DNA from: Rubritalea marina DSM 17716
GTDB taxonomy: Bacteria > Verrucomicrobiota > Verrucomicrobiia > Verrucomicrobiales > Akkermansiaceae
Direction: 5' to 3'
Length of the DNA stretch: 64,000 bases
Assembly (NCBI RefSeq): GCF_000378105.1
Contig: NZ_KB899253.1
Coordinates: 1-64,000, forward strand
Below, piece after piece: positions 1 to 64,000 of this stretch (positions within the stretch are counted from its first letter, which is position 1; every line of letters begins with the position of its first letter). The translations under genes were made by a program, and so were the position numbers. The notes beneath the pieces are model-generated. The model did not search any database. It was not told the DNA's origin and saw only the letters and a list, made by a program, of their open reading frames with translations.

Positions 1-186
1 ATGAGTTCCCGTTTCCATCACCATGCGCGCTTCTGGATACTTTTGTGAAAGCCGGCGTAGGCTCTCACGATGATTGGTGATTGAGCGTTGCTCTAGCGTT
101 TCGCCAGCTTGGTCAAGGATGCAGATAGCGTGAGAACGATCTCCAAGATCGATTCCGATCGTATGAGTGGGAATGTGGTATTTCAT
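1..186 (-). CDS. IS110-family transposase, N-terminal part (cut by window edge)
   Basis: Reading the minus strand from the ATG at 186 gives 62 uninterrupted codons to the window edge, starting MKYHIPTHTIGIDLGDRSHA. The IGIDLGDR stretch with Asp13 and the later VMETGTH with Glu58 match the first two acidic residues of the RuvC-like DEDD catalytic domain of IS110/IS1111 transposases. The remaining Asp residues and the C-terminal serine domain lie outside the window. Members of this family cut and join DNA guided by a structured bridge RNA encoded next to the gene. The neighbouring upstream DNA here does contain a nested inverted repeat. Family assignment is fairly secure from the motif; whether the element is complete cannot be seen. 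Confidence 0.85.
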   Translation of the reverse strand, partial: MKYHIPTHTIGIDLGDRSHAICILDQAGETLEQRSITNHRESLRRLSQKYPEARMVMETGTH

Positions 187-190
187 AGGG

Positions 191-238
191 TGAGAAGCAT
201 AGCAGAAAACGGTTCAATGTACCGTCTTCACCTTCTCA
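191..238 (-). other. Nested inverted repeat upstream of the IS110 transposase, possible bridge-RNA segment
   Basis: TGAGAAG at 191-197 pairs with CTTCTCA at 232-238. Inside it ACGGT at 209-213 pairs with ACCGT at 221-225, leaving an asymmetric internal loop and a 7-nt terminal loop. It begins only 4 bases upstream of the transposase start. Non-coding DNA next to IS110 genes encodes the bridge RNA in studied members, so this could be part of it. The element end is not identified, so the call is an inference. Confidence 0.35.
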
Positions 239-263
239 TTCTATCTTGTTCGGCAAGGGCAGT

Positions 264-692
264 TTAAAGTTGTTGGTGTGACCACTCTATCGGGTCTGCA
301 GCTGAAAGAGACCATAGAGGAGTGATTACTTTGTTGTCTTCATCAAAACCGATCCATAGTCCATCTAAGCCTCCACTATTACGAGCCATAGCTTTCCAAT
401 CCAGACTGTTACCTTCACTGATGTATCTCTCCCAATCTGAGATCCATATCCAAACATTAGAGTCAATGTCAGTATTTTGGGGAGTTCCTAGTGTTTTTAA
501 GGCTTCTTCTTTTGTTGCCCCTTCAGAAATCCAAAGCCGTTGTTCATCACGTCTTATTGTCATCTCGGTACAGCGCTCAGATTGAGGCAGCTCAGAGATA
601 TGTTTCTCGAATGGTCTGTAATGAACCAAGAGGAATGGTGCAGAAAAACACAGTAGTGCTACCAAAAATATTGACGGTACGAGAAAGCGCAT
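264..692 (-). CDS. Hypothetical membrane-anchored or secreted protein, 142 aa
   Basis: I do not recognise this protein. Starting at the ATG at 692 it opens with MRFLVPSIFLVALLCFSAPF, a single hydrophobic helix after one Arg, so it is probably membrane-anchored or exported. The rest is soluble, with several Trp residues (WIWISDWERY, WIGFDED) and a charged middle (TIRRDEQRLWISEGATKEEA). An upstream ATG at 719 is possible but adds only nine residues that precede the signal-like segment. It lies between an IS110 transposase and a 70-bp repeat that ends 14 bases before its start. A second copy of that repeat sits just before another orphan gene at 53177. This arrangement suggests an accessory gene acquired with its upstream element. 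Confidence 0.6.
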   Translation of the reverse strand: MRFLVPSIFLVALLCFSAPFLLVHYRPFEKHISELPQSERCTEMTIRRDEQRLWISEGATKEEALKTLGTPQNTDIDSNVWIWISDWERYISEGNSLDWKAMARNSGGLDGLWIGFDEDNKVITPLWSLSAADPIEWSHQQL

Positions 693-706
693 GAAATTTA
701 GCCGAA

Positions 707-776
707 CAGTTAAGTACACCCGCCGAACATTTGTTCGGTCGGAGTGCTACGCAAGGTCTAACAGCGGAGCTGATTT
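707..776 (-). repeat. 70-bp structured repeat, copy A (inverted relative to copy B at 53101-53170)
   Basis: This segment aligns without gaps to 53101-53170 on the other strand, 57 of 70 bases identical by hand count. Its core is an inverted repeat: 714-729 pairs with 732-750 around a 2-nt loop, leaving exactly three unpaired bases (739, 743, 747), all on one arm. It ends 14 bases before the start codon at 692; copy B ends 6 bases before its gene. Confidence 0.75.
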
Positions 777-1099
777 TAACAAGTGCCTTTTGCTTGGGGC
801 AATCCATCAAACTAACAGGTAGAGGAGCCAATTTCGCAGAGCTGCGAGTAGTCAGTAGCGAGCTGGAAGGGCTGGGGTCTGATCGCTGGCAGCGAGTCCG
901 GTTTCGCTATCCGATGAGGGATTGATCCTAGCGCGATGAAGCTCAGGCTACCGAGATGCTGCTCTATCTAGAGAACACTGCACCACAGCTGGAAGTCTGG
1001 GATTTTGGGGCTACGAGACCCCGAAGTTTGAGTCGTGTCTCCAGTCGGATATATGAGGACACAGCTTGTTCCCAAGCATGGTTTCTCATAAATTTCACA
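777..1099. other. Non-coding stretch with no recognisable gene
   Basis: No reading frame here has convincing protein character, and no hairpin terminator for the minus-strand crtO gene was found. A short open frame continues across 956-1231 on the plus strand but overlaps the 3' end of crtO and looks like a shadow of it. Confidence 0.5.
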
Positions 1100-1561
1100 T
1101 CACTTTGTATCAAACAAGACCACACGGAGCCTGAGCTCGGTGTGGCGGAGGTTGAGGATGCAGGGGAGGTTGGAGAGTTGGGCGTAGATGAGGATGATCC
1201 AGTTGGCGGGAGTGGGGTTGTAGATGACTAGAGTGGAGATTGCGAGGGCTTGGAGCCAGTGTGCGAATTGGCCGCGGCGGCACTCTGCTAGGAATTGTTG
1301 GAGCTCTTGTTTGTGATGGGATTTGATACCGGATTTACTCGGTCCCCCGAGCCACGGGGCGCCATCTGGGAGGATGTTCTTCCATTGGTGGACTCGAAAT
1401 AGGCTGGTGTAGAGCTGGCTGGGTTCGTGTGCTGGGTTATGGTGTAGTTGGAACCATTGCTGAGGCAGCTGGAGGCTGAGCCAGGCGAAGCCTAGATGCA
1501 GGACCGGTATGAGTACGACGTTGAGTACTGCAATCCACAGTGCTGGTAGTTCTAGCAACAT
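1100..1561 (-). CDS. crtO: Glycosyl-carotenoate acyltransferase (CrtO-type)
   Basis: This 153-residue membrane protein resembles staphylococcal CrtO, which acylates the sugar of a glycosylated C30 carotenoic acid in the last step of staphyloxanthin synthesis. Shared features include the VHQWKNILPDG stretch near residue 60 (RKWKHKILDG in S. aureus), the HW...YNPTPANW..L.YAQLSNLP segment around residues 100-135, and hydrophobic helices at both ends. The start ATG at 1561 overlaps the crtQ stop codon by one base (TGATG), so translation is probably coupled to crtQ. The acyl donor and the exact product cannot be told from sequence. The assignment rests on remembered motifs plus operon context. Confidence 0.8.
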   Translation of the reverse strand: MLLELPALWIAVLNVVLIPVLHLGFAWLSLQLPQQWFQLHHNPAHEPSQLYTSLFRVHQWKNILPDGAPWLGGPSKSGIKSHHKQELQQFLAECRRGQFAHWLQALAISTLVIYNPTPANWIILIYAQLSNLPCILNLRHTELRLRVVLFDTK

Positions 1562-2661
1562 CAATGGACTTGGCGGCCTTTCCAGTCGGTGGTTTTACCC
1601 AGCTTCTTGGTCATGAGGCTGACGAAGAAGAGTGTTTGATAGAACAGGAGAGCGAGTGGGAAGAGCGCGGCATTCCAAGCGCTGAAGTTTCCAATCTTGG
1701 AGAAGGTGTTCCAGCATTGGCCAGCATAGATGATGTAGGCGGCGAGGGTGGCGATGGTGAATACGGGATCGGCAATGAGGGGGCTGAGTAGGAGTGAGAT
1801 GAGGCTGAACATGGCGCCTGAGATCCAGAGAGAGGAGTATGTGAGGGCGCGTTTGTTGGTGTTGGCAGCGCCATTGCTGAAGCCTTTTTTCCAGCTATTC
1901 CAGAGCTCGGTGAAGCCGCCGGGGAACATGCGCATGCTGATGTCTTGGCCGCCGAGGTAGCTGGAGCAGGCGTGTCCAGCGGCATGCAGGTGCTGGCTGA
2001 GGTGGAAGTTCTCTAGGGTGCAATTTTTGACGCATTCGTGGCCGCCAATCTCTTGGTAGAGTGACTTAGGGATGAGCATGCACTGGCCGAAGAGCGCGGC
2101 TTGGCGGCCGTCGCTTTCTCCTCTGCCGAAGGCGTTGACGCCGAGGACCATGAGGGTGTTGAAGAAGCTGGAGGCTTCTTCGTAAGGCTCGCTGATCAGG
2201 TGCTTCGGGTTCACCGATACCGCACCTTCGTGGTCTTGAGCTGCTTGTTTGAGTTTGGCTAGGGCTTCGCTGCCACTGAGGCGGACGTCGGCATCGAGGA
2301 AGAGCAGGAGCTCGCCTGTGGAGGCTTCGACTCCCTGCATGCAGGCCCAGGGCTTGCCTTTCCATCCAGCTGGTAACTCGGAGCCGGTGATGACTGTGGC
2401 GCCGTGGGACTGGGCGATGCTCGCGGTGGCGTCGCTGGAGCCATCGTCGACAATGATGATTTCGAGCGGTTTGAGGTGTTGGTGTTGGAGGCTCTGGATG
2501 AGGTTTCCGATATTGGCTTCCTCGTCTCTGGCTGGGATGATGACTGAGATGTTTGAGCTACCTTGGGTGCTATCGGCATCTGGCAGGAAGCGAGGGTTTG
2601 AGAAGACTTCACGGAGTGCGAGTGTCCCAGCAAGTCCAAGTAATGGGAAGATGAGTAGCAT
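1561..2661 (-). CDS. crtQ: Carotenoate glycosyltransferase (CrtQ-type, GT2)
   Basis: This 366-residue family 2 glycosyltransferase resembles CrtQ, which attaches a sugar to the carboxyl group of a C30 carotenoic acid. The GT-A core begins near residue 38 with SVIIPARDEEANIG. It continues with IIIVDDGSSDATASIA and the metal-binding FLDADV near residue 122. Hydrophobic segments occupy the first 16 residues and about 280-350, so the enzyme sits at the cytoplasmic membrane. The C-terminal DWKGRQ matches the EWKGRQ end of S. aureus CrtQ. It lies 9 bases downstream of crtP and overlaps crtO. In S. aureus the sugar is glucose; Rubritalea pigments are reported as xylosyl esters, so the sugar here is open. 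Confidence 0.85.
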   Translation of the reverse strand: MLLIFPLLGLAGTLALREVFSNPRFLPDADSTQGSSNISVIIPARDEEANIGNLIQSLQHQHLKPLEIIIVDDGSSDATASIAQSHGATVITGSELPAGWKGKPWACMQGVEASTGELLLFLDADVRLSGSEALAKLKQAAQDHEGAVSVNPKHLISEPYEEASSFFNTLMVLGVNAFGRGESDGRQAALFGQCMLIPKSLYQEIGGHECVKNCTLENFHLSQHLHAAGHACSSYLGGQDISMRMFPGGFTELWNSWKKGFSNGAANTNKRALTYSSLWISGAMFSLISLLLSPLIADPVFTIATLAAYIIYAGQCWNTFSKIGNFSAWNAALFPLALLFYQTLFFVSLMTKKLGKTTDWKGRQVH

Positions 2662-2670
2662 GGGGGGTGG

Positions 2671-4170
2671 CTAGCGAAGCGGGTGGCGCTTGATGACTCG
2701 GTCGGCACATTTTTGTCCTGAGAGCACGACCATGGGCATGCCGCCACCGGGGTTGGTGCTGCCTCCTGTGAAGTAGAGGTTCTTGTACTTGGTGCTGGTT
2801 TTCGGTGCTTTGAAGCCGTAGTTCATGCCCCAGTCGCTGACGACGCCATAGATTGAACCTTTGTTGGAGTTGTACATGCGCTCGATGTCAATCGGGGTGA
2901 GGAGGTCTTCGACGATGATGCTCTCGCGTAGGCCGGTGAGGCCGCAGCGTTCCATCTTGTCGATACAGCGCTCTTTGAGTTCGATGTAGTCCTGCTCGGT
3001 GATTCCTGAGCCCTCTGCGAGTGGTGGGATGTGTGGCAGGATTTTGATGTTGTCGCAGCCTTCTGGGGCTTTGCTGGGGTCGGTGCGTGTGGGGGCGACG
3101 ACGTAGAGTGTGGGGTCCTGCGGGAGTTGTTTTTTGTGGAAGACGGTTTCGAAGTGTTTGTGTTGGTCTTTGGAGTAGAAGAAGTTGTGGTGTGCCAGCT
3201 GTGGGAATGGTTTGTTGGTGCCGAGGTGGAGCACGATGCCGGAGCACGCAGGGGCAAATTTTTCTAAGTTCTTGATGAAGGCTTGGGGCTCGCCGAGGAG
3301 TTTTTCGTAGCACGGGATGACCTCCATGTTACTTACGACGATGTCGAAGTTTTGGATAGTGCCATCGGCTAGGGTGATGCCGGTGACGGTTTTTCCGGAC
3401 TTGTTGATTTGAGTGACGTCGGCATTGAGGTGGATCTGGATTCCCAGCTCTAGCATGAGTTTCTCGAGTCCGCGAGCGAGGTTGTACATGCCATCGCGCA
3501 CGTACCAGAGGCCGTAGTCGAACTGGATGATGGGCATGAGGTTCATGTAGCCTGGGGCGTCGAGTGCAGATGACCCAACGTACTTGATGAAGTACTCGAG
3601 GATGAGGCGCATTTGCGGGTCGCTGATCCGCTCTTCGATCGACTTAGCCATCGATTGTTTGTAGTCGATTTTGCCGCTGAAGAGTTGGAGGTTGTAGTGT
3701 TTGATGAATTCCCAGAGGTTGTCGAGGCCTTGTTCGAAGTAGCCTTCATCGACAATTTTGTATTGTTCGCGGGCGTAGTCTAGGAAGCTTTGGAACTCGC
3801 TCCAATGTTGTTCGAGGTCGCCGGGGAGTTTTTGTAGCTCCTGCTTCATCAGGTCTTGCTCTTGGTAGAGGTCGATGTGTTCCCGTTGTTCGAAGAAGTT
3901 GCGCCAGTGTGGGGTGACGGGGTCGAGCTGCACGTAATCGCTCATCTTCTTGCCAGCGCGCTCGAAGAGTTGTTCGAACATGTGGGGCAAGGTGAAGATC
4001 GATGGCCCAAGGTCAAAGGAAAAGCCTTCGATTTCCATGAGGTTGAGTTTGCCGCCTACGCGTTCATTTTTTTCGAACACAGCGACATCGTAACCAGCAG
4101 CTCTGAGTGAAATAGCAGCTGACAGACCTCCTAGACCTGCTCCAATCACTGCGACCTTGTTAGTTTGCAT
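2671..4170 (-). CDS. crtP: C30 carotenoid oxygenase/desaturase (CrtP-type diaponeurosporene oxidase)
   Basis: This 499-residue FAD-dependent amine-oxidase-like protein matches staphylococcal CrtP closely. Shared landmarks are the dinucleotide fold VAVIGAGLGGLSAA at residues 6-19, GFSFDLGPSIFTLPHMFEQLF, FIKYVGSSALDAP, GLWYVRDGM, VVSNMEVIP, FPQLAHHNFFY, SNKGSIYGVVSDW and the C-terminal LYFTGGSTNPGGGMPMVVLSGQ. CrtP oxidises the terminal methyl group of diaponeurosporene to the aldehyde or acid. I chose the ATG at 4170, directly before the Rossmann fold, over an upstream in-frame start. It is the first gene of crtP-crtQ-crtO and is transcribed divergently from the aldehyde dehydrogenase across about 80 bases, where both promoters must lie. 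Confidence 0.88.
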   Translation of the reverse strand: MQTNKVAVIGAGLGGLSAAISLRAAGYDVAVFEKNERVGGKLNLMEIEGFSFDLGPSIFTLPHMFEQLFERAGKKMSDYVQLDPVTPHWRNFFEQREHIDLYQEQDLMKQELQKLPGDLEQHWSEFQSFLDYAREQYKIVDEGYFEQGLDNLWEFIKHYNLQLFSGKIDYKQSMAKSIEERISDPQMRLILEYFIKYVGSSALDAPGYMNLMPIIQFDYGLWYVRDGMYNLARGLEKLMLELGIQIHLNADVTQINKSGKTVTGITLADGTIQNFDIVVSNMEVIPCYEKLLGEPQAFIKNLEKFAPACSGIVLHLGTNKPFPQLAHHNFFYSKDQHKHFETVFHKKQLPQDPTLYVVAPTRTDPSKAPEGCDNIKILPHIPPLAEGSGITEQDYIELKERCIDKMERCGLTGLRESIIVEDLLTPIDIERMYNSNKGSIYGVVSDWGMNYGFKAPKTSTKYKNLYFTGGSTNPGGGMPMVVLSGQKCADRVIKRHPLR

Positions 4171-4252
4171 AGTGAAACAATCGCAACATTGCACCGTTTG
4201 TAAAGCTCCTTAGACGTTGCTGGATGGCTAATCTTTGCTATGTATGTAGGGG

Positions 4253-5614
4253 ATGACTAGAGATCAATCAGCTAGGGAATTGGTAGAGGCGCAGCGAGCG
4301 TATTACCGCAGTGGGGCTACGCGTTCGTATGCGGCACGCATGGCGGCCTTGAAGTCGCTGGAGCGGAGTTTGATGGCGCACCGTGAGGAGGTCTTGGCGG
4401 CACTCGATACTGATCTAGGGAAACCCCCCGTGGAGGCCTACTTGGCTGAATATTTCTTTATCCTCAGTGAGCTACGCTTGGTGATGAAGTCTCTGAAAAA
4501 GTGGATGAAACCGAAGCGTGTCTCAAACCCGGTGTATTTTTTTCCGACCCGTACGGAAGAGCGCCGTGATCCGTTTGGGGTAGTGGGTATTTTTGTGCCA
4601 TGGAATTATCCATTGCAGCTGGCGCTCAGCCCCTTGGTGACGGCGATAGCAGCGGGCAATTGTGCGGTACTCAAGGCGGCGGAAAGCGCGCCAGCGACGA
4701 GTGCTTTGCTGGCGAAGATTGTGGCTGAGGCATTGCGGGCGGAGCACGTGACGGTGATGCTTGGCGAGGTGGATGCGGCGCAGGACTTGTTGGCGAGTGA
4801 TCTCGATTTCATTTTTTACACTGGTAGTACGCAGATCGGGAAGTCTGTGGGGCAGAGTGCGGCATCGCGCTTGATTCCTCACGTGCTTGAGCTTGGAGGG
4901 AAGTGCCCGGTATTGGTGGACAAGGCGGTGGATGTGGAAGGCGCGGCGCGGCGCGTTTTGGTGGGCAAGTTTTTCAATGGTGGGCAGACTTGTTTTGCGC
5001 CAGACTTTGTGGTGGTTCACGAGTCGGTGAAGCAGCGCTTTGTGGACGCTTGTGCTCGCTTACTGGATGAGATCCCTTGGGCTGCTGAAATGGCCTGTGT
5101 GGTGAATCAGCGCCACTTTGAGCGGCTGCAGGGATTGCTGGAGGAACCGATGATTCAGGCTGAGGGGGCGGCGCGTGTGGGTGGGATGAAGCCTACCATT
5201 CTGCCGGAATCGAGCTGGGATTCGAAGGTGATGCAGGAAGAAATCTTTGGGCCGATTCTGCCGGTGCTCACGTATCGTGAGGATGCGGACTTGGTGGCTC
5301 AGTTGCGGACGCAGGGGTCGCCCTTGGCCTTGTATTTGTTTTCTGAAAATGACGCCTGGGTGGAGGCGCGGATTGCGGATCTACCCTCGGGGGGTGTCTG
5401 TGTGAATGACACGATGAAGCAAGGTTCTCACTTGGGAGTCGCGTTTGGTGGGGTCGGGGAGAGTGGCTACGGGCGCTACCGTTCACGGGCTGGGTTTGAA
5501 GCATTCACTTACCAACGAGCAGTGGTGAAGCGCGGCTTCAAGGTGCGCGATATGTTCGAGCTAAAGCCGCCGTATGGCGACATGATCGAGAAACTGAAGA
5601 GCTTGATGAAGTAG
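4253..5614 (+). CDS. Aldehyde dehydrogenase, probably for the C30 carotenoid aldehyde
   Basis: This 453-residue class 3-like aldehyde dehydrogenase has the usual landmarks: PWNYPLQLALSPLVTAIAAGN in the NAD-binding part, the catalytic base region LELGGKCP, the nucleophile Cys in NGGQTCFAPDFV, EEIFGPILPV, and GGVGESGYGRYR near the end. It sits between crtP-crtQ-crtO and the crtN operon. In Staphylococcus the AldH1 enzyme oxidises diaponeurosporenal to diaponeurosporenoic acid before glycosylation, so the same role is a reasonable inference. The motif usually reads CVAPDY; here it is CFAPDF. A general fatty-aldehyde dehydrogenase cannot be excluded. Confidence 0.82.
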   Translation: MTRDQSARELVEAQRAYYRSGATRSYAARMAALKSLERSLMAHREEVLAALDTDLGKPPVEAYLAEYFFILSELRLVMKSLKKWMKPKRVSNPVYFFPTRTEERRDPFGVVGIFVPWNYPLQLALSPLVTAIAAGNCAVLKAAESAPATSALLAKIVAEALRAEHVTVMLGEVDAAQDLLASDLDFIFYTGSTQIGKSVGQSAASRLIPHVLELGGKCPVLVDKAVDVEGAARRVLVGKFFNGGQTCFAPDFVVVHESVKQRFVDACARLLDEIPWAAEMACVVNQRHFERLQGLLEEPMIQAEGAARVGGMKPTILPESSWDSKVMQEEIFGPILPVLTYREDADLVAQLRTQGSPLALYLFSENDAWVEARIADLPSGGVCVNDTMKQGSHLGVAFGGVGESGYGRYRSRAGFEAFTYQRAVVKRGFKVRDMFELKPPYGDMIEKLKSLMK

Positions 5615-5635
5615 CTACTTGATGCCAAGTGGCTA
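5612..5635. terminator. Weak hairpin between convergent genes
   Basis: TAGCTACTTG pairs with CAAGTGGCTA around a 4-base loop with one mismatch. It lies exactly where the aldehyde dehydrogenase and the SRPBCC gene converge. There is no strong T tract, so termination is only suggested. Confidence 0.35.
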
Positions 5636-6097
5636 GCTGAAAAACTCTTTGGTGAAGGCCGCGCGTTGGTCAAAGATGTCTTCGAGTTGTTGCTTGACTT
5701 TGAGTGCGTGGGCGATGGCGCCAATCGGGCCAAAAGGCATGACATAGGTGACTTCATCGGTCATCAGCACACCGTCCTCGTTGCTCTCGAAGCGATGGAT
5801 GTGGTGCCAGATTTTGTAGGGGCCGATGCGTTGTTCATCGACAAAAAAGCGTTGGGATTCCGAGTTGTCTTGGACGTGGGTGATCTCGGTGAGCCAGTTG
5901 ACTTTGACCATGGGGGCGAGCTGGATCTTGTAGCCGATCATTTGTCCGACGTGCATGTCTTCGGCTGTGCAATGGGTGATCTCAAAGCCTAGACCTTCGG
6001 GGGTCATGCGCTCGAGGTTGCGTGGGGTGGCAAAGAAGTCCCAGACGGCTTTCATGTCGGTGGGGATCTGCTGCTGACGAATCAATTGGTGGATCAT
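5633..6097 (-). CDS. SRPBCC (START-like) ligand-binding protein of the carotenoid cluster
   Basis: This 154-residue protein has the pattern of the polyketide-cyclase/SRPBCC fold, a hydrophobic ligand pocket: IPTDMKAVWDFFATPRNLERMTP at the start, then alternating strands (VNWLTEITHVQ, RFFVDEQRIGPYKIWHHIHRFE) and a C-terminal helix. No enzyme residues stand out. It overlaps the preceding TPR gene by 4 bases (ATGA type) and is the third gene of the crtN operon. A role in binding or handling the pigment is an inference from context; this family also includes unrelated lipid-binding proteins. Confidence 0.7.
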   Translation of the reverse strand: MIHQLIRQQQIPTDMKAVWDFFATPRNLERMTPEGLGFEITHCTAEDMHVGQMIGYKIQLAPMVKVNWLTEITHVQDNSESQRFFVDEQRIGPYKIWHHIHRFESNEDGVLMTDEVTYVMPFGPIGAIAHALKVKQQLEDIFDQRAAFTKEFFS

Positions 6098-6705
6098 GGG
6101 GTGGTGAGTTTACCGTATTTGGAGTTTGGGTCGATGCGGTGGCAAGTGGCTTTACATTGCTGCGCGAGGGCGTCGCGCCCGTCCTCTTTGTAGGCGAGTG
6201 CGGCGTAGTAGAGCATTGCTTGGCGCTCGCGAGAAGAGAGCTTTAGGGTGCCTTTGAGGGCGCCTGGAACGAGGGTGTCGAAGTCGCTTAGGCTGATGCT
6301 CCGGCATTCAAAGATTTTGGGCACCCGGAAGTAGGCGATGGCGCGGACGAGGCGCACGCGCGGGTTGTGCGGGTCTGATTGGACGGCGTGATCGATGAGG
6401 TGTTTTCCTCGTTTGAGGTTGGAGACTTTGGTGGGGGGCCAGAATGCGGCCTTGGCTTTGAGTGCGTGTGCGCTGCCGAGGTAGGCCTCGGCGAGGTGGT
6501 CTTGTGGGTCTTGCTGCATCACAGCTTCAAACTGCGCAATCTTACGATCGATGGTGTCGATATCGAGGCTAAGGCATTCGTTGTGCCAGTTGAGGTAGCG
6601 TTGGTTACGCGTGGTGTGGGAGACAAAGTTTTGGTCTGATGCTGCGGCGATGTGGCCCAGCGTCAGGGTGATGAATAGGCTGGCTATGGTGGTCTTTCTA
6701 AACAC
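6094..6705 (-). CDS. Exported TPR-like protein between crtN and the SRPBCC gene
   Basis: The protein has 203 residues. A signal peptide (MFRKTTIASLFITLTLGHIAAAS) is followed by helical repeats of TPR character: DRKIAQFEAVMQQDPQDHLAEAYLGSAHALKAK, then LIDHAVQSDPHNPRVRLVRAIAYFR, then LYYAALAYKEDGRDALAQQCK. No catalytic motif is visible. It overlaps crtN by 8 bases and the SRPBCC gene by 4, so all three are surely co-expressed. The molecular role is unknown. A periplasmic scaffold or adaptor for pigment assembly is only a guess. Confidence 0.7.
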   Translation of the reverse strand: MFRKTTIASLFITLTLGHIAAASDQNFVSHTTRNQRYLNWHNECLSLDIDTIDRKIAQFEAVMQQDPQDHLAEAYLGSAHALKAKAAFWPPTKVSNLKRGKHLIDHAVQSDPHNPRVRLVRAIAYFRVPKIFECRSISLSDFDTLVPGALKGTLKLSSRERQAMLYYAALAYKEDGRDALAQQCKATCHRIDPNSKYGKLTTP

Positions 6706-8224
6706 TGACTTTCGCTGTTAATATTTCACTAGCGAGGTCGATCCGGGGGCGTTTGACGCCGTAGGACTCGCAGATCAAGTTCGCAGAGATTCGGGCACTT
6801 TCAAATATGGTGGGAAGCCCGCTCCCCGGATGCGTGCCTCCACCGACCAAGTAGACGTTGGAGAATTCCTTCATTTTGTTTTGTGGGCGGAAGGAAAGCA
6901 TCTGGTCGAGCGTGTGCGCGAGGTTGAAGGTGGCGCCGAGGAAAATGTTTTGGTCTTCCCACCCCTGCGGGGTGATATAGCGTTCCTCCACGATGTGCTC
7001 GCGTAGGTCTTTCATGCCGGTTTTTTCGATGATTTTATCGAGCACTTTTTCGCGGTATTCGGCGAGGGTCTCTTCCCAGTCGTGTCCGTGGCGATTGTTG
7101 ATCGTGGGGACCAGGATGTAGAGCTGTGAGTGACCATCTGGTGCGACGGTGGGGTCGGTGACGGTGGAGTTACGCACGTAGACTGACATGTCATCTGAGA
7201 CCACTTGCTCGCCTTCGATGTCGCGCAGGTTCTGGTGGTAGTCGTCGGCGAAGAGGACGTGATGGTGTGGCTCGTCTGGGTAGACTGTGTCGAGTCCGAG
7301 GTAGAGCATGAAGGTCGAGCAGGAATACTTTTTCTTCATCAATTCCTCGCGCGGCGCGGCGAATTTGCCGAAGATGGTGTTGCGTGCGTGAGCGTAGTCG
7401 GCATTCACTACGAGGTCATCGCATTCCAGTATGGTGCCATCTTCGAGTTCGACACCGCGGGCGCGCTTGCCTTTGTAGTGGATTTCTTTCACCTCGCTAT
7501 TGAGAAGGATTTTCCCCCCTTGGTCGCGGAAGGCATTGGCCATGCCCTCGGAGATGTTGGCGAGGCCTCCCTGTACGTGATAGATGCCGTGGGCGTATTC
7601 GATGTAGGAAAGGATACTGAAGAGGGCGGGGCAATCCCACGGTGACATGCCGAGGTATTTTGCTTGAAAGGTGAAGGCGAGCTTGAGGCGCTCATCGGTG
7701 AAGTACTCGCTCAAGACGTCCATCACGGATTTTTTAGTCGCCACATAGGGCAGGGCCTTGAGCATGTAGGGTTTGAAGTAGCTGCTGAGCTTGTGGTACG
7801 GGCTGAGGAGGCAGGGGAAGATGGTTTTGAGCTTCACCGCATGATCTTCCATGAAGCGCAGGTAGTTCTCAGACTCACCAGGGAAACTCGCCTCGATATT
7901 GGCCTTCATCGTTTCCATGTCCGAGCTGGTCTTCAGAGAGACGTCGCCCCAGCTGAGCGTGGTCATCGGATTGAGCGGCACGAAGTCCATGTAGTCCTCT
8001 GCAGTTTTGCCAATCTCGGCAAAGACCTCATCTAGGGTGAACTTTTGGTGCAGGAAGGTAGGACCCGTGTCGAAGGTGTATGGACCAGCTTTGATCGCGG
8101 AGTTGCGACCGCCCACACGGTCTAACTTTTCTACGATGGTGACATCATACCCACGGTGCGCTAGCATCATGCCATTTGTTAGGCCGCCGGGCCCAGCACC
8201 GATGATAATGATTTTTTTATCCAT
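6698..8224 (-). CDS. crtN: C30 carotene desaturase (CrtN/CrtI-type)
   Basis: This 508-residue phytoene-desaturase-like flavoprotein has the FAD fold at residues 4-18 (IIIIGAGPGGLTNGM), the VEKLDRVGGRNS hairpin, FDTGPTFLHQ, and the C-terminal substrate/FAD signature VYLVGGGTHPGSGLPTIFESAR. Its C-terminal Gly-rich motif differs from that of crtP in this window, so it is probably the desaturase that turns diapophytoene into coloured polyenes while crtP oxidises the end. I chose the ATG at 8224, just before the FAD fold. It heads the crtN-TPR-SRPBCC operon. Exact substrate and number of desaturations cannot be read from sequence. Confidence 0.8.
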   Translation of the reverse strand: MDKKIIIIGAGPGGLTNGMMLAHRGYDVTIVEKLDRVGGRNSAIKAGPYTFDTGPTFLHQKFTLDEVFAEIGKTAEDYMDFVPLNPMTTLSWGDVSLKTSSDMETMKANIEASFPGESENYLRFMEDHAVKLKTIFPCLLSPYHKLSSYFKPYMLKALPYVATKKSVMDVLSEYFTDERLKLAFTFQAKYLGMSPWDCPALFSILSYIEYAHGIYHVQGGLANISEGMANAFRDQGGKILLNSEVKEIHYKGKRARGVELEDGTILECDDLVVNADYAHARNTIFGKFAAPREELMKKKYSCSTFMLYLGLDTVYPDEPHHHVLFADDYHQNLRDIEGEQVVSDDMSVYVRNSTVTDPTVAPDGHSQLYILVPTINNRHGHDWEETLAEYREKVLDKIIEKTGMKDLREHIVEERYITPQGWEDQNIFLGATFNLAHTLDQMLSFRPQNKMKEFSNVYLVGGGTHPGSGLPTIFESARISANLICESYGVKRPRIDLASEILTAKVSV

Positions 8225-8331
8225 ACTTTGGATTAACAAGTAGCTTAGCAAATACGAATGAGCAACTCAGCAATAGAAGTTTATCACCTGAGAGGTGCTG
8301 CTTGTTGTAGGTGGGTGGGGAAAGTGGAGGC

Positions 8332-10434
8332 TTATTTTTTGACCATGAGTGGCTTCAGCGTGGGGAGGATGGCTGCAGCCCAGGCATCATAGCCAGCCTC
8401 CGAGAGGTGGAGCATATCTGGCTGATAGAGCTCAGTTTTGAGGCTTCCATCGGCATTGGTGAAGCTTGGATTGAGGTTGAGGAAGGTGACGTTTTCTTTA
8501 TCGCCAAGTGAGGCAATGCTGCTCTGGATGGTGTTGATGTCTTGGCGGAGCTTGGACTGTGGGTCGAGGTTTGCTGGGAAGGTGCCCAGGAGGAGGATTT
8601 GAGTGTTGGGAAGCTTGATGACGAGTTCTTCGACAAGGGCCTGGATGCCCGAGACGACTTGGTCTGCAGGTTGTTTGGCGGTGACTAGGTTGTTGATGCC
8701 GATCATGAGAACCACGGTTTTCGGCTTGAGGCCTTCGAAGTTGCCATTGTTGAGTCGATAGAGGAGGTGCTCCGTGCGGTCGCCGGAGATGCCGAACGAG
8801 GCCGTGTTCCATTGTGCGCCAAAGCTGCGGTCGAACGCACGCTGTCCACCTTTCTGGGCGATGCGTTGTTGTGCGCCAGACCAAGCCTGGGTGATGGAAT
8901 CTCCGAAGAAGATGAGGTCGAGGTTGGGGTGGGTTTTGGCAATGTCGTTGATCTTGCGGAATTGTCCCCACCAAGTGCCTCCACCCCAGCCAGCGCCGGG
9001 GCGGTATTCGCTAGATGGTGCTGGGAGGATGGCGGGATTGGTGTAGGCTCCAATGCTGAAGAGTGAGAAGCTGGTGAGTACCTTGGGATTGGGCATGGAA
9101 TGCGGGTGGTGGCCACCAGGCTTGCGGATGACCAAGGAAAAGTCGGAGAGCTTGGTTGCCGCAATTTCGCTATTTTCGCTGGGTGGCACGACCTTGTCGG
9201 CTTGGGAAATGAGGTAGAGTACGGGGATTTTCGAGTTTTTGAGGTGGTCGAGTTGGTCGACCGGGTTGAACGCGTATTCCTTTGCTGCGGCGTCGCTGAG
9301 CCATCCGTATGCGGCTTTGCATTGATCCCAATCTGGGGCGCTACCAGCTGAGAGGCCGAAGCCGCCTGGCCAGCTGCGGGTGTCGAGCACACCATTGTCA
9401 CAGATGATTCCAGCCACTCTGTTGGGGTGCTTGATCGCCCAGTTGTGGATGATGAGGCCACCGCGGCTCATGCCTTCGAGTAGGGGCTTTTCTGAGAGTC
9501 CGACCGCCTGCATGGCGTAGTAGAACTTATCCCAGCGGGCGACCGCTTCGGGTGATCCGAAGAGGCCCGCCACATCGCAGTAGGCCACGTGCCAGCCGAG
9601 CTCGAGGAGGGCGATGTCTAGCTGTGGTTGATGTCCCCAGAAGCGTGCGCGCCAGACCCAAGGGGCACCTTTGGCGACTTGTTTTGGGGCGACAACCTTG
9701 CAGTCGGTGCCGAGGAAGCTAAAGCTTTGTTGCTCGTAGCCAAAGAAGTTAGAAACCTTGGCGTCATCCATGAGTGGGGTGGTGAAGTCGGGGTCGCGTT
9801 CGGTGGTGATGAACTGAAAGAGTCCGCGAGCCATGGCTTCGGCTCCGAAGCTATTTGGGTGGACGCCGTCTGGGAGCCACTGTGGTTTGTCGATGAGCAG
9901 TGATCGGAAGTCGAAGGTTTCTACGCCGGTTTCAAAGGCGACTTCGCGGATCAAGGGGGCGATTTGTTGGGAGACTACTTGATCTGTGATTCCCCACTTA
10001 TCTTCAGCGACGGGGACGGGCTGGCAGAGGATGATACGTGGCTGAGGCTCGAGGTTCAGGTAGGGTTCGATGAGCGCTTTGGCGTCGGCTTTGAATTCGG
10101 CCTTGTGTGCCCAGTTATGTGGTTTGCTGTCATTGGTGCCGAGTTTGATGATGACGATGTTTGGCTGGTAATTGACTGATGCTTTGTAGAGTGCTTCTTT
10201 GCTGTATGGGTGGTCGCCTTTGCTGAGCATGGTACGCGCGCTGATGCCAAAGTTTTTGACTTCATAGTCGGCTCCGAGCAAGTGGCCTAGCTGGGCTGGG
10301 TAGCTCATGTCATCTCGGTCAGGGATGCCGGCGCCGAAGGTGATGGAGTCACCGACGCAGGCGATTTTGGTTTGAGCCACTGCGCTGAGGCAGAGGCAGA
10401 GCAGGATGCTGAGTGGGCGGAGTAGTGATTTCAT
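8332..10434 (-). CDS. Secreted triple-domain hydrolase: SGNH - alpha/beta hydrolase - SGNH
   Basis: This 700-residue protein begins with a signal peptide (MKSLLRPLSILLCLCLSAVAQ). An SGNH/GDSL esterase domain spans about 22-215, with block I GDSITFG, LGTND and DGVHPN. An alpha/beta-hydrolase domain spans about 230-465, with the nucleophile elbow GMSRGG, the acid in SQADKVV and the His in PGGHHPH. A second SGNH domain spans about 490-700, with GDSITQ, GISGDRT, IGINN and DMLHLS. All three catalytic sets look intact. Such domains usually remove acyl groups from polysaccharides, but substrates are unknown. It could work with the other secreted carbohydrate enzymes of the window. Confidence 0.85.
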   Translation of the reverse strand: MKSLLRPLSILLCLCLSAVAQTKIACVGDSITFGAGIPDRDDMSYPAQLGHLLGADYEVKNFGISARTMLSKGDHPYSKEALYKASVNYQPNIVIIKLGTNDSKPHNWAHKAEFKADAKALIEPYLNLEPQPRIILCQPVPVAEDKWGITDQVVSQQIAPLIREVAFETGVETFDFRSLLIDKPQWLPDGVHPNSFGAEAMARGLFQFITTERDPDFTTPLMDDAKVSNFFGYEQQSFSFLGTDCKVVAPKQVAKGAPWVWRARFWGHQPQLDIALLELGWHVAYCDVAGLFGSPEAVARWDKFYYAMQAVGLSEKPLLEGMSRGGLIIHNWAIKHPNRVAGIICDNGVLDTRSWPGGFGLSAGSAPDWDQCKAAYGWLSDAAAKEYAFNPVDQLDHLKNSKIPVLYLISQADKVVPPSENSEIAATKLSDFSLVIRKPGGHHPHSMPNPKVLTSFSLFSIGAYTNPAILPAPSSEYRPGAGWGGGTWWGQFRKINDIAKTHPNLDLIFFGDSITQAWSGAQQRIAQKGGQRAFDRSFGAQWNTASFGISGDRTEHLLYRLNNGNFEGLKPKTVVLMIGINNLVTAKQPADQVVSGIQALVEELVIKLPNTQILLLGTFPANLDPQSKLRQDINTIQSSIASLGDKENVTFLNLNPSFTNADGSLKTELYQPDMLHLSEAGYDAWAAAILPTLKPLMVKK

Positions 10435-10464
10435 AATGGATGAGAGTGGGGTCTTCTGGGGTGT

Positions 10465-11313
10465 TTAGCTCCAATGGAGTTTTTGGCGTACCGTAGAGTA
10501 GAAGCTACGGTCTTTGAGGGTCAGAACATTCAGATGGTGGCTGGCTTTTTTGATGCTGATGCTGGCGTCACTGGGGAGCTCAATCACCTCGCGTCCATCG
10601 ATACTGACGAAGGCTGGGCTCTCAATTTGCTCGGAACTGACGAGCTCGACCACCGAGGACCCGTCGACCACAAGCGAGCGGTTGCTGAGCGAGTGAGGGC
10701 AGATGGGGGTGATGAGGAAGACTTCGGCAGTCGGGGCGATGAGTGGACCTCCGGCGGCCAGCGAGTATGCTGTGGAACCGGTTGGCGTGGCGACGATCAA
10801 TCCATCAGCTCGGTATTGGTTGAGCAAGGTGCCATCGATGCGTGCGTCGATGGTGATCAGGCGTCCGGTTTGGCCACGGCTGAGGGTGATTTCATTTACC
10901 GCAAAGTCGGTGATGCTATTGCCATTACTGAAGAATACGGTGGTCTCTAAGAGGGTGCGTGGGGTCACCGTGAAGGCGCCATTGAGTATCGCGTCTACCA
11001 AGAGTGAAAGCTCAGTTTCTTGGCAAGCGGTTAGAAAACCTAAGGTGCCAATATTGATTCCGGCAATCGGCGTGCTACTCGGGCCGATGCGGTGGGCTGC
11101 GTTGAGCATGGTGCCATCACCTCCCATCACGGTTAGGATGTCGCACTCAGCGGCTAGAGCGGTGGCTGGGATTCCTTGATCATTGCCGATGATGGCGGCA
11201 GTGTCGTCTTCGAGTATGATCGAACAGCCTTTGCTTTCGGCCACGCGCGTGAGCTCATGGATTGTTTTCGCTGAACCTTCTTTGTGCGGGTTGGCAATGA
11301 TACCCAATTTCAT
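10465..11313 (-). CDS. nadK: NAD kinase
   Basis: The 282-residue protein starting MKLGIIANPHKEGS has the diagnostic GGDGT motif (residues 64-68), NIGTLGFL, NEITLSRG, YRADGLIVATPTGSTAYSLAAGGP and ISIDGRE-like C-terminal strands (VSIDGREVIEL). It phosphorylates NAD to NADP in the cytoplasm. An in-frame extension upstream exists, but the conserved protein starts at 11313, and the extension would overlap the terminator of sodA. It is downstream of sodA in the same direction but separated by that terminator, so it is probably transcribed separately. Confidence 0.93.
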   Translation of the reverse strand: MKLGIIANPHKEGSAKTIHELTRVAESKGCSIILEDDTAAIIGNDQGIPATALAAECDILTVMGGDGTMLNAAHRIGPSSTPIAGINIGTLGFLTACQETELSLLVDAILNGAFTVTPRTLLETTVFFSNGNSITDFAVNEITLSRGQTGRLITIDARIDGTLLNQYRADGLIVATPTGSTAYSLAAGGPLIAPTAEVFLITPICPHSLSNRSLVVDGSSVVELVSSEQIESPAFVSIDGREVIELPSDASISIKKASHHLNVLTLKDRSFYSTVRQKLHWS

Positions 11314-11373
11314 GTTGGCGAGTGTGAAGTTAGACGGCTGTTCTGTGAAGCCCTTAATGAGTTGAGGAGGCAC

Positions 11374-11404
11374 AAAAAAGCACACACCGCTGTGGGTGTG
11401 TGCT
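11374..11404 (-). terminator. Rho-independent terminator of sodA
   Basis: On the minus strand AGCACACACC...GGTGTGTGCT (arms at 11395-11404 and 11379-11388) forms a perfect 10-bp stem with a 6-nt loop, followed by six T residues (11374-11379). It begins about 25 bases after the sodA stop codon. Confidence 0.88.
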
Positions 11405-11428
11405 GAGAAAAGGTGGATTGCTTGTCGA

Positions 11429-12073
11429 TTATGCGTGTTCGCCTTCGCCAGTGGCAGTCGCGTACTTCTCACTCACGACGTCCCAGTTGACCACTTCGAA
11501 GAAAGCTGCGAGGTAGTCTGGGCGGCGGTTTTGGTAGTTGAGGTAGTAGGCGTGTTCCCAGACGTCACAGCCGAGGATTGGAGTGCAGTCGCAAGCGCCA
11601 GAGATTTCGCCCATGAGTGGGTTGTCTTGGTTTGCTGTGGAGCAAACACAGAGCTCACCCTTCTCATCGGAGCAGAGCCATGCCCAGCCTGAGCCGAAAC
11701 GTGTTGCGCCAGCAGCGGAGAATGCCTTCTTGAATTCGTCAAAGGAACCGAACTTAGCGTCGATCGCTGCAGCGAGCTTGCCTGATGGAGCGGAGGCACC
11801 GCCTGGGGCGATGACTTTCCAGAAGAATGAGTGGTTGAAGTGACCACCGCCGTTGTTGCGGACTGCTGCTTGCTTTTCAGCAGGCACTTTGTCGAGTTGT
11901 TGGACGAGTTGGCAGATTGGAAGTTCAGCGAGTTCGCTACCTTCTAGTGCTGCATTGAGGTTGGTCACGTAGGTGTTGTGGTGCTTGGAGTGGTGGATCT
12001 CCATGGTACGTGCGTCGATTTGTGGTTCGAGCGCATCGTATGCGTATCCGAGTTCTGGAAGTTCGTATGCCAT
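11429..12073 (-). CDS. sodA: Superoxide dismutase, Mn-type
   Basis: This 214-residue Fe/Mn superoxide dismutase converts superoxide to hydrogen peroxide and oxygen. Metal ligands are His27 (EIHHSKHH), His81 ([10 protein letters not shown]), Asp170 and His174 (DVWEHAYY). A Gly before the second ligand together with the Gln in STANQDNPL is the pattern of Mn enzymes. Unusual are the Cys residues near the third ligand ([13 protein letters not shown] and [12 protein letters not shown]); this may be a lineage feature. No signal peptide is seen, so it is cytoplasmic. A strong terminator follows. Confidence 0.93.
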
Positions 12074-12181
12074 AATAGTTAGATGATATGATTGGCTCCC
12101 ATCTGTCGATGTGTTAGCACATGACTGTTGAGAGCTGGTGATAGATTAGGCTCGACCTTTGAATTTCGCAAGTATCAAGAT

Positions 12182-13714
12182 ATGGATATGATCACTCCTG
12201 AAATGTTGGCAATTGCAGGTGCTGCAGTCACTGTAATTATGGTAGTCGTTGGTTTGTTAGCGAATGCTGGAAAAAAGTCAGCAGTAGCAGCGCTTGAGGC
12301 AAAGTTGGGCTCGGATTTGGCGCATGAGCAGAAGCGCAATGAAGAGCTGAAGGAGGAGCTGGAAAAGCTGAAGGGGGAGCACACTGCGATGAAGGTGAAG
12401 GAGGCTGACCTTATCAGTACCGAAGCTGGCCTGAGGGCGAAGTTAGAGGCAGAGCAAAAATCGTTAAAAGAAAAGGAGGCGTTACTTAGCAAAGCTGAGG
12501 CAAAGTTCAGCGACACCTTCAAGGCTCTTTCCCAAGACGCCCTTAAAGCGAGCCAAGAGCAGTTTTTGCAGTTGGCGAAGACGAGCTTCCAATCCCAGCA
12601 TCAGAGTGCCAAGCAAGACATGGAGAAGCGCGTTGAAGCGGTGGAGGGCATGGTGAAACCTATCAATGCTTCGTTAGAAAAGGCACAGCAACAGGTGGCG
12701 GACATCGAAAAGGCTCGTGAAGGTGCCTACACGGCACTGCGTGAGCAGGTGCGCCACATGCAGGAAACGCACCGAGGTCTGCAGCGAGGTACTGAGCAAT
12801 TGGTCAAGGCATTGCGCCAGCCAACTGGCCGAGGGCAGTGGGGGGAGATGCAGTTGCGCCGTGTGGTTGAGATGAGTGGGATGCAGGAGCATTGTGACTT
12901 TGAAACTCAGACGACCACGACCACGGATGAGGGCAAGCGTCTGCGTCCGGATTTGCTTGTGATGTTGCCTGGTGGGCAGCAAGTGGTGGTGGATTCGAAG
13001 GCTCCGATGGATGCGTACTTGGATGCGGTGGAGTCGAATGATGAGGCTGAGACCGAGGCGGCATTGGCGCGTCACGCGAGCCAGGTGCGAACTCACATCC
13101 AGCAACTCGGGAGTAAAAACTACCAAGATCAATTTGAGACGAGCCCTGAGTTTGTTGTTTTGTTCCTTCCGAGCGAGGCCTTTTTCTCTGCGGCATTGGC
13201 TCAGGATAGTTCGTTGATTGAGAAGGGTGTGGACCAGGGGGTGATACTCGCGACGCCCACGACCTTGATTGCCTTGCTACGAGCTGTGGCCTATGGATGG
13301 AGGCAGGAAGCGCTGGCGCAGAATGCGCGTGAAATTTCGCTGGTGGGGCGCGAACTCTACGATCGCCTCCGCACCTTTACCGAGCACGTTGACAAGGTGG
13401 GCAAGTCACTTGGCACGACGGTTGGTCATTTCAACAAGGCGGTTGGTTCCCTGGATACTCGTGTGTTGGTGAGTGCGAGAAAGTTCGAAGATCTGGGGGC
13501 TTCTTCTGAGGTCGCCTCGCTCGCCGAGGTGAAGCCCTGCGAGTCGGTGGTGCGCCAAGTGATCGAGCCAGTGCTTACGAGCTCGGATTCAGAGATTGGC
13601 ACTGCGGCTTCAGCGATGCAGAAGGTGGTGGATGCTGGTGGCTTTGCCGATTTTGCCTCACCTGAGTCTGACTTCGAGGGTTTTCTCGCTGAAGGCGAAG
13701 GGGACGGGATCTGA
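12182..13714 (+). CDS. rmuC: DNA recombination protein RmuC homologue
   Basis: The 510-residue protein has one N-terminal transmembrane helix (about residues 8-25). A long Glu/Lys-rich coiled coil spans about 30-190. The RmuC nuclease-like domain has GRGQWGEMQLRRVVEMSGM, RLRPDLLVMLPGGQQVVVDSKAPMDAYLDA, FVVLFLPSEAFFSAAL and GVILATPTTLIALLRAVAYGWRQE. RmuC limits inversions at short inverted repeats in E. coli and is related to restriction-endonuclease-like folds. I chose the ATG at 12182, just ahead of the membrane helix. Its stop codon is immediately adjacent to the convergent glycosidase gene. Confidence 0.9.
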   Translation: MDMITPEMLAIAGAAVTVIMVVVGLLANAGKKSAVAALEAKLGSDLAHEQKRNEELKEELEKLKGEHTAMKVKEADLISTEAGLRAKLEAEQKSLKEKEALLSKAEAKFSDTFKALSQDALKASQEQFLQLAKTSFQSQHQSAKQDMEKRVEAVEGMVKPINASLEKAQQQVADIEKAREGAYTALREQVRHMQETHRGLQRGTEQLVKALRQPTGRGQWGEMQLRRVVEMSGMQEHCDFETQTTTTTDEGKRLRPDLLVMLPGGQQVVVDSKAPMDAYLDAVESNDEAETEAALARHASQVRTHIQQLGSKNYQDQFETSPEFVVLFLPSEAFFSAALAQDSSLIEKGVDQGVILATPTTLIALLRAVAYGWRQEALAQNAREISLVGRELYDRLRTFTEHVDKVGKSLGTTVGHFNKAVGSLDTRVLVSARKFEDLGASSEVASLAEVKPCESVVRQVIEPVLTSSDSEIGTAASAMQKVVDAGGFADFASPESDFEGFLAEGEGDGI

Positions 13715-13715
13715 G

Positions 13716-15650
13716 CTAGTATATAGCCATCTCGACCCACTGAACGAGGTACATGCCAGTGTTCTTGTCACAGTAGGCGTGATACTCTGGTGTGCGAGCG
13801 CGCACGTAGCGGCTGGTTTGTGGCTTGCATTTGAAGTGCTGAGGTTTGGTGTCACCTAGGGTGATGTGGCGCGATTCGATTTCAGTCCAGCTTGTGCCGT
13901 CATTGGAAACCTCGATGATGACTTTTGTTGGTTGGCCATAGCCTGCGTCTTGGCGCGGGTGGAGTACCACCTCGGTGAAGGTGCTGGGTGTTTCGAAGTC
14001 GATAGCGATCCATTCTTCTTCCGGCTGGATTTTTGCTTGGCTAGACCAGCCTTTGTTGCCCCAACCTTTGATTTGTCCATCATCCCATGCTTGGCTTTGG
14101 CCGTCGTTGATGAAGCGGCGATTGAAGTAGGCGCGTGGTGATGCCCACTTTTTCATGTTGCTGAATGCGCTGGAGCAAAGCGTTTGGCAATGGAGGGTGA
14201 GGCTTTTGCGAGGGAGCGTCTGGGGCGCGGTTTCGAGCACGATGACGGTATTGTGCGAGTGCCAGTGGGAATTGTCGGTTAGAGTGAGAGATAAGGACTC
14301 CGGGCTCTGAGCAAGTGTCACAGGAGCACCGCCGACGAGAAGTTTGGCATTGAGGAATTGCTTGCCGTCGGCTGGAGCCGGGAGGGTGAGCGTCTTGCCT
14401 GCGGGGGGATTGAGCACATGGATGTATTCTTTGCGGTCGTCGGTGGAGCGGGTGGCGACGATGCCATTGGGTAGCGACTTCAGGCGCAGCAGCGACTGTA
14501 CCGGGTAGGAACTGCTGCAGTAGACATTGCTGAGTGACTCACGGACGGGTTTGACTAAGTCTGCCCAGACTTGGAATGCCTCACGCACACCTTTTTCCCA
14601 ACGGCCATCGGCGTAGGGGCTCGCTGCCCAGCAGGCTCCGCCTCCTTCGACGGTGGTGCCAGCAAGGAAGACACTGTAACGGAACATTTGTTCTCCAGTG
14701 AGGCGGGCGATGCCGCGGTCGTGGCCACTAATTGGTGCCCAGTGCAGCCCTTGAACCACCGCGGTCATCTCGCGGTAGGATGGCCAGTTTTCCACATTGT
14801 AGTCATTTTCTGGGAGTTTTTTCCACGGTTCGTGCCAATGGGCACGCCAGACTTCTTTGACTTTAAATTCGGTGAGTTCTGTCGGGTTGAGCAATCCATA
14901 GAGTCCGAGGTTGGGGGCGCGTGAGGTGATGGTCTCGCGGAGTCGCGGAAGGTCGAGGATGCCGGGGGATTCGTTGACACTCGTTTTGCTCATGGTGCCG
15001 AGTGTGCTATCGAATCCTAGGCCGATGATGCGGCTGCCATAGCGTTCGGCGAACTCTGCGAATAGTTCGTTGGTGAAGTCGTTCCACTTGCTGTAGTTGG
15101 TGTTTTCGTTGATCACCTCGATCCCTAGAATTTTTTTCGCTTCGGGCGTGAAGAGGCTTGGGAGCAGGGGGTGGGTGAACATCACCATGTCGATGCCGCG
15201 CTTGTCTAGGGCGTCGATCATTTCACCAATGACATCGCGTGGGGCAGCCATGTGGCCGAGCCCCCACTTGTTGAGCACCTCGCTGGGGTGCATGATCGCC
15301 ATGCCGTGGTAGTTGGTGAGAATGACGTAATCGAAGCCCAATGCGGCAATGTCATCGGCAATTTTCTCGATATCGATTGCGGCGTAGTAGGCGGCTTTGT
15401 TTGGGCTACGCTTTCCTTCGTAGTCGGTCATCTTTTCATTCCAATGGATGAAGAGTCCAAGGCGGCGGGAGAAGATGTCTCGGTAGTGCTTCGCCTCGAT
15501 GGTGGCACTTGTAGCTGCTGGCTCAGCGGCAGGGGCAGGGGCTGGTGTTTCGGCTGCGGCCGTGATGCTGCCGAAGCTGCTAGCGAGCCCGATGATGGCG
15601 GCTGTGCTCCAGCGTTTGCCCCTTGCTTTGATCGTTGTTCCCCATTCCAT
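13716..15650 (-). CDS. Secreted GH29-like glycosidase with C-terminal F5/8-type carbohydrate-binding domain
   Basis: This 644-residue protein has a signal sequence and an Ala/Pro-rich linker (about 1-50). A barrel domain (about 55-380) resembles alpha-L-fucosidases: RLGLFIHWNEKM, ALGFDYVILTNYHGMAIMHPS, PRDVIGEMIDALDKRGIDMVMF and GFDSTLG with the probable Asp nucleophile. The C-terminal third contains a discoidin-like domain (WIAIDFETPSTFTEVVLHPRQDAGYGQPTKVI...RYVRAR). The usual KHHDGF motif of GH29 reads NYHGMA here, so substrate specificity may differ from fucose. It probably attacks algal polysaccharides, fitting the sulfatases nearby. Confidence 0.72.
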   Translation of the reverse strand: MEWGTTIKARGKRWSTAAIIGLASSFGSITAAAETPAPAPAAEPAATSATIEAKHYRDIFSRRLGLFIHWNEKMTDYEGKRSPNKAAYYAAIDIEKIADDIAALGFDYVILTNYHGMAIMHPSEVLNKWGLGHMAAPRDVIGEMIDALDKRGIDMVMFTHPLLPSLFTPEAKKILGIEVINENTNYSKWNDFTNELFAEFAERYGSRIIGLGFDSTLGTMSKTSVNESPGILDLPRLRETITSRAPNLGLYGLLNPTELTEFKVKEVWRAHWHEPWKKLPENDYNVENWPSYREMTAVVQGLHWAPISGHDRGIARLTGEQMFRYSVFLAGTTVEGGGACWAASPYADGRWEKGVREAFQVWADLVKPVRESLSNVYCSSSYPVQSLLRLKSLPNGIVATRSTDDRKEYIHVLNPPAGKTLTLPAPADGKQFLNAKLLVGGAPVTLAQSPESLSLTLTDNSHWHSHNTVIVLETAPQTLPRKSLTLHCQTLCSSAFSNMKKWASPRAYFNRRFINDGQSQAWDDGQIKGWGNKGWSSQAKIQPEEEWIAIDFETPSTFTEVVLHPRQDAGYGQPTKVIIEVSNDGTSWTEIESRHITLGDTKPQHFKCKPQTSRYVRARTPEYHAYCDKNTGMYLVQWVEMAIY

Positions 15651-15833
15651 AGATAAAAGTATTCTGATTGTAGCGAGGACTACTTCTGAGCCTGCGAATT
15701 CTTACACAGTATTTTTGAGGAGTGAGGGATAGCCTTCTGGATGCTTTGCCGCTGGGCGGCCAGCTGTTGGTGGAATTGGATCGCTCTCGAATGACTTGGT
15801 AGACCTATCAGAAATTTGTGCTATAAATGAAGT

Positions 15834-16763
15834 ATGTCTACATACCATGCCTCCGCTTCTATTTCGATTCGTCAGGATATTGATGATGTGTATGCGTATT
15901 TACGCGATCTGAACAACTGGCCGGAATGGTCGCCTTGGTTGGTGTGTGATCCAGAGGTGAAGGTATCGATCGACAACACCAGCTATGCTTGGGAAGGGGA
16001 GTTTGCAGGAAATGGTCGGATTGAGATTTTGAAAGAACAGCCGCACCGTAAGATTGACTTCAAGATGGTGATGAAGCGGCCCTGGAAGGCGCGTTCGCAC
16101 CTCGCCCTGTTGCTGCAAGAGGTGGATGGTGAGACCCAAGTGACGATGACTCGAGCAGGGAAGTTGCCTTTCTATCTCTTCTGGATGAAGGAGGTGATGC
16201 AGCAGCTGGTATTGATGGAATTTCAGCGCGGCTTGCGCATGCTGAAGGACCTCATGGAGACAGGCAAGGTGCTCTCGACAGTGGATTTTCTTGGGAAGCA
16301 AGAGGTCGAAGGGTGTTACTACGTGGGGGTAGAGCGCCACTGTGCCATGGAGTCTATGGAGATCGCCATGCGCGAAGATTTTGCCATGTTGATGGACTGG
16401 GTCAATGAGCAGCCTGATAGCCTTCTCGATGAACGAGGTAAGCAGATGTTCACTCTCTATGACCAATGGAACCTCAAGCACGGCGTCGTGCACTACCGGG
16501 TGTGTCATCCGGTGAAGCAATTGGTTGATGAGGTGCCGCATGGCTTTGTGCGCGGCAAGCGTGATGCTTGTGCCGCGCAGGTGATCGGGCACACCGGGTC
16601 GTACCGCCATCTCGCCAATGCATGGTCTGCCGCGACGGTGCGCGCGCAGGGTAGAATCTTCCGCGGTAACGGGCGCAATAAACCATTCGAAAAGTACAGT
16701 TCCTTCCCGAGTGAGGTGGGTGAGTCGTCAAGTGTCACCTTGGTCTGCATTCCCGAAAAATAG
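15834..16763 (+). CDS. SRPBCC domain fused to GyrI-like effector-binding domain
   Basis: This 309-residue protein has an N-terminal SRPBCC part (about 1-145: SISIRQDIDDVYAYLRDLNNWPEWSPWLV, then strands with TQVTMTRAGKLPFYLFWMKE). The C-terminal part (about 155-309) looks like the AraC effector-binding/GyrI fold (EVEGCYYVGVERHCAMESM, FTLYDQWNLKHGVVHYRVCHPV). No signal peptide or DNA-binding domain is visible. Combined SRPBCC/GyrI proteins are thought to bind small hydrophobic molecules; the ligand is unknown. It is followed 38 bases later by a nitroreductase in the same direction. Confidence 0.65.
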   Translation: MSTYHASASISIRQDIDDVYAYLRDLNNWPEWSPWLVCDPEVKVSIDNTSYAWEGEFAGNGRIEILKEQPHRKIDFKMVMKRPWKARSHLALLLQEVDGETQVTMTRAGKLPFYLFWMKEVMQQLVLMEFQRGLRMLKDLMETGKVLSTVDFLGKQEVEGCYYVGVERHCAMESMEIAMREDFAMLMDWVNEQPDSLLDERGKQMFTLYDQWNLKHGVVHYRVCHPVKQLVDEVPHGFVRGKRDACAAQVIGHTGSYRHLANAWSAATVRAQGRIFRGNGRNKPFEKYSSFPSEVGESSSVTLVCIPEK

Positions 16764-16801
16764 GCATTGCAATCCGGCTCGCATGGCTCAAATTTTGCGC
16801 C

Positions 16802-17386
16802 ATGCAATCCAACGAACTTAGCCAAATCATAGCCAAGCGTCGCAGCATCAAGCCGGCGCTAATGGATCCAGCGCGCGCGATTCCGCAGGAACTCTGGGAG
16901 CAATTATTCGAAGCTGCCAATTGGGCACCGACTCACGGGCTCACCGAGCCGTGGCGCTTTGATGTCTTTGCTGGTGACAAGCGTCAGCTCGTGGCAGACG
17001 CGCTTCAAGCTAGCTACAAAAGCGTGACTCCCGAGGCTGAGTTCCGTCCTGAGAAATTTGAAAAGATGGGCAAGAACCCATTCCTAGCAAACTCGGTAGT
17101 AATCGTGAGCATGCACTTGGCTGAGGGGTCGAAGATTCCTGAAGTCGAGGAAGCTGAGGCGGTTGCCTGTGCCGTGCAGAACCTACACTTGCTAGCCTCT
17201 GAGCTCGGACTCGGTGTCTTTTGGTCATCGCCAGCAGTGAGCTATAGCAGCGCTTTCGAAGAGGCGCTTGAGCTTGGGGATAAGCAAAAATGCCTCGGCA
17301 TGCTTTACGTCGGGTGGCCACGTGAAGGGCTCGAATGGCCGGTGAGCAAGCGTGGCAATGCCATGGATAAAGTCACCTTTCGCTAG
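16802..17386 (+). CDS. Nitroreductase-family FMN oxidoreductase (YdjA-like)
   Basis: The 194-residue protein has the nitroreductase layout: IAKRRSIKPALMDPARAIPQELWEQLFEAANWAPTHGLTEPWRFDVF at the N terminus (the RRS FMN-phosphate contact and the NWAPTHG variant of the family) and AVQNLHLLASELGLGVFWSSP in the FMN-binding middle. The C-terminal half is short, as in E. coli YdjA. It reduces an unknown substrate with NAD(P)H. Cytoplasmic. Confidence 0.82.
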   Translation: MQSNELSQIIAKRRSIKPALMDPARAIPQELWEQLFEAANWAPTHGLTEPWRFDVFAGDKRQLVADALQASYKSVTPEAEFRPEKFEKMGKNPFLANSVVIVSMHLAEGSKIPEVEEAEAVACAVQNLHLLASELGLGVFWSSPAVSYSSAFEEALELGDKQKCLGMLYVGWPREGLEWPVSKRGNAMDKVTFR

Positions 17387-17410
17387 GGCGATTCGATCAT
17401 GGACTAAGGG

Positions 17411-17450
17411 CATCACTTCAAAAAGTGATGGCACTAAACAAAAAGTGCCA
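17411..17450. other. Two adjacent hairpins downstream of the nitroreductase gene
   Basis: CATCACTT at 17411-17418 pairs with AAGTGATG at 17423-17430, and TGGCACT at 17429-17435 pairs with AGTGCCA at 17444-17450. No T tract follows, so termination is possible but unproven. The rest of 17387-17613 shows no gene. Confidence 0.4.
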
Positions 17451-17613
17451 AGAGACTGCGGCAACTCTAGACACGCTACCGTTGCTCCGATTAAGGCCTG
17501 GCGGGTTTCACACGCTAGAGCTCCACAGCTCTTGACGCGCCCTGTGTAGGATTGGCGACAGGCAATTGCAAGAATCATTTTGGGAAAAGCGAGCAAGGCT
17601 CAGCTGCAGCGAC

Positions 17614-20430
17614 CTACCAGAAAATGGAGATGTTGCCGCCCAGGCTTGATTCGTGACCGTGTGACCTCCACGCATAGAGGTAGCCGGCTCCTACTTGGCA
17701 GTTTTGTGTCACTGCTGCTTCCACGCCGAGCCCTGCGATGAGTCCATGTGGTCCGCGGTTTTGGCCAACGAAAGTGCTGCTAGAGATTCCGCCTAAGCCG
17801 GCTCTAATGTCATGGGCGCTATTTTGATCTGCATAGGCATCGTACTCGTAACGCAGTCGAAGCTTAGTTAGAAACTCACCAGCACGGATCTCATGCCTGT
17901 GGGTGAGATCGCATCCGGCACTGAATAGTAGGGCTTGAGCATCTGCTGATTCCACTTGGTAGTCGTAGCTGCTGCCGCCACCGCTCTCATTGAATCCGTT
18001 CTGCTTGAGGTAGGTGTAGAGCGCGCCAATGGATGGGGTGAGGGTGAGATCCTTACGCCATAGATAGTCTTTTTCCAACATCGCTCCGAGGGTGACGCCT
18101 TGGCTTGCAAAGTCGGCGCTGGAGGAGGACGCAATTCCTCCAGAGGTTGTGTGGTTGAGGCGTGAGGCATCGCTTTCCCCGTAGAATCCATTGAGCAAGG
18201 TATTGAGGCGTAGCCCGTTGTTTAGGCGGTGTTGGTTGTAGAGGCCTATGAGGAAATAGTTACTGTCAATATCGTGGTTGATATGGTCGTGCTCTTTGAG
18301 CCTGCTGAACGCGCCACCTATAAAGATTCCAGTGGTGTGGCTTTGGTTGTGAAGCAAGTCGTAGCCTGCGGCAATTCCAAAGATGTCGTAGTCAAAATTT
18401 CCAGTGACATTACTTGCTCCAGTGACGGATCCGTCGGTGAATGCAGTGTCTATCCAGAGCCTTTGTTGGTGTTCAAGTGCTTGATTGATGGTGGCTTTGG
18501 AGTCGTTTGACTGAGCCCGCATGAGGTGTCTTCTGGATGCTTGGCTTAAAGCCATATTGGATATGAGATCGGTGGCTTCAAGGCCGATAGTGAGATTGGA
18601 TGAGTAGGCTTCTGGGTTGTTCTGGCTGGCGGCGAATGCCAAACCTGCGGTTGTGAGTCCTTGTAGCGCTGGATGCATGTTGAGCTGTGCTTGGGTGGGG
18701 GATTGATTGCCGCTGATGCCAAGAGTTTGTTGGATGTATTGTTGTGCTGCTTGTTGTTTGTTGGATGAAGAACTGGGTCTACTTGGAGGTGTTTGAGTGG
18801 TAAGGCTCTGGGGTAGCTGAATGGGCGTTGGTGTTTGTGCTACCGAGGAAACTACCTGCTGTGCGGTCTTGATGCCAAATCTCACCTTTACTTGCTGGTC
18901 GGTAATGGTGGTGCTTTCTGGCTCAGCTCCGACGAAGGCGTGAAAGCTATGGGCGTCCTCGACTATGTTGGCTGTTGGAAGTTTCGAGAGTCCGCTGGCT
19001 GCAGTGATCACGGTGAATTCTCTACCATTGAGATAAGCGCTGGGGCTCTGCGCCATTTGGTTGTCGACCAGACTGATGACAGGAAGGGTATTCATGTGGA
19101 CTGCGCCAGCGACTTGGACTTGGTCGTGGGTGGTTCCTGGGAGGTCGCCCGCGCCTTGCGTGGGGTCCATGTTGACGCTGTACTTGGTGCCACTGAGGTC
19201 AAGTGCACCGCTGCCATTGAAGCTCAGTGTGCCGATTCCATTGTTGATGTTACCGGGGCTGAGTTGAATGATTTTTTGTAATGTTTTGGTTCCGAGTTCT
19301 ACGGCACCATCTCCATAGAGTCGGCTCACTTCGGTATTGGAGTATACTTGGGAGATGTCGAGGGTGGCGCCGGCATCAATACTGACCGACGAGGCGTCAA
19401 CCAAAGTGGCATCACCAGCCAGTCCGAGGGTGCCAGCCTCGATGCTGAGGTCGCCTTTGTAAAAGCGACTGATGCCGTGGAGAGTGATCTTGCTAGTCCC
19501 TCGCTTGATGAATCTCCCAGAGCCTTGAAAAGTGGCGCCTGGGATGTCTGCATCGAATGATTGGTCAAAAATGAGGCTGCCGCCATTCAGTGTGGTACGG
19601 GTGCCGTAGACAAAGGCATTGGATGTGATTTGAAGTTCTCCTTCGTTGACCTCGATGTAGCCGAAACCGTCGGTGAAGCCAAGGCTGTCACCTGAGGCTT
19701 TATTGACATCTCCGTTGAACGTAAATTTTCCAGTTCCTCTCTTGGTGAGCTGTGGGAGGCCTTGGTTGTCATAAATGATATTCCCGTTGTACGTGTAGTC
19801 ATTGCCATCGCCATTGTTGACGATGATGTCGCCGTAGTTGTTGCTTTTTCCAATATTGGTGAGGCGGATGTCGCCATCTCCTTGGATGGCTCCTAAGCTG
19901 ATGTACTGGCCAGTGGTGCTATCTAGGTTGAACTCGACGTGAAATGTACTTCCACTGTCGATATTGAAGTAGGCATTCTCAACGTGAAGGCGCGTGGTGG
20001 ATGAGCCAGTGTTGTGTGTGATTAGCTTAAATTGCGCATTGTTGGTGAGGTGGACATCGCCTTGAATATTCGTGCTGAAGTTCGAATACATTGTCACTAG
20101 TCCTGAGCCGCTGCCCCCGTCATCGATGGTCAGTCCGTTACTAATGTTGATATTGGGAACTACAAATGCCATGCCTGTACCCATGCTGTTAATTGTTAGG
20201 CTATTGGGGTAAGTTAAGCTGCTGTTGGTGCCACCAACAATGCAAGTGGCAGTGGATCCATCGTTTCGGCCATTGATCACGGTGAAGCCTGGACTGGTGG
20301 GGAAGCTTCGTGGGTCGACTGCTGTACTGCCAGTGTGGTCACAGACTGTGTCTGCGGCGTAGACTTGCTTAGAAATTGGTAGAGAGAAGATGATACCAAT
20401 GACGATTTGGGAGGTAGTATAAACTTTCAT
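17614..20430 (-). CDS. Autotransporter adhesin-like outer membrane protein
   Basis: This 938-residue protein has a signal peptide (ending near QVYAADT). A long passenger of Gly/Asn/Thr-rich beta-helix repeats includes the autotransporter-associated pattern LSIEAGTLGLAGDATL near residue 330. A Pro/Gln/Ser-rich linker lies around 540-570. A C-terminal beta-barrel of roughly 290 residues ends in the aromatic ISIFW typical of translocated barrels. The passenger is displayed on the surface; what it binds is unknown. It is transcribed divergently from the mlaF gene. Passenger repeats do not identify a catalytic domain, so adhesion or surface structure is the most likely role. Confidence 0.82.
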   Translation of the reverse strand: MKVYTTSQIVIGIIFSLPISKQVYAADTVCDHTGSTAVDPRSFPTSPGFTVINGRNDGSTATCIVGGTNSSLTYPNSLTINSMGTGMAFVVPNINISNGLTIDDGGSGSGLVTMYSNFSTNIQGDVHLTNNAQFKLITHNTGSSTTRLHVENAYFNIDSGSTFHVEFNLDSTTGQYISLGAIQGDGDIRLTNIGKSNNYGDIIVNNGDGNDYTYNGNIIYDNQGLPQLTKRGTGKFTFNGDVNKASGDSLGFTDGFGYIEVNEGELQITSNAFVYGTRTTLNGGSLIFDQSFDADIPGATFQGSGRFIKRGTSKITLHGISRFYKGDLSIEAGTLGLAGDATLVDASSVSIDAGATLDISQVYSNTEVSRLYGDGAVELGTKTLQKIIQLSPGNINNGIGTLSFNGSGALDLSGTKYSVNMDPTQGAGDLPGTTHDQVQVAGAVHMNTLPVISLVDNQMAQSPSAYLNGREFTVITAASGLSKLPTANIVEDAHSFHAFVGAEPESTTITDQQVKVRFGIKTAQQVVSSVAQTPTPIQLPQSLTTQTPPSRPSSSSNKQQAAQQYIQQTLGISGNQSPTQAQLNMHPALQGLTTAGLAFAASQNNPEAYSSNLTIGLEATDLISNMALSQASRRHLMRAQSNDSKATINQALEHQQRLWIDTAFTDGSVTGASNVTGNFDYDIFGIAAGYDLLHNQSHTTGIFIGGAFSRLKEHDHINHDIDSNYFLIGLYNQHRLNNGLRLNTLLNGFYGESDASRLNHTTSGGIASSSSADFASQGVTLGAMLEKDYLWRKDLTLTPSIGALYTYLKQNGFNESGGGSSYDYQVESADAQALLFSAGCDLTHRHEIRAGEFLTKLRLRYEYDAYADQNSAHDIRAGLGGISSSTFVGQNRGPHGLIAGLGVEAAVTQNCQVGAGYLYAWRSHGHESSLGGNISIFW

Positions 20431-20558
20431 GAGAATAGTGAGATCTAACCATAATGTCAGGCTGACACCGTGATGGCAATGTGAAAGTGCTGCGGGGAGT
20501 TGATCTAGTGGCTTATTTCTCTTTTCAATTGCGTGGTGCTGCTTCTAAATGTGGGTCG

Positions 20559-21314
20559 ATGTCAGAGAGGCAACCATTTATTGAGGCGCGAGGCTTGGAG
20601 AAGAGCTTTGGCTCACAGCATATTTTGCGCGGTCTTCATGCCACAGTGTACAAGGGGGAGACCTTGGTGGTGCTGGGGCCATCTGGTGAGGGAAAGTCAG
20701 TGTTGATGAAGTTGCTCACGGGCTTGCTGAGTCCTGATGCTGGCGAGGTCTTGGTGGACGGCAAGCGCATTGACAACTTAGACGAGCGCGAGTTGCTTAC
20801 GTTGCGTCGCCGCATGGGCATGATGTTTCAGAATGGCGCACTCTTTGACTCGATGACGGTTGGCCAGAATGTGGCGTTTCCATTGCGGATGAATGAAGTT
20901 GCCGATGAGGAGGAGATCTACCAAAGGGTAGAGGAATCCTTGGAGATTGTACGGCTTAGCGGGCAAGGTGATAAGATGCCTTCAGATCTTTCTGGAGGCA
21001 TGCGCAAGCGTGTCGCTTTGGCGCGCGCGGTGGTGAGTCGACCCCATTGTATTTTCTATGACGAACCGCATGCTGGACTCGATCCGGTCACGGCGGATAA
21101 GATTGATCGATTGATCAAGCGCCTCGAAGGCGAGCACGGGATCACCAATATCGTGGTGACTCACGAAATGCGTAGCGTGTTTCGGATTGCAGACCGTGTG
21201 CTCTTTATCAAAGGGGGAGTGGTTTATTGGGAAGGTACTGCGGCAGAGCTTCAGTCGGTAGATGATCCATTCTTGAGGGACTTCATCGATGGTAATTCCG
21301 GCGCGCCTTGGTGA
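20559..21314 (+). CDS. mlaF: ABC transporter ATPase of an MlaFEDB-type lipid transporter
   Basis: From the ATG at 20559 the protein has 251 residues with Walker A GPSGEGKS (40-47), Q-loop QNGALFDSMTVGQNVAFPLR, signature LSGGM (144-148) and Walker B FYDEPHAGLDP (167-175). The QNGALFDSMTVxxNVxFPLR segment is characteristic of MlaF, the motor of retrograde phospholipid transport. The residue after DEP is His rather than the common Thr. An MCE-domain gene follows 74 bases later, supporting the call. The permease MlaE is not in the window. Confidence 0.85.
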   Translation: MSERQPFIEARGLEKSFGSQHILRGLHATVYKGETLVVLGPSGEGKSVLMKLLTGLLSPDAGEVLVDGKRIDNLDERELLTLRRRMGMMFQNGALFDSMTVGQNVAFPLRMNEVADEEEIYQRVEESLEIVRLSGQGDKMPSDLSGGMRKRVALARAVVSRPHCIFYDEPHAGLDPVTADKIDRLIKRLEGEHGITNIVVTHEMRSVFRIADRVLFIKGGVVYWEGTAAELQSVDDPFLRDFIDGNSGAPW

Positions 21315-21388
21315 CTTTACGCTAGTGTGAGTGTTCCCTAAAATTCTGCCCTTGCATATCTAGCAGCAAGAGCTGAGAATCTGCGCCA

Positions 21389-22420
21389 ATGCAGCTCAAA
21401 GAGAAACGCCCGGAAACCCTCGCAGGTCTTTTTGTATTTGTCGGCATCCTTGTGTTGGCATTGCTGATTGTGCAGTTTGGTAAGATCAAGCAACAGTTCA
21501 GCGATGATTATCACATTTATGTGGAGTTTGAGAATGCCTCAGGCTTGATCAAGGGCAGTGAGGTGCGACTTGGTGGTGCCAAGGTGGGGCGCGTGACGCA
21601 GGTCCCGGAGCTCACTGACAACTTGAGTGTGCGGGTGGATTTGGCAATTGATGAACGTGTTCCAATCTATCGTGGTTCTGAATTTCAGATTCAATCGTTG
21701 TCATTGCTAGGTGACAAGATGGTGGTGATCGTTCCACCGTCGACGCGTAGTGACGCCGCGAGACTGGTCGATGGAGACATGGCCCAAGGGGTTGAGACCG
21801 CAGGACTTCAGGGCTTGCAGTCAGATGCCTCTGGTGTGGCGCGCAATGCTCAGCGTGTGCTCAGTCGAATGGATGAGCGCTTGGCCGATGTAGAGGAAAT
21901 GTTGGCGGATTTCCGAGTGACACTAGACCGAGTGAATAACGGGGTGCTTTCCGATCAAAATATTCAGGCATTCGAGGGCACGATGGCGAACATCGAAGAG
22001 ACCACGTCACGCTTTGCCAAGGCTAGCCAAGATCTGGAAACAGGCCTCAAGGAACTGCCTTCAACGATCTCAGCCGTGCGAGCCGTGGCGGAGCGAGGCG
22101 ACAGTACCTTCCAGAGCCTTCAGGAGAAGATGGATAAGATCGACCCTGTGCTAGACGAGCTGCCAAGCACCGTGCGTAGTTATCGCGAGCTTGGAAAGAA
22201 GCTCAGCCAGCTCACTGACAGCGCGAACACCACGATCAAATCGATGAAGCAAGGGCAAGGGCTACTGGGGGCTCTTCTCTATGATGAACAAGTCAGTCAG
22301 GATACCAAAGACTTCATCCAGAATCTCAAAAAGCATGGTCTTCTCGGGTATAAAGATGAAGACAGCTCAAAGCCTTACGATGCCAAAGATAGCCGTTTTC
22401 GCGGCATTCGACGCGATTGA
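21389..22420 (+). CDS. mlaD: MCE-domain protein, MlaD-like substrate-binding subunit
   Basis: The protein has 343 residues. One N-terminal membrane helix (about 10-30) is followed by a single MCE domain (about 40-118: YHIYVEFENASGLIKGSEVRLGGAKVGRVTQV, then FQIQSLSLLGDKMVVIVP). A long helical C-terminal region (about 145-310) contains repeated LADVEEMLADFRVTLDRV-type heptads. E. coli MlaD is about 180 residues, so this version carries a long periplasmic helical extension, as in MCE proteins that reach across the periplasm. It partners with the ATPase just upstream. Confidence 0.85.
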   Translation: MQLKEKRPETLAGLFVFVGILVLALLIVQFGKIKQQFSDDYHIYVEFENASGLIKGSEVRLGGAKVGRVTQVPELTDNLSVRVDLAIDERVPIYRGSEFQIQSLSLLGDKMVVIVPPSTRSDAARLVDGDMAQGVETAGLQGLQSDASGVARNAQRVLSRMDERLADVEEMLADFRVTLDRVNNGVLSDQNIQAFEGTMANIEETTSRFAKASQDLETGLKELPSTISAVRAVAERGDSTFQSLQEKMDKIDPVLDELPSTVRSYRELGKKLSQLTDSANTTIKSMKQGQGLLGALLYDEQVSQDTKDFIQNLKKHGLLGYKDEDSSKPYDAKDSRFRGIRRD

Positions 22421-22488
22421 TCAGGGCATAGAAAACATGACTTCTCTTGTAATGGCGGCGTGTCCTCGAGTCCTAGAGAATCTGGTGC

Positions 22489-22887
22489 ATGATCCACTAT
22501 AGAAATGGTCGGCCCAAGCCACAAGATCCAGGCAATGGGGTACAAGGTTTTCAAGGTAGGCAGAATACACGGCCCTACGACCCAAGAAAAGAGCGCTGGG
22601 GTAGACGGGTGGCTCGCTACACGTATAGGGTGGCTTGGGTGGCACACGGCTACTTTGCTTTGGGCATGCTCCTACATTCCCTAGGAGCTGAGCCGTTACC
22701 GCATGCTGGATCTGTGCTCGTTCTCGCTCTTCCTGTGGTACTCGCGGGGAGGTTGATCGCCAACGGTCTCACTCGGCATGACGAAGATTTTAGCTACAAG
22801 GCTGTGAAGGTCTATTTCTCAGGCCTGCTCGTCTACTTGGTACTCGGAATAGCTGGCGCTGTGGTGAACCTATTCTTTGTTGCTTGA
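22489..22887 (+). CDS. Hypothetical inner-membrane protein, 132 aa
   Basis: I do not recognise it. The first 45 residues are basic and Gly/Pro-rich (MIHYRNGRPKPQDPGNGVQGFQ), followed by three hydrophobic segments near 50-66, 72-92 and 108-130. It lies 68 bases after mlaD in the same direction, so it may belong to the same transcript. No family motif is visible. Confidence 0.55.
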   Translation: MIHYRNGRPKPQDPGNGVQGFQGRQNTRPYDPRKERWGRRVARYTYRVAWVAHGYFALGMLLHSLGAEPLPHAGSVLVLALPVVLAGRLIANGLTRHDEDFSYKAVKVYFSGLLVYLVLGIAGAVVNLFFVA

Positions 22888-23077
22888 GCGGGAGTAGATT
22901 GAAGCGCGCTGAACTAGAGGTAATTAGCAAAAACAAGCCCGGGGAATCATCCCTAGAGAGGCAGGGAGCATGATGATCAAACGCGTGAATTATAAGATTT
23001 ACCACTGTTAGTCGATTCATGTCAAAGAAAGAATCTAAGTCGGGGTTCTGCTAACTGTTAGGTTGATTTTTTTTATA

Positions 23078-23118
23078 CCCAATCGGGTGGATTGTGACAC
23101 TTTTGCCCACTTGGGTGG
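23078..23118. promoter_or_regulatory. Paired palindromic motifs upstream of the ribonucleotide reductase genes
   Basis: CCCAATCGGGTGG (23078-23090) and CCCACTTGGGTGG (23106-23118) are similar partly palindromic 13-mers 28 bases apart. They lie in the gene-free 22888-23419 stretch that must hold the promoter of the nrd locus. An operator role is a guess. The spacing does not match the usual NrdR box arrangement. Confidence 0.3.
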
Positions 23119-23201
23119 GGAGGGCTCTGAAGGCTAAGAAAATCCAAGCTTTTCGACGATTTTGTGGGTGGAGGTAGAAAAGAGGCTAGATGGGCAATAG
23201 C

Positions 23202-23213
23202 ACAACATGTTGT
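23202..23213. promoter_or_regulatory. Perfect 12-bp palindrome upstream of the first R2 gene
   Basis: ACAACATGTTGT is a perfect palindrome about 200 bases before the likely start of the first R2 gene and just before the AT-rich ATTGTGAATAATTTG. It could be an operator or part of the promoter region. It only loosely resembles an NrdR box. Confidence 0.3.
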
Positions 23214-23419
23214 ATTGTGAATAATTTGTTTATACCACATAGGATAAAATGGCGTTGACCAGATTTAGTAAAATCGACATAGTTGTGAGCATGTCAGAGC
23301 GGGTGGCTGAAGCTGCCAAAGCGAGTCAAAACCACCCTGCGACGCCAAGCCTTGAAAGATGGGGCTTTGAAGCGCGGAGCCTACCTCAAACCACCTCCTA
23401 CCCAGCACAACATCACACT

Positions 23420-24478
23420 ATGTCCACCACCACAGTCACCCTCGGCGATCGCACCTTTGAGATTGATGAAGCCAAAGCGCAGGAAGCGTACGCGGCGAAG
23501 AAAGTCATCAATGGTCGTGACACCATGTTCTTCAATATCCTACCGCTGAAGTACCAGTGGGCGTACGAGCTGTATAAGGAAATGAAGAACAACCACTGGG
23601 AGCCTGAAGACGTGGCGCTTCGCGCGGATGCCGACCTATGGGATGCCTTGCCGGAGGAAGCGCAGCAGGTGCTACAGATGCTGATGGGCTACCAAGCAAG
23701 CTCAGGCGAGATCACAGGAGCGGAAGAAATTTATGCGATTCGTGACATTGTCACCGCCCCCGAGCTCAAGCTTGTATTTGGCCGCTACGTGCACGAGCAG
23801 AACACTCAGCAAGACGTCCTTGTTCATATCTTTAGTTCACTCGGGCTCAACCCGAGCCAATGCACCCAAGGATTCGCCGAGGTAGCCGCCAAGCTCAGCG
23901 CGTTTACCGCCGAGCACCTGGTTGAGCTTGATCGCCACCTCGACATGACTGATTTGGCCAACAAGCGAGCCTTCGCAAAGAACACCTTTTTCTTCAGCCA
24001 GTGCATGGAAGGATTGCAGCTCTACAGTCTTTACGCTCAATTGATTGGGCTTGGGCACCGAGGCCTGCTCACAGGCGTTTCTGAGATCTTTACCAAATTG
24101 CTTCGTGATGCGGGCTTCCGCTGCGAGCTCTTCCGGAAGCTCTTCATCGAGCTTTGCCAGGAAAACCCAGACATCCGCGATGCCGCCTTTGATGCTGAGC
24201 TCGAGGCACTGATGCAATCTGCGGTAGCGGTTGAGCAGGAGTTTATAGCGAATGCTCTTCCTGAGCTTGAGCAATCAGGTTATACTGCAGAGTCACTCAC
24301 TACTTACATTGACCACGTAGCCGCCAAGCGACTGGCCTCTTGTGGTCTTGGCCCAGAGCCTGCTGGCTCCTCCTTGCCACAGCTAGACGAAGTATTCTTC
24401 CCGAGTGAGGTGCACGCTATGCACGCCAGCGCCACAACCTCCAGCAGCATTTCTGACTTCGACGACGACGACCTTTAG
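23420..24478 (+). CDS. Degenerate ribonucleotide reductase R2 paralogue lacking metal ligands
   Basis: This 352-residue protein aligns with the class Ic R2 encoded just downstream over its whole length, gap-free for at least the first 134 residues. Of the six dimetal ligands of that R2, only Glu197 remains. Glu96 is Gly, Glu127 is Gln, His130 is Gln, Glu233 is Ala231 and His236 is Arg234. Leu134 occupies the radical-Tyr position, so it cannot hold a normal metal-radical cofactor. The frame is intact, and the end (SDFDDDDL) keeps the R2 tail used to dock on R1. A structural partner of the active R2, as yeast Rnr4 is for Rnr2, is the best inference. I chose the ATG at 23420 because it matches the start of the sister gene; an upstream in-frame ATG at 23249 exists. 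Confidence 0.85.
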   Translation: MSTTTVTLGDRTFEIDEAKAQEAYAAKKVINGRDTMFFNILPLKYQWAYELYKEMKNNHWEPEDVALRADADLWDALPEEAQQVLQMLMGYQASSGEITGAEEIYAIRDIVTAPELKLVFGRYVHEQNTQQDVLVHIFSSLGLNPSQCTQGFAEVAAKLSAFTAEHLVELDRHLDMTDLANKRAFAKNTFFFSQCMEGLQLYSLYAQLIGLGHRGLLTGVSEIFTKLLRDAGFRCELFRKLFIELCQENPDIRDAAFDAELEALMQSAVAVEQEFIANALPELEQSGYTAESLTTYIDHVAAKRLASCGLGPEPAGSSLPQLDEVFFPSEVHAMHASATTSSSISDFDDDDL

Positions 24479-24490
24479 CGAAGCTAAAGG

Positions 24491-24605
24491 AGTGATCAGT
24501 GTGGAGTGCGAAGTGTGAAGCCCAGCATTCCTCAGCAACCACTCCTAAAAACCCTAGGTTTCAAATTATAAAATACTCCTCACTTCACACTCCCAACTTA
24601 TCACT
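24491..24605. repeat. MITE-like inverted-repeat element 1, directly after the first R2 gene
   Basis: The left end AGTGATCAGTGTGGAGTG and the right end, read on the opposite strand as AGTGATAAGTTGGGAGTG, form imperfect terminal repeats of about 24 bp around a 115-bp element. It is preceded by a hairpin (CTTTAGC-gaa-GCTAAAG) that contains the TAG stop codon of the R2 gene. Inside lies ACCCTAGGTT at 24551, a motif that recurs in other intergenic regions. Confidence 0.6.
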
Positions 24606-24612
24606 TGCACCC

Positions 24613-25695
24613 ATGACAACAACCCAACTCGCTGACGCTTCCATCACTCTAAACTCCGATGCTGCTGAGCAAATTATTGCTAGCAAGCGCGTGATCAATG
24701 GCACCACCCCAACTGGCTTTGGACTCGCCCCACTCAAGTACAAGTGGGCCTACGAGATCTACAAAAACATGCGTGCCAACCACTGGGAGCCAGAAGACAT
24801 CACCATGCAGAAAGATGTCGAGCAATGGCGCAGCGATGAAGTGTCCGACGTCGAGCGTTGGATCATCAAGATGGGCATTGGCTACTTCTCAGCCGCCGAA
24901 GGGATCGTTGGCGACAACGTGATCCACGTGATTCGTGAGCTCGTTTCAGCACCAGAGCTCAACCTCGTATTCCGCCGCCACGGCCACGAAGAAAACATCC
25001 ACGCCGACTCACTCGTCTACATGGTTTCTTCCCTAGGCATCAATCCACACGAATGTGAGGCGATGCTCGAAGACATCCCAACGATCAAGGACAAGACCAA
25101 CTTCGTGGTGAGCAATAGCCGTGGCCTCCGCCGCGACATGGACATGACCAAGCTCGAGAACAAGCAAGCGCTCGCGCGCAACATCTTCATGTTCGGCCAA
25201 GTCATGGAAGGCACCCAGTTCTACGGCCTCTTCGGCATGATCCTCAGCCTCTACCGCCAGAACAAATTCCCTGGGATCGGCCAGATGTTCCGCTACACCC
25301 TGCGTGACGAATCGAACCACATCGAACTGCTGCGCAACCTCCTCATGGATCTCATCGACGAGAACCCAGAGATCTGGACCGCCGAATTCCAAGAAGACCT
25401 CCGCGCCACCATGGCCGAAGGGATCCGCCTCGAAAAAGCCTTCATCCGCGATTGCCTTCCAGTGGCCGCTGTGGGACTCAATATGGCTGAGTTCGAGCAA
25501 TACATCGATTTCATTGCTGACCGCCGCCTCACATCCTGTGGACTCGCTCCATTGGTCGAGGGTGGAACCTCAAACCCATTCCCATGGCTCGCCGAGATGA
25601 TGGACATCAAGAAGGAACAAAACTTCTTCGAAGGCCGAGTCACCGAATACCAAAAAGCTTCGGCACTAGGAGAGATCGACGATGACGATCTCTAG
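24613..25695 (+). CDS. nrdB: Class Ic ribonucleotide reductase small subunit R2
   Basis: The protein has 360 residues. All six ligands of Chlamydia-type R2 are present: Glu96 (SAAEGIVG), Glu127 and His130 (HEENIH), Glu199 (QVMEGTQFY), Glu233 and His236 (RDESNH). The radical Tyr of class Ia is Leu134 here. Phe or Leu at this place marks class Ic, where a Mn/Fe centre replaces the tyrosyl radical. LKYKWAYEIY, FFEGRVTEYQKAS and NPEIW are shared with chlamydial R2. The tail EIDDDDL is the R1-docking peptide. With NrdA it reduces ribonucleotides for DNA synthesis in air. The ATG at 24613 was chosen because upstream in-frame sequence is part of the repeat element. Confidence 0.92.
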   Translation: MTTTQLADASITLNSDAAEQIIASKRVINGTTPTGFGLAPLKYKWAYEIYKNMRANHWEPEDITMQKDVEQWRSDEVSDVERWIIKMGIGYFSAAEGIVGDNVIHVIRELVSAPELNLVFRRHGHEENIHADSLVYMVSSLGINPHECEAMLEDIPTIKDKTNFVVSNSRGLRRDMDMTKLENKQALARNIFMFGQVMEGTQFYGLFGMILSLYRQNKFPGIGQMFRYTLRDESNHIELLRNLLMDLIDENPEIWTAEFQEDLRATMAEGIRLEKAFIRDCLPVAAVGLNMAEFEQYIDFIADRRLTSCGLAPLVEGGTSNPFPWLAEMMDIKKEQNFFEGRVTEYQKASALGEIDDDDL

Positions 25696-25708
25696 CGCAG
25701 CTAGAGCG

Positions 25709-25784
25709 AGTGATACGTGTGAAGTGTGGAGTGCGAAGTTCCAACTAGCCTGCACTTATGACTTCACACTCCTAACTCATCACT
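25709..25784. repeat. MITE-like inverted-repeat element 2, directly after nrdB
   Basis: A 76-bp element has AGTGAT at its left end and ATCACT at its right end. Its inner repeats (GTGTGAAGTGTGGAGTG and the complement of GAGTGTGAAGT) match element 1. As in element 1, a hairpin (CTCTAGC-gca-GCTAGAG) holding the stop codon of the R2 gene precedes it. The next gene starts 6 bases after its right end. Confidence 0.55.
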
Positions 25785-25790
25785 AAGCGA

Positions 25791-26189
25791 ATGATTAAAA
25801 CCTTTGAAGATTTAGACGTATGGAAACGCAGCTGCCAGATGGCAGTGGACGTTTACAGCGTGCTTCAAGACTCAAAGGATTATGGACTAAAAGACCAAAT
25901 GCAGCGCGCAGCTGTATCGATAGCATCAAATATAGCAGAAGGTTCTGACCGTGGGAGTACAGCGGAGTATATCCGTTTTCTCCGCTACAGCAAGGCATCC
26001 TGCGCTGAGCTTCGAACTCAGTTATACATAGCCCAAAGAATTCGGAAAAACTCCAATCAAGAAAGCCTCCAGAACGGCACTGAGTTAATTCAAGAAAGCA
26101 AAGAGATCTCTGCCATGTTGCAGGCTCTGATTAATACACTAGAACAAAAAACCAAAACCCCAACGAACCCAAAAACCTCGAACCAGTAG
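25791..26189 (+). CDS. Four-helix-bundle protein (23S rRNA intervening-sequence protein family)
   Basis: This 132-residue protein shows the family pattern [21 protein letters not shown], then [45 protein letters not shown], four amphipathic helices without catalytic residues. Relatives are encoded in intervening sequences of 23S rRNA genes, beside diversity-generating retroelements (Avd) and as isolated genes of unknown function. Here it lies between nrdB and nrdA, flanked by the MITE-like element 2 and by a 61-bp direct repeat whose first copy covers its last codons. An inserted passenger gene seems more likely than a reductase component. Confidence 0.82.
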
Positions 26190-26315
26190 TTTCAGAAGTC
26201 CAGCACTTCACACTCCTCACTTCACAGATACAAGTTTGTCTTAAACCTCCAACTAACCCAAAAACCTCGAATCAGTAGTTTCAGAAGTCCAGCACTTCAC
26301 ACTCCTCACTTCACA
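26166..26315. repeat. 61-bp direct repeat, two copies 89 bp apart
   Basis: 26166-26226 and 26255-26315 are the same 61-bp sequence with one obvious difference (C versus T in CTCGAACCAG/CTCGAATCAG). Both contain CAGTAGTTTCAGAAGTCC and then CTTCACACTCCTCACTTCAC, the same low-complexity text as in the MITE-like elements. The first copy includes the stop codon of the four-helix-bundle gene; the second ends 17 bases before nrdA. Confidence 0.85.
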
Positions 26316-26332
26316 CTTATCCCTTTCCTACC

Positions 26333-29300
26333 ATGTACCGTAACCTCACTCTCGAAGAAGATGTCGCACTGAAAAATGTTGTGACCCGTCCACGCTCAGA
26401 AAAGCCTGACTTTGCTTGGCGCGAGCAAGTCAATAGCAGCAATAAGAGCGTGCCACAGGTGATTGTGGTCAATGGCAAGTCTGAGTCTGAGCTCTCGCTC
26501 GAAGACGTGGCTGATACCATCGGTGGTGCCCTCACCGACCTCCTCTTGGCGCGTCAGGCAGAGGAAGCCAACATCTTCAACGACGAGAACCGTCACTTTG
26601 TTTCCAACGTCGCCCACAATGTGGCCGAGTCGCTCATCGAGCAAGTCACTGACGGTGGCCAGCTCAAGCTCACCAAGAACGACCTCTTCCTCCTCATCGA
26701 GAAGGCGCTGATCGAGAATGACGCCCACGACGTGGCGAAGTCTCTGGTCTTCAACCGTTCGCTTGCCGACAAAGGTTCCATCGAGGTTTCTAGCATTTCC
26801 AACGAGCCATTCACTGTGCGCCTGATCCGCCGCAATGGCAATGTGGTGCCATGGTCTGAGACCAAGATCGAGAACGCAGTGCGCCAGGCATTCCTCACCA
26901 TGAAGGCAGATGCCGCACCAGCAGCACCAGTCGCTCACGCCGTCACCGAGCGCGTGCGCAAGGAAGAGAAAGCCTTCATCCACATCGAAGACGTTCAAGA
27001 CATCGTTCAGGAAGAACTCATGCGCGCCGGTCACTTCAAGATCGCCGCTCACTACGTGCTCTATCGTGCCGAGCGTGCTGCCACTCGTTCAGAAGAAGAT
27101 TCCCTTCCAGTCGAAGACCCGCAGCAGGATTCCATGGTCGTGGTCACCACCGATGATGGCAACTCGATCTTCTGGGATGGCACCGAGCTCAAGAAGCGTA
27201 TCCAGTTCGCCTCCATCGGCCTCAACCTCAACCTCAGCGAAGCCGACATCGAGCGCGAACTCCGTCGTTCCATCGGCACTGAGATCACCCAAGAAGGTCT
27301 AAAGACCACCGTCATTCTCAATGCCAAGACATTGATCGAGCAAGACGCAGACTTCTCGCTCTTCGCCGGTCGTATCCTTCTTTCCTACATCTACGAGGAA
27401 GTGCTCGACTGGAATATCCTTAACGACGGCATCGAAGGCCTCAAGGCCGCCCACGTCACCTCCTTCAAGAAGCACCTCAAACACGGCGTAGAGATCAAGC
27501 GCTACAGCGCAGAGATCCTCGACGGTCGTTACGACCTCGACACCCTTGCCGAAGCGCTCGACCCAACAGCCGATCTCGACTTCGACTTCCTCGGCATTCA
27601 AACACTCTACGATCGCTACCTCGTGATCGACAAGACAGGGGACAAGCAACGCCGCCTCGAAGTACCACAGTTCTTCTGGATGCGTGTCTCCATGGGCCTC
27701 TTCAAGGAAGATGGCGAGAACAAGCAAGATTGGTGTATCCGCCTCTACAACCTCTACAAAGGTCGTCGCTTCTGTTCCTCCACTCCAACACTCTTCAACT
27801 CTGGCACACTCCACAGCCAGCTTTCCTCCTGCTACCTCTACAAGGTGGACGACTCGATCGAATCCATCATGCAGCGCGGCATCGCCGACAATGCCTACCT
27901 CTCCAAGTGGGCTGGCGGACTCGGTGGTTCATGGACTGCCGTCCGCGGTACCGGTGGTTACATCCAGGGCACCAATGGTGAATCCCAGGGTGTCATCCCA
28001 TTCCTCAAGCTCCACAACGACCAACTTGTGGCAGTGAACCAAGGTGGTAAGCGTCGCGGCTCCGGCTGTGCTTACCTTGAGACTTGGCACAACGACATGG
28101 AAGACTTCCTTGAGCTGCGCAAGAACACCGGTGACGAGCGTCGCCGTTGCCACGACATGAACACCGCCAACTGGATTCCGGATCTCTTCATGAAGCGCAT
28201 GGAAGCGCGCCAGGACTGGACACTCTTCCGCGCCAATGAAACTCCTGACCTCCATGACCTCTACGGTAAAGCCTTCGAGCGTCGCTACGAGGAATACGAA
28301 GTAATGGCAGCAGAAGGTAAGATCTGGTCGCAGAAGCAACCAGCGATCGAGATGTGGAAGAAGATGCTCAAGATGATCTTCGAGACCGGCCACCCATGGA
28401 TCACCTTCAAGGACCCGTGCAACCTCCGTTCACCACAAGACCACGCTGGCGTCATCCACTCGTCCAACCTCTGTACCGAGATCACCCTCAACACCTCCGA
28501 CGAAGAAACTGCGGTGTGTAACCTCGGCTCCGTCGTGCTCGATAACCACATCCGCGAAGATGGATCGCTCGACCACGACATGCTCAAGGAAACCATCACC
28601 GTGGCCATCCGTGCGCTCGACAACGTCATCGACATCAACTTCTACCCAACAGAAGCTGCCAAGACCGCGAACTCCCGCCACCGTCCGATCGGTATGGGGG
28701 TCATGGGACTCCAGAATGCACTCTACAAGAAGAACCTCGCCTTTGCCTCAGACGCAGCGGTCGAGTTTAACGACGAGATGATGGAAGCCATCGCATACTA
28801 CGCCTATGGCGCATCCTCGGATGTTGCAGCAGAGCGTGGCACCTATTCATCCTACAAGGGATCCAAGTGGGATCGCGGCCTCATGCCTCAGGACACCGTC
28901 CAGCTCCTCGAAGACGAGCGCGGCGTGAAGATCGATGTGCCACGTGGCAACAAGATGGACTGGACACCAGTGCGCGAGAAAATTGCCAAGCACGGCATGC
29001 GCAACTCCAACGTGCTTGCCATCGCGCCGACAGCCACCATCTCCAACATCATGGGCACCACCCCGTGTATCGAGCCGAACTACAAGAACCTCTTCGTGAA
29101 GTCCAACCTCTCCGGTGACTTCCTCGTGCTCAACCGCCAGCTCGTGGGCGACCTCAAGAAGGAAGGCCTCTGGAACCGCGAAATGCTCGACCAACTCAAG
29201 TACTTCGATGGCGAGCTCGACGAGATCGCTGAGATCCCAGACCACATCAAGCAAAAGCACCGCACCGTATTCGGCGTCCCATACCAGGCCGTCATCGATG

Positions 29301-29623
29301 CCGCTGCCCGCCGCCAGAAGTGGATCGACCAATCCCAATCGGTCAACCTCTTCCTCGCCACACCAGACATCAAGACGCTCTCACACATGTACCGTCGCGC
29401 CTGGTCCACCGGCCTCAAGACCACCTACTACCTCCGCACACTCGGTGCCTCAAATATTGAGAAATCCACCATCGACGTGAAGAAGGAAACCCGTGGCGTA
29501 GCCGCCGGTACAGCAGGTGCCGCCGCAGCCGCCGCTCCGAAAAAGCAATACACCGCCGCCGAGGTCCAAGCATGTTCCCTCGAAGCCATGATGAATGGTG
29601 AAGAATGTGAGGCTTGTCAGTAG
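26333..29623 (+). CDS. nrdA: Ribonucleotide reductase large subunit R1 with three ATP-cone regions
   Basis: The protein has 1096 residues, much longer than E. coli NrdA. The first 375 residues contain three stretches of ATP-cone character: about 41-150 (ending DLFLLIEKALIENDAHDVAKSLV), 161-256 (FTVRLIRRNGNVVPWSETKIENAV ... HYVLYRAERAA) and 270-375. The catalytic barrel has the redox pair Cys500 (SSCYLY) and Cys729 (AVCNLG), and the NLCTEI active-site loop with Cys714 and Glu716. The tail CEACQ supplies Cys1092 and Cys1095 for re-reduction. Chlamydial R1 has a similar long N terminus, matching the class Ic R2. ATP cones usually set overall activity by ATP/dATP. Confidence 0.93.
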   Translation: MYRNLTLEEDVALKNVVTRPRSEKPDFAWREQVNSSNKSVPQVIVVNGKSESELSLEDVADTIGGALTDLLLARQAEEANIFNDENRHFVSNVAHNVAESLIEQVTDGGQLKLTKNDLFLLIEKALIENDAHDVAKSLVFNRSLADKGSIEVSSISNEPFTVRLIRRNGNVVPWSETKIENAVRQAFLTMKADAAPAAPVAHAVTERVRKEEKAFIHIEDVQDIVQEELMRAGHFKIAAHYVLYRAERAATRSEEDSLPVEDPQQDSMVVVTTDDGNSIFWDGTELKKRIQFASIGLNLNLSEADIERELRRSIGTEITQEGLKTTVILNAKTLIEQDADFSLFAGRILLSYIYEEVLDWNILNDGIEGLKAAHVTSFKKHLKHGVEIKRYSAEILDGRYDLDTLAEALDPTADLDFDFLGIQTLYDRYLVIDKTGDKQRRLEVPQFFWMRVSMGLFKEDGENKQDWCIRLYNLYKGRRFCSSTPTLFNSGTLHSQLSSCYLYKVDDSIESIMQRGIADNAYLSKWAGGLGGSWTAVRGTGGYIQGTNGESQGVIPFLKLHNDQLVAVNQGGKRRGSGCAYLETWHNDMEDFLELRKNTGDERRRCHDMNTANWIPDLFMKRMEARQDWTLFRANETPDLHDLYGKAFERRYEEYEVMAAEGKIWSQKQPAIEMWKKMLKMIFETGHPWITFKDPCNLRSPQDHAGVIHSSNLCTEITLNTSDEETAVCNLGSVVLDNHIREDGSLDHDMLKETITVAIRALDNVIDINFYPTEAAKTANSRHRPIGMGVMGLQNALYKKNLAFASDAAVEFNDEMMEAIAYYAYGASSDVAAERGTYSSYKGSKWDRGLMPQDTVQLLEDERGVKIDVPRGNKMDWTPVREKIAKHGMRNSNVLAIAPTATISNIMGTTPCIEPNYKNLFVKSNLSGDFLVLNRQLVGDLKKEGLWNREMLDQLKYFDGELDEIAEIPDHIKQKHRTVFGVPYQAVIDAAARRQKWIDQSQSVNLFLATPDIKTLSHMYRRAWSTGLKTTYYLRTLGASNIEKSTIDVKKETRGVAAGTAGAAAAAAPKKQYTAAEVQACSLEAMMNGEECEACQ

Positions 29624-29781
29624 TTCTAAGACTCGATGACCGAGCCCTTCGGAACCTTGCGTGAAGAAGGGTGGAGAGTGCGAAGCTTGTCAGTAATATT
29701 TAAAGTAAAGCCTCTTCTGTTTACTATAGGGGCGAGCTTTCAATGTGAAAATTAAAGAGGTCTTTAGGGCTCAACCAAGGA

Positions 29782-31200
29782 ATGATGGAACAGTTGGTAG
29801 AAAGTTTTGATATGGGCAAATATGAGCACATAAATAGTGAACAGAAGAAAGCTTGGGATAGAATTGTTGGGCTAGAAAAACGAGTGGATTCGGTTGTAGA
29901 AGACTGGGAGACTGTCCTTAAAAATCCAGAGCATACGGCTAAAAACGACGCGGCCACAACTAAAGGATACAGGACTCGGGGGAAAAAAGCATTAGAAGAG
30001 CTACAATCTACTAAACAGGAAGTTGAAGGCCTGAAGCTTGGTATGGAGGATCTTTATACCCATTACGATGCAAGTAAAGGGATCGCTAGCCAGGCTGTTG
30101 AGGATTTAAAAGCATCTAAGCTAAAACTAGATGAGAAGATAGGTGAGCTTCAGGACTATATCGAAGGGTTTGATTCCGTTATTGAAGAGCATCCTGATAT
30201 AGAGCAAGAGATTAAAGGGTTGGCTGGAAAGGTTTCTGAAGGGAACGAGTTGCTCACTAAGGCCTCTAATACTCACAAATCAATACTTAGGCGCAAGGAG
30301 GAAGTCGATGAGGCGTATTTCGATATTTATGGATACGAAGACGAGGATGAGCTAGGTCAGACTATATTGGTGGAGGGGAAGAAAGATCGGCTTGAAAAAA
30401 GTTTTAACGATCTGACGCACAAAGCTGAGTCGATCGAAAAGCAGCAAACGCAGCAAATAGAATCTATTGATATAAAGTTTAAGGAGAAGGCTGATGCTTG
30501 GAAGGGAATTGTGGACGAACTTTCTAAGCAAGTGAAGGATCTGATGCCTGAAGCGCTTACCAAGGGGCTCAGTGCCGCATATTCTAAAAAGAAAACGGAT
30601 GAAGAAGCTACCTTGATCAAGCACGAAGGGGCATTTGTAAAGTCCATAAGGTCAGCTGTAGGAGTTTCTCTTATTCCTTTCTCATTAGGTGTTTATATGC
30701 TTTTTAATGGTAATAGCTTAGATGATGTGATTTTGAAGGCTCCAAGTTTAGCTTCTTCAGTTTTGCCAATTTATATTCCGATTATTTGGATGGCTTATTC
30801 CGCAGATAAAAAAGCTAAGCTATCTAAGCGTCTGATTGAAGAGTACACTCACAAGGAAGTATTGAGTAAAACCTATGAAGGGTTATCGACTCAAGTTAAT
30901 GCCTTGCCTGATGAAGAAGTGAGTGCGGAGCTTCGGGTTAAATTGTTAACTAATGTTCTTAATATTAGTGGTGAGAATCCAGGTAAGTTGATATCTGATT
31001 ATAATAAATCGGATCACCCTGTTATAGACGTTCTTGAACAGAGTACTAAATTGACCGAGTCGTTCGAAAAGTTACAAAGTATTCCAGGTATAGGAAAGCT
31101 AGCTGAGAGGCTAATTAAGCGTTCAGAGGATGATATTGAAAAAACCGCACAAAAAGCTTCTAAAGGTTTAGATCAGTTGGATGAGAGTGAGATTGCATGA
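29782..31200 (+). CDS. Large coiled-coil membrane protein of unknown function
   Basis: I do not recognise this 472-residue protein. Residues 15-285 are almost wholly charged heptad-rich helix (EKRVDSVVEDWETVL, LEELQSTKQEVEGLKLGMEDL, KLKLDEKIGELQDYIEGF). Two hydrophobic segments near 292-310 and 322-341 form a hairpin in the membrane. The C-terminal 130 residues are again helical and charged. There is no signal peptide or nucleotide-binding motif. Codons and bases are clearly more AT-rich than in the nrd genes before it, which suggests transfer. Large cytoplasmic coiled coils with a membrane hairpin occur in some phage-defence proteins, but nothing here proves that role. Confidence 0.7.
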   Translation: MMEQLVESFDMGKYEHINSEQKKAWDRIVGLEKRVDSVVEDWETVLKNPEHTAKNDAATTKGYRTRGKKALEELQSTKQEVEGLKLGMEDLYTHYDASKGIASQAVEDLKASKLKLDEKIGELQDYIEGFDSVIEEHPDIEQEIKGLAGKVSEGNELLTKASNTHKSILRRKEEVDEAYFDIYGYEDEDELGQTILVEGKKDRLEKSFNDLTHKAESIEKQQTQQIESIDIKFKEKADAWKGIVDELSKQVKDLMPEALTKGLSAAYSKKKTDEEATLIKHEGAFVKSIRSAVGVSLIPFSLGVYMLFNGNSLDDVILKAPSLASSVLPIYIPIIWMAYSADKKAKLSKRLIEEYTHKEVLSKTYEGLSTQVNALPDEEVSAELRVKLLTNVLNISGENPGKLISDYNKSDHPVIDVLEQSTKLTESFEKLQSIPGIGKLAERLIKRSEDDIEKTAQKASKGLDQLDESEIA

Positions 31201-31257
31201 GATACATGGTGACATTCGTATTCTAAATATAATTCCTAATAGTAGAAGACCACTTTA

Positions 31258-31647
31258 ATGAAGTTGTATAAGTTTCGTGATGAAACGCAGATGCAGTTTG
31301 GGTTTGATGTTATTTTTGAGAGAAGGTTTTTTTGCGCAGATTGGCGATTCTTGAATGATCCAACTGAGGGGCTTTTTACACATTCCCACTATACTGACGA
31401 TGATCTTTACAAACTACATGGTGACAGGCTTGGTATAAGGGGGGATATCGCTTCAATGTGCAAACATGGTGCTAGGCATACGAGATGTGAAGCTCTGCGA
31501 TGCCCAATTTTCTCTCCTTTGGGATCTTATAACGCATCAACCTCGCTGGACGACTGGGGACAGTCGTCCCTGCCTAGAGAGCATGGTGGTGCGGTGTGTC
31601 GAGATGATGAAATTCGACAGACACTCTGTGGTGTAACACATGAATAA
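31258..31647 (+). pseudogene. Truncated DUF2971-like gene
   Basis: The first 45 residues (MKLYKFRDETQMQFGFDVIFERRFFCADWRFLNDPTEGLF) have the pattern of DUF2971 proteins, which start with a KYR/KFR motif and carry an NDPxEG stretch. Normal members are about 250 residues or more. After about residue 65 the frame loses family character and ends at 129 residues. DNA after the stop repeats part of this gene in degraded form (31974-32021 against 31411-31458). It looks like a decayed or rearranged copy. It follows the coiled-coil gene by 57 bases. Confidence 0.55.
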
Positions 31648-32145
31648 AATACGTATTGATGACTCTTATGCTTGGTGGCTGGCTCAAGGTCGCTTATTCT
31701 TGCAATCAATTAATACCTAAGCTCATGAAGCTCTTCGAATACCACATATGACCAAGTTGTCTAATCATCGGTGCGATGGTTGTTTTCTTTGTCGTTAAAA
31801 AAATTTACGACTTTTTCACTGGTGGTGGCTGATGTGACAAAGAATGAGTAGTTACTCATTTTTCAAGTATGACATTCGGCTGTGCACACATGGTACCATG
31901 CTAACGAGATGTCACTACATCTAAGATCTCAGCCCTCGATCAGCCCCCTTTTGAATGTAGCTTAGCCGTCTTAAAACTACATGGTGGCAGGCACGGTATG
32001 AGGGGAACTATCGCTTTAATGAAAATCCCACGGGTATGCACAGTGGTCGGTTCAACATGACGGTAAGCTCCAACGTGCCCACGAGCATCCTAGGTTTCGC
32101 AGAGCATTCCGGTGGAAAGGTGGTAATTAGATTCTTGACTGGATT
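31648..32145. other. Gene-poor remnant region with degraded duplication and a perfect hairpin
   Basis: 31974-32021 aligns without gaps to 31411-31458 (40 of 48 bases). A palindrome AATGAGTA-gt-TACTCATT (31843-31860) followed by T residues could terminate transcription. A tiny frame near 31774 encodes VVFFVVKKIYDFFTGGG, perhaps the end of a lost membrane protein. No intact gene is visible. Confidence 0.5.
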
Positions 32146-32165
32146 CTAGTCTGTTTGCGATAAGC
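32146..32165 (+). repeat. 20-bp repeat, copy 1 of 3
   Basis: CTAGTCTGTTTGCGATAAGC lies 4 bases before the start codon of the small membrane protein gene. Related copies are at 32411-32425 (CTAGTCTGTCTGCGA), just after that gene, and at 53595-53614. Confidence 0.7.
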
Positions 32166-32169
32166 TTCT

Positions 32170-32391
32170 ATGATCGAAGAAATTGTGACACCACTAGTGA
32201 ATGTGGTATTACGTGCCATGGGATGGATTTTTTTCGAGGTTCTAGTACAATTTATCATTGCGTGGCCCGGCAAAATTCTCTGCAGATTATTTGGAAAGAA
32301 TGTTGATATCGACAGCGGTTCCGCACTTGTAGTTGGTATCATATTTTGGATTGGCTTCTTTGCCGTCGTTTACACTATGTTGCGCCAATAA
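32170..32391 (+). CDS. Small membrane protein, 73 aa
   Basis: I do not recognise the family. Two hydrophobic helices (about 8-35 with PLVNVVLRAMGWIFFEVLVQFIIAWP, and 50-70 with ALVVGIIFWIGFFAVVY) are joined by a short basic loop (GKILCRLFGKN). Related-looking short proteins occur as accessory genes. The gene is framed by two direct copies of a CTAGTCTGTCTGCGA repeat, which suggests it moves or duplicates as a small unit. Confidence 0.5.
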   Translation: MIEEIVTPLVNVVLRAMGWIFFEVLVQFIIAWPGKILCRLFGKNVDIDSGSALVVGIIFWIGFFAVVYTMLRQ

Positions 32392-32410
32392 ATGTATACC
32401 CATGATGAAG

Positions 32411-32425
32411 CTAGTCTGTCTGCGA
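32411..32425 (+). repeat. 20-bp repeat, copy 2 of 3 (15 bases conserved)
   Basis: CTAGTCTGTCTGCGA follows the small membrane protein gene by 19 bases. After this the sequence diverges from copies 1 and 3. Confidence 0.6.
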
Positions 32426-32457
32426 GAAGGATAAATGCTGCGGTGTGAAGTCATGTG

Positions 32458-32482
32458 CTTGGCTGACGTATCTCCAGCCAAG
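32458..32482. other. Hairpin between the small membrane protein and the prohibitin-like gene
   Basis: CTTGGCTG at 32458-32465 pairs perfectly with CAGCCAAG at 32475-32482. No T tract follows, so it may be structural rather than a terminator. Confidence 0.4.
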
Positions 32483-32574
32483 CGCTGGCAACTAGTGTTG
32501 GAGGGCGGTTGTACAAGAATTAGAAGGTTTAGTAGTCGACCTTAGAGTGCTTACTGTGGATGGTGTCTCTAACC

Positions 32575-33516
32575 ATGAAACTAAATCAAATCAAGTCAGT
32601 TGCGGGAGTGGCGGTCGTTGTAGCGCTGGTTGTGGGTGGCACCTCGTGCTTCACCACTGTCGAGGGTGGTCACAAGGGGGTCGCCATCACTTTTGGGAAC
32701 ATCTCGGATCAGGAGCTCGATGAAGGATTCCACTTCAAGGCACCCTGGACCAAAGTCATTTCTATTGATTGTAAGAACCAAGCTGAGAGTGAATCGTTCA
32801 GGCAAGTGACATTGAAGGCGCGTGATCAGCTCACCTCACGGGTGGACATCACGGTGAACTGGAGAGTGGATGGTAGTTTTGCGGCAGAAGCCTACCGGGA
32901 GACTGGTGGCCTCGAGGGACTGCGCGATAAGTACCTCATTCCAAAGACGCGTAGTCTCATTCGTGAAGAAGGAAAAAGCGTGGAGCGTTCTGAGGACTTC
33001 TTTAGCTCCGACGTTCAGATCGCCCTTCAAGATGGGATTTTGACCAAGCTTAAAGAAACATTATCCGACAAGGGGATCATTATTGAAGCGGTGTTGTTCC
33101 GTAATATCGAGCTGCCACCATCGATCGAGCGTGGCATCAATGCCAAGAAAGAGATGCAGCAAGAAGCGGAACGCGCCGAAGCGACATTGCTCAAGTTTGA
33201 AACCGACCAGAAGCAAAAGGTGGCTCAGGCAAAGGCTGAATTAGAGGCGGCAAAAACTGAACAAGAACGCCGAATGGTGCAAGCCGATGCGAAGGCATAC
33301 GAGATTGAGGCCGAGGCAAAGGCGAAGGCTCGTTCGATTGAGCTAGAAGGTGAGGCCCGCGCTAAAGCGATTGCACTAGAAGGTGCCGCACTCAGAGACA
33401 ACCCGGTACTAGTAGACCTGAGAAAAGCAGAGAAGTGGGATGGTAAATTGCCAACCACGATGTTCGGTGCAGGGCAGGATGTCATGATTGACCTGAGCAA
33501 AACTCCGAAACAATAG
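32575..33516 (+). CDS. Prohibitin-like SPFH/Band 7 membrane protein
   Basis: From the ATG at 32575 the protein has 313 residues. An N-terminal hydrophobic segment (about 8-25) ends at a Cys (GGTSCFTTVEGG); this is a poor lipobox, so a membrane anchor is more likely than a lipoprotein. The SPFH domain follows (VEGGHKGVAITFGNI, DEGFHFKAPWTKVISID, TSRVDITVNWRVD), then a Glu/Ala/Lys-rich coiled coil (about 200-275: EAERAEATLLKFETDQKQKVAQAK, KAYEIEAEAKAKARSIELEGEA). Such proteins form ring assemblies on membranes and often act with proteases. No partner protease gene is adjacent. Confidence 0.82.
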   Translation: MKLNQIKSVAGVAVVVALVVGGTSCFTTVEGGHKGVAITFGNISDQELDEGFHFKAPWTKVISIDCKNQAESESFRQVTLKARDQLTSRVDITVNWRVDGSFAAEAYRETGGLEGLRDKYLIPKTRSLIREEGKSVERSEDFFSSDVQIALQDGILTKLKETLSDKGIIIEAVLFRNIELPPSIERGINAKKEMQQEAERAEATLLKFETDQKQKVAQAKAELEAAKTEQERRMVQADAKAYEIEAEAKAKARSIELEGEARAKAIALEGAALRDNPVLVDLRKAEKWDGKLPTTMFGAGQDVMIDLSKTPKQ

Positions 33517-33526
33517 CAATAATCCG

Positions 33527-33566
33527 AACCGCCCAGTTTCGTCAATAGACGCTAGGCTGGGTGGTT
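33527..33566. terminator. Hairpin between convergent genes
   Basis: AACCGCCCAG (33527-33536) pairs with CTGGGTGGTT (33557-33566) with one G-T pair. It lies between the convergent ends of the prohibitin-like and AraC genes. There is no good T run on either side. Confidence 0.4.
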
Positions 33567-33592
33567 GGGACTCCTGAGTAGCCAGGATCACT

Positions 33593-34567
33593 CTAAAGAG
33601 TGTGAGATCCCAATGAATAGACCTTGGTTTTATCCGTGGATGGCAGTTCCCCGAACCGAGCTTTGTAACCCGCTGCAAATTGACCCATATGCCGGAATCC
33701 CCACTTTTTAGCGACCTCACTCACAGATTCACCTCCATCCGATCGCAAAGTTCTTCGCACTTCGTCATACTTCCTAGAAAGTAAGTATTGCTTGGGGCTC
33801 ATCTGTAAATAGTTCTTAAATAAATATTGCAGCGATCGCTCACTCACCGCTGCAGCATCGCACAGCTCAGCAATTTTTAATGAACGTCCTCCGTGAGCAG
33901 TCATGTAGTCTATTACATTTTTATAGCTTTGTGACTGTCGCATATTCAAAATAGGCTGATAAACCCTGCTTCCCGATAACCACTGAGAGATGAGTCGATC
34001 CATCAAATTGTTCAAACGAAACCAATACTCCTCACGCACAGCTGACTCATCCAAATGGTTGTAGTAAATATCTCCCAACAATATTTCAATTTCTCTCCGG
34101 AAATTCTCTAAGGCCTCGCTAGGAAGGTGCACCACTTCCATGCCTAGTAGAAGTGAAGAGGGGTAGCTAAACTCCATTGCCTCGGCCTTTTTTTCGAGCA
34201 TTTCTTGCGGAATATGGATCGCATAAATATGAAAGTCACTAGGAGAAAGTGATTCAAAATCCGAGTTGTAGGGAAAGCATAGCAGGTGATCATTTGCCAC
34301 ACTCTGGCCTCTCCACATAAAATTACCTTCTACTCTCTTTTGAATGATGAAAGTGCGACCTCCCTGTGGTGCGAGACCGTTTTGATGTAGTTTTCTATTG
34401 AGACTGCACTCTCCTAACTGGGTGCCATGCATTCCTATCTGCCGGATTTTCGCATGAAAATCACCTCGATCTAACTGAATGAATTCAGCCTGCCACTGCT
34501 TGGCTGTTTCAGTATAGAGATCAGAGTCATAAAATTCGATGTCTGTTTTGAAGTCTATGTGTCTCAT
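33593..34567 (-). CDS. AraC-family regulator divergent from a sulfatase gene
   Basis: This 324-residue protein has an N-terminal sensing domain (about 1-210) with no recognisable ligand signature. The C-terminal double helix-turn-helix (about 220-320) has SLKIAELCDAAAVSERSLQYLFKNYLQMSPKQYLLSRKYDEVRRTL and VSEVAKKWGFRHMGQFAAGYKARFGELPS. It is transcribed away from the sulfatase gene across a 134-bp gap and is probably its activator; a palindrome in that gap may be the operator. Confidence 0.88.
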   Translation of the reverse strand: MRHIDFKTDIEFYDSDLYTETAKQWQAEFIQLDRGDFHAKIRQIGMHGTQLGECSLNRKLHQNGLAPQGGRTFIIQKRVEGNFMWRGQSVANDHLLCFPYNSDFESLSPSDFHIYAIHIPQEMLEKKAEAMEFSYPSSLLLGMEVVHLPSEALENFRREIEILLGDIYYNHLDESAVREEYWFRLNNLMDRLISQWLSGSRVYQPILNMRQSQSYKNVIDYMTAHGGRSLKIAELCDAAAVSERSLQYLFKNYLQMSPKQYLLSRKYDEVRRTLRSDGGESVSEVAKKWGFRHMGQFAAGYKARFGELPSTDKTKVYSLGSHTL

Positions 34568-34611
34568 GAAAATGCTCTTTTTTTGCGGTTTTTAGATGTT
34601 CGGAATGCCGA

Positions 34612-34622
34612 TTTCCCGGAAA
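34612..34622. promoter_or_regulatory. Palindrome in the AraC/sulfatase promoter gap
   Basis: TTTCC-C-GGAAA is a perfect palindrome about 45 bases from the AraC start codon and 80 from the sulfatase start. As the only clear palindrome between the divergent genes it is a candidate operator. Confidence 0.25.
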
Positions 34623-34701
34623 ATGCTTGAGGTAGGTTTATATGGGTAGATTGTTGTGGGTAATTTTTAGCAAACTACACAAACTAATCCATCCATAATC
34701 T

Positions 34702-36354
34702 ATGAAAAACAAACTAGTTATTTCTCTGCTAGCGGGGACTATCTTCTCTCAGGTAGCCATTGCAGATGAAATTATTCATGATGCCGAATACTACATTTTA
34801 AAATCTCAACACGAAGCACAGTGGAAAGAAGACGACCAAAGCGTGGATGCTAAGCTCACAGAATATAGGAACAACAACAAAGGGAAGTCACCGAACATTC
34901 TTTATGTCTTAGTCGACGATCTCTCTTTTGGGGAAATGGGCATCCCAGAAATGAACTACGTGAGAGGTTCCCAAACTCCTCGTATCAACCAATTCGCTGA
35001 TGAAAGCATCTCATTCATGCGCATGTACACTGAGCCATCTTGCACGCCTTCACGTGTAGCGATGATGACAGGTCGTCATCCAGTACGTAATGGCCTAGGT
35101 GAAGTAAAGGCCACTGTGGCAGGAGAGGCTTTAGCAGCTAGTGAAGTGACCATTGCTGAAGTTCTTTCAGATGCTGGTTACAATACTGTTCACATAGGTA
35201 AATGGCACATGGGGGACATTGCCGAAGGCTATCCTCATAACCAAGGGTTTGACTATGCGTCCTTCCCTATTCATCAGCAGGTTTTGTTAGGTTTCATGAC
35301 CCCTGAGTCAGATCAAGCTCATGTGATGCAAGGTTGGGTAGAAGGCTCTGACAACAATCCCTTTGCTTTAGATAAAACCTTCAAACCAAATGGTCTTGTG
35401 TACGGCCTCGAGGCGACAAAAGGAGAGCTGGCCAGGGAAGTTGATTTTAAAGCTGGAGAACAGTGGACTCAAAAGCACTACGATGCCATGAACGATAAAT
35501 ACCAGAGGGAGACTCTTGAGCAACTCAGGGAACTATCAAAAAAGGAGGAACCATTTTTCTTACAATACTGGCCGCTCATCCCGCTTGAGTTCGATCGGTC
35601 AGCATTTGATAAATTCGATATGCAAAATGGAGGGACTGGCGTAGAAAGCCTTCACAAGTTAGATAAATGGTTTGGTCAGATTCTGGATGAAGTGGATAAG
35701 CTAGGGATTACTGAGGACACACTCATTGTTCTTATGGCGGACAACGGTCGCTTCCGTCAATTTGACAGAGTGTTAGGGTTTAGTGGAGGAATTTATCGAG
35801 GTGGAAAGGTCGACACTCAAGAAGGGGCAGTCCGAGTAAATGCTTTTGCCCGCTGGCCTGGGATGATCAAGGCTGACCAACTCGCAGGAGATATGATTCA
35901 TATCTCAGATCTCTATACAACCTTCGCTCACATCGGGAACGCTAAGCAGTACATACCTAGAGACCGAGTCATCGATGGGCTCGACCAAACGGCACTATTT
36001 CTAGAAGGTGAAGGTAAAGGTCGACGAGACTACGCATTCATCTATAGTGGTAACACACTTAGAAGCATCGTAAAACAGAAATACAAACTAGAGCTTCCAG
36101 AGCCTGGGCAGCCTGGTGTAGCAGCTAAGATATATGACCTGCAGCGAGACCCTAGGGAAGAATCCCCAATGCTTGAGGTGGCTCTTTGGGCTAGCGCGAG
36201 TTACCAAGACATCATTGCGCGTCACATTGGCCAGATGCAAAAGTACCCCAATGCAAAAGTTGGCTCAGGTCGACCTTATAGTGGAATCGAAAATCTGCGA
36301 CCTGAAAGCAAGAAAATGGTCGACTTCTTTATGGGCTGGAAGAACCAGAATTAA
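34702..36354 (+). CDS. Secreted type I sulfatase
   Basis: The protein has 550 residues. A signal peptide (MKNKLVISLLAGTIFSQVAIAD) is followed, after an unusual 40-residue charged insert, by SPNILYVLVDDLSFGEMG with the paired Asp metal ligands. Then come the formylglycine motif Cys114-Thr-Pro-Ser-Arg (SCTPSRVAMMTGRHP), TVHIGKWHMG and LIVLMADNGR. The Cys is converted to formylglycine by a maturase not seen here. It hydrolyses sulfate esters, probably from algal polysaccharides, in the periplasm or outside. A strong terminator follows, so it is monocistronic. Confidence 0.9.
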   Translation: MKNKLVISLLAGTIFSQVAIADEIIHDAEYYILKSQHEAQWKEDDQSVDAKLTEYRNNNKGKSPNILYVLVDDLSFGEMGIPEMNYVRGSQTPRINQFADESISFMRMYTEPSCTPSRVAMMTGRHPVRNGLGEVKATVAGEALAASEVTIAEVLSDAGYNTVHIGKWHMGDIAEGYPHNQGFDYASFPIHQQVLLGFMTPESDQAHVMQGWVEGSDNNPFALDKTFKPNGLVYGLEATKGELAREVDFKAGEQWTQKHYDAMNDKYQRETLEQLRELSKKEEPFFLQYWPLIPLEFDRSAFDKFDMQNGGTGVESLHKLDKWFGQILDEVDKLGITEDTLIVLMADNGRFRQFDRVLGFSGGIYRGGKVDTQEGAVRVNAFARWPGMIKADQLAGDMIHISDLYTTFAHIGNAKQYIPRDRVIDGLDQTALFLEGEGKGRRDYAFIYSGNTLRSIVKQKYKLELPEPGQPGVAAKIYDLQRDPREESPMLEVALWASASYQDIIARHIGQMQKYPNAKVGSGRPYSGIENLRPESKKMVDFFMGWKNQN

Positions 36355-36375
36355 TACATTTCACCTAGCAACAAG

Positions 36376-36411
36376 TAAGCCTCAGAAGTGATTCTGAGGC
36401 TTACTGTTTTT
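36376..36411 (+). terminator. Rho-independent terminator of the sulfatase gene
   Basis: TAAGCCTCAGAA (36376-36387) pairs perfectly with TTCTGAGGCTTA (36392-36403) around a GTGA loop, followed by CTGTTTTT. It begins 21 bases after the stop codon. Confidence 0.9.
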
Positions 36412-36487
36412 GGGGTATGCCTCGTATCTATGGCTCAAATGGGGAGAGGCTTCGGAATAAAGCTGGGAGTGGGTACTCAGACTTAGC

Positions 36488-37201
36488 ATGAAGCTTTTAA
36501 CGACGACTGCCGCCTTCCTCCTCACTTCCGCCGCGACCCTTCTAGCAGAAGGATTGCAGGAACAATTAGATACAAGAAAATCAGCCTTTGAGTCGAAGGC
36601 TCCGAAAGAAACAATCACCGAGTACGACAAGGGAATTCAAGCGGTGCAGGACTCGGGGGTGTTGGAGGGAGCTCTCAATGTCGGGGACTCTGCCCCAGAC
36701 TTCACTTTGAGCAATGCCATTGGAGAAAAAGTCACGCTTTCTACTCTACTGAAAGACGGACCGGTGGTGCTCACTTGGTACCGTGGTTCCTGGTGCCCGT
36801 ACTGCAACATTGCACTGCGATCCTATCAGGAAAACCTACCAAAATTCAAAGCATTGGGAGCGCAATTTGTGGCTCTCTCCCCAGAGCTTCCCGACAAGTC
36901 GTTGCCGACCAGCCAGAAGCATGCACTCGAGTTTGAGGTCCTCACGGATCTGAATAACCAAGTCGCCAAGCAATTCAATATCGTCTTTGAAATGACCCCA
37001 TGGTTGGCCAAGGCCATGGACAATTTCGCTGGGCTCGACGGCTACAATGGCAAGGGATACGACACTCAGACCTTGCCACTCTCCGCCACTTACATCATCA
37101 CCCCAGATCGCAAAATCGCCTACGCGTTCCTCGATGCCGAGTACCGCAACCGAGCCACTCCAGAACAAATCCTCAAGGAACTAGCAAAGCTAAATGATTA
37201 A
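36488..37201 (+). CDS. Secreted peroxiredoxin-like AhpC/TSA protein
   Basis: The 237-residue protein has a signal peptide (MKLLTTTAAFLLTSAATLLAEG), a helical stretch, and then a thioredoxin-fold peroxiredoxin-like domain from about residue 65: GDSAPDFTLSNAIGEKVTLS, VVLTWYRGSWCPYCNIALRSYQ with the reactive Cys pair, and SATYIITPDRKIAYAFLDAEYRNRATP. Proteins of this subgroup are annotated as AhpC/TSA family and presumably reduce peroxides or thiols outside the cytoplasm. Reductant and substrate are unknown. Confidence 0.85.
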   Translation: MKLLTTTAAFLLTSAATLLAEGLQEQLDTRKSAFESKAPKETITEYDKGIQAVQDSGVLEGALNVGDSAPDFTLSNAIGEKVTLSTLLKDGPVVLTWYRGSWCPYCNIALRSYQENLPKFKALGAQFVALSPELPDKSLPTSQKHALEFEVLTDLNNQVAKQFNIVFEMTPWLAKAMDNFAGLDGYNGKGYDTQTLPLSATYIITPDRKIAYAFLDAEYRNRATPEQILKELAKLND

Positions 37202-37277
37202 AGTAGACGGACGACTGGTAGTAGTTTTTAGGTCGTGCGTGTGCCGTTCAAACCTAGCAGGGATGGCCATTTTCTAA

Positions 37278-37670
37278 CTACTTGGTTAGTCGATGGTGCT
37301 GGACGATAGAGAGCTGGGCTTGTCCCATCCTCTGTGCTGCCAGTTTCGCTTTTTCTGCGAGCTCTCCCACGAATAGGCGATCGAGTGTCTCGCCCCACAG
37401 CTTGAGCCAGCGGTCAAAGTGTTCCATGCTCATGGAATGCTTTAGTTGTTGATCCACCTGGATATGCTTCTGCACTGGATTTCCTTTGAAATTAGTTCCT
37501 CGTAGTAAATGCCCTTCCCAGAAGTCGCTTAGCTTCGACAAGTGATCGGGCCAATCGTCAGTGGGAATATGGTGATTGAAAATAGGGCCTAATAGATCGT
37601 CCTTTCTCACCTTGGCATAAAATTGATCCACCAAGCGGACAATATCTTCTCTAGATTCAATCGTTTTCAT
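37278..37670 (-). CDS. Group III truncated haemoglobin
   Basis: This 130-residue globin has the short-chain pattern of group III truncated haemoglobins: DIVRLVDQFYAKVRKDDLLGPIFN, SKLSDFWEGHLLRGTNFKGNPVQKHIQV, HFDRWLKLWGETLDRLFVGELAEKAK. Heme is held by the conserved His in the HIQVDQQLKHSM region. These proteins bind oxygen, nitric oxide or sulfide in the cytoplasm; which one matters here is unknown. Confidence 0.85.
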   Translation of the reverse strand: MKTIESREDIVRLVDQFYAKVRKDDLLGPIFNHHIPTDDWPDHLSKLSDFWEGHLLRGTNFKGNPVQKHIQVDQQLKHSMSMEHFDRWLKLWGETLDRLFVGELAEKAKLAAQRMGQAQLSIVQHHRLTK

Positions 37671-37988
37671 TACTGAATAAGTATGTCAGTTGTCGAAGTG
37701 AGGTCAACGTGCTAGAGAAGTTAGCTCAGTGGTAGCCGCTATATGGAGCTATACCTGACGATGAACAGTACCGAGCTTAAGCACCCTAGGTTTTAACGGG
37801 GTGGTACTTCTACGATTAGCGCAGGAACCCTAGGTTTATTTAGCAGTAGAGATGTCCGCTGCTATTCATTATGAGCGTTTGACTGAAGTTGAGGTAGTGG
37901 GAACTAGTGGTTTTCGAAACTTGCTTTTGGTGAGATTGTCGGTATTTTTCAAAGCGAACAACTGTGCCTGAAATTGGCTCATTTTATT
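37671..37988. other. Intergenic region with two CCCTAGGTTT motifs
   Basis: CCCTAGGTTTT at 37784 and AACCCTAGGTTTA at 37826 are 42 bases apart. The same motif appears in several other gene-free stretches of the window. Nothing else was recognised here. Confidence 0.5.
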
Positions 37989-38162
37989 ATGGATCTCACA
38001 ACTATTCTCACCGCAGCTGTCATTGTGCTGGCGGTTTTATTTCTTGCATGGCGTGGCTATATTGCGCTCAAGCGATATTCGTGTTGTGGTTCGTGTGGTT
38101 GCGATCTGATGACGAAGAAGGAACGCAAAGCGTACGAGGCGCGCAAGAACGCTGGGAACTGA
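37989..38162 (+). CDS. Small Cys-rich membrane protein (FeoB-associated-like)
   Basis: From the ATG at 37989 it has 57 residues: one membrane helix (LTTILTAAVIVLAVLFLAWRGYIALK), a Cys cluster (YSCCGSCGCDL) and a basic tail (KKERKAYEARKNAG). This layout resembles short FeoB-associated Cys-rich membrane proteins, but no feo gene is nearby. An earlier in-frame ATG at 37974 would add five residues. Confidence 0.55.
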   Translation: MDLTTILTAAVIVLAVLFLAWRGYIALKRYSCCGSCGCDLMTKKERKAYEARKNAGN

Positions 38163-38245
38163 TTCCTTGCGTAAGCAGCATGGCCACGTGATTCCCCGTA
38201 AGGGACGACGAAAGGCTGGGCAACGCGACCGAATATTTGAACACC

Positions 38246-38521
38246 ATGAATGCACTCGAAATTGCAAAATCTGTTTTAGAAGCCAAAGGTGGTTTTCTAC
38301 ACGTGAATGAAATCGCGAAGCATGCCCATGAAATGGAGCTATGTTCCGATGATGAGCTTAAGGACCTACCGAAGTTGTTGTCCTCCGCCTTATCTAAGGA
38401 GGTGAAGACAAAGAAACCCTTTTTCAGCAGAATCAAGGACGGTAAAGGGGGATTCGAGCAAGGTGTGTACCGGCTGAAGAAAAGTCAACGCTTCCCCAAA
38501 CATCGCTGGGGCGAGTCCTAG
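38246..38521 (+). CDS. HARE-HTH-like winged-helix protein
   Basis: The 91-residue protein starting MNALEIAKSVLEAKGGFLHVNEIAKHAHEMELCSDDELKDLPKLLSSALSKEVKTK has the pattern of the HARE-HTH winged-helix domain known from the RNA polymerase delta subunit and some restriction endonucleases. It continues with a strand and GGFEQGVYRLKK. The domain makes up the whole protein. It could be a small transcription-associated factor. There is no operon partner. Confidence 0.6.
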   Translation: MNALEIAKSVLEAKGGFLHVNEIAKHAHEMELCSDDELKDLPKLLSSALSKEVKTKKPFFSRIKDGKGGFEQGVYRLKKSQRFPKHRWGES

Positions 38522-38560
38522 TACAGACCGTAAGGGGCTTCGTAGAGTGAGAGGATAAGT

Positions 38561-39565
38561 TCAGCCGTCGGATTGATGGTTTTGTATGAAATTCTTTGGA
38601 GATTCTCCGGTCCACTTTTTGAAGGCATGGTTGAAGTTGCTGGTGTCGTTGTAGCCTAAATGAGCTGCAATTTCGTTCACGTACATTTTCCCTTCTAGCA
38701 ACAAGCGCTTAGCTTCCTCAAACCTAACGCGTGAGGTGAGCTCGCGGTAGACGACTTGGTTTTCCTTGAGGGTGTTCTGCAGGGTGCGGATGCTGACTCC
38801 GGCCAATTCTGCGGTTTCTTCAATGCTAGGAAGAAATCCGCCTAGGCCTGCCCGCACGGTTTGCTCGATCGAGCCAATAGGGTCATCCGACGGCGCTGAT
38901 TCTGAGAGTTTTGATTGTACTGAGGGGGAAGTGGACTCAGTGGCAGCATCGATACGGACACTGAGTAAGTTGCTTGGAATGTCAAAGGACACATGCTGGA
39001 CATCGCGGGTGGCAATAGCGCCAGAGATCGCGGTAAAACCAGACAAGTCGCCGGCTTCAGCATCGATCGCTAGATGGCTCGGACACCACTTGTGTCCAGC
39101 CGCCAGACGCACGGCGTCAATCAGCACCAGTAAGGCAAAGCCATCCAGTGAGGCTCGGGCTGGGCAGTCGTCATGCTGGAGATTGAGACTCACGGATTCT
39201 GAGCTAGTTCCTTCGCCGATCCATGCGCGCGCTGCGGAGTTTGTCATGGGGACTGCCTTCACCAACCGTTCTAAGAGCTCTTCTAAGGAACCTGCATTGG
39301 CCAAATGCTGGCCAAAGTCTCCGAGGTCCATCACCGAGGTTTTTTCGCCAACCTTGAGTCCGAGTTGCTCCATTCCCTCGACTCCTTCTACCGCTGCCAC
39401 AAAGCGACAAGCATATTCAAAGGGCAATAAGCCTTCGTGGTTGGTGAGGGTTTCTAGGTTCACGTGTAGAGCTTTCATGATGCGTTCCACGTCAGCCCCA
39501 CCTTGGTGAAGGTAAGAGGGGAATGGGCTAAATGCCGCATTACGGGCCAATGGAATTCGTTTCAT
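38561..39565 (-). CDS. AraC-family regulator with arabinose-binding-like sensor domain
   Basis: The 334-residue protein has an N-terminal domain (about 1-210) of the type found in OruR/ArgR-like AraC regulators (GADVERIMKALHVNLETLTNHEGLLPFEYACRFVAAVEGVEGMEQLGLKVGEKTSVMDLGDFGQ). The C-terminal double helix-turn-helix (about 235-330) has EETAELAGVSIRTLQNTLKENQVVYRELTSRVRFEEAKRLL and VNEIAAHLGYNDTSNFNHAFKKWTGESPKNF. The target is unknown; the small secreted peptide gene on the other side of its promoter is a candidate. Confidence 0.88.
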   Translation of the reverse strand: MKRIPLARNAAFSPFPSYLHQGGADVERIMKALHVNLETLTNHEGLLPFEYACRFVAAVEGVEGMEQLGLKVGEKTSVMDLGDFGQHLANAGSLEELLERLVKAVPMTNSAARAWIGEGTSSESVSLNLQHDDCPARASLDGFALLVLIDAVRLAAGHKWCPSHLAIDAEAGDLSGFTAISGAIATRDVQHVSFDIPSNLLSVRIDAATESTSPSVQSKLSESAPSDDPIGSIEQTVRAGLGGFLPSIEETAELAGVSIRTLQNTLKENQVVYRELTSRVRFEEAKRLLLEGKMYVNEIAAHLGYNDTSNFNHAFKKWTGESPKNFIQNHQSDG

Positions 39566-39714
39566 GCTAACAGAGGGATTGTGCAGCTACTTGCATGTAA
39601 TCACAAGGTTATACCTTTGAGCTCATTCGGCATTTTTGGTTTAGTGTAAGTAGATCAAACAAAAGCCATAACGGCTTCAAGGTCACAACTAAATCTAACT
39701 AGAATATTACTCAA

Positions 39715-39909
39715 ATGAAAACATGCACATTACTCACACTCGGACTTCTTGTTTCTCTCTCACCACTTTCATTCTCTTCGTCACCAAGCGAACGTAGCGA
39801 CGACCGACAAGGTAACCGCAACGAACGTCAAGATGATCGTCAAGGGAACCGCGGTGACCGCCAAGAAAATCGCGGAGACAATCGCCAAGAGAGACAAGAC
39901 CGCCGCTAG
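39715..39909 (+). CDS. Small secreted Arg/Asp/Gln-rich repeat peptide
   Basis: The 64-residue protein has a signal peptide (MKTCTLLTLGLLVSLSPLSFSSS) and a mature part of about 40 residues built from imperfect DDRQGNR/ERQ/GDRQENR repeats. It is extremely hydrophilic, with alternating charge and no hydrophobic core, so it is probably disordered. The gene has a strong terminator right after it, which supports it being real. It lies divergently beside an AraC regulator. Function unknown. Confidence 0.7.
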   Translation: MKTCTLLTLGLLVSLSPLSFSSSPSERSDDRQGNRNERQDDRQGNRGDRQENRGDNRQERQDRR

Positions 39910-39933
39910 ATAGCGTAAACTCTGCTCAACACA

Positions 39934-39967
39934 CCCCGCTCAGGATCAGCTCCTGAGCGGGGTTTTT
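39934..39967 (+). terminator. Rho-independent terminator of the repeat-peptide gene
   Basis: CCCCGCTCAGGA (39934-39945) pairs perfectly with TCCTGAGCGGGG (39951-39962) around a 5-nt loop, followed by TTTTT. Confidence 0.92.
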
Positions 39968-40199
39968 GTGTCTATTTGGCAACGGCTCAAGAGTGCTCAG
40001 AGGGGGTAGGTCTGCAATCAGAGTCTAGAAGAAATCTGTTAGATTGGTTCGAACGCTGATCATCATCTGATGCATTGGATGAGTCGCTACGCTATCATGG
40101 TGTGGTGGTGGCTTTCGAAATTTTAATCTTCCCATTTAAAAGTCAATGATTCGCAGTAAATAGCTTGAGTGAGAGTGAGGGTTTTTGTTAGGTAATGGT

Positions 40200-41114
40200 A
40201 TGAAACGATTGACCTCTTCCATGCTCCTGGCTTTTGTTTGTGCGCTTCTAGCTCCTGCGGCGCTGGCACAGACTCAGCGCGAAATGAACGAGGAAGCAGC
40301 AAAGTATTTCCAGGATGCAGATAAAAAACTCAATGCCGCCTACAGCGCGGTGATTGCGTCTTTTGGTGAGGATGAGGGGCAAAAGGAAGCTTTACGTGAG
40401 GCTCAGCGTGCGTGGTTGAAGTTCACAGAGCTGCACCTCAAAGCCGTATTTTATGTGCCCGAGGGTGAGGATGCTCGCACGTATTTTGGATCGATACACG
40501 CGATGAATTACGCCTTCGAGAAGGGGGATTTGTATCAGCAACGTGCGGTGCTCTTGAACAAAATGATTGGGCTGAACGAGGAAGACGGGAGCTTGAATAT
40601 CGTACCAGGACAGAGCATCGGGGCGCTGAAAAGTGGCAGCACCATCGATGATTTTATGATGTTCTATGGCGTGGAAAACATCAAAGAAGTGGAGGTGCCG
40701 ATGGGTGAAGGGGAGACGGTCAAAGGCTACGCATTATTTCCCAACGATCCTGAGCGAGAAGTGACGATCATTTTTAGTGAGGATCAAAAAGAGCTAAAGG
40801 TTCTGATAACAAGCGAGACGTCCAGATGGACAATTCTCGATGATATAAAGATTGGCACCACTTTAGTGGATTTAGAGAAATTGAATCATTCAGAATTTAA
40901 GCTGTACGGCTTTGAATGGGACTTTGGAGGAGTCGTTAATTCCTATGGAGATGGGAAATTAGAAAAATACAGAAGCAATCTTACGGTCATTTTTGACCCA
41001 ACAGTCTTCGACGAAAAAACGCAGAAGGTTCTAGGGGATAACGAGTACAAATCCTCGAACCAGAGCATGATCCATGCTAAGCCTGTGATTCGAGAAATCT
41101 GGGTGAGTATGTGA
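40200..41114 (+). CDS. Secreted protein with LprI-like (DUF1311) domain
   Basis: From the ATG at 40200 the protein has 304 residues: a signal peptide (MKRLTSSMLLAFVCALLAPAALAQ) and an LprI-type domain (about 25-120). That domain reads EEAAKYFQDADKKLNAAYSAVIASFGEDEGQKEALREAQRAWLKFTELHLKAVF, the DxxLNxxY...LRxAQRAWxxF pattern of lysozyme-inhibitor-like proteins. The other 180 residues are beta-rich and unrecognised. It may protect against lysozyme or have an unrelated periplasmic role. Confidence 0.72.
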   Translation: MKRLTSSMLLAFVCALLAPAALAQTQREMNEEAAKYFQDADKKLNAAYSAVIASFGEDEGQKEALREAQRAWLKFTELHLKAVFYVPEGEDARTYFGSIHAMNYAFEKGDLYQQRAVLLNKMIGLNEEDGSLNIVPGQSIGALKSGSTIDDFMMFYGVENIKEVEVPMGEGETVKGYALFPNDPEREVTIIFSEDQKELKVLITSETSRWTILDDIKIGTTLVDLEKLNHSEFKLYGFEWDFGGVVNSYGDGKLEKYRSNLTVIFDPTVFDEKTQKVLGDNEYKSSNQSMIHAKPVIREIWVSM

Positions 41115-41178
41115 CGCATTGAAGCCCATCACCCCAGAATTCTCTCAGACTGCAGAGTGTCAACGGCTTTGGAGAATG

Positions 41179-41586
41179 TTATCGCTCGCCAGCGTCTTGG
41201 CTATTGCGGATGGTGATTTGTTCGTTGAGTGTGAAGAAATCGTAGATGTAGCCCATGCCCATGAGTCCGCCGGTGAGCAACCAGATAAGGCCCGTGCCGA
41301 TCTTGCCCATGTAGAAACGATGGATGCCAAAGATCCCCAGGAAAGTCTGAAGGATCCAAGCGATGTTGTAATCGATATTGCCAGATTGGTAGCGGAAGTC
41401 GCATTCCTTATCCATGGAGGGGATGAGGAAGAGATCGATGAGCCAACCAATGCCACAGAGCCCGGCGGTGAAGAACCAAATCACTCCAGTAATCGGGCGA
41501 CCATAGTAAAAACGATGGGCTCCAGTGAACCCGAAAATCCAGAGTGTGTAGCCAATGGCTTTGGAGTGTGTGTCTGAGCTTGTCAT
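41179..41586 (-). CDS. TM2-domain membrane protein
   Basis: The 135-residue protein carries two TM2 units. The first (about 8-52) reads KAIGYTLWIFGFTGAHRFYYGRPITGVIWFFTAGLCGIGWLIDLF; the second (about 70-120) reads NIAWILQTFLGIFGIHRFYMGKIGTGLIWLLTGGLMGMGYIYDFF. Each has the G.HRFY.G signature and two membrane helices. Function of the family is unknown. Confidence 0.85.
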   Translation of the reverse strand: MTSSDTHSKAIGYTLWIFGFTGAHRFYYGRPITGVIWFFTAGLCGIGWLIDLFLIPSMDKECDFRYQSGNIDYNIAWILQTFLGIFGIHRFYMGKIGTGLIWLLTGGLMGMGYIYDFFTLNEQITIRNSQDAGER

Positions 41587-41828
41587 GTCTAATGTTTGTT
41601 ATAGGAGCGCTGGTGGCATGAGGCGAGCATGAATGGTATTTGGAATGTCGAGTTCGCCCGCCTACTTTGTTGTCTCTCAGATATTAGTTTTAATTGTTAG
41701 TTTTATCCGAGGTAGGCTATCAAAACCTTGCTTAGATTTGAAATCCTGTTAATGGTGATATGTTGATTTTAGAGCCATGAACCATGAGGGTGAATGAACT
41801 AACAACTATTGAAAAACCTGATAGATTT

Positions 41829-43352
41829 ATGATGAAAATTAAAACCCTTCCTTCCCTCTTCTTGATGTCGCTAGGTGTTAGCCTTAGCACCGCGACTGCT
41901 CAAGATTCATTCAAATACACCACGGAGATACCCGCGGGGATCATCACCCCAGACAAAGTGGAGACCTCGATTGGCGAACTCGATTTCACCGACGGGGTAC
42001 CATCGCGCGAGACTGCGGAAAAGGCCTACGACTTTATGGACACGGCTCGTGCGGCGGATGCTTTTCTCAAGGGCATGCCAGCGGCATCGATCGCAGCGAT
42101 GTTGGAGGGCAATCACTCTCAAGGTGCGGTAGAGGCGCACCAAGTCGTTCTCTTTGATAAGTTGATGGATTCCAAGTCTCTCTTCCTGACCGCGAACACA
42201 TCGACCGTCTACACCTTCCCTGATTTGGATCTCAAGCGAGATGGGCCGACCGTGGTGGAGGCTGCCAAAGGCATGCTAGGGGCAGCCAACGACGGGTTTT
42301 TCCGATTTGTTGAGAATATCACTGGGGGCAAGTACCTATTCCTACCGCCCGGTTACGAAGGTGAGGTGCCTGAGGGCTACACGGTGTTGCGTCCTGAGAC
42401 TTATCGTTTGTGGGTGTTCCTGCGCAAGTCACCGAAGAGCAAATCCCCTGAGGATGTCGCGGCTGCAGCCCAGTTTGTTCGTGATGGTCTCAAAGTGTAT
42501 CCTTTATCCAAGGCGTCGAATCCACCGGAGATGGAATGGATCAGCGGGACTGGAAAAGCCTACAACACGATCCACTACAACAATGCTGAGTTCTACGATC
42601 ACATGCATGAGGTGATCGACTACGAGGCACCGGGGCTACTCAGCCCAGAGATTCGAGGTTTGTATGCCTCGCTTGGCATCGAGAAAGGGAAACCATTCAA
42701 GCCGGATGAGCGGATGAAGGCGATTTTGAAAGACGGCGTGGCGATTGGCAATGCGCAGGCACGTTCGATCGTTTGGTACCCACGCGTCGACATGAACATG
42801 GGAGGTGTCCAGATTTACCCAGATACCGGCAGTGCCTGGAATATGGGCTACCCCGAGCGCAATGTGCACTTCAGCGGTAAAGATGGCGTGACCATGAATA
42901 CTGATGCTCGAGTGAGTTTCCACTACCCCTACACTGGCGTGACTCCTGCGATGGCGACACCTCGCGAGGGGACTGGTTCGGACTATGGCTGTATTTACCT
43001 CGACGGTGATAAGAATCCTTTCGATGGCAGCAAGACGTACAAAGTCACCCTGCCGAAGGACGCCCCGATGGCAAACTTCTGGGCAGTGACGATTTATGAT
43101 ACTCAGACCCGTTCGATGCTACAGACCGACCAAGAGGCCTGCGGTGTTGATAGCCTCCAAGACGGACTGCGCTACAACAAGGATGGATCAATCGACATTT
43201 ACTTTGCCCCTAAGGCGCCTCCTGGATTTGAGAAAAACTGGGTACAGACGATTCCGGGCAAGAGCTGGTTCACCATCCTCCGGATGTACAGCCCACTCAA
43301 GGCGTGGATCGACCAGACCTGGCGCCCGAGCGAAGTCATCAAAACCAACTAA
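41829..43352 (+). CDS. DUF1254/DUF1214 exported protein, paralogue 1
   Basis: The 507-residue protein has a signal peptide (ending near SLSTATAQ). The DUF1254 part (about 60-190) has VYDFMDT-like YDFMDTARAADAFLKGMPAAS and FVENITGGKYLFLPPGYEG. The DUF1214 part (about 380-490) has KTYKVTLPKDAPMANFWAVTIYDTQTRSMLQT and KNWVQTIPGKSWFTILRMYSPLKAWIDQTWRPSEV. The biochemical role is not known. It is nearly identical over long stretches to the next gene, 45 bases downstream, so a tandem duplication is clear. Confidence 0.88.
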   Translation: MMKIKTLPSLFLMSLGVSLSTATAQDSFKYTTEIPAGIITPDKVETSIGELDFTDGVPSRETAEKAYDFMDTARAADAFLKGMPAASIAAMLEGNHSQGAVEAHQVVLFDKLMDSKSLFLTANTSTVYTFPDLDLKRDGPTVVEAAKGMLGAANDGFFRFVENITGGKYLFLPPGYEGEVPEGYTVLRPETYRLWVFLRKSPKSKSPEDVAAAAQFVRDGLKVYPLSKASNPPEMEWISGTGKAYNTIHYNNAEFYDHMHEVIDYEAPGLLSPEIRGLYASLGIEKGKPFKPDERMKAILKDGVAIGNAQARSIVWYPRVDMNMGGVQIYPDTGSAWNMGYPERNVHFSGKDGVTMNTDARVSFHYPYTGVTPAMATPREGTGSDYGCIYLDGDKNPFDGSKTYKVTLPKDAPMANFWAVTIYDTQTRSMLQTDQEACGVDSLQDGLRYNKDGSIDIYFAPKAPPGFEKNWVQTIPGKSWFTILRMYSPLKAWIDQTWRPSEVIKTN

Positions 43353-43397
43353 TCGATCCATCACCAGGACGCACAAGTCACAAACCCACCATTCATC

Positions 43398-44918
43398 ATG
43401 AAAAAACAAACCACCCATTCGCTTTGCCTGCTGGCATTCGGCGCCCTCTCAGCCACGAGCTTGGCTGAAGACACATTCAAATACACCACCGAGATCCCCG
43501 CGGGGATCATCACCCCTGACAAAGTGGAGACCTCGCTTGGTGAACTTGACTTCACCGATGGCGTTCCCTCTCGCGAGACTGCGGACAAAGTCTACGACTT
43601 TATGGACACCGCTCGCGCGGCGGATGCCTTTCTCAAGGGGATGCCGGCTGCCTCAGTGGCGGCCTTGATTGAAGGTGCTCATTCGCTTGGTGCTGTGGAG
43701 CACAACCAAGTGATGATCTTCGATGGCTTGATGAATGCCAAATCCTTGTTCCTCACTGGCAATAGCGCAACTGTGTATGTCGTTCCGGATCTGGACTTGA
43801 AGCGCGATGGTCCAACCGTGGTGGACGCGCCCAAGGGATTGCTTGGTGCTGCTAATGACGCCAACTTCCGATTTGTCGAGAACATCACGGGAGGGAAATA
43901 CCTGTTCCTGCCGCCTGGCTACGAAGGTGAGGTGCCAGAGGGCTACAAGGTTTACCGTCCCAAGACCAACCGCTTGTGGGTTTTCCTGCGCAAGACGCCA
44001 AAGAGCAAAGCTCCGGATGATGTCGCCGCTGCGGTGCAGGACGTGAAAGAGAATCTCAAGGTCTACAAGCTAGCGGATGCCGCCAAGCCGCCGAAGATGG
44101 AGTGGTTCAGTGGCTCGGACAAGGACTTCAACACGATTCATTACAACAATGCGGAGTTCTACCATCACCTGAATGAGGTGATTCAGTATGAAGCAGCCGG
44201 ATTGTTCACCCCCGAGGTGCGCGGGTTGTTTGCCTCTTTAGGTATCGAGAAGGGCAAGGAGTTCAAGCCCGACGAACGCATGAAGGCAATTCTTAAAGAT
44301 GGGGTGGCCATCGGCAATGCCCAGGCTCGTTCGATCGTTTGGTACCCACGCATCGACAAGAACATGTCTGGTGCGCAAATCTACCCAGACACTGGCAGTG
44401 CTTGGAACATGGCCTACATGGGACGCAACGTGCACTTCAATGGCGAAGATGGCGGCACCATGAATACGGATGCGCGTGTGATGTTCCACTACCCATACAC
44501 CGCAGTGACTCCCGCCATGGCGGCGCCGCGTGAAGGCACGGGTTCGGATTATGGCATTGCCTTCCTCGATGGCGACAAGAAGCCCTTCGATGGTAGCAAG
44601 ACCTACAAGATCACCTTGCCGAAGGATGCTCCGATTGAGAACTTCTGGGCGGTGACGATCTACGACACCCAGACCCGCTCGATGTTGCAGACGGATCAGA
44701 AGAATGCTGGGGTGGACAGCCTCCAAGACGGCCTCCGCTACAACAAAGATGGATCCATCGATCTCTACTATGCTCCCAAGCCGCCTCCAGGATTTGAGAA
44801 AAACTGGGTGCAGACTGTGCCAGGCAAGAGCTGGTTCACCATCCTTAGGATGTATAGCCCGAAGAAGGCTTGGATCGACCAAACTTGGCGCCCTAGTGAA
44901 ATCATCAAGACGAATTAG
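43398..44918 (+). CDS. DUF1254/DUF1214 exported protein, paralogue 2
   Basis: The 506-residue protein has a signal peptide (MKKQTTHSLCLLAFGALSATSLAE) and the same domain order as its upstream neighbour, with long identical blocks such as FKYTTEIPAGIITPDKVET, RMKAILKDGVAIGNAQARS and GVDSLQDGLRYNKDGSID. Differences are spread through the protein, so the duplication is not recent enough to be sequence-identical. The next paralogue starts 5 bases after its stop codon, indicating one transcript. Confidence 0.88.
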   Translation: MKKQTTHSLCLLAFGALSATSLAEDTFKYTTEIPAGIITPDKVETSLGELDFTDGVPSRETADKVYDFMDTARAADAFLKGMPAASVAALIEGAHSLGAVEHNQVMIFDGLMNAKSLFLTGNSATVYVVPDLDLKRDGPTVVDAPKGLLGAANDANFRFVENITGGKYLFLPPGYEGEVPEGYKVYRPKTNRLWVFLRKTPKSKAPDDVAAAVQDVKENLKVYKLADAAKPPKMEWFSGSDKDFNTIHYNNAEFYHHLNEVIQYEAAGLFTPEVRGLFASLGIEKGKEFKPDERMKAILKDGVAIGNAQARSIVWYPRIDKNMSGAQIYPDTGSAWNMAYMGRNVHFNGEDGGTMNTDARVMFHYPYTAVTPAMAAPREGTGSDYGIAFLDGDKKPFDGSKTYKITLPKDAPIENFWAVTIYDTQTRSMLQTDQKNAGVDSLQDGLRYNKDGSIDLYYAPKPPPGFEKNWVQTVPGKSWFTILRMYSPKKAWIDQTWRPSEIIKTN

Positions 44919-44923
44919 AACGG

Positions 44924-46453
44924 ATGCGTAAACATAGAACCGCATGCTCAGTGGCGGGAATGCTAGGCTTGATCGCGTCAAGCTCAATGGCAGTCACGCC
45001 TACCGACCAAGGGTTTAACGACACTGGTGATATCTTGGCTCGTTCGAAGCAACACGCGAACATCGAGTACGACATCATGGTGCAGCGTGCTACCCAAGCC
45101 GCGATCTACTACATGCCGGCTGTTGCTCAGGTAGACTTCATCAAGGCGACGAGGCGAGTGGGTGGTGATTACGGCACCGTGAACTTTGTCACGAAGCCGT
45201 TTGGTTCCGACAAAGGTTTCCTCACTGCCAACGACACCACCGCTTATGCGTGGGGTTCTTTATCGACTAAAAAGGGTGCTGTGGTGGTGGAAGTGCCACC
45301 CATGAGCGACAAAATCGACTACTTTGGTTCGTTCATCTCCGCTTGGCATGTTCCGATGGTGGATGTCGGTTCTAAAGGTGCTGACCAAGGGAAGGGCGGC
45401 AAATACCTGTTCTTACCACCCAACTATGACGGCCAACATGGATCCGCGAAAGAGCTCGAAGCCAAAGGCTTCATCATCGTGCCGGGCATGGATGGCCATG
45501 ACGCTTCCTACTCGTTTCGGCCCACATTGTTGAACGGTGCCAGTCACGCGGATGCGGGTCAGCATGCGAAAGGGATTAAAGTCTACGCTCTCTCAGACGC
45601 GCTCAAAGGCGAGGTCGAACCAACCAAGTATTTGGACGTGACAGGCTTAGCTTACGATTGTCTGCCGTACTACAACATGAGCTTCATTGAAGACATCAAT
45701 GATGTGGTGCAGAACAACCCGATTCGTGAGAAGGACCGCGCGATTTATTCGATGCTCCAAAGCATAGGCATCAAAAAAGGCGAGGCATTCAAACCAACAG
45801 AAACTCAGAAGAAAGCAGCACTTGAAGGGCTTGAGCTGGCCTATTCTTACATGCAGAAGAAGTTCGTCACTGAGGGCGAAACGGTTGCTCCATTGTGGGT
45901 GAAGGACGGCAAGAAGCTTTCTCAGTGGTCGTTCTGGAACTTTGGTTCTCAGGCGCAGTTAGGCTTCCCGTTTGAAGATGGTGAGGAAATTCTGATCGAT
46001 AAACGAGCGGCCTCATACTTCTACGTCACCTTCTTGCCGAACAAGCTCGGTGGTGCCACATTCTACCTAACGGGGCTACGAGATTCAGATGGCAACATGC
46101 TCAATGGCAAGGACACCTACAAATTGAATGTCCCAGCAGACGTGCCCGCCAAAGATTTTTGGTCGGCGATCGTCTACAACATGGAGACCAAGAACTTCAA
46201 CCGTGGCGTGGACCGAGTCGGTGCTTCTACCAAAGACTTGGAGAAGATGGTGAAGAACAAAGATGGTTCCGTGGATGTCTACTACGCTCCCAATCTGGAC
46301 AAGGTTCCCAAAGGCTACGAAGCGAACTGGGTGACCACTGAAAGTGCGACAAATGCCAATGATTGGTTCTTCCTATTCCGCCTCTACCGTCCCGCTAGCA
46401 AAGATTGGTTCAAGACCTGGATGCTCAATGACGTCGAGAACATCTCCAAATAG
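44924..46453 (+). CDS. DUF1254/DUF1214 exported protein, divergent paralogue 3
   Basis: The 509-residue protein has a signal peptide (ACSVAGMLGLIASSSMAV) and the same two domains, but is much more divergent. It has a DUF1254 part with YMPAVAQVDFIKATRRVGGDYGTVNF and a DUF1214 part with DTYKLNVPADVPAKDFWSAIVYNMETKNF and TESATNANDWFFLFRLYRPASKDWFKTWMLNDVE. The MoxR gene begins 32 bases after its stop codon in the same direction, so it may be co-expressed with the MoxR/Bat operon. Confidence 0.85.
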   Translation: MRKHRTACSVAGMLGLIASSSMAVTPTDQGFNDTGDILARSKQHANIEYDIMVQRATQAAIYYMPAVAQVDFIKATRRVGGDYGTVNFVTKPFGSDKGFLTANDTTAYAWGSLSTKKGAVVVEVPPMSDKIDYFGSFISAWHVPMVDVGSKGADQGKGGKYLFLPPNYDGQHGSAKELEAKGFIIVPGMDGHDASYSFRPTLLNGASHADAGQHAKGIKVYALSDALKGEVEPTKYLDVTGLAYDCLPYYNMSFIEDINDVVQNNPIREKDRAIYSMLQSIGIKKGEAFKPTETQKKAALEGLELAYSYMQKKFVTEGETVAPLWVKDGKKLSQWSFWNFGSQAQLGFPFEDGEEILIDKRAASYFYVTFLPNKLGGATFYLTGLRDSDGNMLNGKDTYKLNVPADVPAKDFWSAIVYNMETKNFNRGVDRVGASTKDLEKMVKNKDGSVDVYYAPNLDKVPKGYEANWVTTESATNANDWFFLFRLYRPASKDWFKTWMLNDVENISK

Positions 46454-46485
46454 CTCGTATCACTCTCACTAATTCAAAATCTACT

Positions 46486-47460
46486 ATGCAGATCGACTCG
46501 AACTTAAAAGCCTTCCAAGAGCTCAACGACGCCATCAACCGTGTGGTGATTGGCCAGGACCATGTGGTCAAGACCTTGCTTCTCGCTCTCTTGACGAATG
46601 GCAATGTTTTGCTGGAAGGGCTGCCCGGAACGGCAAAGACGCGTTCCGTCAAATCCTTGGCTCGTTGTCTGACGGCTGAGCTTGGGCGCATCCAGTTCAC
46701 CCCTGACTTGTTGCCATCCGATGTGACGGGCAATGAGGTCTACCAAGAAGTGGAAGGGCGGCAGATGCTGCAGTTCCAGCAGGGACCTATTTTTAACAAC
46801 ATCGTACTCGCGGATGAAATCAACCGCGCTCCAGCGAAGGTCCAAGCCGCGCTTCTGGAAGCGATGGAGGAACGGACCGTGACGGTGGCGGGCAAAAGCT
46901 ACCAGCTACCTCCCTTGTTCATGGTCTTAGCTACTCAGAATCCCATCGAGCAGGAAGGGACCTACCCGCTTCCGGAGGCTCAGATGGATCGTTTCATCAT
47001 GAAAACCAACGTGGATTACCCGGATGATACTGCCGAAGAGGCGATCATCCGCCTTGTCCGTGGCGAGGAAGCTGGCGATGCCGTTGAGGAACCTAGCTTT
47101 TCTCAAGAGGTGGTATTCGCAGCGCGTGAGCAAGTGGCGGCTACGACGGTTTCTAAGAATATTGACCAATACATTGTGGCCTTGATCATGGCGACCCGTG
47201 ACCCCGCGCGCTATGAGGATTCTCGCTTGAAGGATTGGATCCGCGTGGGTGCAAGCCCGCGAGCAAGCATCGCATTGGATAAGTGTGCTCGTGCTGCAGC
47301 TTGGCTGGAGGGCCGTGATTTTGTGACACCTGACGATGTGCGAGGAGTAGCGCATGGCGTGCTTCGACACCGCTTGATTCTCAGTTACGACGCCTTGGCC
47401 GAGTCGGTCACGACCGACGATGTGATTGATGAGATTCTGAAGAAGGTGACGGCTGCATGA
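46486..47460 (+). CDS. MoxR-type AAA+ ATPase
   Basis: The 324-residue protein has Walker A EGLPGTAKTRSVK (about 43-55), Walker B ADEINRAPAKVQAALLEAMEER and sensor ATQNPIEQEGTYPLPEAQMDRF, diagnostic of MoxR. It is thought to act as a chaperone that loads or activates partner proteins with von Willebrand A domains, several of which are encoded just downstream. Its stop codon overlaps the next start (ATGA), so the operon is translationally coupled. Confidence 0.93.
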   Translation: MQIDSNLKAFQELNDAINRVVIGQDHVVKTLLLALLTNGNVLLEGLPGTAKTRSVKSLARCLTAELGRIQFTPDLLPSDVTGNEVYQEVEGRQMLQFQQGPIFNNIVLADEINRAPAKVQAALLEAMEERTVTVAGKSYQLPPLFMVLATQNPIEQEGTYPLPEAQMDRFIMKTNVDYPDDTAEEAIIRLVRGEEAGDAVEEPSFSQEVVFAAREQVAATTVSKNIDQYIVALIMATRDPARYEDSRLKDWIRVGASPRASIALDKCARAAAWLEGRDFVTPDDVRGVAHGVLRHRLILSYDALAESVTTDDVIDEILKKVTAA

Positions 47461-48422
47461 AGCAAAAGGGCAAATGGTTCGGGGCGCAAGCCAGCCAGCA
47501 CGGGGAGACGCAGGATGACCGCGTCGCCGCGAGCCTGGCACATCTGCGCGCATTAGAATTTTCTGCGAGAGGGTTCTCGTTGCTGCCGCGCCAGCCTGCC
47601 GAGAGCATCATGAGTGGACGCAACGCGTCACGCCTGCGTGGGCGTGGACTCAATTTCGAGGAACTGCGGCACTACCGGCCGGGCGATGACATCCGTACCA
47701 TGGATTGGAAAGTGACCAACCGCACCGGAAAACCCCACGTCCGCGTCTACACCGAGGAAAAAGAGCGCCAAGTCTATCTTCTGGTAGACCAGAGGGTGAG
47801 CATGTTTTTTGGCAGCCAACGGGCGATGAAGTCTGCGGTGACGGCGGAGCTTGCGGCCTTGTTAGCCTGGCGCGTGGTGGGCGAAAGCGACCGCGTCGGT
47901 GCCTTGATCTTTGATGACCAACATTGCCACCACTTTACCCCGCGTCGCAGCCGTGAGGGCGTGATCGATATTCTGAGCTGTCTGGAGGCATCCAATGCCT
48001 CGCTGCGTGCTGGCTCCCGAGCGAATGCTGGACAACTCAATGTCGCGCTCGACTCGCTCATGAGGAGGGTCACTCACAATGCACTGGTGATCTATATTGG
48101 GGATGGATTTGGTTGGAATGGTGGCAGCGACGAAATGCTCAAGCTTCTCTCTCAGCACAACGATGTGATCACCATGAATGTGTTTGATCCAGCCGAGACC
48201 TTGCTGCCGAATTTGAAAGAGCTCGTGGTTTCTGATGGGGAAATGCAGATTGTTGTGACGGGGTCGCGTGAAACCTTGCAGCAACGGTTTGAGGAAAGCT
48301 ACCTCAAGCACCTGCGACACATGCGTGAGGCGCTGCAGCGCTTTGACCTACCATTGATTGAAATGAACACCGTGGACGACCCGCTGCAGCAGTTGCTCCG
48401 AGCCATGGGAGCACCAGCATGA
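47457..48422 (+). CDS. DUF58 protein of the MoxR/Bat operon
   Basis: The 321-residue protein has the DUF58 signature LRGRGLNFEELRHYRPGDDIRTMDWKVTNRTGKPHVRVYTEEKER and then VYLLVDQRVSMFFGSQRAMKS, the position of a von Willebrand A metal site. It is soluble and has no membrane helix. DUF58 proteins are regular partners of MoxR ATPases; the exact role is unknown. It overlaps MoxR and the next gene by 4 bases each. Confidence 0.88.
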   Translation: MKQKGKWFGAQASQHGETQDDRVAASLAHLRALEFSARGFSLLPRQPAESIMSGRNASRLRGRGLNFEELRHYRPGDDIRTMDWKVTNRTGKPHVRVYTEEKERQVYLLVDQRVSMFFGSQRAMKSAVTAELAALLAWRVVGESDRVGALIFDDQHCHHFTPRRSREGVIDILSCLEASNASLRAGSRANAGQLNVALDSLMRRVTHNALVIYIGDGFGWNGGSDEMLKLLSQHNDVITMNVFDPAETLLPNLKELVVSDGEMQIVVTGSRETLQQRFEESYLKHLRHMREALQRFDLPLIEMNTVDDPLQQLLRAMGAPA

Positions 48423-48925
48423 GTGGTAAAGTATTTGAAGCAGACTGGGGCAATGAATCACTGCGCGGGTTGGTGGAGCTGGAGTTCCCCGAGCCCGTGT
48501 CTCTGGTGCCCAGCACCCCAGGATGGTGGATCTTGTGCCTTGTCCTGATTGGGCTTGTGCTCAGGGGCTTTTGGAGGCGTCGGCAGCGTTACTTGCGCGA
48601 TCAATACCGCCGTGAAGCATTGGAGCAATTGAGCTCGATCGAGCAAGGTCTCGCCGCTGGCGATTTTGGAGCCGTGCGCGAGCTGGCTCCCTTGCTAAGG
48701 GCCACGGCAATCGCAGCCGCTGGGCGTGATCAATTTGCGGGGCTTGAGGGCGACGGCTATGCTGTGGCGCTCGAGGAACTCAGCCCAGGGCGAGTGCCGG
48801 TGCCCGTGGAGGCGCTGCAGCAGCTGGCCTATGCGCCACTGGATACGATTGGGGGGATGGACACCGACAGCGTGATCCAGGCCTTGGAGGATTGGATTCA
48901 ACACCATCAACGACCCCATGATTGA
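48419..48925 (+). CDS. DUF4381 membrane protein of the MoxR/Bat operon
   Basis: The 168-residue protein begins with LRGLVELEFPEPVSLVPSTPGWWILCLVLIGLVLRGFWRRRQRYLRDQYRREALEQL, the DUF4381 pattern of a Pro/Trp-rich stretch followed by one membrane helix and a basic cytoplasmic segment. The remainder is helical. It overlaps its neighbours by 4 and 8 bases. Function is known only by association with Bat operons. Confidence 0.82.
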   Translation: MSGKVFEADWGNESLRGLVELEFPEPVSLVPSTPGWWILCLVLIGLVLRGFWRRRQRYLRDQYRREALEQLSSIEQGLAAGDFGAVRELAPLLRATAIAAAGRDQFAGLEGDGYAVALEELSPGRVPVPVEALQQLAYAPLDTIGGMDTDSVIQALEDWIQHHQRPHD

Positions 48926-49910
48926 GTTTACACATCCTTGGGCGTTCCTGCTCTTGCTTGCTCCGGCATGCATCTACTGGTTGGTGCCATCGCACCGTGA
49001 AAGCCGTGATTCATTGCAGGTTCCATACTTCCAACGCTTGGCGGCCTTGAGTGGGGAAACCCCGCGCGTGGGCGCGAGCATTCGCCGACGTTTGGTGATC
49101 CAAGCGGTGGCTAGCTTGTTGGGTTGGTGTTTGTTAGTGACTGCTCTAGCGCGCCCAGAATGGGTGGGTGAGCCAGTCAAACTCGAGAAAACGGCGCGCG
49201 ACCTGATGCTGGCAGTGGATTTATCCGGATCGATGGAAGCCACAGATTTCAGCGATGCAGCGGGTGAAAAGGTCGATCGCTTGACGGTGGCGAAGGAGGT
49301 CTTGGCCGACTTTGTGGCCGGGCGTGAGGGGGATCGCTTGGGCTTGATCGTCTTTGGCTCTGCCGCCTACATTCAGGCACCCTTCACTGATGACCACGCG
49401 GCATGGCTGAAGCTATTGGACGAAAGCATTGTCAACATGGCGGGGCCGAGCACGGCGCTGGGGGACGCCATTGGCCTTTCTATTTCGCACTTTCGCCAAT
49501 CAAAAACCGAACATAGGGTGCTGATCGTGCTGACGGATGGCAATGACACCGGCAGCAAGGTGCCACCACTGGATGCCGCAAAGGTGGCGAAGGTGGAGGA
49601 CGTGACCATCTACACCGTGGCGGTCGGAGATCCAACGACGGTGGGGGAAGATGCGCTAGACATGGAAACTCTGGAGGCTGTGGCTCGCGGCACGGGGGGG
49701 AGCAATTTTGTGGCGACCAACCGCGAGAGCCTGAGCGAGATTTACCAACGCATCGACGCGCTTGAGCCCGCGCGCTACGACAGCCTGTCGTACCGTCCTC
49801 GTCAGACGATGTTTCATGTGCCCTTGGCCGCATTCGCGCTGCTGTACATTCTATCGATGCCATTCTTTGTGTGGGCTGCGCGTCACAAACGGAGGGTGAA
49901 CCATGACTGA
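48918..49910 (+). CDS. batA: BatA-type VWA-domain membrane protein
   Basis: The 330-residue protein starts FTHPWAFLLLLAPACIYWL and has a second membrane helix near 60-78. A von Willebrand A domain (about 92-285) follows, and a C-terminal membrane helix spans about 300-318. The metal-ion site is intact: DLSGSM, the Thr in GPSTALGDAIG and LTDGND. BatA proteins act with BatB, C and D in aerotolerance in Bacteroides; the function in other phyla is poorly defined. It overlaps the next gene by 8 bases. Confidence 0.88.
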   Translation: MIEFTHPWAFLLLLAPACIYWLVPSHRESRDSLQVPYFQRLAALSGETPRVGASIRRRLVIQAVASLLGWCLLVTALARPEWVGEPVKLEKTARDLMLAVDLSGSMEATDFSDAAGEKVDRLTVAKEVLADFVAGREGDRLGLIVFGSAAYIQAPFTDDHAAWLKLLDESIVNMAGPSTALGDAIGLSISHFRQSKTEHRVLIVLTDGNDTGSKVPPLDAAKVAKVEDVTIYTVAVGDPTTVGEDALDMETLEAVARGTGGSNFVATNRESLSEIYQRIDALEPARYDSLSYRPRQTMFHVPLAAFALLYILSMPFFVWAARHKRRVNHD

Positions 49911-50877
49911 GTTGGCATTCATTGAGACCTTGCATTTTTTGCGACCAGCTTGGTTCCTTTTGTTGATCCCCTTTGCCTTGATCAGCATGTTGCAATGGCG
50001 GTCGGGTGATCTGGAGCGCCAGTGGAAGGGCGTGATTGCGCCGCACTTGTTGCCCCATCTTGTGGTGCAGGGGAGCCAGCGCCAACTGATCTCTCCCTTG
50101 TGGGTGTCCTTGGTGGTGCTGCCAATGTTGGTAGTGGCATTGGCTGGGCCGAGCTGGACCCGTGGCGAGTCACCCTTTGCGGTTGACTCCGCCTCACTCG
50201 TGGTCGCGGTGGACCTCGGGGAGTCGATGGGCTCCGAGGACCTTCAGCCGAATCGCTTGCAACGGGCACGCAGCAAAATTTTAGAACTCTCTCAAGCGCG
50301 CGGCGATGCCAACACTGCCTTGTTAGCTTACGCGGGCTCGGCTCACACGGTCCTCCCCCTGACCGATGATGCCAGCATCCTTTTGCACTACCTAGAGGCG
50401 CTGCAAGTGGGGATGTTGCCGAAGTCTGGGAAGGCGCCGGAGTTGATTCTGCCGATGGCTCGTGACTTGCTGGCCGAGGGTGGTGGGACGCTCCTCATTG
50501 TGGCCGATGGTGCTACCGAGAAATCCGTGGAAGCCTTTCGCAGCCAGCTCGATGGAGCGGGGATTCAGCTGATTGTCTGGGGGATGGGGAAAACTCAGGC
50601 TGAGCTCGACCAGGACGCGGCAAGGGGGCTGAAAAGTGCCGCGCTGCCGCTGAATGAAGCCGGCTTGATCGCGCTGGCCGAAGCAGGGGGTGGAGCCTAT
50701 CAGAGAGTCACTTTAGACGATGAAGACGTGACTCAGGTGTTGCAGCAGATTGATCGGCATTACGCGCTCAGCGGTGATAGTTCACGTCCGTGGGTGGATG
50801 GTGGCTATTACCTTGTTTGGCCGATTGCCTTGCTGTTTTTACTTTGGTTTAGAAAGGGGTGGTCACTCAAATGGTAG
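49903..50877 (+). CDS. batB: BatB-type VWA-domain membrane protein with altered metal site
   Basis: The 324-residue protein has the same layout as BatA: N-terminal helices (about 12-28, 60-77), a VWA domain (about 88-280) and a C-terminal helix followed by KGWSLKW. The usual DxSxS of the metal site reads DLGES here, the Thr-containing loop is KSGKAPELI, and the TDGE motif is ADGAT. So the domain probably does not bind metal the normal way. It overlaps its neighbours by 8 and 7 bases. Confidence 0.82.
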   Translation: MTELAFIETLHFLRPAWFLLLIPFALISMLQWRSGDLERQWKGVIAPHLLPHLVVQGSQRQLISPLWVSLVVLPMLVVALAGPSWTRGESPFAVDSASLVVAVDLGESMGSEDLQPNRLQRARSKILELSQARGDANTALLAYAGSAHTVLPLTDDASILLHYLEALQVGMLPKSGKAPELILPMARDLLAEGGGTLLIVADGATEKSVEAFRSQLDGAGIQLIVWGMGKTQAELDQDAARGLKSAALPLNEAGLIALAEAGGGAYQRVTLDDEDVTQVLQQIDRHYALSGDSSRPWVDGGYYLVWPIALLFLLWFRKGWSLKW

Positions 50878-51563
50878 GCTCAATCATAGAGCGCTTGGGA
50901 GCGCACAAACGCAGGGTGCTTGCGCTGGCGGTGGTGTCCGCCATTGTTTGGGGCTTGGCATTCCCACAGTCCTTTTTGAACCTGTGGTTGAGCCCAGATC
51001 AACAGGGCAGGCTGTGGTTTCGCTTGGGCGATTATGAGAAGGCCTCGCGTGCTTTTGCCGACCCACGCTGGAAGGGTTTCAGCCTCTATGCCAACGAGGA
51101 CTTCGAAGCGGCGGAGCAGTATTTTTCACAATACCAAGATGAGGCATCTTTGTTTGCCCGTGCCAATGCTCTGGCGCATTCGGGTGGCTATTACGCGGCT
51201 TTGGAACTCTATGAGAAGCTGGCCAAACAATTCCCACAGCACCCGGCTCCTGCCAAAAATATTCCGATCATGCAGGCCTTGATTCAGGCCACCGCGGACA
51301 TGGCGGAGACTCGGCAAAAGAAAGAAAACCAATCGGGCAAGAAGCCTGGCGAGGGATCAGAATCCTCCGACGGCAGTGGCAAGCAAGGCGCAGGGAAGCT
51401 TGATCAGTACAGCGCCGAACAGTTGCTGCAGGACCCGGGGCTCACAGAGATGTGGCTGCGTCAGATCCAGCGCGATCCATCAGAATTTATCACCACCAAG
51501 TTCTACATGCAATTGGCGCAGAGTGAGAAGGAAGCGAGCAAGGAAAACCAGGAACAAGAATGA
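50871..51563 (+). CDS. batC: BatC-like TPR membrane protein
   Basis: From the ATG at 50871 the protein has 230 residues: a membrane helix (about 18-38) and TPR-like repeats (RLGDYEKASRAFADPRWKGFSLYANEDFEAAEQYFSQYQDEASLFARANALAHSGGYYAALELYEKLAKQFPQ). A Lys/Gly/Ser-rich disordered segment (about 150-180) and a helical end with EKEASKENQEQE follow. TPR proteins occupy this position in Bat operons. It overlaps BatB by 7 and BatD by 4 bases. Confidence 0.75.
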   Translation: MVGSIIERLGAHKRRVLALAVVSAIVWGLAFPQSFLNLWLSPDQQGRLWFRLGDYEKASRAFADPRWKGFSLYANEDFEAAEQYFSQYQDEASLFARANALAHSGGYYAALELYEKLAKQFPQHPAPAKNIPIMQALIQATADMAETRQKKENQSGKKPGEGSESSDGSGKQGAGKLDQYSAEQLLQDPGLTEMWLRQIQRDPSEFITTKFYMQLAQSEKEASKENQEQE

Positions 51564-52858
51564 AGCACAGAAAGATAGTTGGGTTTTTGTTGATCATGGT
51601 CATGGCTCAAATGGTCTCGGCCGAGACGATTGAGGGGCTACTGAGTGCTGGCAAGCTCGAGGCGCGTGCGCTCGTCGCCACGCCAGCACCGCACTACCGC
51701 AAAGCTCCCGTCGAAATCGTGATCGAAGTGGGAACCCCAGATCGATTCAATGGCAGTATCCGAGTGCGCGACTTCACCGTGCCCACGACCTTGGTGCGAC
51801 GCATGAGCAAGACCGCCAAGAACGAGACGCGGCGCCGTGAAGGTGTGAGCTGGAAGTTTCAGACATGGCGCTACCAAGTGCATGCCGAACACGAGGGAAC
51901 CCTAGGTTTTCCAGAATTGACCACCTTCATCTCTGTTGAAACGGAAGCTCACGGCGAGGTGAAAGGGGCACTCAAATTGACTGTCCCAGCGATTCAAATT
52001 GTCCCAGCTCCGGGTACCGAGGGGCTGGATTCTTGGGTGGCGGCAACGGCATTTGATGTTGAAGAATCTTGGGAGAGTGAGCAAGAATCCTATGAGGTCG
52101 GCGATGCCGTCACCAGAGTGCGCAAATTCACGATCAAGGGCGCGCCCGCGATGGCGATCCCAGAGTCCGCCCGCATCGACTTCGATGGCATCTACGTCTA
52201 CCAAGCCCCAGCATTGGTGGACGACCAAGAGGTCGGTGGCGCGCTACAAGGGACGCGCGAAGAACGCGTGGTCTTTACCTTCAAGGGAGGCGGTAGCTTC
52301 ACGATACCAGAAGAGCAGATTCATTGGTTTAACCTTCAAAGCCAATCGGTGGAGCGCATCGATTTTGCTGAGCGGATTCTCCAAGTCTCGGGGCCACCAG
52401 TTTCAGCCGATCGCAGTGCCGATGCAGCACCTCGCAATGCGGCAACTTGGTGGTATGCCGGATTGGCTGCTTTGCTGATGGTGTCGGCCTATCTGCTGGC
52501 GCGCAGGACACATGGATCGCTGCGCATAGCCCAGGTGCGTGAGTCGCTCCAAGCCGCGCGGCGCAAGCGCCAAGACCGTGCTGCGTTCATGCAAGCCGCC
52601 GAGGCCCAGAACAGCCATCGTTGTCTGGAGTTGTTGTACCAACAAATGGCGGAGCTCAGTAGCTGGGAACTTCGTGCCGCCTGCCAGCACGACCCACGCA
52701 TGTTGGCGGCCTCCGAGGCCCTCATGGCACATGCCTTTGGTAGCGGGAAAGTACCCGAGCCGAGTGAAGTGAAATTCCTGTGGCAGCTCAGCAAAGCGCC
52801 CAAAACGCAACAGCGCGAAAGCAACAAGCTAGAACTAAACCCAGGGTGCTCAGAGTAG
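51560..52858 (+). CDS. batD: BatD-like exported oxygen-tolerance protein
   Basis: The 432-residue protein has a signal peptide (KIVGFLLIMVMAQMVSAE) and beta-rich immunoglobulin-like domains (about 20-290). These include the BatD-typical VPAIQIVPAP and DAVTRVRKFTIKGAPAMAIPESARIDFDGIYVYQA. A membrane helix (about 295-315) precedes a basic cytoplasmic tail with helices. It is the last gene of the MoxR/Bat operon; repeats begin right after it. Confidence 0.78.
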   Translation: MKHRKIVGFLLIMVMAQMVSAETIEGLLSAGKLEARALVATPAPHYRKAPVEIVIEVGTPDRFNGSIRVRDFTVPTTLVRRMSKTAKNETRRREGVSWKFQTWRYQVHAEHEGTLGFPELTTFISVETEAHGEVKGALKLTVPAIQIVPAPGTEGLDSWVAATAFDVEESWESEQESYEVGDAVTRVRKFTIKGAPAMAIPESARIDFDGIYVYQAPALVDDQEVGGALQGTREERVVFTFKGGGSFTIPEEQIHWFNLQSQSVERIDFAERILQVSGPPVSADRSADAAPRNAATWWYAGLAALLMVSAYLLARRTHGSLRIAQVRESLQAARRKRQDRAAFMQAAEAQNSHRCLELLYQQMAELSSWELRAACQHDPRMLAASEALMAHAFGSGKVPEPSEVKFLWQLSKAPKTQQRESNKLELNPGCSE

Positions 52859-53100
52859 GTGTGTGGCCAGCTTTAGGGCAGCCTTTGGCTGGAGTATTCA
52901 GTATTCAGTGTTCAGTTTTTCAGACCAGCATGATGAAACCTAGGGTTTTCACCTTTGGTGAAGTTGCCAGTTCTCAGTTAGCAGTTCACAGCCCAGCATG
53001 ATGAAACCTAGGGTTCCTCATTGTTAGGGGTGCGATGTATTGATTGCGCAACACTGAACCGTTTGCGAATTGGATCGGAAGATACAAAAATCTTTCATTC
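52859..53100. repeat. Intergenic repeat cluster with AACCTAGGGTT modules
   Basis: The block CAGCATGATGAAACCTAGGG occurs at 52928 and again at 52995. The first copy is followed by the hairpin TTCACC-ttt-GGTGAA and then GCCAGTTCTCAGTTAGCAG. Closely related text recurs at 53760-53850 and 56590-56660. The element 53101-53170 follows directly. No gene is visible. Confidence 0.7.
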
Positions 53101-53170
53101 AAATCAGGGGGGCTGTTAGTGTGTACGCGGCACTCCGACCGAACAAATGTGCGGCGGGTGTACTCAACTG
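53101..53170 (+). repeat. 70-bp structured repeat, copy B
   Basis: Matches 707-776 in inverted orientation, gap-free, 57 of 70 bases. The core 53131-53145 pairs with 53148-53160 around a 2-nt AA loop, again with two unpaired bases (a T and an A) on the left arm; one pair is mismatched compared with copy A. It ends 6 bases before the ATG at 53177. Confidence 0.75.
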
Positions 53171-53176
53171 ATTAGC

Positions 53177-53506
53177 ATGAAGACGATCCACCCTCGAACC
53201 ATAAAAGGAAAAGATATCGCTATCTTCGTACACGATGTCGATGGCAACTCTGGCGGGAGTGCTGTTCTTTTTGGAGTTGCTCGATACGAAGATGAGCAGT
53301 TCTTCGTCGAAAGATCTCAAGAACCACATATGTTTCCTATACCTGAATCTGCATGGCCAAGCCTTAAGGTAAACGATAACCCTAAAGCTGGAGAATTATT
53401 TGAAGAAGCTCCTTTTGTCGTTAGGCTCATCCTTCGCCCTATGCCTGACGATACTAACGAAGACGACTTCGAGAAGCTAAACATACCTATACTAGATCAA
53501 GACTGA
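53177..53506 (+). CDS. Hypothetical protein, 109 aa, behind the 70-bp repeat
   Basis: I do not recognise the family. The protein starts MKTIHPRTIKGKDIAIFVHDVDGNSGG and has alternating strands (AVLFGVARYEDEQFFVERS) and an acidic C terminus (DDTNEDDFEKLNIPILDQD). It looks like a small soluble alpha/beta protein without a signal peptide. It stands alone in a repeat-rich region, preceded by the 70-bp repeat and followed after 88 bases by the 20-bp repeat, so it appears to be an accessory gene. Confidence 0.6.
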   Translation: MKTIHPRTIKGKDIAIFVHDVDGNSGGSAVLFGVARYEDEQFFVERSQEPHMFPIPESAWPSLKVNDNPKAGELFEEAPFVVRLILRPMPDDTNEDDFEKLNIPILDQD

Positions 53507-53594
53507 CGTAATAAACTAACTTTGTAGATCCCAAAGATAGCCTCTCACCGGAGCTTTAGCAGAGCATGAAAGTTATCGGTTGTTGCATCATAAA

Positions 53595-53614
53595 CTAGTC
53601 TGTCTGCGATAAGC
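53595..53614 (+). repeat. 20-bp repeat, copy 3 of 3
   Basis: CTAGTCTGTCTGCGATAAGC is the same as 32146-32165 except for one base. It starts a 550-bp gene-free stretch (53615-54187) filled with hairpins and tandem repeats. Confidence 0.75.
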
Positions 53615-53637
53615 ATATGTGACTTGAGCCTTATGTA

Positions 53638-53730
53638 GTAGGCTTTCAGCCTACGGTTCTTTTTATACGTGAACCTAGGGTTGCGGCTTCGCCTGACCCT
53701 AGGCTGATATGGATTTCGCTTTCAGCGAAA
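53638..53730. repeat. Cluster of three REP-like hairpins
   Basis: GTAGGCT-ttc-AGCCTAC (53638-53654), CCTAGGGT...ACCCTAGG (53674-53703) and TTTCGCT-ttc-AGCGAAA (53714-53730) are perfect stems. The first and third share the GCTTTCAGC apex. A fourth, GCGGCC-ttca-GGCCGC, lies at 54123-54138. The first is followed by GGTTCTTTTT and might terminate transcription. Confidence 0.65.
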
Positions 53731-53863
53731 AAGTCTCTTCTCAGACAGAATAAAACCTTTTTCACCTTCTGTGAAGTATCCGGTTCTCGGTTAGGAGTTC
53801 ACAACTAGGTAGCTAGGTATGGAGGAACCCTGGGTTTTGGCCAGCCTTTGACCGGAGTGCGAA

Positions 53864-53953
53864 GTGTTCCGTGTTCTGTGTTCCGTGTTCCGTGTTCCGT
53901 GTTCCGTGTTCCGTGTTCCGTGTTCCGTGTTCCGTGTTCCGTGTTCCGTGTTC
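53864..53953. repeat. Tandem array of a 7-bp unit (GTGTTCC), about 13 copies
   Basis: Ninety bases consist of GTGTTCC repeated head to tail, with one GTGTTCT variant as the second unit. It is flanked by the AACCCTGGGTTTTGG and CACCCTAGGTTTTC motifs. A long open frame through it is an artefact of the repeat. Confidence 0.95.
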
Positions 53954-54187
53954 CGTGTTCGGGGCGGCACGAGGCACCCTAGGTTTTCATAAAGTTTGTA
54001 GTTCTAGCCATCTACCTTTTGCGGGTTTTTGTGCCTTTTTGCGGCAGAAGAAAGCGAGCTTTGGGTTTCATTGCTTTTCATCGTGTCTGGCCTTAATAAG
54101 CTAAATCCTAATACCTAAAACCGCGGCCTTCAGGCCGCCCTAAATATATCAGTGCGTTTTTGGTGGGAGTTTGTTAGTGTGATTTGC

Positions 54188-55693
54188 ATGCTTGAAAGCT
54201 ACTATTTGTTGGTGCCAGCGGTGGTGGCACTGGCGACGATATTGATCACGAAACGAGCGGCGCTTTCCTTGTTGTTAGCCTCTGTGGTGGGGGTGTTGAT
54301 CCTTCATAGTGGCAATGTCTTGTTGGCTTCTAAGGGGTTATTGGTGGACCATCTATTCCCTTCGATTTCGGGGGTTTGGCATATTGGACCGATCATTTTC
54401 ACCTTGATTTTGGGGAGCTTCGCTCAGGTGCTGGAGCGATCTGGTGGCTTTCGCAAGTTGTTGGAGATGCTGATGGGCGATGGATCGGTGAGCGAGGGTG
54501 CTGGCCAACGCAGGGCGCTTTTCAGCACCTACGGCCTAGGGTGTTTGTGTTTTTTTGATGGCTTGGCAAATGCGATTTTAGTCGGGCGCGTGGCGCGCCC
54601 TGTGACCGATGCGCTGCGGGTGTCGCGTCAGATGTTGGCCTACGTGATTGATTCCACTAGCTCGGCGGTGGCCTGCATTGCCTTTATTTCGACGTGGATT
54701 GCGACCCAGCTTTCATTGATCGAACAAGGGGTAGCGGGGGCTGGGCTGGGGCTGAGCTCGGCTGAGTTGTTTATTAGATCGATCCCCGCGAACCCGTATT
54801 GCTGGATGGTTCTGTTAGTTTTGTGGATGGTGATCTGGCGGGCTTGGTGGATCGGGCCGATGCGCAAGTACCAGCTGGAAGTGGTGCCCGTGTCTGAGGA
54901 ACTTGAGCCCGCAGGTGCCTCGCTTGGCTCCGTGTTGTGGCCTTTGGCATCCTTGTTGGTGGCGATCCCTGGGGTGATTTTTCTTTGGCAGGATGGCGAT
55001 CAATGGTCGTGGCGGAATGCGTTTTCTAGCAGCGCGGTGCCGCAAGCCATGGTGGTGGGAGCTAGCATTTCTTTGTTGGTGGCTTGTGCTTGTTTCCCCA
55101 AGCAAGGACGGGCTGAACTGGGCAAGCATGTGGTGGATGGTGCGGCGGCATTGTTGCCGGCCTTGTTGGTGCTGGTGTTTGCCTGGACCCTAGGTTCGGT
55201 GTTCAAGGAACTGGAGGTGGCGCAGAGTTTGAGCCAATTGCTGGGTGGGAATGTGGCCTTGCCATGGTTGCCACTCGCGGTCTTTTTGGTGGGGGCAGTG
55301 ACCTCGTTTTTGACTGGTTCGTCGTGGGGGACGATGGGCTTGCTGATGCCCTTGTCTTTGCCCGTGGCGCTGGAGCTGGGGGCGGAGATGCCCGCCGACG
55401 CGTTGGGCGCTTATCTGCCGATGGTGATTGGTGCGGTGTTCGGTGGTGCGGTGTTTGGCGACAACTGCAGCCCATTTTCTGACACCACCATTGTGACGGC
55501 TCTGGCGACCGGGTGTAGCCCGAGCTCGCACGTGGCGACCCAGCTTCCGTACGCTTTGATTGCGGCGCTGGCGGCATCATTGGCCTACGCGATGATGGCT
55601 TTGGGTTTAAACCCAGGGTTCTCCACTCTCGCCATTGGCGCTGTGTTGTCCCTGCTTGTGTTCGCACTGAGTCGGCGCTCAAGTGCTCGCTGA
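54188..55693 (+). CDS. NhaC-type Na+/H+ antiporter family membrane protein
   Basis: From the ATG at 54188 the protein has 501 residues with about a dozen hydrophobic segments. Landmarks of the NhaC/ArsB-like fold are FTLILGSFAQVLERSGGFRKLLE, DGLANAILVGRVARPVTDALRVSRQMLAYVIDSTSSAVACIAFISTW, FLTGSSWGTMGLLMPL and GAVFGGAVFGDNCSPFSDTTIVTALATGC with its membrane-embedded Asp and Asn. It probably exchanges sodium for protons or an organic acid. A marine lifestyle would fit sodium transport. The substrate is not settled by sequence. Confidence 0.82.
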   Translation: MLESYYLLVPAVVALATILITKRAALSLLLASVVGVLILHSGNVLLASKGLLVDHLFPSISGVWHIGPIIFTLILGSFAQVLERSGGFRKLLEMLMGDGSVSEGAGQRRALFSTYGLGCLCFFDGLANAILVGRVARPVTDALRVSRQMLAYVIDSTSSAVACIAFISTWIATQLSLIEQGVAGAGLGLSSAELFIRSIPANPYCWMVLLVLWMVIWRAWWIGPMRKYQLEVVPVSEELEPAGASLGSVLWPLASLLVAIPGVIFLWQDGDQWSWRNAFSSSAVPQAMVVGASISLLVACACFPKQGRAELGKHVVDGAAALLPALLVLVFAWTLGSVFKELEVAQSLSQLLGGNVALPWLPLAVFLVGAVTSFLTGSSWGTMGLLMPLSLPVALELGAEMPADALGAYLPMVIGAVFGGAVFGDNCSPFSDTTIVTALATGCSPSSHVATQLPYALIAALAASLAYAMMALGLNPGFSTLAIGAVLSLLVFALSRRSSAR

Positions 55694-55756
55694 GCCGTCT
55701 GGCATTTGAGATTGTTCTTGTCAGCCATAGGCGTGAGACCCAGCGTGCGTGTCAGT

Positions 55757-56212
55757 ATGACAAACAACGATATCCTGCGCCGCCTACGCTATGCATTCAA
55801 TTACAGCAATGTTCAGATCGCTAACATAATGCAACATGCCGGCACCGAGCCGAGTGCTGCGCAGCTGAGCTCGTGGTTGAAGCGTGAGGATGACCCTGAG
55901 CTTGTGAAATTCTTGGATCCCGAGTTGTGCCAATTTCTAGACGGTCTGGTGATCGAAAAACGTGGGCCGCGTCCGGATGGATCTAAGCCAGTAGTGCAGG
56001 AATTTATCTCGACCAATGAGATCCTAAAAAAACTCAGGGTGGCGCTCTCTCTAGGAGAAGACGGGATGATGGAGGTCTTCAAGAATGCGGACTTTGTGGT
56101 GACCAAGGCTGAGCTTGGTTCGTTCTTCCGCAAGGAAAGCCACGCCAAGTACGCCAAGTGCCCGGAACAGGTCCTGCGCAAGTTTATCCATGGTCTTGGT
56201 CAGCAAAGCTGA
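55757..56212 (+). CDS. YehS-like DUF1456 protein
   Basis: From the ATG at 55757 the protein has 151 residues with two copies of the DUF1456 unit: TNNDILRRLRYAFNYSNVQIANIMQHAG...LSSWLKREDDPE and TNEILKKLRVALSLGEDGMMEVFKNAD...LGSFFRKESHAKYAKCPEQVLRKFIHGL. The length is close to E. coli YehS. It is cytoplasmic with no known biochemical function. Confidence 0.85.
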   Translation: MTNNDILRRLRYAFNYSNVQIANIMQHAGTEPSAAQLSSWLKREDDPELVKFLDPELCQFLDGLVIEKRGPRPDGSKPVVQEFISTNEILKKLRVALSLGEDGMMEVFKNADFVVTKAELGSFFRKESHAKYAKCPEQVLRKFIHGLGQQS

Positions 56213-56282
56213 TGTAAGATGCCGGCTGCTGTTTTGATGAGTGGTTGACTCTTTGGGGATGTGGTGTACCGCTCCATTCGAT

Positions 56283-56576
56283 ATGTCAGAACAACAAAAC
56301 GCAACAAGCTCATTCGGTTTTCCTAAGTCCACCCCTAAGAAGCTTCAGGAGGATATCGAGAAGTCGATCCCGAAGGAATTCTACGAGCAAGCGATTGTGA
56401 TCTTGCGCGACAACGAAAAGCAAAGCCTGCGCGACACTCTTTCCACAAAGCCATACCAGCTCACTCCGAGCATGATTGCCATGCTTCTCAAAAACTACTA
56501 TTCACACGGTTGCGACACCGCAGTGATCTTGGAGAAGGCGAGCCAGCTCGCCGCTCTGATGCAGAAAGAACAATAA
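56283..56576 (+). CDS. Hypothetical protein, 97 aa
   Basis: The protein starts MSEQQNATSSFGFPKSTPKKLQEDIEKSIPKEFYEQAIVILRDNEKQSLRDTL and is mostly helical, with a Ser/Thr/Pro-rich start and a C-terminal helical pair (PSMIAMLLKNYYSHGCDTAVILEKASQLAALMQKE). No family is recognised. It follows the YehS-like gene by 70 bases in the same direction. Even codon composition and clean helices make it a plausible real gene. Confidence 0.55.
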   Translation: MSEQQNATSSFGFPKSTPKKLQEDIEKSIPKEFYEQAIVILRDNEKQSLRDTLSTKPYQLTPSMIAMLLKNYYSHGCDTAVILEKASQLAALMQKEQ

Positions 56577-56711
56577 GTACGTTGTCCGCCTTTGGCTGGA
56601 GAGTTCCGTGTGCAGGCACCAGCTTTTCAGGCCAGCATGATGGAACCCTGGGTTTCATCTCGCAAACATTCCTAACTGATCATTCCTCATCCGAGGGCGC
56701 AGCCCGACCAG
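56577..56711. repeat. Intergenic repeat with AACCCTGGGTTT module
   Basis: CCTTTGGCTGGAG (56590), then GCCAGCATGATGGAACCCTG and GGTTTCATC, repeat the text seen at 52880-52950. It separates two convergent genes. Nothing else is visible. Confidence 0.6.
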
Positions 56712-58349
56712 TTACTCGGTGGCGTGGTCGCGGAAGGTGAGGTGTTCGTTGCGGTCGTGGAGGACGGTGACCATGTACTTGGAGGAAAGTAGGACGACCC
56801 AATTGCCATCTTGATCGCGTGCGACGGCGGCGCCGGATGGAAGTTGTACTTTCGGTGGGTCCTGCGGGCGTCTCATGGTGTCGGGCTCATTTTCTTTGAA
56901 CCATTGGACGACCGACCACGGTGGGCTTTCGAGTCTGGTTTCGACCTTGTACTCGGTGCGAAGTCGTTCTTGGAGGACCTCGAACTGGAGTGGGCCGACG
57001 GCGCCTAACATTGGCACTGCTTGGGAGCTACCATGCACGGTGTAGGCCTGAGCCACGCCTTCTTTCATGAGCTGCTCCATGCCGGAACGGTAGCGTTTGA
57101 CCGCGGAGGTGTCGCTATTGAGGATGTAGGCGAAGCACTCTGGAGTGAAGCGTGGCATCTCTTTGTAGACGATGTTGGGGTCGCTGGTGAGGGTGTCGCC
57201 GATGAGGAAGTTGTAGTTCCCCACGAGGGCAAGGACATCGCCTGCGTAGGCGGTGTCGAGAGTTTCGCGGCCTTGGCCGAAGAGTTTTTGAGCATTGGCG
57301 AGGCGTACCTTTTTGCCAGAGCGTTGGTCGATGACCTGCATGTCGCGCTCGAAGACGCCGGAGACGATGCGTACGAAGACGGCGCGGTCGCGGTGCTTCG
57401 GGTTCATGTTGGCTTGGATCTTGAAGACGAAGCCGGAGAAGTCTTTGTTGGTAGGCGGCACCATTGCTTCTTTGCTGACTCGACCAGTGGGGGCTGGAGC
57501 CATGGATAGGAAGCTTTCGAGCATGTTCTGGACACCAAAGTTGTTCATGGCACTGCCGAAGTAGATTGGCATTTGTTCGCCCGCGAGCACTTGTTCGATG
57601 TCGAGTGGTGCGGTGAGCTCATTGATCATTTCCACTTCCTGGGTCACGGTCTCGTAGAGGTCGTCACCGAGTGTTTCGCGGACCGCGTCATCTTCGATTC
57701 CAGCCACTTCAAGCGGGGCCTTGAAGGCGCCGTGTGCAGTCTTCTCGAAGAGGTTGACTTCGGCTTTTTGGCGGTCGTAGATTCCGCGGAAGCGTGGACC
57801 ATCGCCGAGTGGCCAGTTGACCGGCGCTGGTGCGAGCTTGAGCACGGTCTCGAGCTCGTCTAGCAGCTCAAGTGGTGGGCGAGTCGGGCGGTCCATCTTG
57901 TTGATGAAGACAAAGATCGGGACGCCACGGCGGCGACACACATCGAAAAGTTTGAGGGTCTGCGCCTCGATCCCTTTACCGGCATCGATGACCATGACCG
58001 CCGCATCCACAGCGGAGAGCACGCGGTAGGTGTCTTCAGAGAAGTCGTGGTGACCAGGAGTGTCTAGCAGGTTGACGCAGCTGCCATTGTACTCGAACTG
58101 TAGCACGGTGGAAGACACCGAGATGCCACGTTCCTTTTCCATGCTCATCCAGTCACTGGAGGTGGATTGTTGTTCTTTTTTAGAAGTGACACTACCTGCC
58201 AAACCAATGGCACCACCATAGAGCAAGAGCTTCTCGGTGAGTGTGGTCTTACCTGCATCCGGGTGCGAGATAATGGCGAAGGTTCTACGACGAGAAATTT
58301 CGCGGGCGGCTGCAGCGGGAACTGAGCTAGTAGTGGCTGAATTTGTCAA
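56712..58349 (-). CDS. prfC: Peptide chain release factor 3
   Basis: The 545-residue translational GTPase has G1 SHPDAGKTTLTEK (28-40), the RF3-typical SDWMSMEKERGISVSSTVLQF, G3 DTPGHHDFSEDTYR and G4 NKMDR. The RF3-specific C terminus has GAVGPLQFEVLQERLRTEYKV and a final stretch HDRNEHLTFRDHA. RF3 recycles RF1 and RF2 after peptide release. It is monocistronic and convergent with the hypothetical gene upstream of it on the map. Confidence 0.95.
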   Translation of the reverse strand: MTNSATTSSVPAAAAREISRRRTFAIISHPDAGKTTLTEKLLLYGGAIGLAGSVTSKKEQQSTSSDWMSMEKERGISVSSTVLQFEYNGSCVNLLDTPGHHDFSEDTYRVLSAVDAAVMVIDAGKGIEAQTLKLFDVCRRRGVPIFVFINKMDRPTRPPLELLDELETVLKLAPAPVNWPLGDGPRFRGIYDRQKAEVNLFEKTAHGAFKAPLEVAGIEDDAVRETLGDDLYETVTQEVEMINELTAPLDIEQVLAGEQMPIYFGSAMNNFGVQNMLESFLSMAPAPTGRVSKEAMVPPTNKDFSGFVFKIQANMNPKHRDRAVFVRIVSGVFERDMQVIDQRSGKKVRLANAQKLFGQGRETLDTAYAGDVLALVGNYNFLIGDTLTSDPNIVYKEMPRFTPECFAYILNSDTSAVKRYRSGMEQLMKEGVAQAYTVHGSSQAVPMLGAVGPLQFEVLQERLRTEYKVETRLESPPWSVVQWFKENEPDTMRRPQDPPKVQLPSGAAVARDQDGNWVVLLSSKYMVTVLHDRNEHLTFRDHATE

Positions 58350-58556
58350 AACATGGAAGCGGTAACGCGAAGTGACCGAATAAGCAATGACAGTTTATGA
58401 GCGAATGTGTTGGAGGGAAATGTGTGTGTCTTTGACAGGCTGAGTGGTCAATTCTGAGACAACTATGGCATGGCAGTGCTGGAATCATCTGCAACCAGCC
58501 TAGGCCATCGGCGATGCCCTAATTTTCTGCTTGAGAGGTGCCAGCATGGGCGCGAA

Positions 58557-59135
58557 TTACTTGCGGCGCCTTTTGAGAGCTGCGGCAGAACCAACTAAGA
58601 GTAGAGCGGCTGAGGATGGTTCAGGAATGGCTCCTGCACCTGCAGCAATAGGTGTGCCTGAGTCGTCATAGGCAAAATCGTATACCGTGATAGTATTCGC
58701 GGCAGCATCGAAGCTTAATTGAATCCAACCATAGTTGTTGCCGCTGTCTAGACGTACTCCGGCATACTGACCGGTGCTGGTGTCAAAGGTGCTACCATCT
58801 CGGACGTCACCATATGCACCGAAGCTACTTCCTGAACCGATGATATCTCCAGCAGAGTATTCTAATAAGTTAGATCCAGTTCTAGCAATCTGGGATTGTG
58901 GGCTTTCGATGGTGAAGTCATCAGAGCTGTAGTCGGCAATGAAGATTTCAGCACTAGGTACGCTACTGGCTTGGATAACCGCTGATTGGTTGGTGAAATC
59001 GATATAGAGTTCATCACCGTTTTGGAATGTTAAGGTTAGATCTGCAATGTCTGTATAAATGATCGCAGCGGTTGCTTGAGAGCCAGTCACAGTTAGACCT
59101 GTGAGGGCAATATTTTTGATGGAGGGATAATTCAT
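58557..59135 (-). CDS. PEP-CTERM surface protein
   Basis: The 192-residue protein has a short N-terminal export-like segment (MNYPSIKNIALTGLTVTGSQATA). A beta-rich body low in Cys (LTLTFQNGDELYIDF, GVRLDSGNNYGWIQLSFDAAANTITVYDFAYDD) follows. The C-terminal sorting signal is IPEPSSAALLLVGSAAALKRRRK: PEP motif, hydrophobic helix, basic tail. Exosortase cleaves this signal in Gram-negative biofilm formers. No exosortase gene is present in the window. Confidence 0.88.
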   Translation of the reverse strand: MNYPSIKNIALTGLTVTGSQATAAIIYTDIADLTLTFQNGDELYIDFTNQSAVIQASSVPSAEIFIADYSSDDFTIESPQSQIARTGSNLLEYSAGDIIGSGSSFGAYGDVRDGSTFDTSTGQYAGVRLDSGNNYGWIQLSFDAAANTITVYDFAYDDSGTPIAAGAGAIPEPSSAALLLVGSAAALKRRRK

Positions 59136-59194
59136 ATAATATGGAGGTTTAATTCACTCTACCATATTACATGTTCGGTGTTAGTTATTCAATG

Positions 59195-59443
59195 TTAATC
59201 TGTTATGAATGAGTTGATTAATTCTTCAGAAATATCAGGAATATCAAATCTCTTCTTTAGACGAGTGATAGGTTTTTCCATGGATTCGCTGGAAAGGGCC
59301 ACGCCGATGATGCGTTGGTATTTACCTGAAAGAGCAATGCGAATCTGTGTGGTTTCAGTAATGGGGATGTCGGCGATGAGGGGCTTTAGGCGAGGTATTT
59401 CATCTGGCCAAGGCTTGCGTATCTGAATCGGTGTTGCCTTCAT
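59195..59443 (-). CDS. Hypothetical protein, 82 aa, downstream of the sulfotransferase fusion
   Basis: I do not recognise it. The protein reads MKATPIQIRKPWPDEIPRLKPLIADIPITETTQIRIALSGKYQRIIGVALSSES and then a basic helical end. The first half vaguely recalls the beginning of an acetyltransferase, but no CoA-binding motif is present. It starts 9 bases after the stop codon of the upstream fusion gene, so both are likely co-transcribed. It may be a truncated domain or an accessory subunit. Confidence 0.5.
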   Translation of the reverse strand: MKATPIQIRKPWPDEIPRLKPLIADIPITETTQIRIALSGKYQRIIGVALSSESMEKPITRLKKRFDIPDISEELINSFITD

Positions 59444-59452
59444 GAATCTGTG

Positions 59453-62131
59453 TTATAAAGAGTTTTTTTGGTTATAGAGCGCAGGATCAATGACTGCCTG
59501 AGCTGCCTGCATGAGGACTTGCTCCGTCATGGGTAGGATTTCTATGAGTTGTTTGAGTTGTCTACCTGGCTCTTCACTGAGCAGACCATTGTAATCGATC
59601 TCAACGAGTCTGACATTGGGTGCGCAGTGTAGAATTGCTAGAATTGTCTCTTTGTGTTTGGTGAGTTCTTGAGAGGTGAGTGTCTTTCCTGACGCTTGAG
59701 GGGATTGTGAATCTATCATGCTTGCTTGTGATTTAGAGATCTCTTGAGTATCCCTGCACATGAAGATGATGTTGTACTGGTGCTCGATTGGGAGGTAGGG
59801 AAGCAAGAGGGAAATGACCTTGGTGACTTTCCCTTCACTTTGCTCAATCACCTCAGGATTGGCAGCGAGTGACTTGATTGGTTCCCATTCGAAGTAACCG
59901 TTGGGGTTGCTTTGATCTGGGGTTCGTATGGAATCAGTCATGAGCGAGCAGCCTGCTTGATTTAGGATTTTCATCATCATCGATGTGCCGGAGCGTGGTA
60001 GGCCTGATACCAAAGTGAACGATTTCCCTGAACTGCCTGGGGTAATGACCTCCTTTGTATGGATGGAATCAATTTGCGATTGGTGAGCGCGATAGGCTTC
60101 GCGCTCACCTTCCCACTGGGTGAATCTAGTTAGTGAATCCTTATCTAACTGGCTTTTCTTATTAAGTTGTTGTTCCTTTTTGTGTTCGACGAGTTGTTTG
60201 AAGAGCTTGAGATAGTCATTGAGCTCGCTGCTATTTCTCCAGTGTTGGATGGTATTGACGCGGTGTTGGACGAGGATGTTCTTGGGATTGATCGAGAGAG
60301 CTGTCTTTGCATGTTCAAGTGAATTTTCCCAGTGTTCATGAGCTTCTGATATTTCTGATAGAATGAGATGAGCTTCGACACAGTCATATTGTAGATCAAT
60401 GACCTTTTGAGCATTGTCTCTGGCGCGTTCTAGTTGTTTGTGTTGGAGGTGTACTTTCGCACAGCCCAAGAATGGACGGTGATCATCTGGTGTGAATTGT
60501 TTGGCCTTTTCGAAGGCTGCTAGTGCCTCACCAGCTTGGTTGAGGTTGTAGAGCACTTCGCCTCTACGGATCATTAAGGTGGCGCGGTTATCTTCTAATT
60601 CTTCAGATTGATCTAGATGGTTCCAAGCTTTCTCATAGTTGCCCCGAGCACATTCGATATTTGCCATTACCAAGTGTGCTCTGGGAGTTTCATCACCGTA
60701 GTCTAGGATGGTTTGGATACTTTCTTCGGCACCATCAAAGAGCTGCAGTGAGAGCTGGCATAAGGCGAGTTGGTTTGCATGATGGGGTTTTTCAGGAGCG
60801 AAGAAGTATGATTCCTCTAGGTACGGAAGAGCCTCTTCTTCATAACCAATCGATCTGAGAGCAACTCCCATATTCCATGCGTTGTTAGCGCGTGTTTGTT
60901 GGGTTGCCGCTGGGCCGTCTAATGAATCACTCTCGACATAGCCCAATGACTCAAACTGATTTAACAATGCATCTTCAGGGTCTCGATAAATAGGCTTAGC
61001 TTGATAGTGAGTGGTGGTGTTTTCCCAGGATGGAATCGTCTGGATTCCATGTTTTCCGGAAAATAGCTGGTCGAGAACCTTTCCATCCATGTCACTGCCG
61101 ATTGCTAGGCCAAAATGGTGCAGTAAGGTAGGGGTGATATCAGCGAGGCGAGCTCCTTTTATCTCGTAGTTAGATTTGATGCCCGGACCTACCATCGCGA
61201 CTATGCCCATTGGGCGGTGCCAAGCGGCGATGCCAGCGGTAACATTGGGTGTGACAATCGGGCGCTGGTGGTCGCTCTGAAATCCATGATCTGAGACCAA
61301 CATGACCGTCAAATTGCTACCCGTATATGTTAGTAGATCACTTAATAGAAGGTCTTGCAGTTGATAGGACCTTTCCACGACCCCTTGGTACAAATCGAAT
61401 AGTTCTTTATCGATGTGATCTCGATAGGGTGGATGAAACTCCATGAAATCGTGTGAAATCCAATCGAGGAAGTGAAAGTAGATACCTAAAAAATCGAAGT
61501 CTTGGTCTTTTTTGAGAATCTCGATAGAGCTGTTGTGAACTGTGTACAGTTCTGCGAGATGCTTCCGCAGTTTATACATTCTATTGAGGTCGCGCTGCGG
61601 GACACGCTTCAGGTTTGGAACAAGGTATTCCAGAATGCCTGTTTCTATCTCACCTGGATGTACTTTACATTCTTGGAATGAAGAAGCCATTGAATTTGGT
61701 GAGATGGAGTCTTCTTCGATCACTTGGCTTGTGAGTGGGCGTGTGAATGCATCAGAGATGCAGACGCCATTGATATTTTCCGCTGGGTGAGAGGCAAACC
61801 ATCCGACCACATGAGCCTTCATCGATTGCTCGGACAGTAGGTTCCAGATCGCTTTACATTTCCTCGAATAAGACCCAATAGGTCTCACTTTTTGGGTTTC
61901 TGGGCATACTTCTGAGAAGCCTGCAATGCCGTGTTTGTGGGGATCTTTGCCTGTGCCAATCGAATTCCACAACATGGGGGAAAGGTAGGGGGGCATGCTG
62001 GCTAGGTTGCCATAAGAACCATTACGAACAATATTCTGAAGTTGTGGGAGCTTCCCTTGTTGCATCAATGGGCGGGCCACTTTCCAGTCAGCTCCATCCC
62101 AGCCTATAAGGAGGGTTTTTTTGAAAGGCAT
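59453..62131 (-). CDS. Phosphodiesterase - TPR - sulfotransferase fusion protein
   Basis: From the ATG at 62131 the protein has 892 residues. Residues 1-385 form an alkaline-phosphatase-superfamily phosphodiesterase domain: LLIGWDGADWKVARPLMQQGKLP with the metal-binding Asp, SPMLWNSIGTGKDPHKHGI with the nucleophile region, and LVSDHGF. Residues about 420-640 are TPR repeats. Residues about 700-890 form a sulfotransferase-like P-loop domain (TLVSGLPRSGTSMMMKILNQAG, FMCRDTQEISKSQ). There is no signal peptide. The combination suggests handling of a sulfated or phosphorylated surface molecule; the donor and acceptor are unknown. An upstream ATG would add 12 residues. Confidence 0.82.
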   Translation of the reverse strand: MPFKKTLLIGWDGADWKVARPLMQQGKLPQLQNIVRNGSYGNLASMPPYLSPMLWNSIGTGKDPHKHGIAGFSEVCPETQKVRPIGSYSRKCKAIWNLLSEQSMKAHVVGWFASHPAENINGVCISDAFTRPLTSQVIEEDSISPNSMASSFQECKVHPGEIETGILEYLVPNLKRVPQRDLNRMYKLRKHLAELYTVHNSSIEILKKDQDFDFLGIYFHFLDWISHDFMEFHPPYRDHIDKELFDLYQGVVERSYQLQDLLLSDLLTYTGSNLTVMLVSDHGFQSDHQRPIVTPNVTAGIAAWHRPMGIVAMVGPGIKSNYEIKGARLADITPTLLHHFGLAIGSDMDGKVLDQLFSGKHGIQTIPSWENTTTHYQAKPIYRDPEDALLNQFESLGYVESDSLDGPAATQQTRANNAWNMGVALRSIGYEEEALPYLEESYFFAPEKPHHANQLALCQLSLQLFDGAEESIQTILDYGDETPRAHLVMANIECARGNYEKAWNHLDQSEELEDNRATLMIRRGEVLYNLNQAGEALAAFEKAKQFTPDDHRPFLGCAKVHLQHKQLERARDNAQKVIDLQYDCVEAHLILSEISEAHEHWENSLEHAKTALSINPKNILVQHRVNTIQHWRNSSELNDYLKLFKQLVEHKKEQQLNKKSQLDKDSLTRFTQWEGEREAYRAHQSQIDSIHTKEVITPGSSGKSFTLVSGLPRSGTSMMMKILNQAGCSLMTDSIRTPDQSNPNGYFEWEPIKSLAANPEVIEQSEGKVTKVISLLLPYLPIEHQYNIIFMCRDTQEISKSQASMIDSQSPQASGKTLTSQELTKHKETILAILHCAPNVRLVEIDYNGLLSEEPGRQLKQLIEILPMTEQVLMQAAQAVIDPALYNQKNSL

Positions 62132-62340
62132 TACTAACAGCTTATAAGCTACTAGAGTAATCGACAAGAAGGAATTACTTCCTGAGTCCTTCTGTTTGAG
62201 TCTTTAGCATGGGGCTCCTTGCTTGAGTCGTCGTGCAGGCTCGTGAGAGAGCTTAGGAAAACTGGTTAATGAATCTGCATGAAGCAGGCTGTGCTTTGTG
62301 TCTGTAGACAATGGCTAGACGCGAGAGGGGGAGCACTTGC

Positions 62341-63015
62341 TCATTCACTGGCTATGAGTAGCGCTTTTATTTTCTCTTGGCTATCGGGCGATAGCTTATT
62401 GAGCGGGTAGGTGATTGGTTTGTCTTTGATGATAAAGATGACCTGCTGCTGGTTGGCTGACTGGATTGCTGCTGTGATAGATTTTCCCTGAAGGTTGGTC
62501 CATTCTTGTGATTCTGCTAAGAGTTCTTCCTGCTCAGCGGGCGCATCATTTTTGGCTTCGCTTTCAGAGCTCACTTGCTGTTCTTTGACGAACTTTTTGA
62601 GTTCGCGCGCTGCTTTTCTGGGATCTTCGGCAAGTTCTTCATAGGTGATGACATCGATGAGTTCATCGCCATCAGAGTTGGTGACGAAGACCATGGGAAT
62701 GATGCGCCCTGCCTTTTGCTTTCCAGCTTGAGCTCCATTGGGAAGTTTTCCCCAGTCTGTTTTGGAGTGCGCGAAGACCACGGTGCCGGCTGATTTTAGG
62801 TTTTTAAATGCTGCCAAACTGGCAGTGATACAGGGACCTCAGGTAGAGCCAGGATCGGTGTAGACAAAGATGAGTGGCTCCTTGTCAGCGGTGGCTTCTT
62901 GTTTGGCTTCATCAAGCTCGTCGATAGTGAATATCGATTTGGGAACTTTGAAGCCTGCCAGAGCCAAATGGCCACTGAGTAGCAGAGCAATCATGATAAG
63001 GGGTGAGTGCTTCAT
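62341..63015 (-). CDS. Secreted thioredoxin-like protein with in-frame TGA at the first Cys of CGPC (selenoprotein candidate)
   Basis: Reading from the ATG at 63015, a signal peptide (MKHSPLIMIALLLSGHLALAG) is followed by KEPLIFVYTDPGST, then TGA as codon 59 (62841-62839), then GPCITASLAAFKNL. The same frame continues 165 codons to the TAA-type end at 62341. Thioredoxin-fold proteins have CGPC exactly there, so the TGA replaces the reactive Cys and could encode selenocysteine. The downstream part looks like an intact thioredoxin-like domain (RIIPMVFVTNSDGDELIDVI) with a helical C-terminal region. A hairpin lies just after the TGA. If no selenium machinery exists, this is a nonsense-mutated gene. 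Confidence 0.65.
62811..62825 (-). promoter_or_regulatory. SECIS-like hairpin just downstream of the in-frame TGA
   Basis: In the mRNA, CUGCCA-GUU-UGGCAG forms a perfect 6-bp stem beginning 13 bases after the UGA. The apical loop starts about 18-19 bases after the UGA and has G in its first two positions, as expected for bacterial SECIS elements. The stem is short, so this is suggestive only. Confidence 0.4.
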
Positions 63016-63286
63016 GGGAATTGGGGATTCGCTGGTGCTATTATTAATCAAACAAGTATCAGGTAGAATAGTGTGATCGATCAAGGATAGATTACTCCAT
63101 TGTCTGATGGAGGATGTGTGATGAGGCTTGAGCTCCTCAATGATCGATCACCTAGGGGTCGTCTAGCATGGTTAAAAATATCAAACAAAAGGTGAAAAAT
63201 GTTCATTTATCGCTCGTAGTGATATGACTGGTTTGGCCATAATGTCATCTCGGTTGATTCAACAAACTACCAACACGATTAAAAAA

Positions 63287-64000
63287 ATGCATACGAATTC
63301 TCTACGACTGCTAGCGATAGCTTTTACGAGCTTTTTATCTGTCCTTACGGTGACGGCTGAAGACAAGCCGCCTAATATTGTGGTCATTATCAGTGATGAC
63401 CATGGATTCAATGATTATGGATTTATGGGACACCCACATATCAAGACTCCGCATATTGATAAGTTAGCCTCTGAGAGTAAGGTCTTCACACGGGGTTACG
63501 TCAGCACACCGCTCTGTTGTCCATCGCTGACTACGATGCTAACTGGCTTGTATTCTTACCAACACGGATACACAGGAAATGATCCAGTTGATGGCTGGTC
63601 TAAGCGCCAAAAATGGTTGGCCCATTACAAAACATTGCCCCAGCTGCCTAAGATGCTCCAAGAGAAAGGGTATCTGAGTCTGCATACCGGAAAATTTTGG
63701 CAGGAAGACCCTATCCAGGTGGGTGGGTTCACGCACTCGATGGGAAAAACATTACGCCACGGTTCTCAAGAATCATTGGGGATTGGGCGCGATGGGATGC
63801 AGCCGGTTTATGATTTTATTGACGAAGCTCAGGATAAGGAAAAACCATTCATGGTGTGGTATGCACCATTCCTTCCCCACACACCACATAATCCACCAGC
63901 TCGTCTAGAGAACAAGTACAAGGGCATCCGTAACGGGACCTACTTTGCGATGGTCGACTGGCTAGATGAAACCTGTGGCCAACTCCTAGGTTACCTTGAA
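63287..64000 (+). CDS. Secreted type I sulfatase, N-terminal part (cut by window edge)
   Basis: 238 codons are visible. A signal peptide (MHTNSLRLLAIAFTSFLSVLTVTAED) is followed by PPNIVVIISDDHGFNDYGFMGHP with the paired Asp ligands, TPHIDKLASESKVFTRGYVSTPLCCPSLTTMLTGLYSYQHG, LHTGKFW and FMVWYAPFLPHTPH. The formylglycine motif should read C-x-P-x-R; here it is Cys77-Cys-Pro-Ser-Leu81, with Leu in place of Arg. This may reduce or abolish maturation, or reflect a variant subfamily. It probably acts on sulfated polysaccharides. Confidence 0.85.
   Translation, partial: MHTNSLRLLAIAFTSFLSVLTVTAEDKPPNIVVIISDDHGFNDYGFMGHPHIKTPHIDKLASESKVFTRGYVSTPLCCPSLTTMLTGLYSYQHGYTGNDPVDGWSKRQKWLAHYKTLPQLPKMLQEKGYLSLHTGKFWQEDPIQVGGFTHSMGKTLRHGSQESLGIGRDGMQPVYDFIDEAQDKEKPFMVWYAPFLPHTPHNPPARLENKYKGIRNGTYFAMVDWLDETCGQLLGYLE

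Follow-up and report, generated by a model that had tools for sequence, protein, structure and literature searches.

In Saccharomyces cerevisiae, the active small subunit of ribonucleotide reductase (RNR) is a beta-beta' heterodimer in which R4, a paralog of R2 without the iron ligands, is inactive alone and is needed for correct R2 folding (PMC3267527). Apicomplexan R2_e2 proteins are fast-evolving R2 paralogs that lack the tail tyrosine and coexist with one normal R2; they keep the metal-coordinating positions, and the Plasmodium member, PfR4, interacts with PfR2 and PfR1 (PMC3824934). In bacteria, the class Ic NrdB of Chlamydia trachomatis is treated as a homodimer, and Liberibacter asiaticus has a short nrdB form without the active site, for which a heterodimer has been speculated (PMC5154197). 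This short nrdB was the only bacterial case in the open-licence literature that we searched, which contained nothing on Rnr4-like subunits in bacteria or on the NrdB of Verrucomicrobia; priority cannot be claimed. Class I RNRs show half-of-sites reactivity, in which the two halves of the alpha2-beta2 interface are never engaged together; evidence for this exists for classes Ia, Ib and Ic (PMC8463856). Why the R2 dimer is symmetric despite this reactivity, and what the idle subunit does, is an open problem on which the gene pair described here bears.

The pair is found in Rubritalea marina DSM 17716 (GCF_000378105.1; 3.0 Mb, 95.5% complete), at positions 1 to 64,000 of the forward strand of contig NZ_KB899253.1 (contig 7), a stretch of 64,000 nucleotides hereafter called the window. 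It consists of a degenerate R2 gene (nrdB', product DEG) followed by a catalytic R2 gene (nrdB, product CAT). Its likeness to yeast Rnr4/Rnr2 is an R2 paralog without iron-ligating side chains beside an intact R2. The differences are that the bacterial genes form a three-gene cluster with nrdA, that CAT has no radical tyrosine and has lost conservation of its N-terminal arm, and that DEG is of separate origin: it lies among Verrucomicrobiota class Ic-like R2s, its nearest sequences are Chlamydia-type R2s, and the expectations of common descent with Rnr4 were not met, the Rnr4 chain ranking well behind in sequence and 33rd in fold. As far as can be judged from sequence, DEG functions in the manner of Rnr4 but outside that lineage, while the heterodimer and its requirement for activity are inferred only. 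Like R2_e2, DEG evolves fast and lacks the tail tyrosine, but it has lost four or five of the six metal ligands, and R2_e2 is eukaryotic. The C. trachomatis NrdB is the top sequence and fold match for both DEG and CAT and shares with CAT the Glu first ligand and the absence of Tyr from the radical site; CAT, however, has Leu instead of Phe there and is accompanied by a degenerate partner. The Liberibacter short gene encodes a 125-aa fragment that shares more than 99% identity with the 3' end of its long counterpart, whereas DEG is an old full-length paralog.

An initial annotation of the region had proposed two adjacent full-length R2 genes with common DDDDL tails. This held, as both ORFs are intact and both proteins terminate in DDDDL (Table 1). 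DEG and CAT share 37% identity and match the Pfam family Ribonuc_red_sm (PF00268) with 144 and 216 bits, respectively (cut-off 33.6), so both belong to the R2 family. The spacer between them measures 134 bases and the stretch between CAT and nrdA 637 bases. The annotation had not mentioned nrdA downstream or, between nrdB and nrdA, an ORF of the 23S rRNA-intervening-sequence type (PF05635, window 25791-26189); in the other pair genomes CAT and nrdA are too close together to accommodate it. Both CAT and this ORF are flanked by imperfect direct and inverted repeats of GTGTGAAGTGTGGAGTG (24491-24605, 25708-25784 and 26198-26324); there are four copies in the window against 0.02 expected and few elsewhere in the genome, and the nrd cluster may be under invasion by a small mobile element. 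Further upstream, a large minus-strand ORF with an autotransporter beta-domain (PF03797, window 17614-20430) lies ahead of the ABC/MlaD-type genes that precede the cluster. No NrdR-box-like pattern was found within the window, and promoter and terminator scans gave matches at or below chance level.

Table 1. Position of the nrd genes and of their segments in the window (secondary structure elements as in the AF2 model of DEG).
Feature	Position	Strand	Remarks
nrdB' (DEG), degenerate R2 paralog, 352 aa	23420..24478	+	Intact full-length ORF; five of six metal ligands lost
DEG residues 1-63	23420..23608	+	N-terminal arm, made of a beta hairpin, a short helix and a loop, plus helix A, which holds the NHWEP motif
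DEG residues 95-141	23702..23842	+	End of helix B and helix C; forms the contact between R2 chains in a solved NrdB dimer (PMC6754362)
DEG C-terminal R1-docking peptide DDDDL	24461..24475	+	Tail tyrosine upstream of the peptide lost
nrdB (CAT), class Ic-like R2, 360 aa	24613..25695	+	Six ligands, tail Tyr346, DDDDL end
CAT residues 1-60	24613..24792	+	Diverged N-terminal arm
nrdA, catalytic subunit, 1096 aa	26333..29623	+	ATP-cone at the N-terminus; third of the clustered nrd genes

DEG and CAT were the only PF00268 proteins in this genome. Neither NrdD nor, using an NrdA search that does detect class II-like proteins in other genomes, an NrdJ or class II-like protein was found in the 95.5% complete assembly. 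In the absence of any other R2, NrdD or NrdJ-like match, the pair appears to serve the only ribonucleotide reductase that the cell has, as far as this level of completeness permits the conclusion.

The initial annotation was also exact regarding the metal site. CAT keeps the complete set of six ligands (E96, E127, H130, E199, E233 and H236), while the corresponding DEG positions, in its own numbering, are G96, Q127, Q130, E197, A231 and R234, so that only E197 is kept and the five losses are those proposed (Glu to Gly, Glu to Gln, His to Gln, Glu to Ala and His to Arg). We then compared, in this order, the residues equivalent to E. coli W48, D84, E115, H118, Y122, E204, D237, E238, H241 and Y356. 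All 64 complete single R2s, as well as all complete paired catalytic R2s, presented the pattern W E E H L E D E H Y. The two Rubritalea DEGs read W G Q Q L E D A R and those of the other two genera carrying the pair W Q E R L E D (V/I/T) R, the latter keeping two of the six ligands. The tail tyrosine was missing from all 15 distinct DEG sequences, a loss that the annotation had left unmentioned together with the retention of the W48 and D237 positions, which, like that of E204, are kept in all 15. The H241 position was occupied by Arg in every DEG and the H118 position by Arg in all but the two from Rubritalea. DEG therefore fails both criteria for a radical-generating R2, the six-ligand set and the tail tyrosine. 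Since ligand loss recurs in 15 distinct DEG sequences and never in the 64 complete single R2s, it is more than chance. In most DEGs two Glu and two Arg would occupy the former metal site, and we infer that they pair through salt bridges.

CAT meets the criteria for subclass Ic, with Glu at the first ligand (E96) and Leu (L134) at the site of the radical tyrosine, features also absent from the initial annotation. Leu is a documented replacement in R2c proteins (PMC3824934), and the best solved relatives of CAT were the Chlamydia NrdB and a related R2. CAT can thus be described as class Ic-like; a Mn(IV)Fe(III) cofactor is inferred by homology, without metal data.

Another alternative is that DEG acts independently of CAT, with its own redox or binding activity, in the manner of the R2-like ligand-binding oxidases (R2lox). 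In its favour, the cavity residues are non-random, with Q-E-R-E-(V/I/T)-R invariant in two genera. However, eight residues, five of them ligands, are common to all R2 clades and R2lox (PMC3824934), and DEG is without the metal ligands that R2lox retains. In addition, DEG always adjoins CAT and retains the R1 tail, which makes this alternative very unlikely.

To determine how widespread the pair is, we searched related genomes with a profile built from five DEGs. Scores were bimodal, with DEGs at E below 1e-174 and ordinary R2s above 1e-132. DEG was found in 15 out of 244 genomes of the family Akkermansiaceae, giving at least 15 carriers in three genera: two Rubritalea (R. marina and R. profundi, among the 12 genomes of the genus sampled), Persicirhabdus sediminis and 12 of the 14 genomes of a third genus (g12), in which all eight high-quality genomes have both DEG and CAT. 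A sample of 387 genomes from the order and another of 388 from the phylum contained no DEG outside these genera, so that among the sampled Verrucomicrobiota it is confined to one family. In every carrier where CAT was seen it lies directly downstream of DEG, with nrdA next, and the order DEG-CAT-nrdA on the same strand with short spacers was found in 12 out of 12 genomes in which all three coordinates were read. The R. profundi CAT (L004:2607-3733) contains a one-base frameshift beside the first ligand in a draft assembly, probably a sequencing error. Other relatives have one R2, including seven of the nine Rubritalea genomes with an R2; three genomes of the Rubritalea group (G003, G008 and G009, 82-93% complete) gave no R2 match. 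The pair is therefore not confined to the lineage of the window, and the ligand losses recur in relatives, with residues that differ between Rubritalea and the other two genera. The initial annotation had considered that relatives lacking DEG would refute its proposal; most of them do lack it, but they carry one R2 with the ancestral arm and core, and for that reason we do not count their lack of DEG as a refutation.

A simple explanation would be that DEG is a functionless duplicate undergoing decay. On the protein tree, the rate of evolution of DEG is several times that of CAT, most of the metal ligands of DEG are gone and most relatives do without it, all of which would fit. In contrast, all 15 DEGs have open frames, dN/dS between the closest carrier pairs was 0.04-0.08 for DEG (0.01-0.05 for CAT), a maximum-likelihood codon model gave an omega of 0.054 for DEG and gene order is kept in three genera. 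Together with the segments without amino-acid changes described below, these values all but exclude decay; a pseudogene, another outcome that would have refuted the initial annotation, is ruled out by the dN/dS and the open frames. Its impression that fold and frame were conserved was likewise confirmed. The AF2 model of DEG keeps the ferritin-like helical fold of R2 (pLDDT 86, pTM 0.85), and the best PDB match of this model in Foldseek was the Chlamydia NrdB (TM 0.79-0.87).

The main new result is that constraint is divided reciprocally between the two proteins, DEG keeping the arm and CAT keeping the core. We scored the sites that are conserved in at least 95% of 64 single R2s, separating the arm and helix A (residues 1-60, 29 sites) from the core (158 sites). 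Arm sites were kept at 0.93-1.00 in single R2s and at 0.93-0.97 in DEGs compared with 0.66-0.72 in CATs, whose range overlaps with neither of the others. At core sites, the values were 0.96-1.00 for single R2s, a median of 0.96 for CATs (the minimum, 0.14, corresponds to the R. profundi frameshift fragment) and 0.47-0.53 for DEGs. The switch between arm and core behaviour was abrupt and occurred directly after the W48 motif. When the DEGs of the window and R. profundi were compared, residues 1-63 showed 24 silent and residues 95-141 showed 28 silent changes, i.e., 52 silent and no amino-acid changes in the two segments combined, while the other 240 codons accumulated 96 amino-acid-changing and 68 silent differences. 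In a solved NrdB dimer, the R2 interface is a four-helix bundle made of helices B and C (PMC6754362), and the DEG docking peptide keeps 0.98 of its conserved sites. As the invariant segments map to these parts, DEG has kept the arm, the dimer surface and the R1-docking peptide and lost the rest. In CAT, helix C carries fixed changes where single R2s are invariant, namely K117E (N in Rubritalea) and G121R.

Gene conversion cannot account for the conserved DEG arm, because 64% of the synonymous sites in residues 1-63 differ within the Rubritalea pair (synonymous divergence 0.64); given this divergence, the conservation reflects selection on the protein. Recombination as the origin of the odd CAT arm was also considered and no donor was found among 388 Verrucomicrobiota genomes, the best match being another CAT (61%), with others at 45-58%.

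A second tandem R2 pair beside nrdA was identified in two genomes (G508 and G592) of another family of the class (L136:1631-4032 and, on the reverse strand, L137). Both copies present all six ligands and the tail tyrosine. Copy one has a diverged core (47-49% to CAT) and a conserved arm, and copy two a conserved core (67-69%) and a diverged arm. Scored against 28 single R2s of their family, the diverged-core and conserved-core copies kept, respectively, 0.90 and 0.73 of the arm sites, 0.55 and 0.97 of residues 61-100 and 0.59 and 0.92 of the rest of the core. Both copies cluster with single R2s from the family that carries them and separately from DEG and CAT, indicating that this duplication was independent. 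On the evidence of two genomes, this pair looks like a less advanced form of the split between DEG and CAT.

Regarding the history of the DEG/CAT pair, the protein tree recovered DEG and CAT as one clade each (SH-aLRT 100 in both), with broadly matching branching of the two subtrees. The NrdA of the two Rubritalea carriers clusters with Rubritalea. The CAT of these carriers groups with the other pair genomes instead of with the Rubritalea single R2s (AU p 0.001 at full length, only 0.09 when the arm was left out), which disfavours vertical inheritance of the pair inside Rubritalea. It is therefore likely, though not settled, that nrdB'-nrdB moved between genera and joined the resident nrdA. 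A pair transferred onto a resident nrdA would work with NrdAs that have no pair-specific residues. NrdA co-adaptation was in fact not supported, as the pair-shared sites (1) were fewer than the control sites (7).

We consider it likely (probability of about 0.72, with no physical or expression data) that DEG is a non-catalytic beta' in an obligate asymmetric beta-beta' heterodimer with CAT, similar to Rnr2/Rnr4 but of separate origin. The non-catalytic, Rnr4-like role put forward in the initial annotation is thus the best-supported reading, the heterodimer itself remaining an inference. In this model, NrdB' would pair with NrdB to form an asymmetric small subunit that docks on NrdA through the DDDDL tails of both chains. 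CAT alone would build the metal cofactor, of Mn/Fe class Ic type by homology, and the radical would travel through CAT W58, D232 and the tail Tyr346 to NrdA. DEG would contribute an N-terminal arm that is still intact, a dimer surface from helices B and C and the other docking tail, and may stabilise CAT through folding, metal loading or holoenzyme assembly; both this stabilising role and a dependence of CAT on DEG are inferred. We further infer that the arm of each subunit packs on the other, for which we found no support in the open literature and inspected no coordinates. If the arms cross in this way, the DEG arm would be kept because it touches the conserved CAT core, and the CAT arm would have drifted because it touches the altered DEG core. 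An AlphaFold model of the Persicirhabdus DEG and CAT read through as a tandem fusion was weak in both arms (pLDDT 75, pTM 0.66). Observations against the main reading are that most R2-bearing Rubritalea genomes do with one R2 and that NrdA shows no residues specific to pair genomes.

The initial annotation had offered a regulator of R1 and a metal-loading helper as alternatives, and each is less favoured than a heterodimer partner. As a regulator, a dead DEG homodimer would compete for NrdA through DDDDL and damp its activity. All DEGs do retain the docking peptide while lacking the tail tyrosine, and one study discusses, for E. coli and Liberibacter, half-site heterodimers that result from truncated, non-functional beta' chains (PMC5154197). 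Nevertheless, a competitor would not need an invariant arm, and neither the loss of CAT arm conservation wherever DEG is present nor the same split in an independent, ligand-intact pair would be explained; we regard this role as unlikely. Also improbable is that DEG helps CAT only transiently, as a chaperone for folding or metal loading, and has no place in the active holoenzyme. The description of yeast R4 as required for correct R2 folding (PMC3267527) speaks for it, but the retained R1-docking peptide would then be needless. A partner role for DEG remains the best-supported reading, given its invariant, docking and interface parts and the loss of conservation in CAT exactly where DEG is conserved.

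A bolder reading, which the present data leave evenly balanced, is that bacteria evolved obligate beta-beta' class I RNRs at least twice by reciprocal R2 degeneration, one copy keeping the cofactor core and the other the N-terminal arm and dimer surface. One lineage would in addition have swapped the second metal site for Glu/Arg pairs and so made permanent the half-of-sites asymmetry, which in other RNRs is only kinetic. The named carriers R. profundi and P. sediminis make the pair testable, and the constraint map marks the segments to mutate. If true, the pair would be a bacterial counterpart of yeast Rnr2/Rnr4 that evolved separately in a class Ic-like background. Altogether, the bacterium appears to have genetically fixed the asymmetry of its small subunit, with the cofactor on one subunit and only the interface and docking parts on the other.
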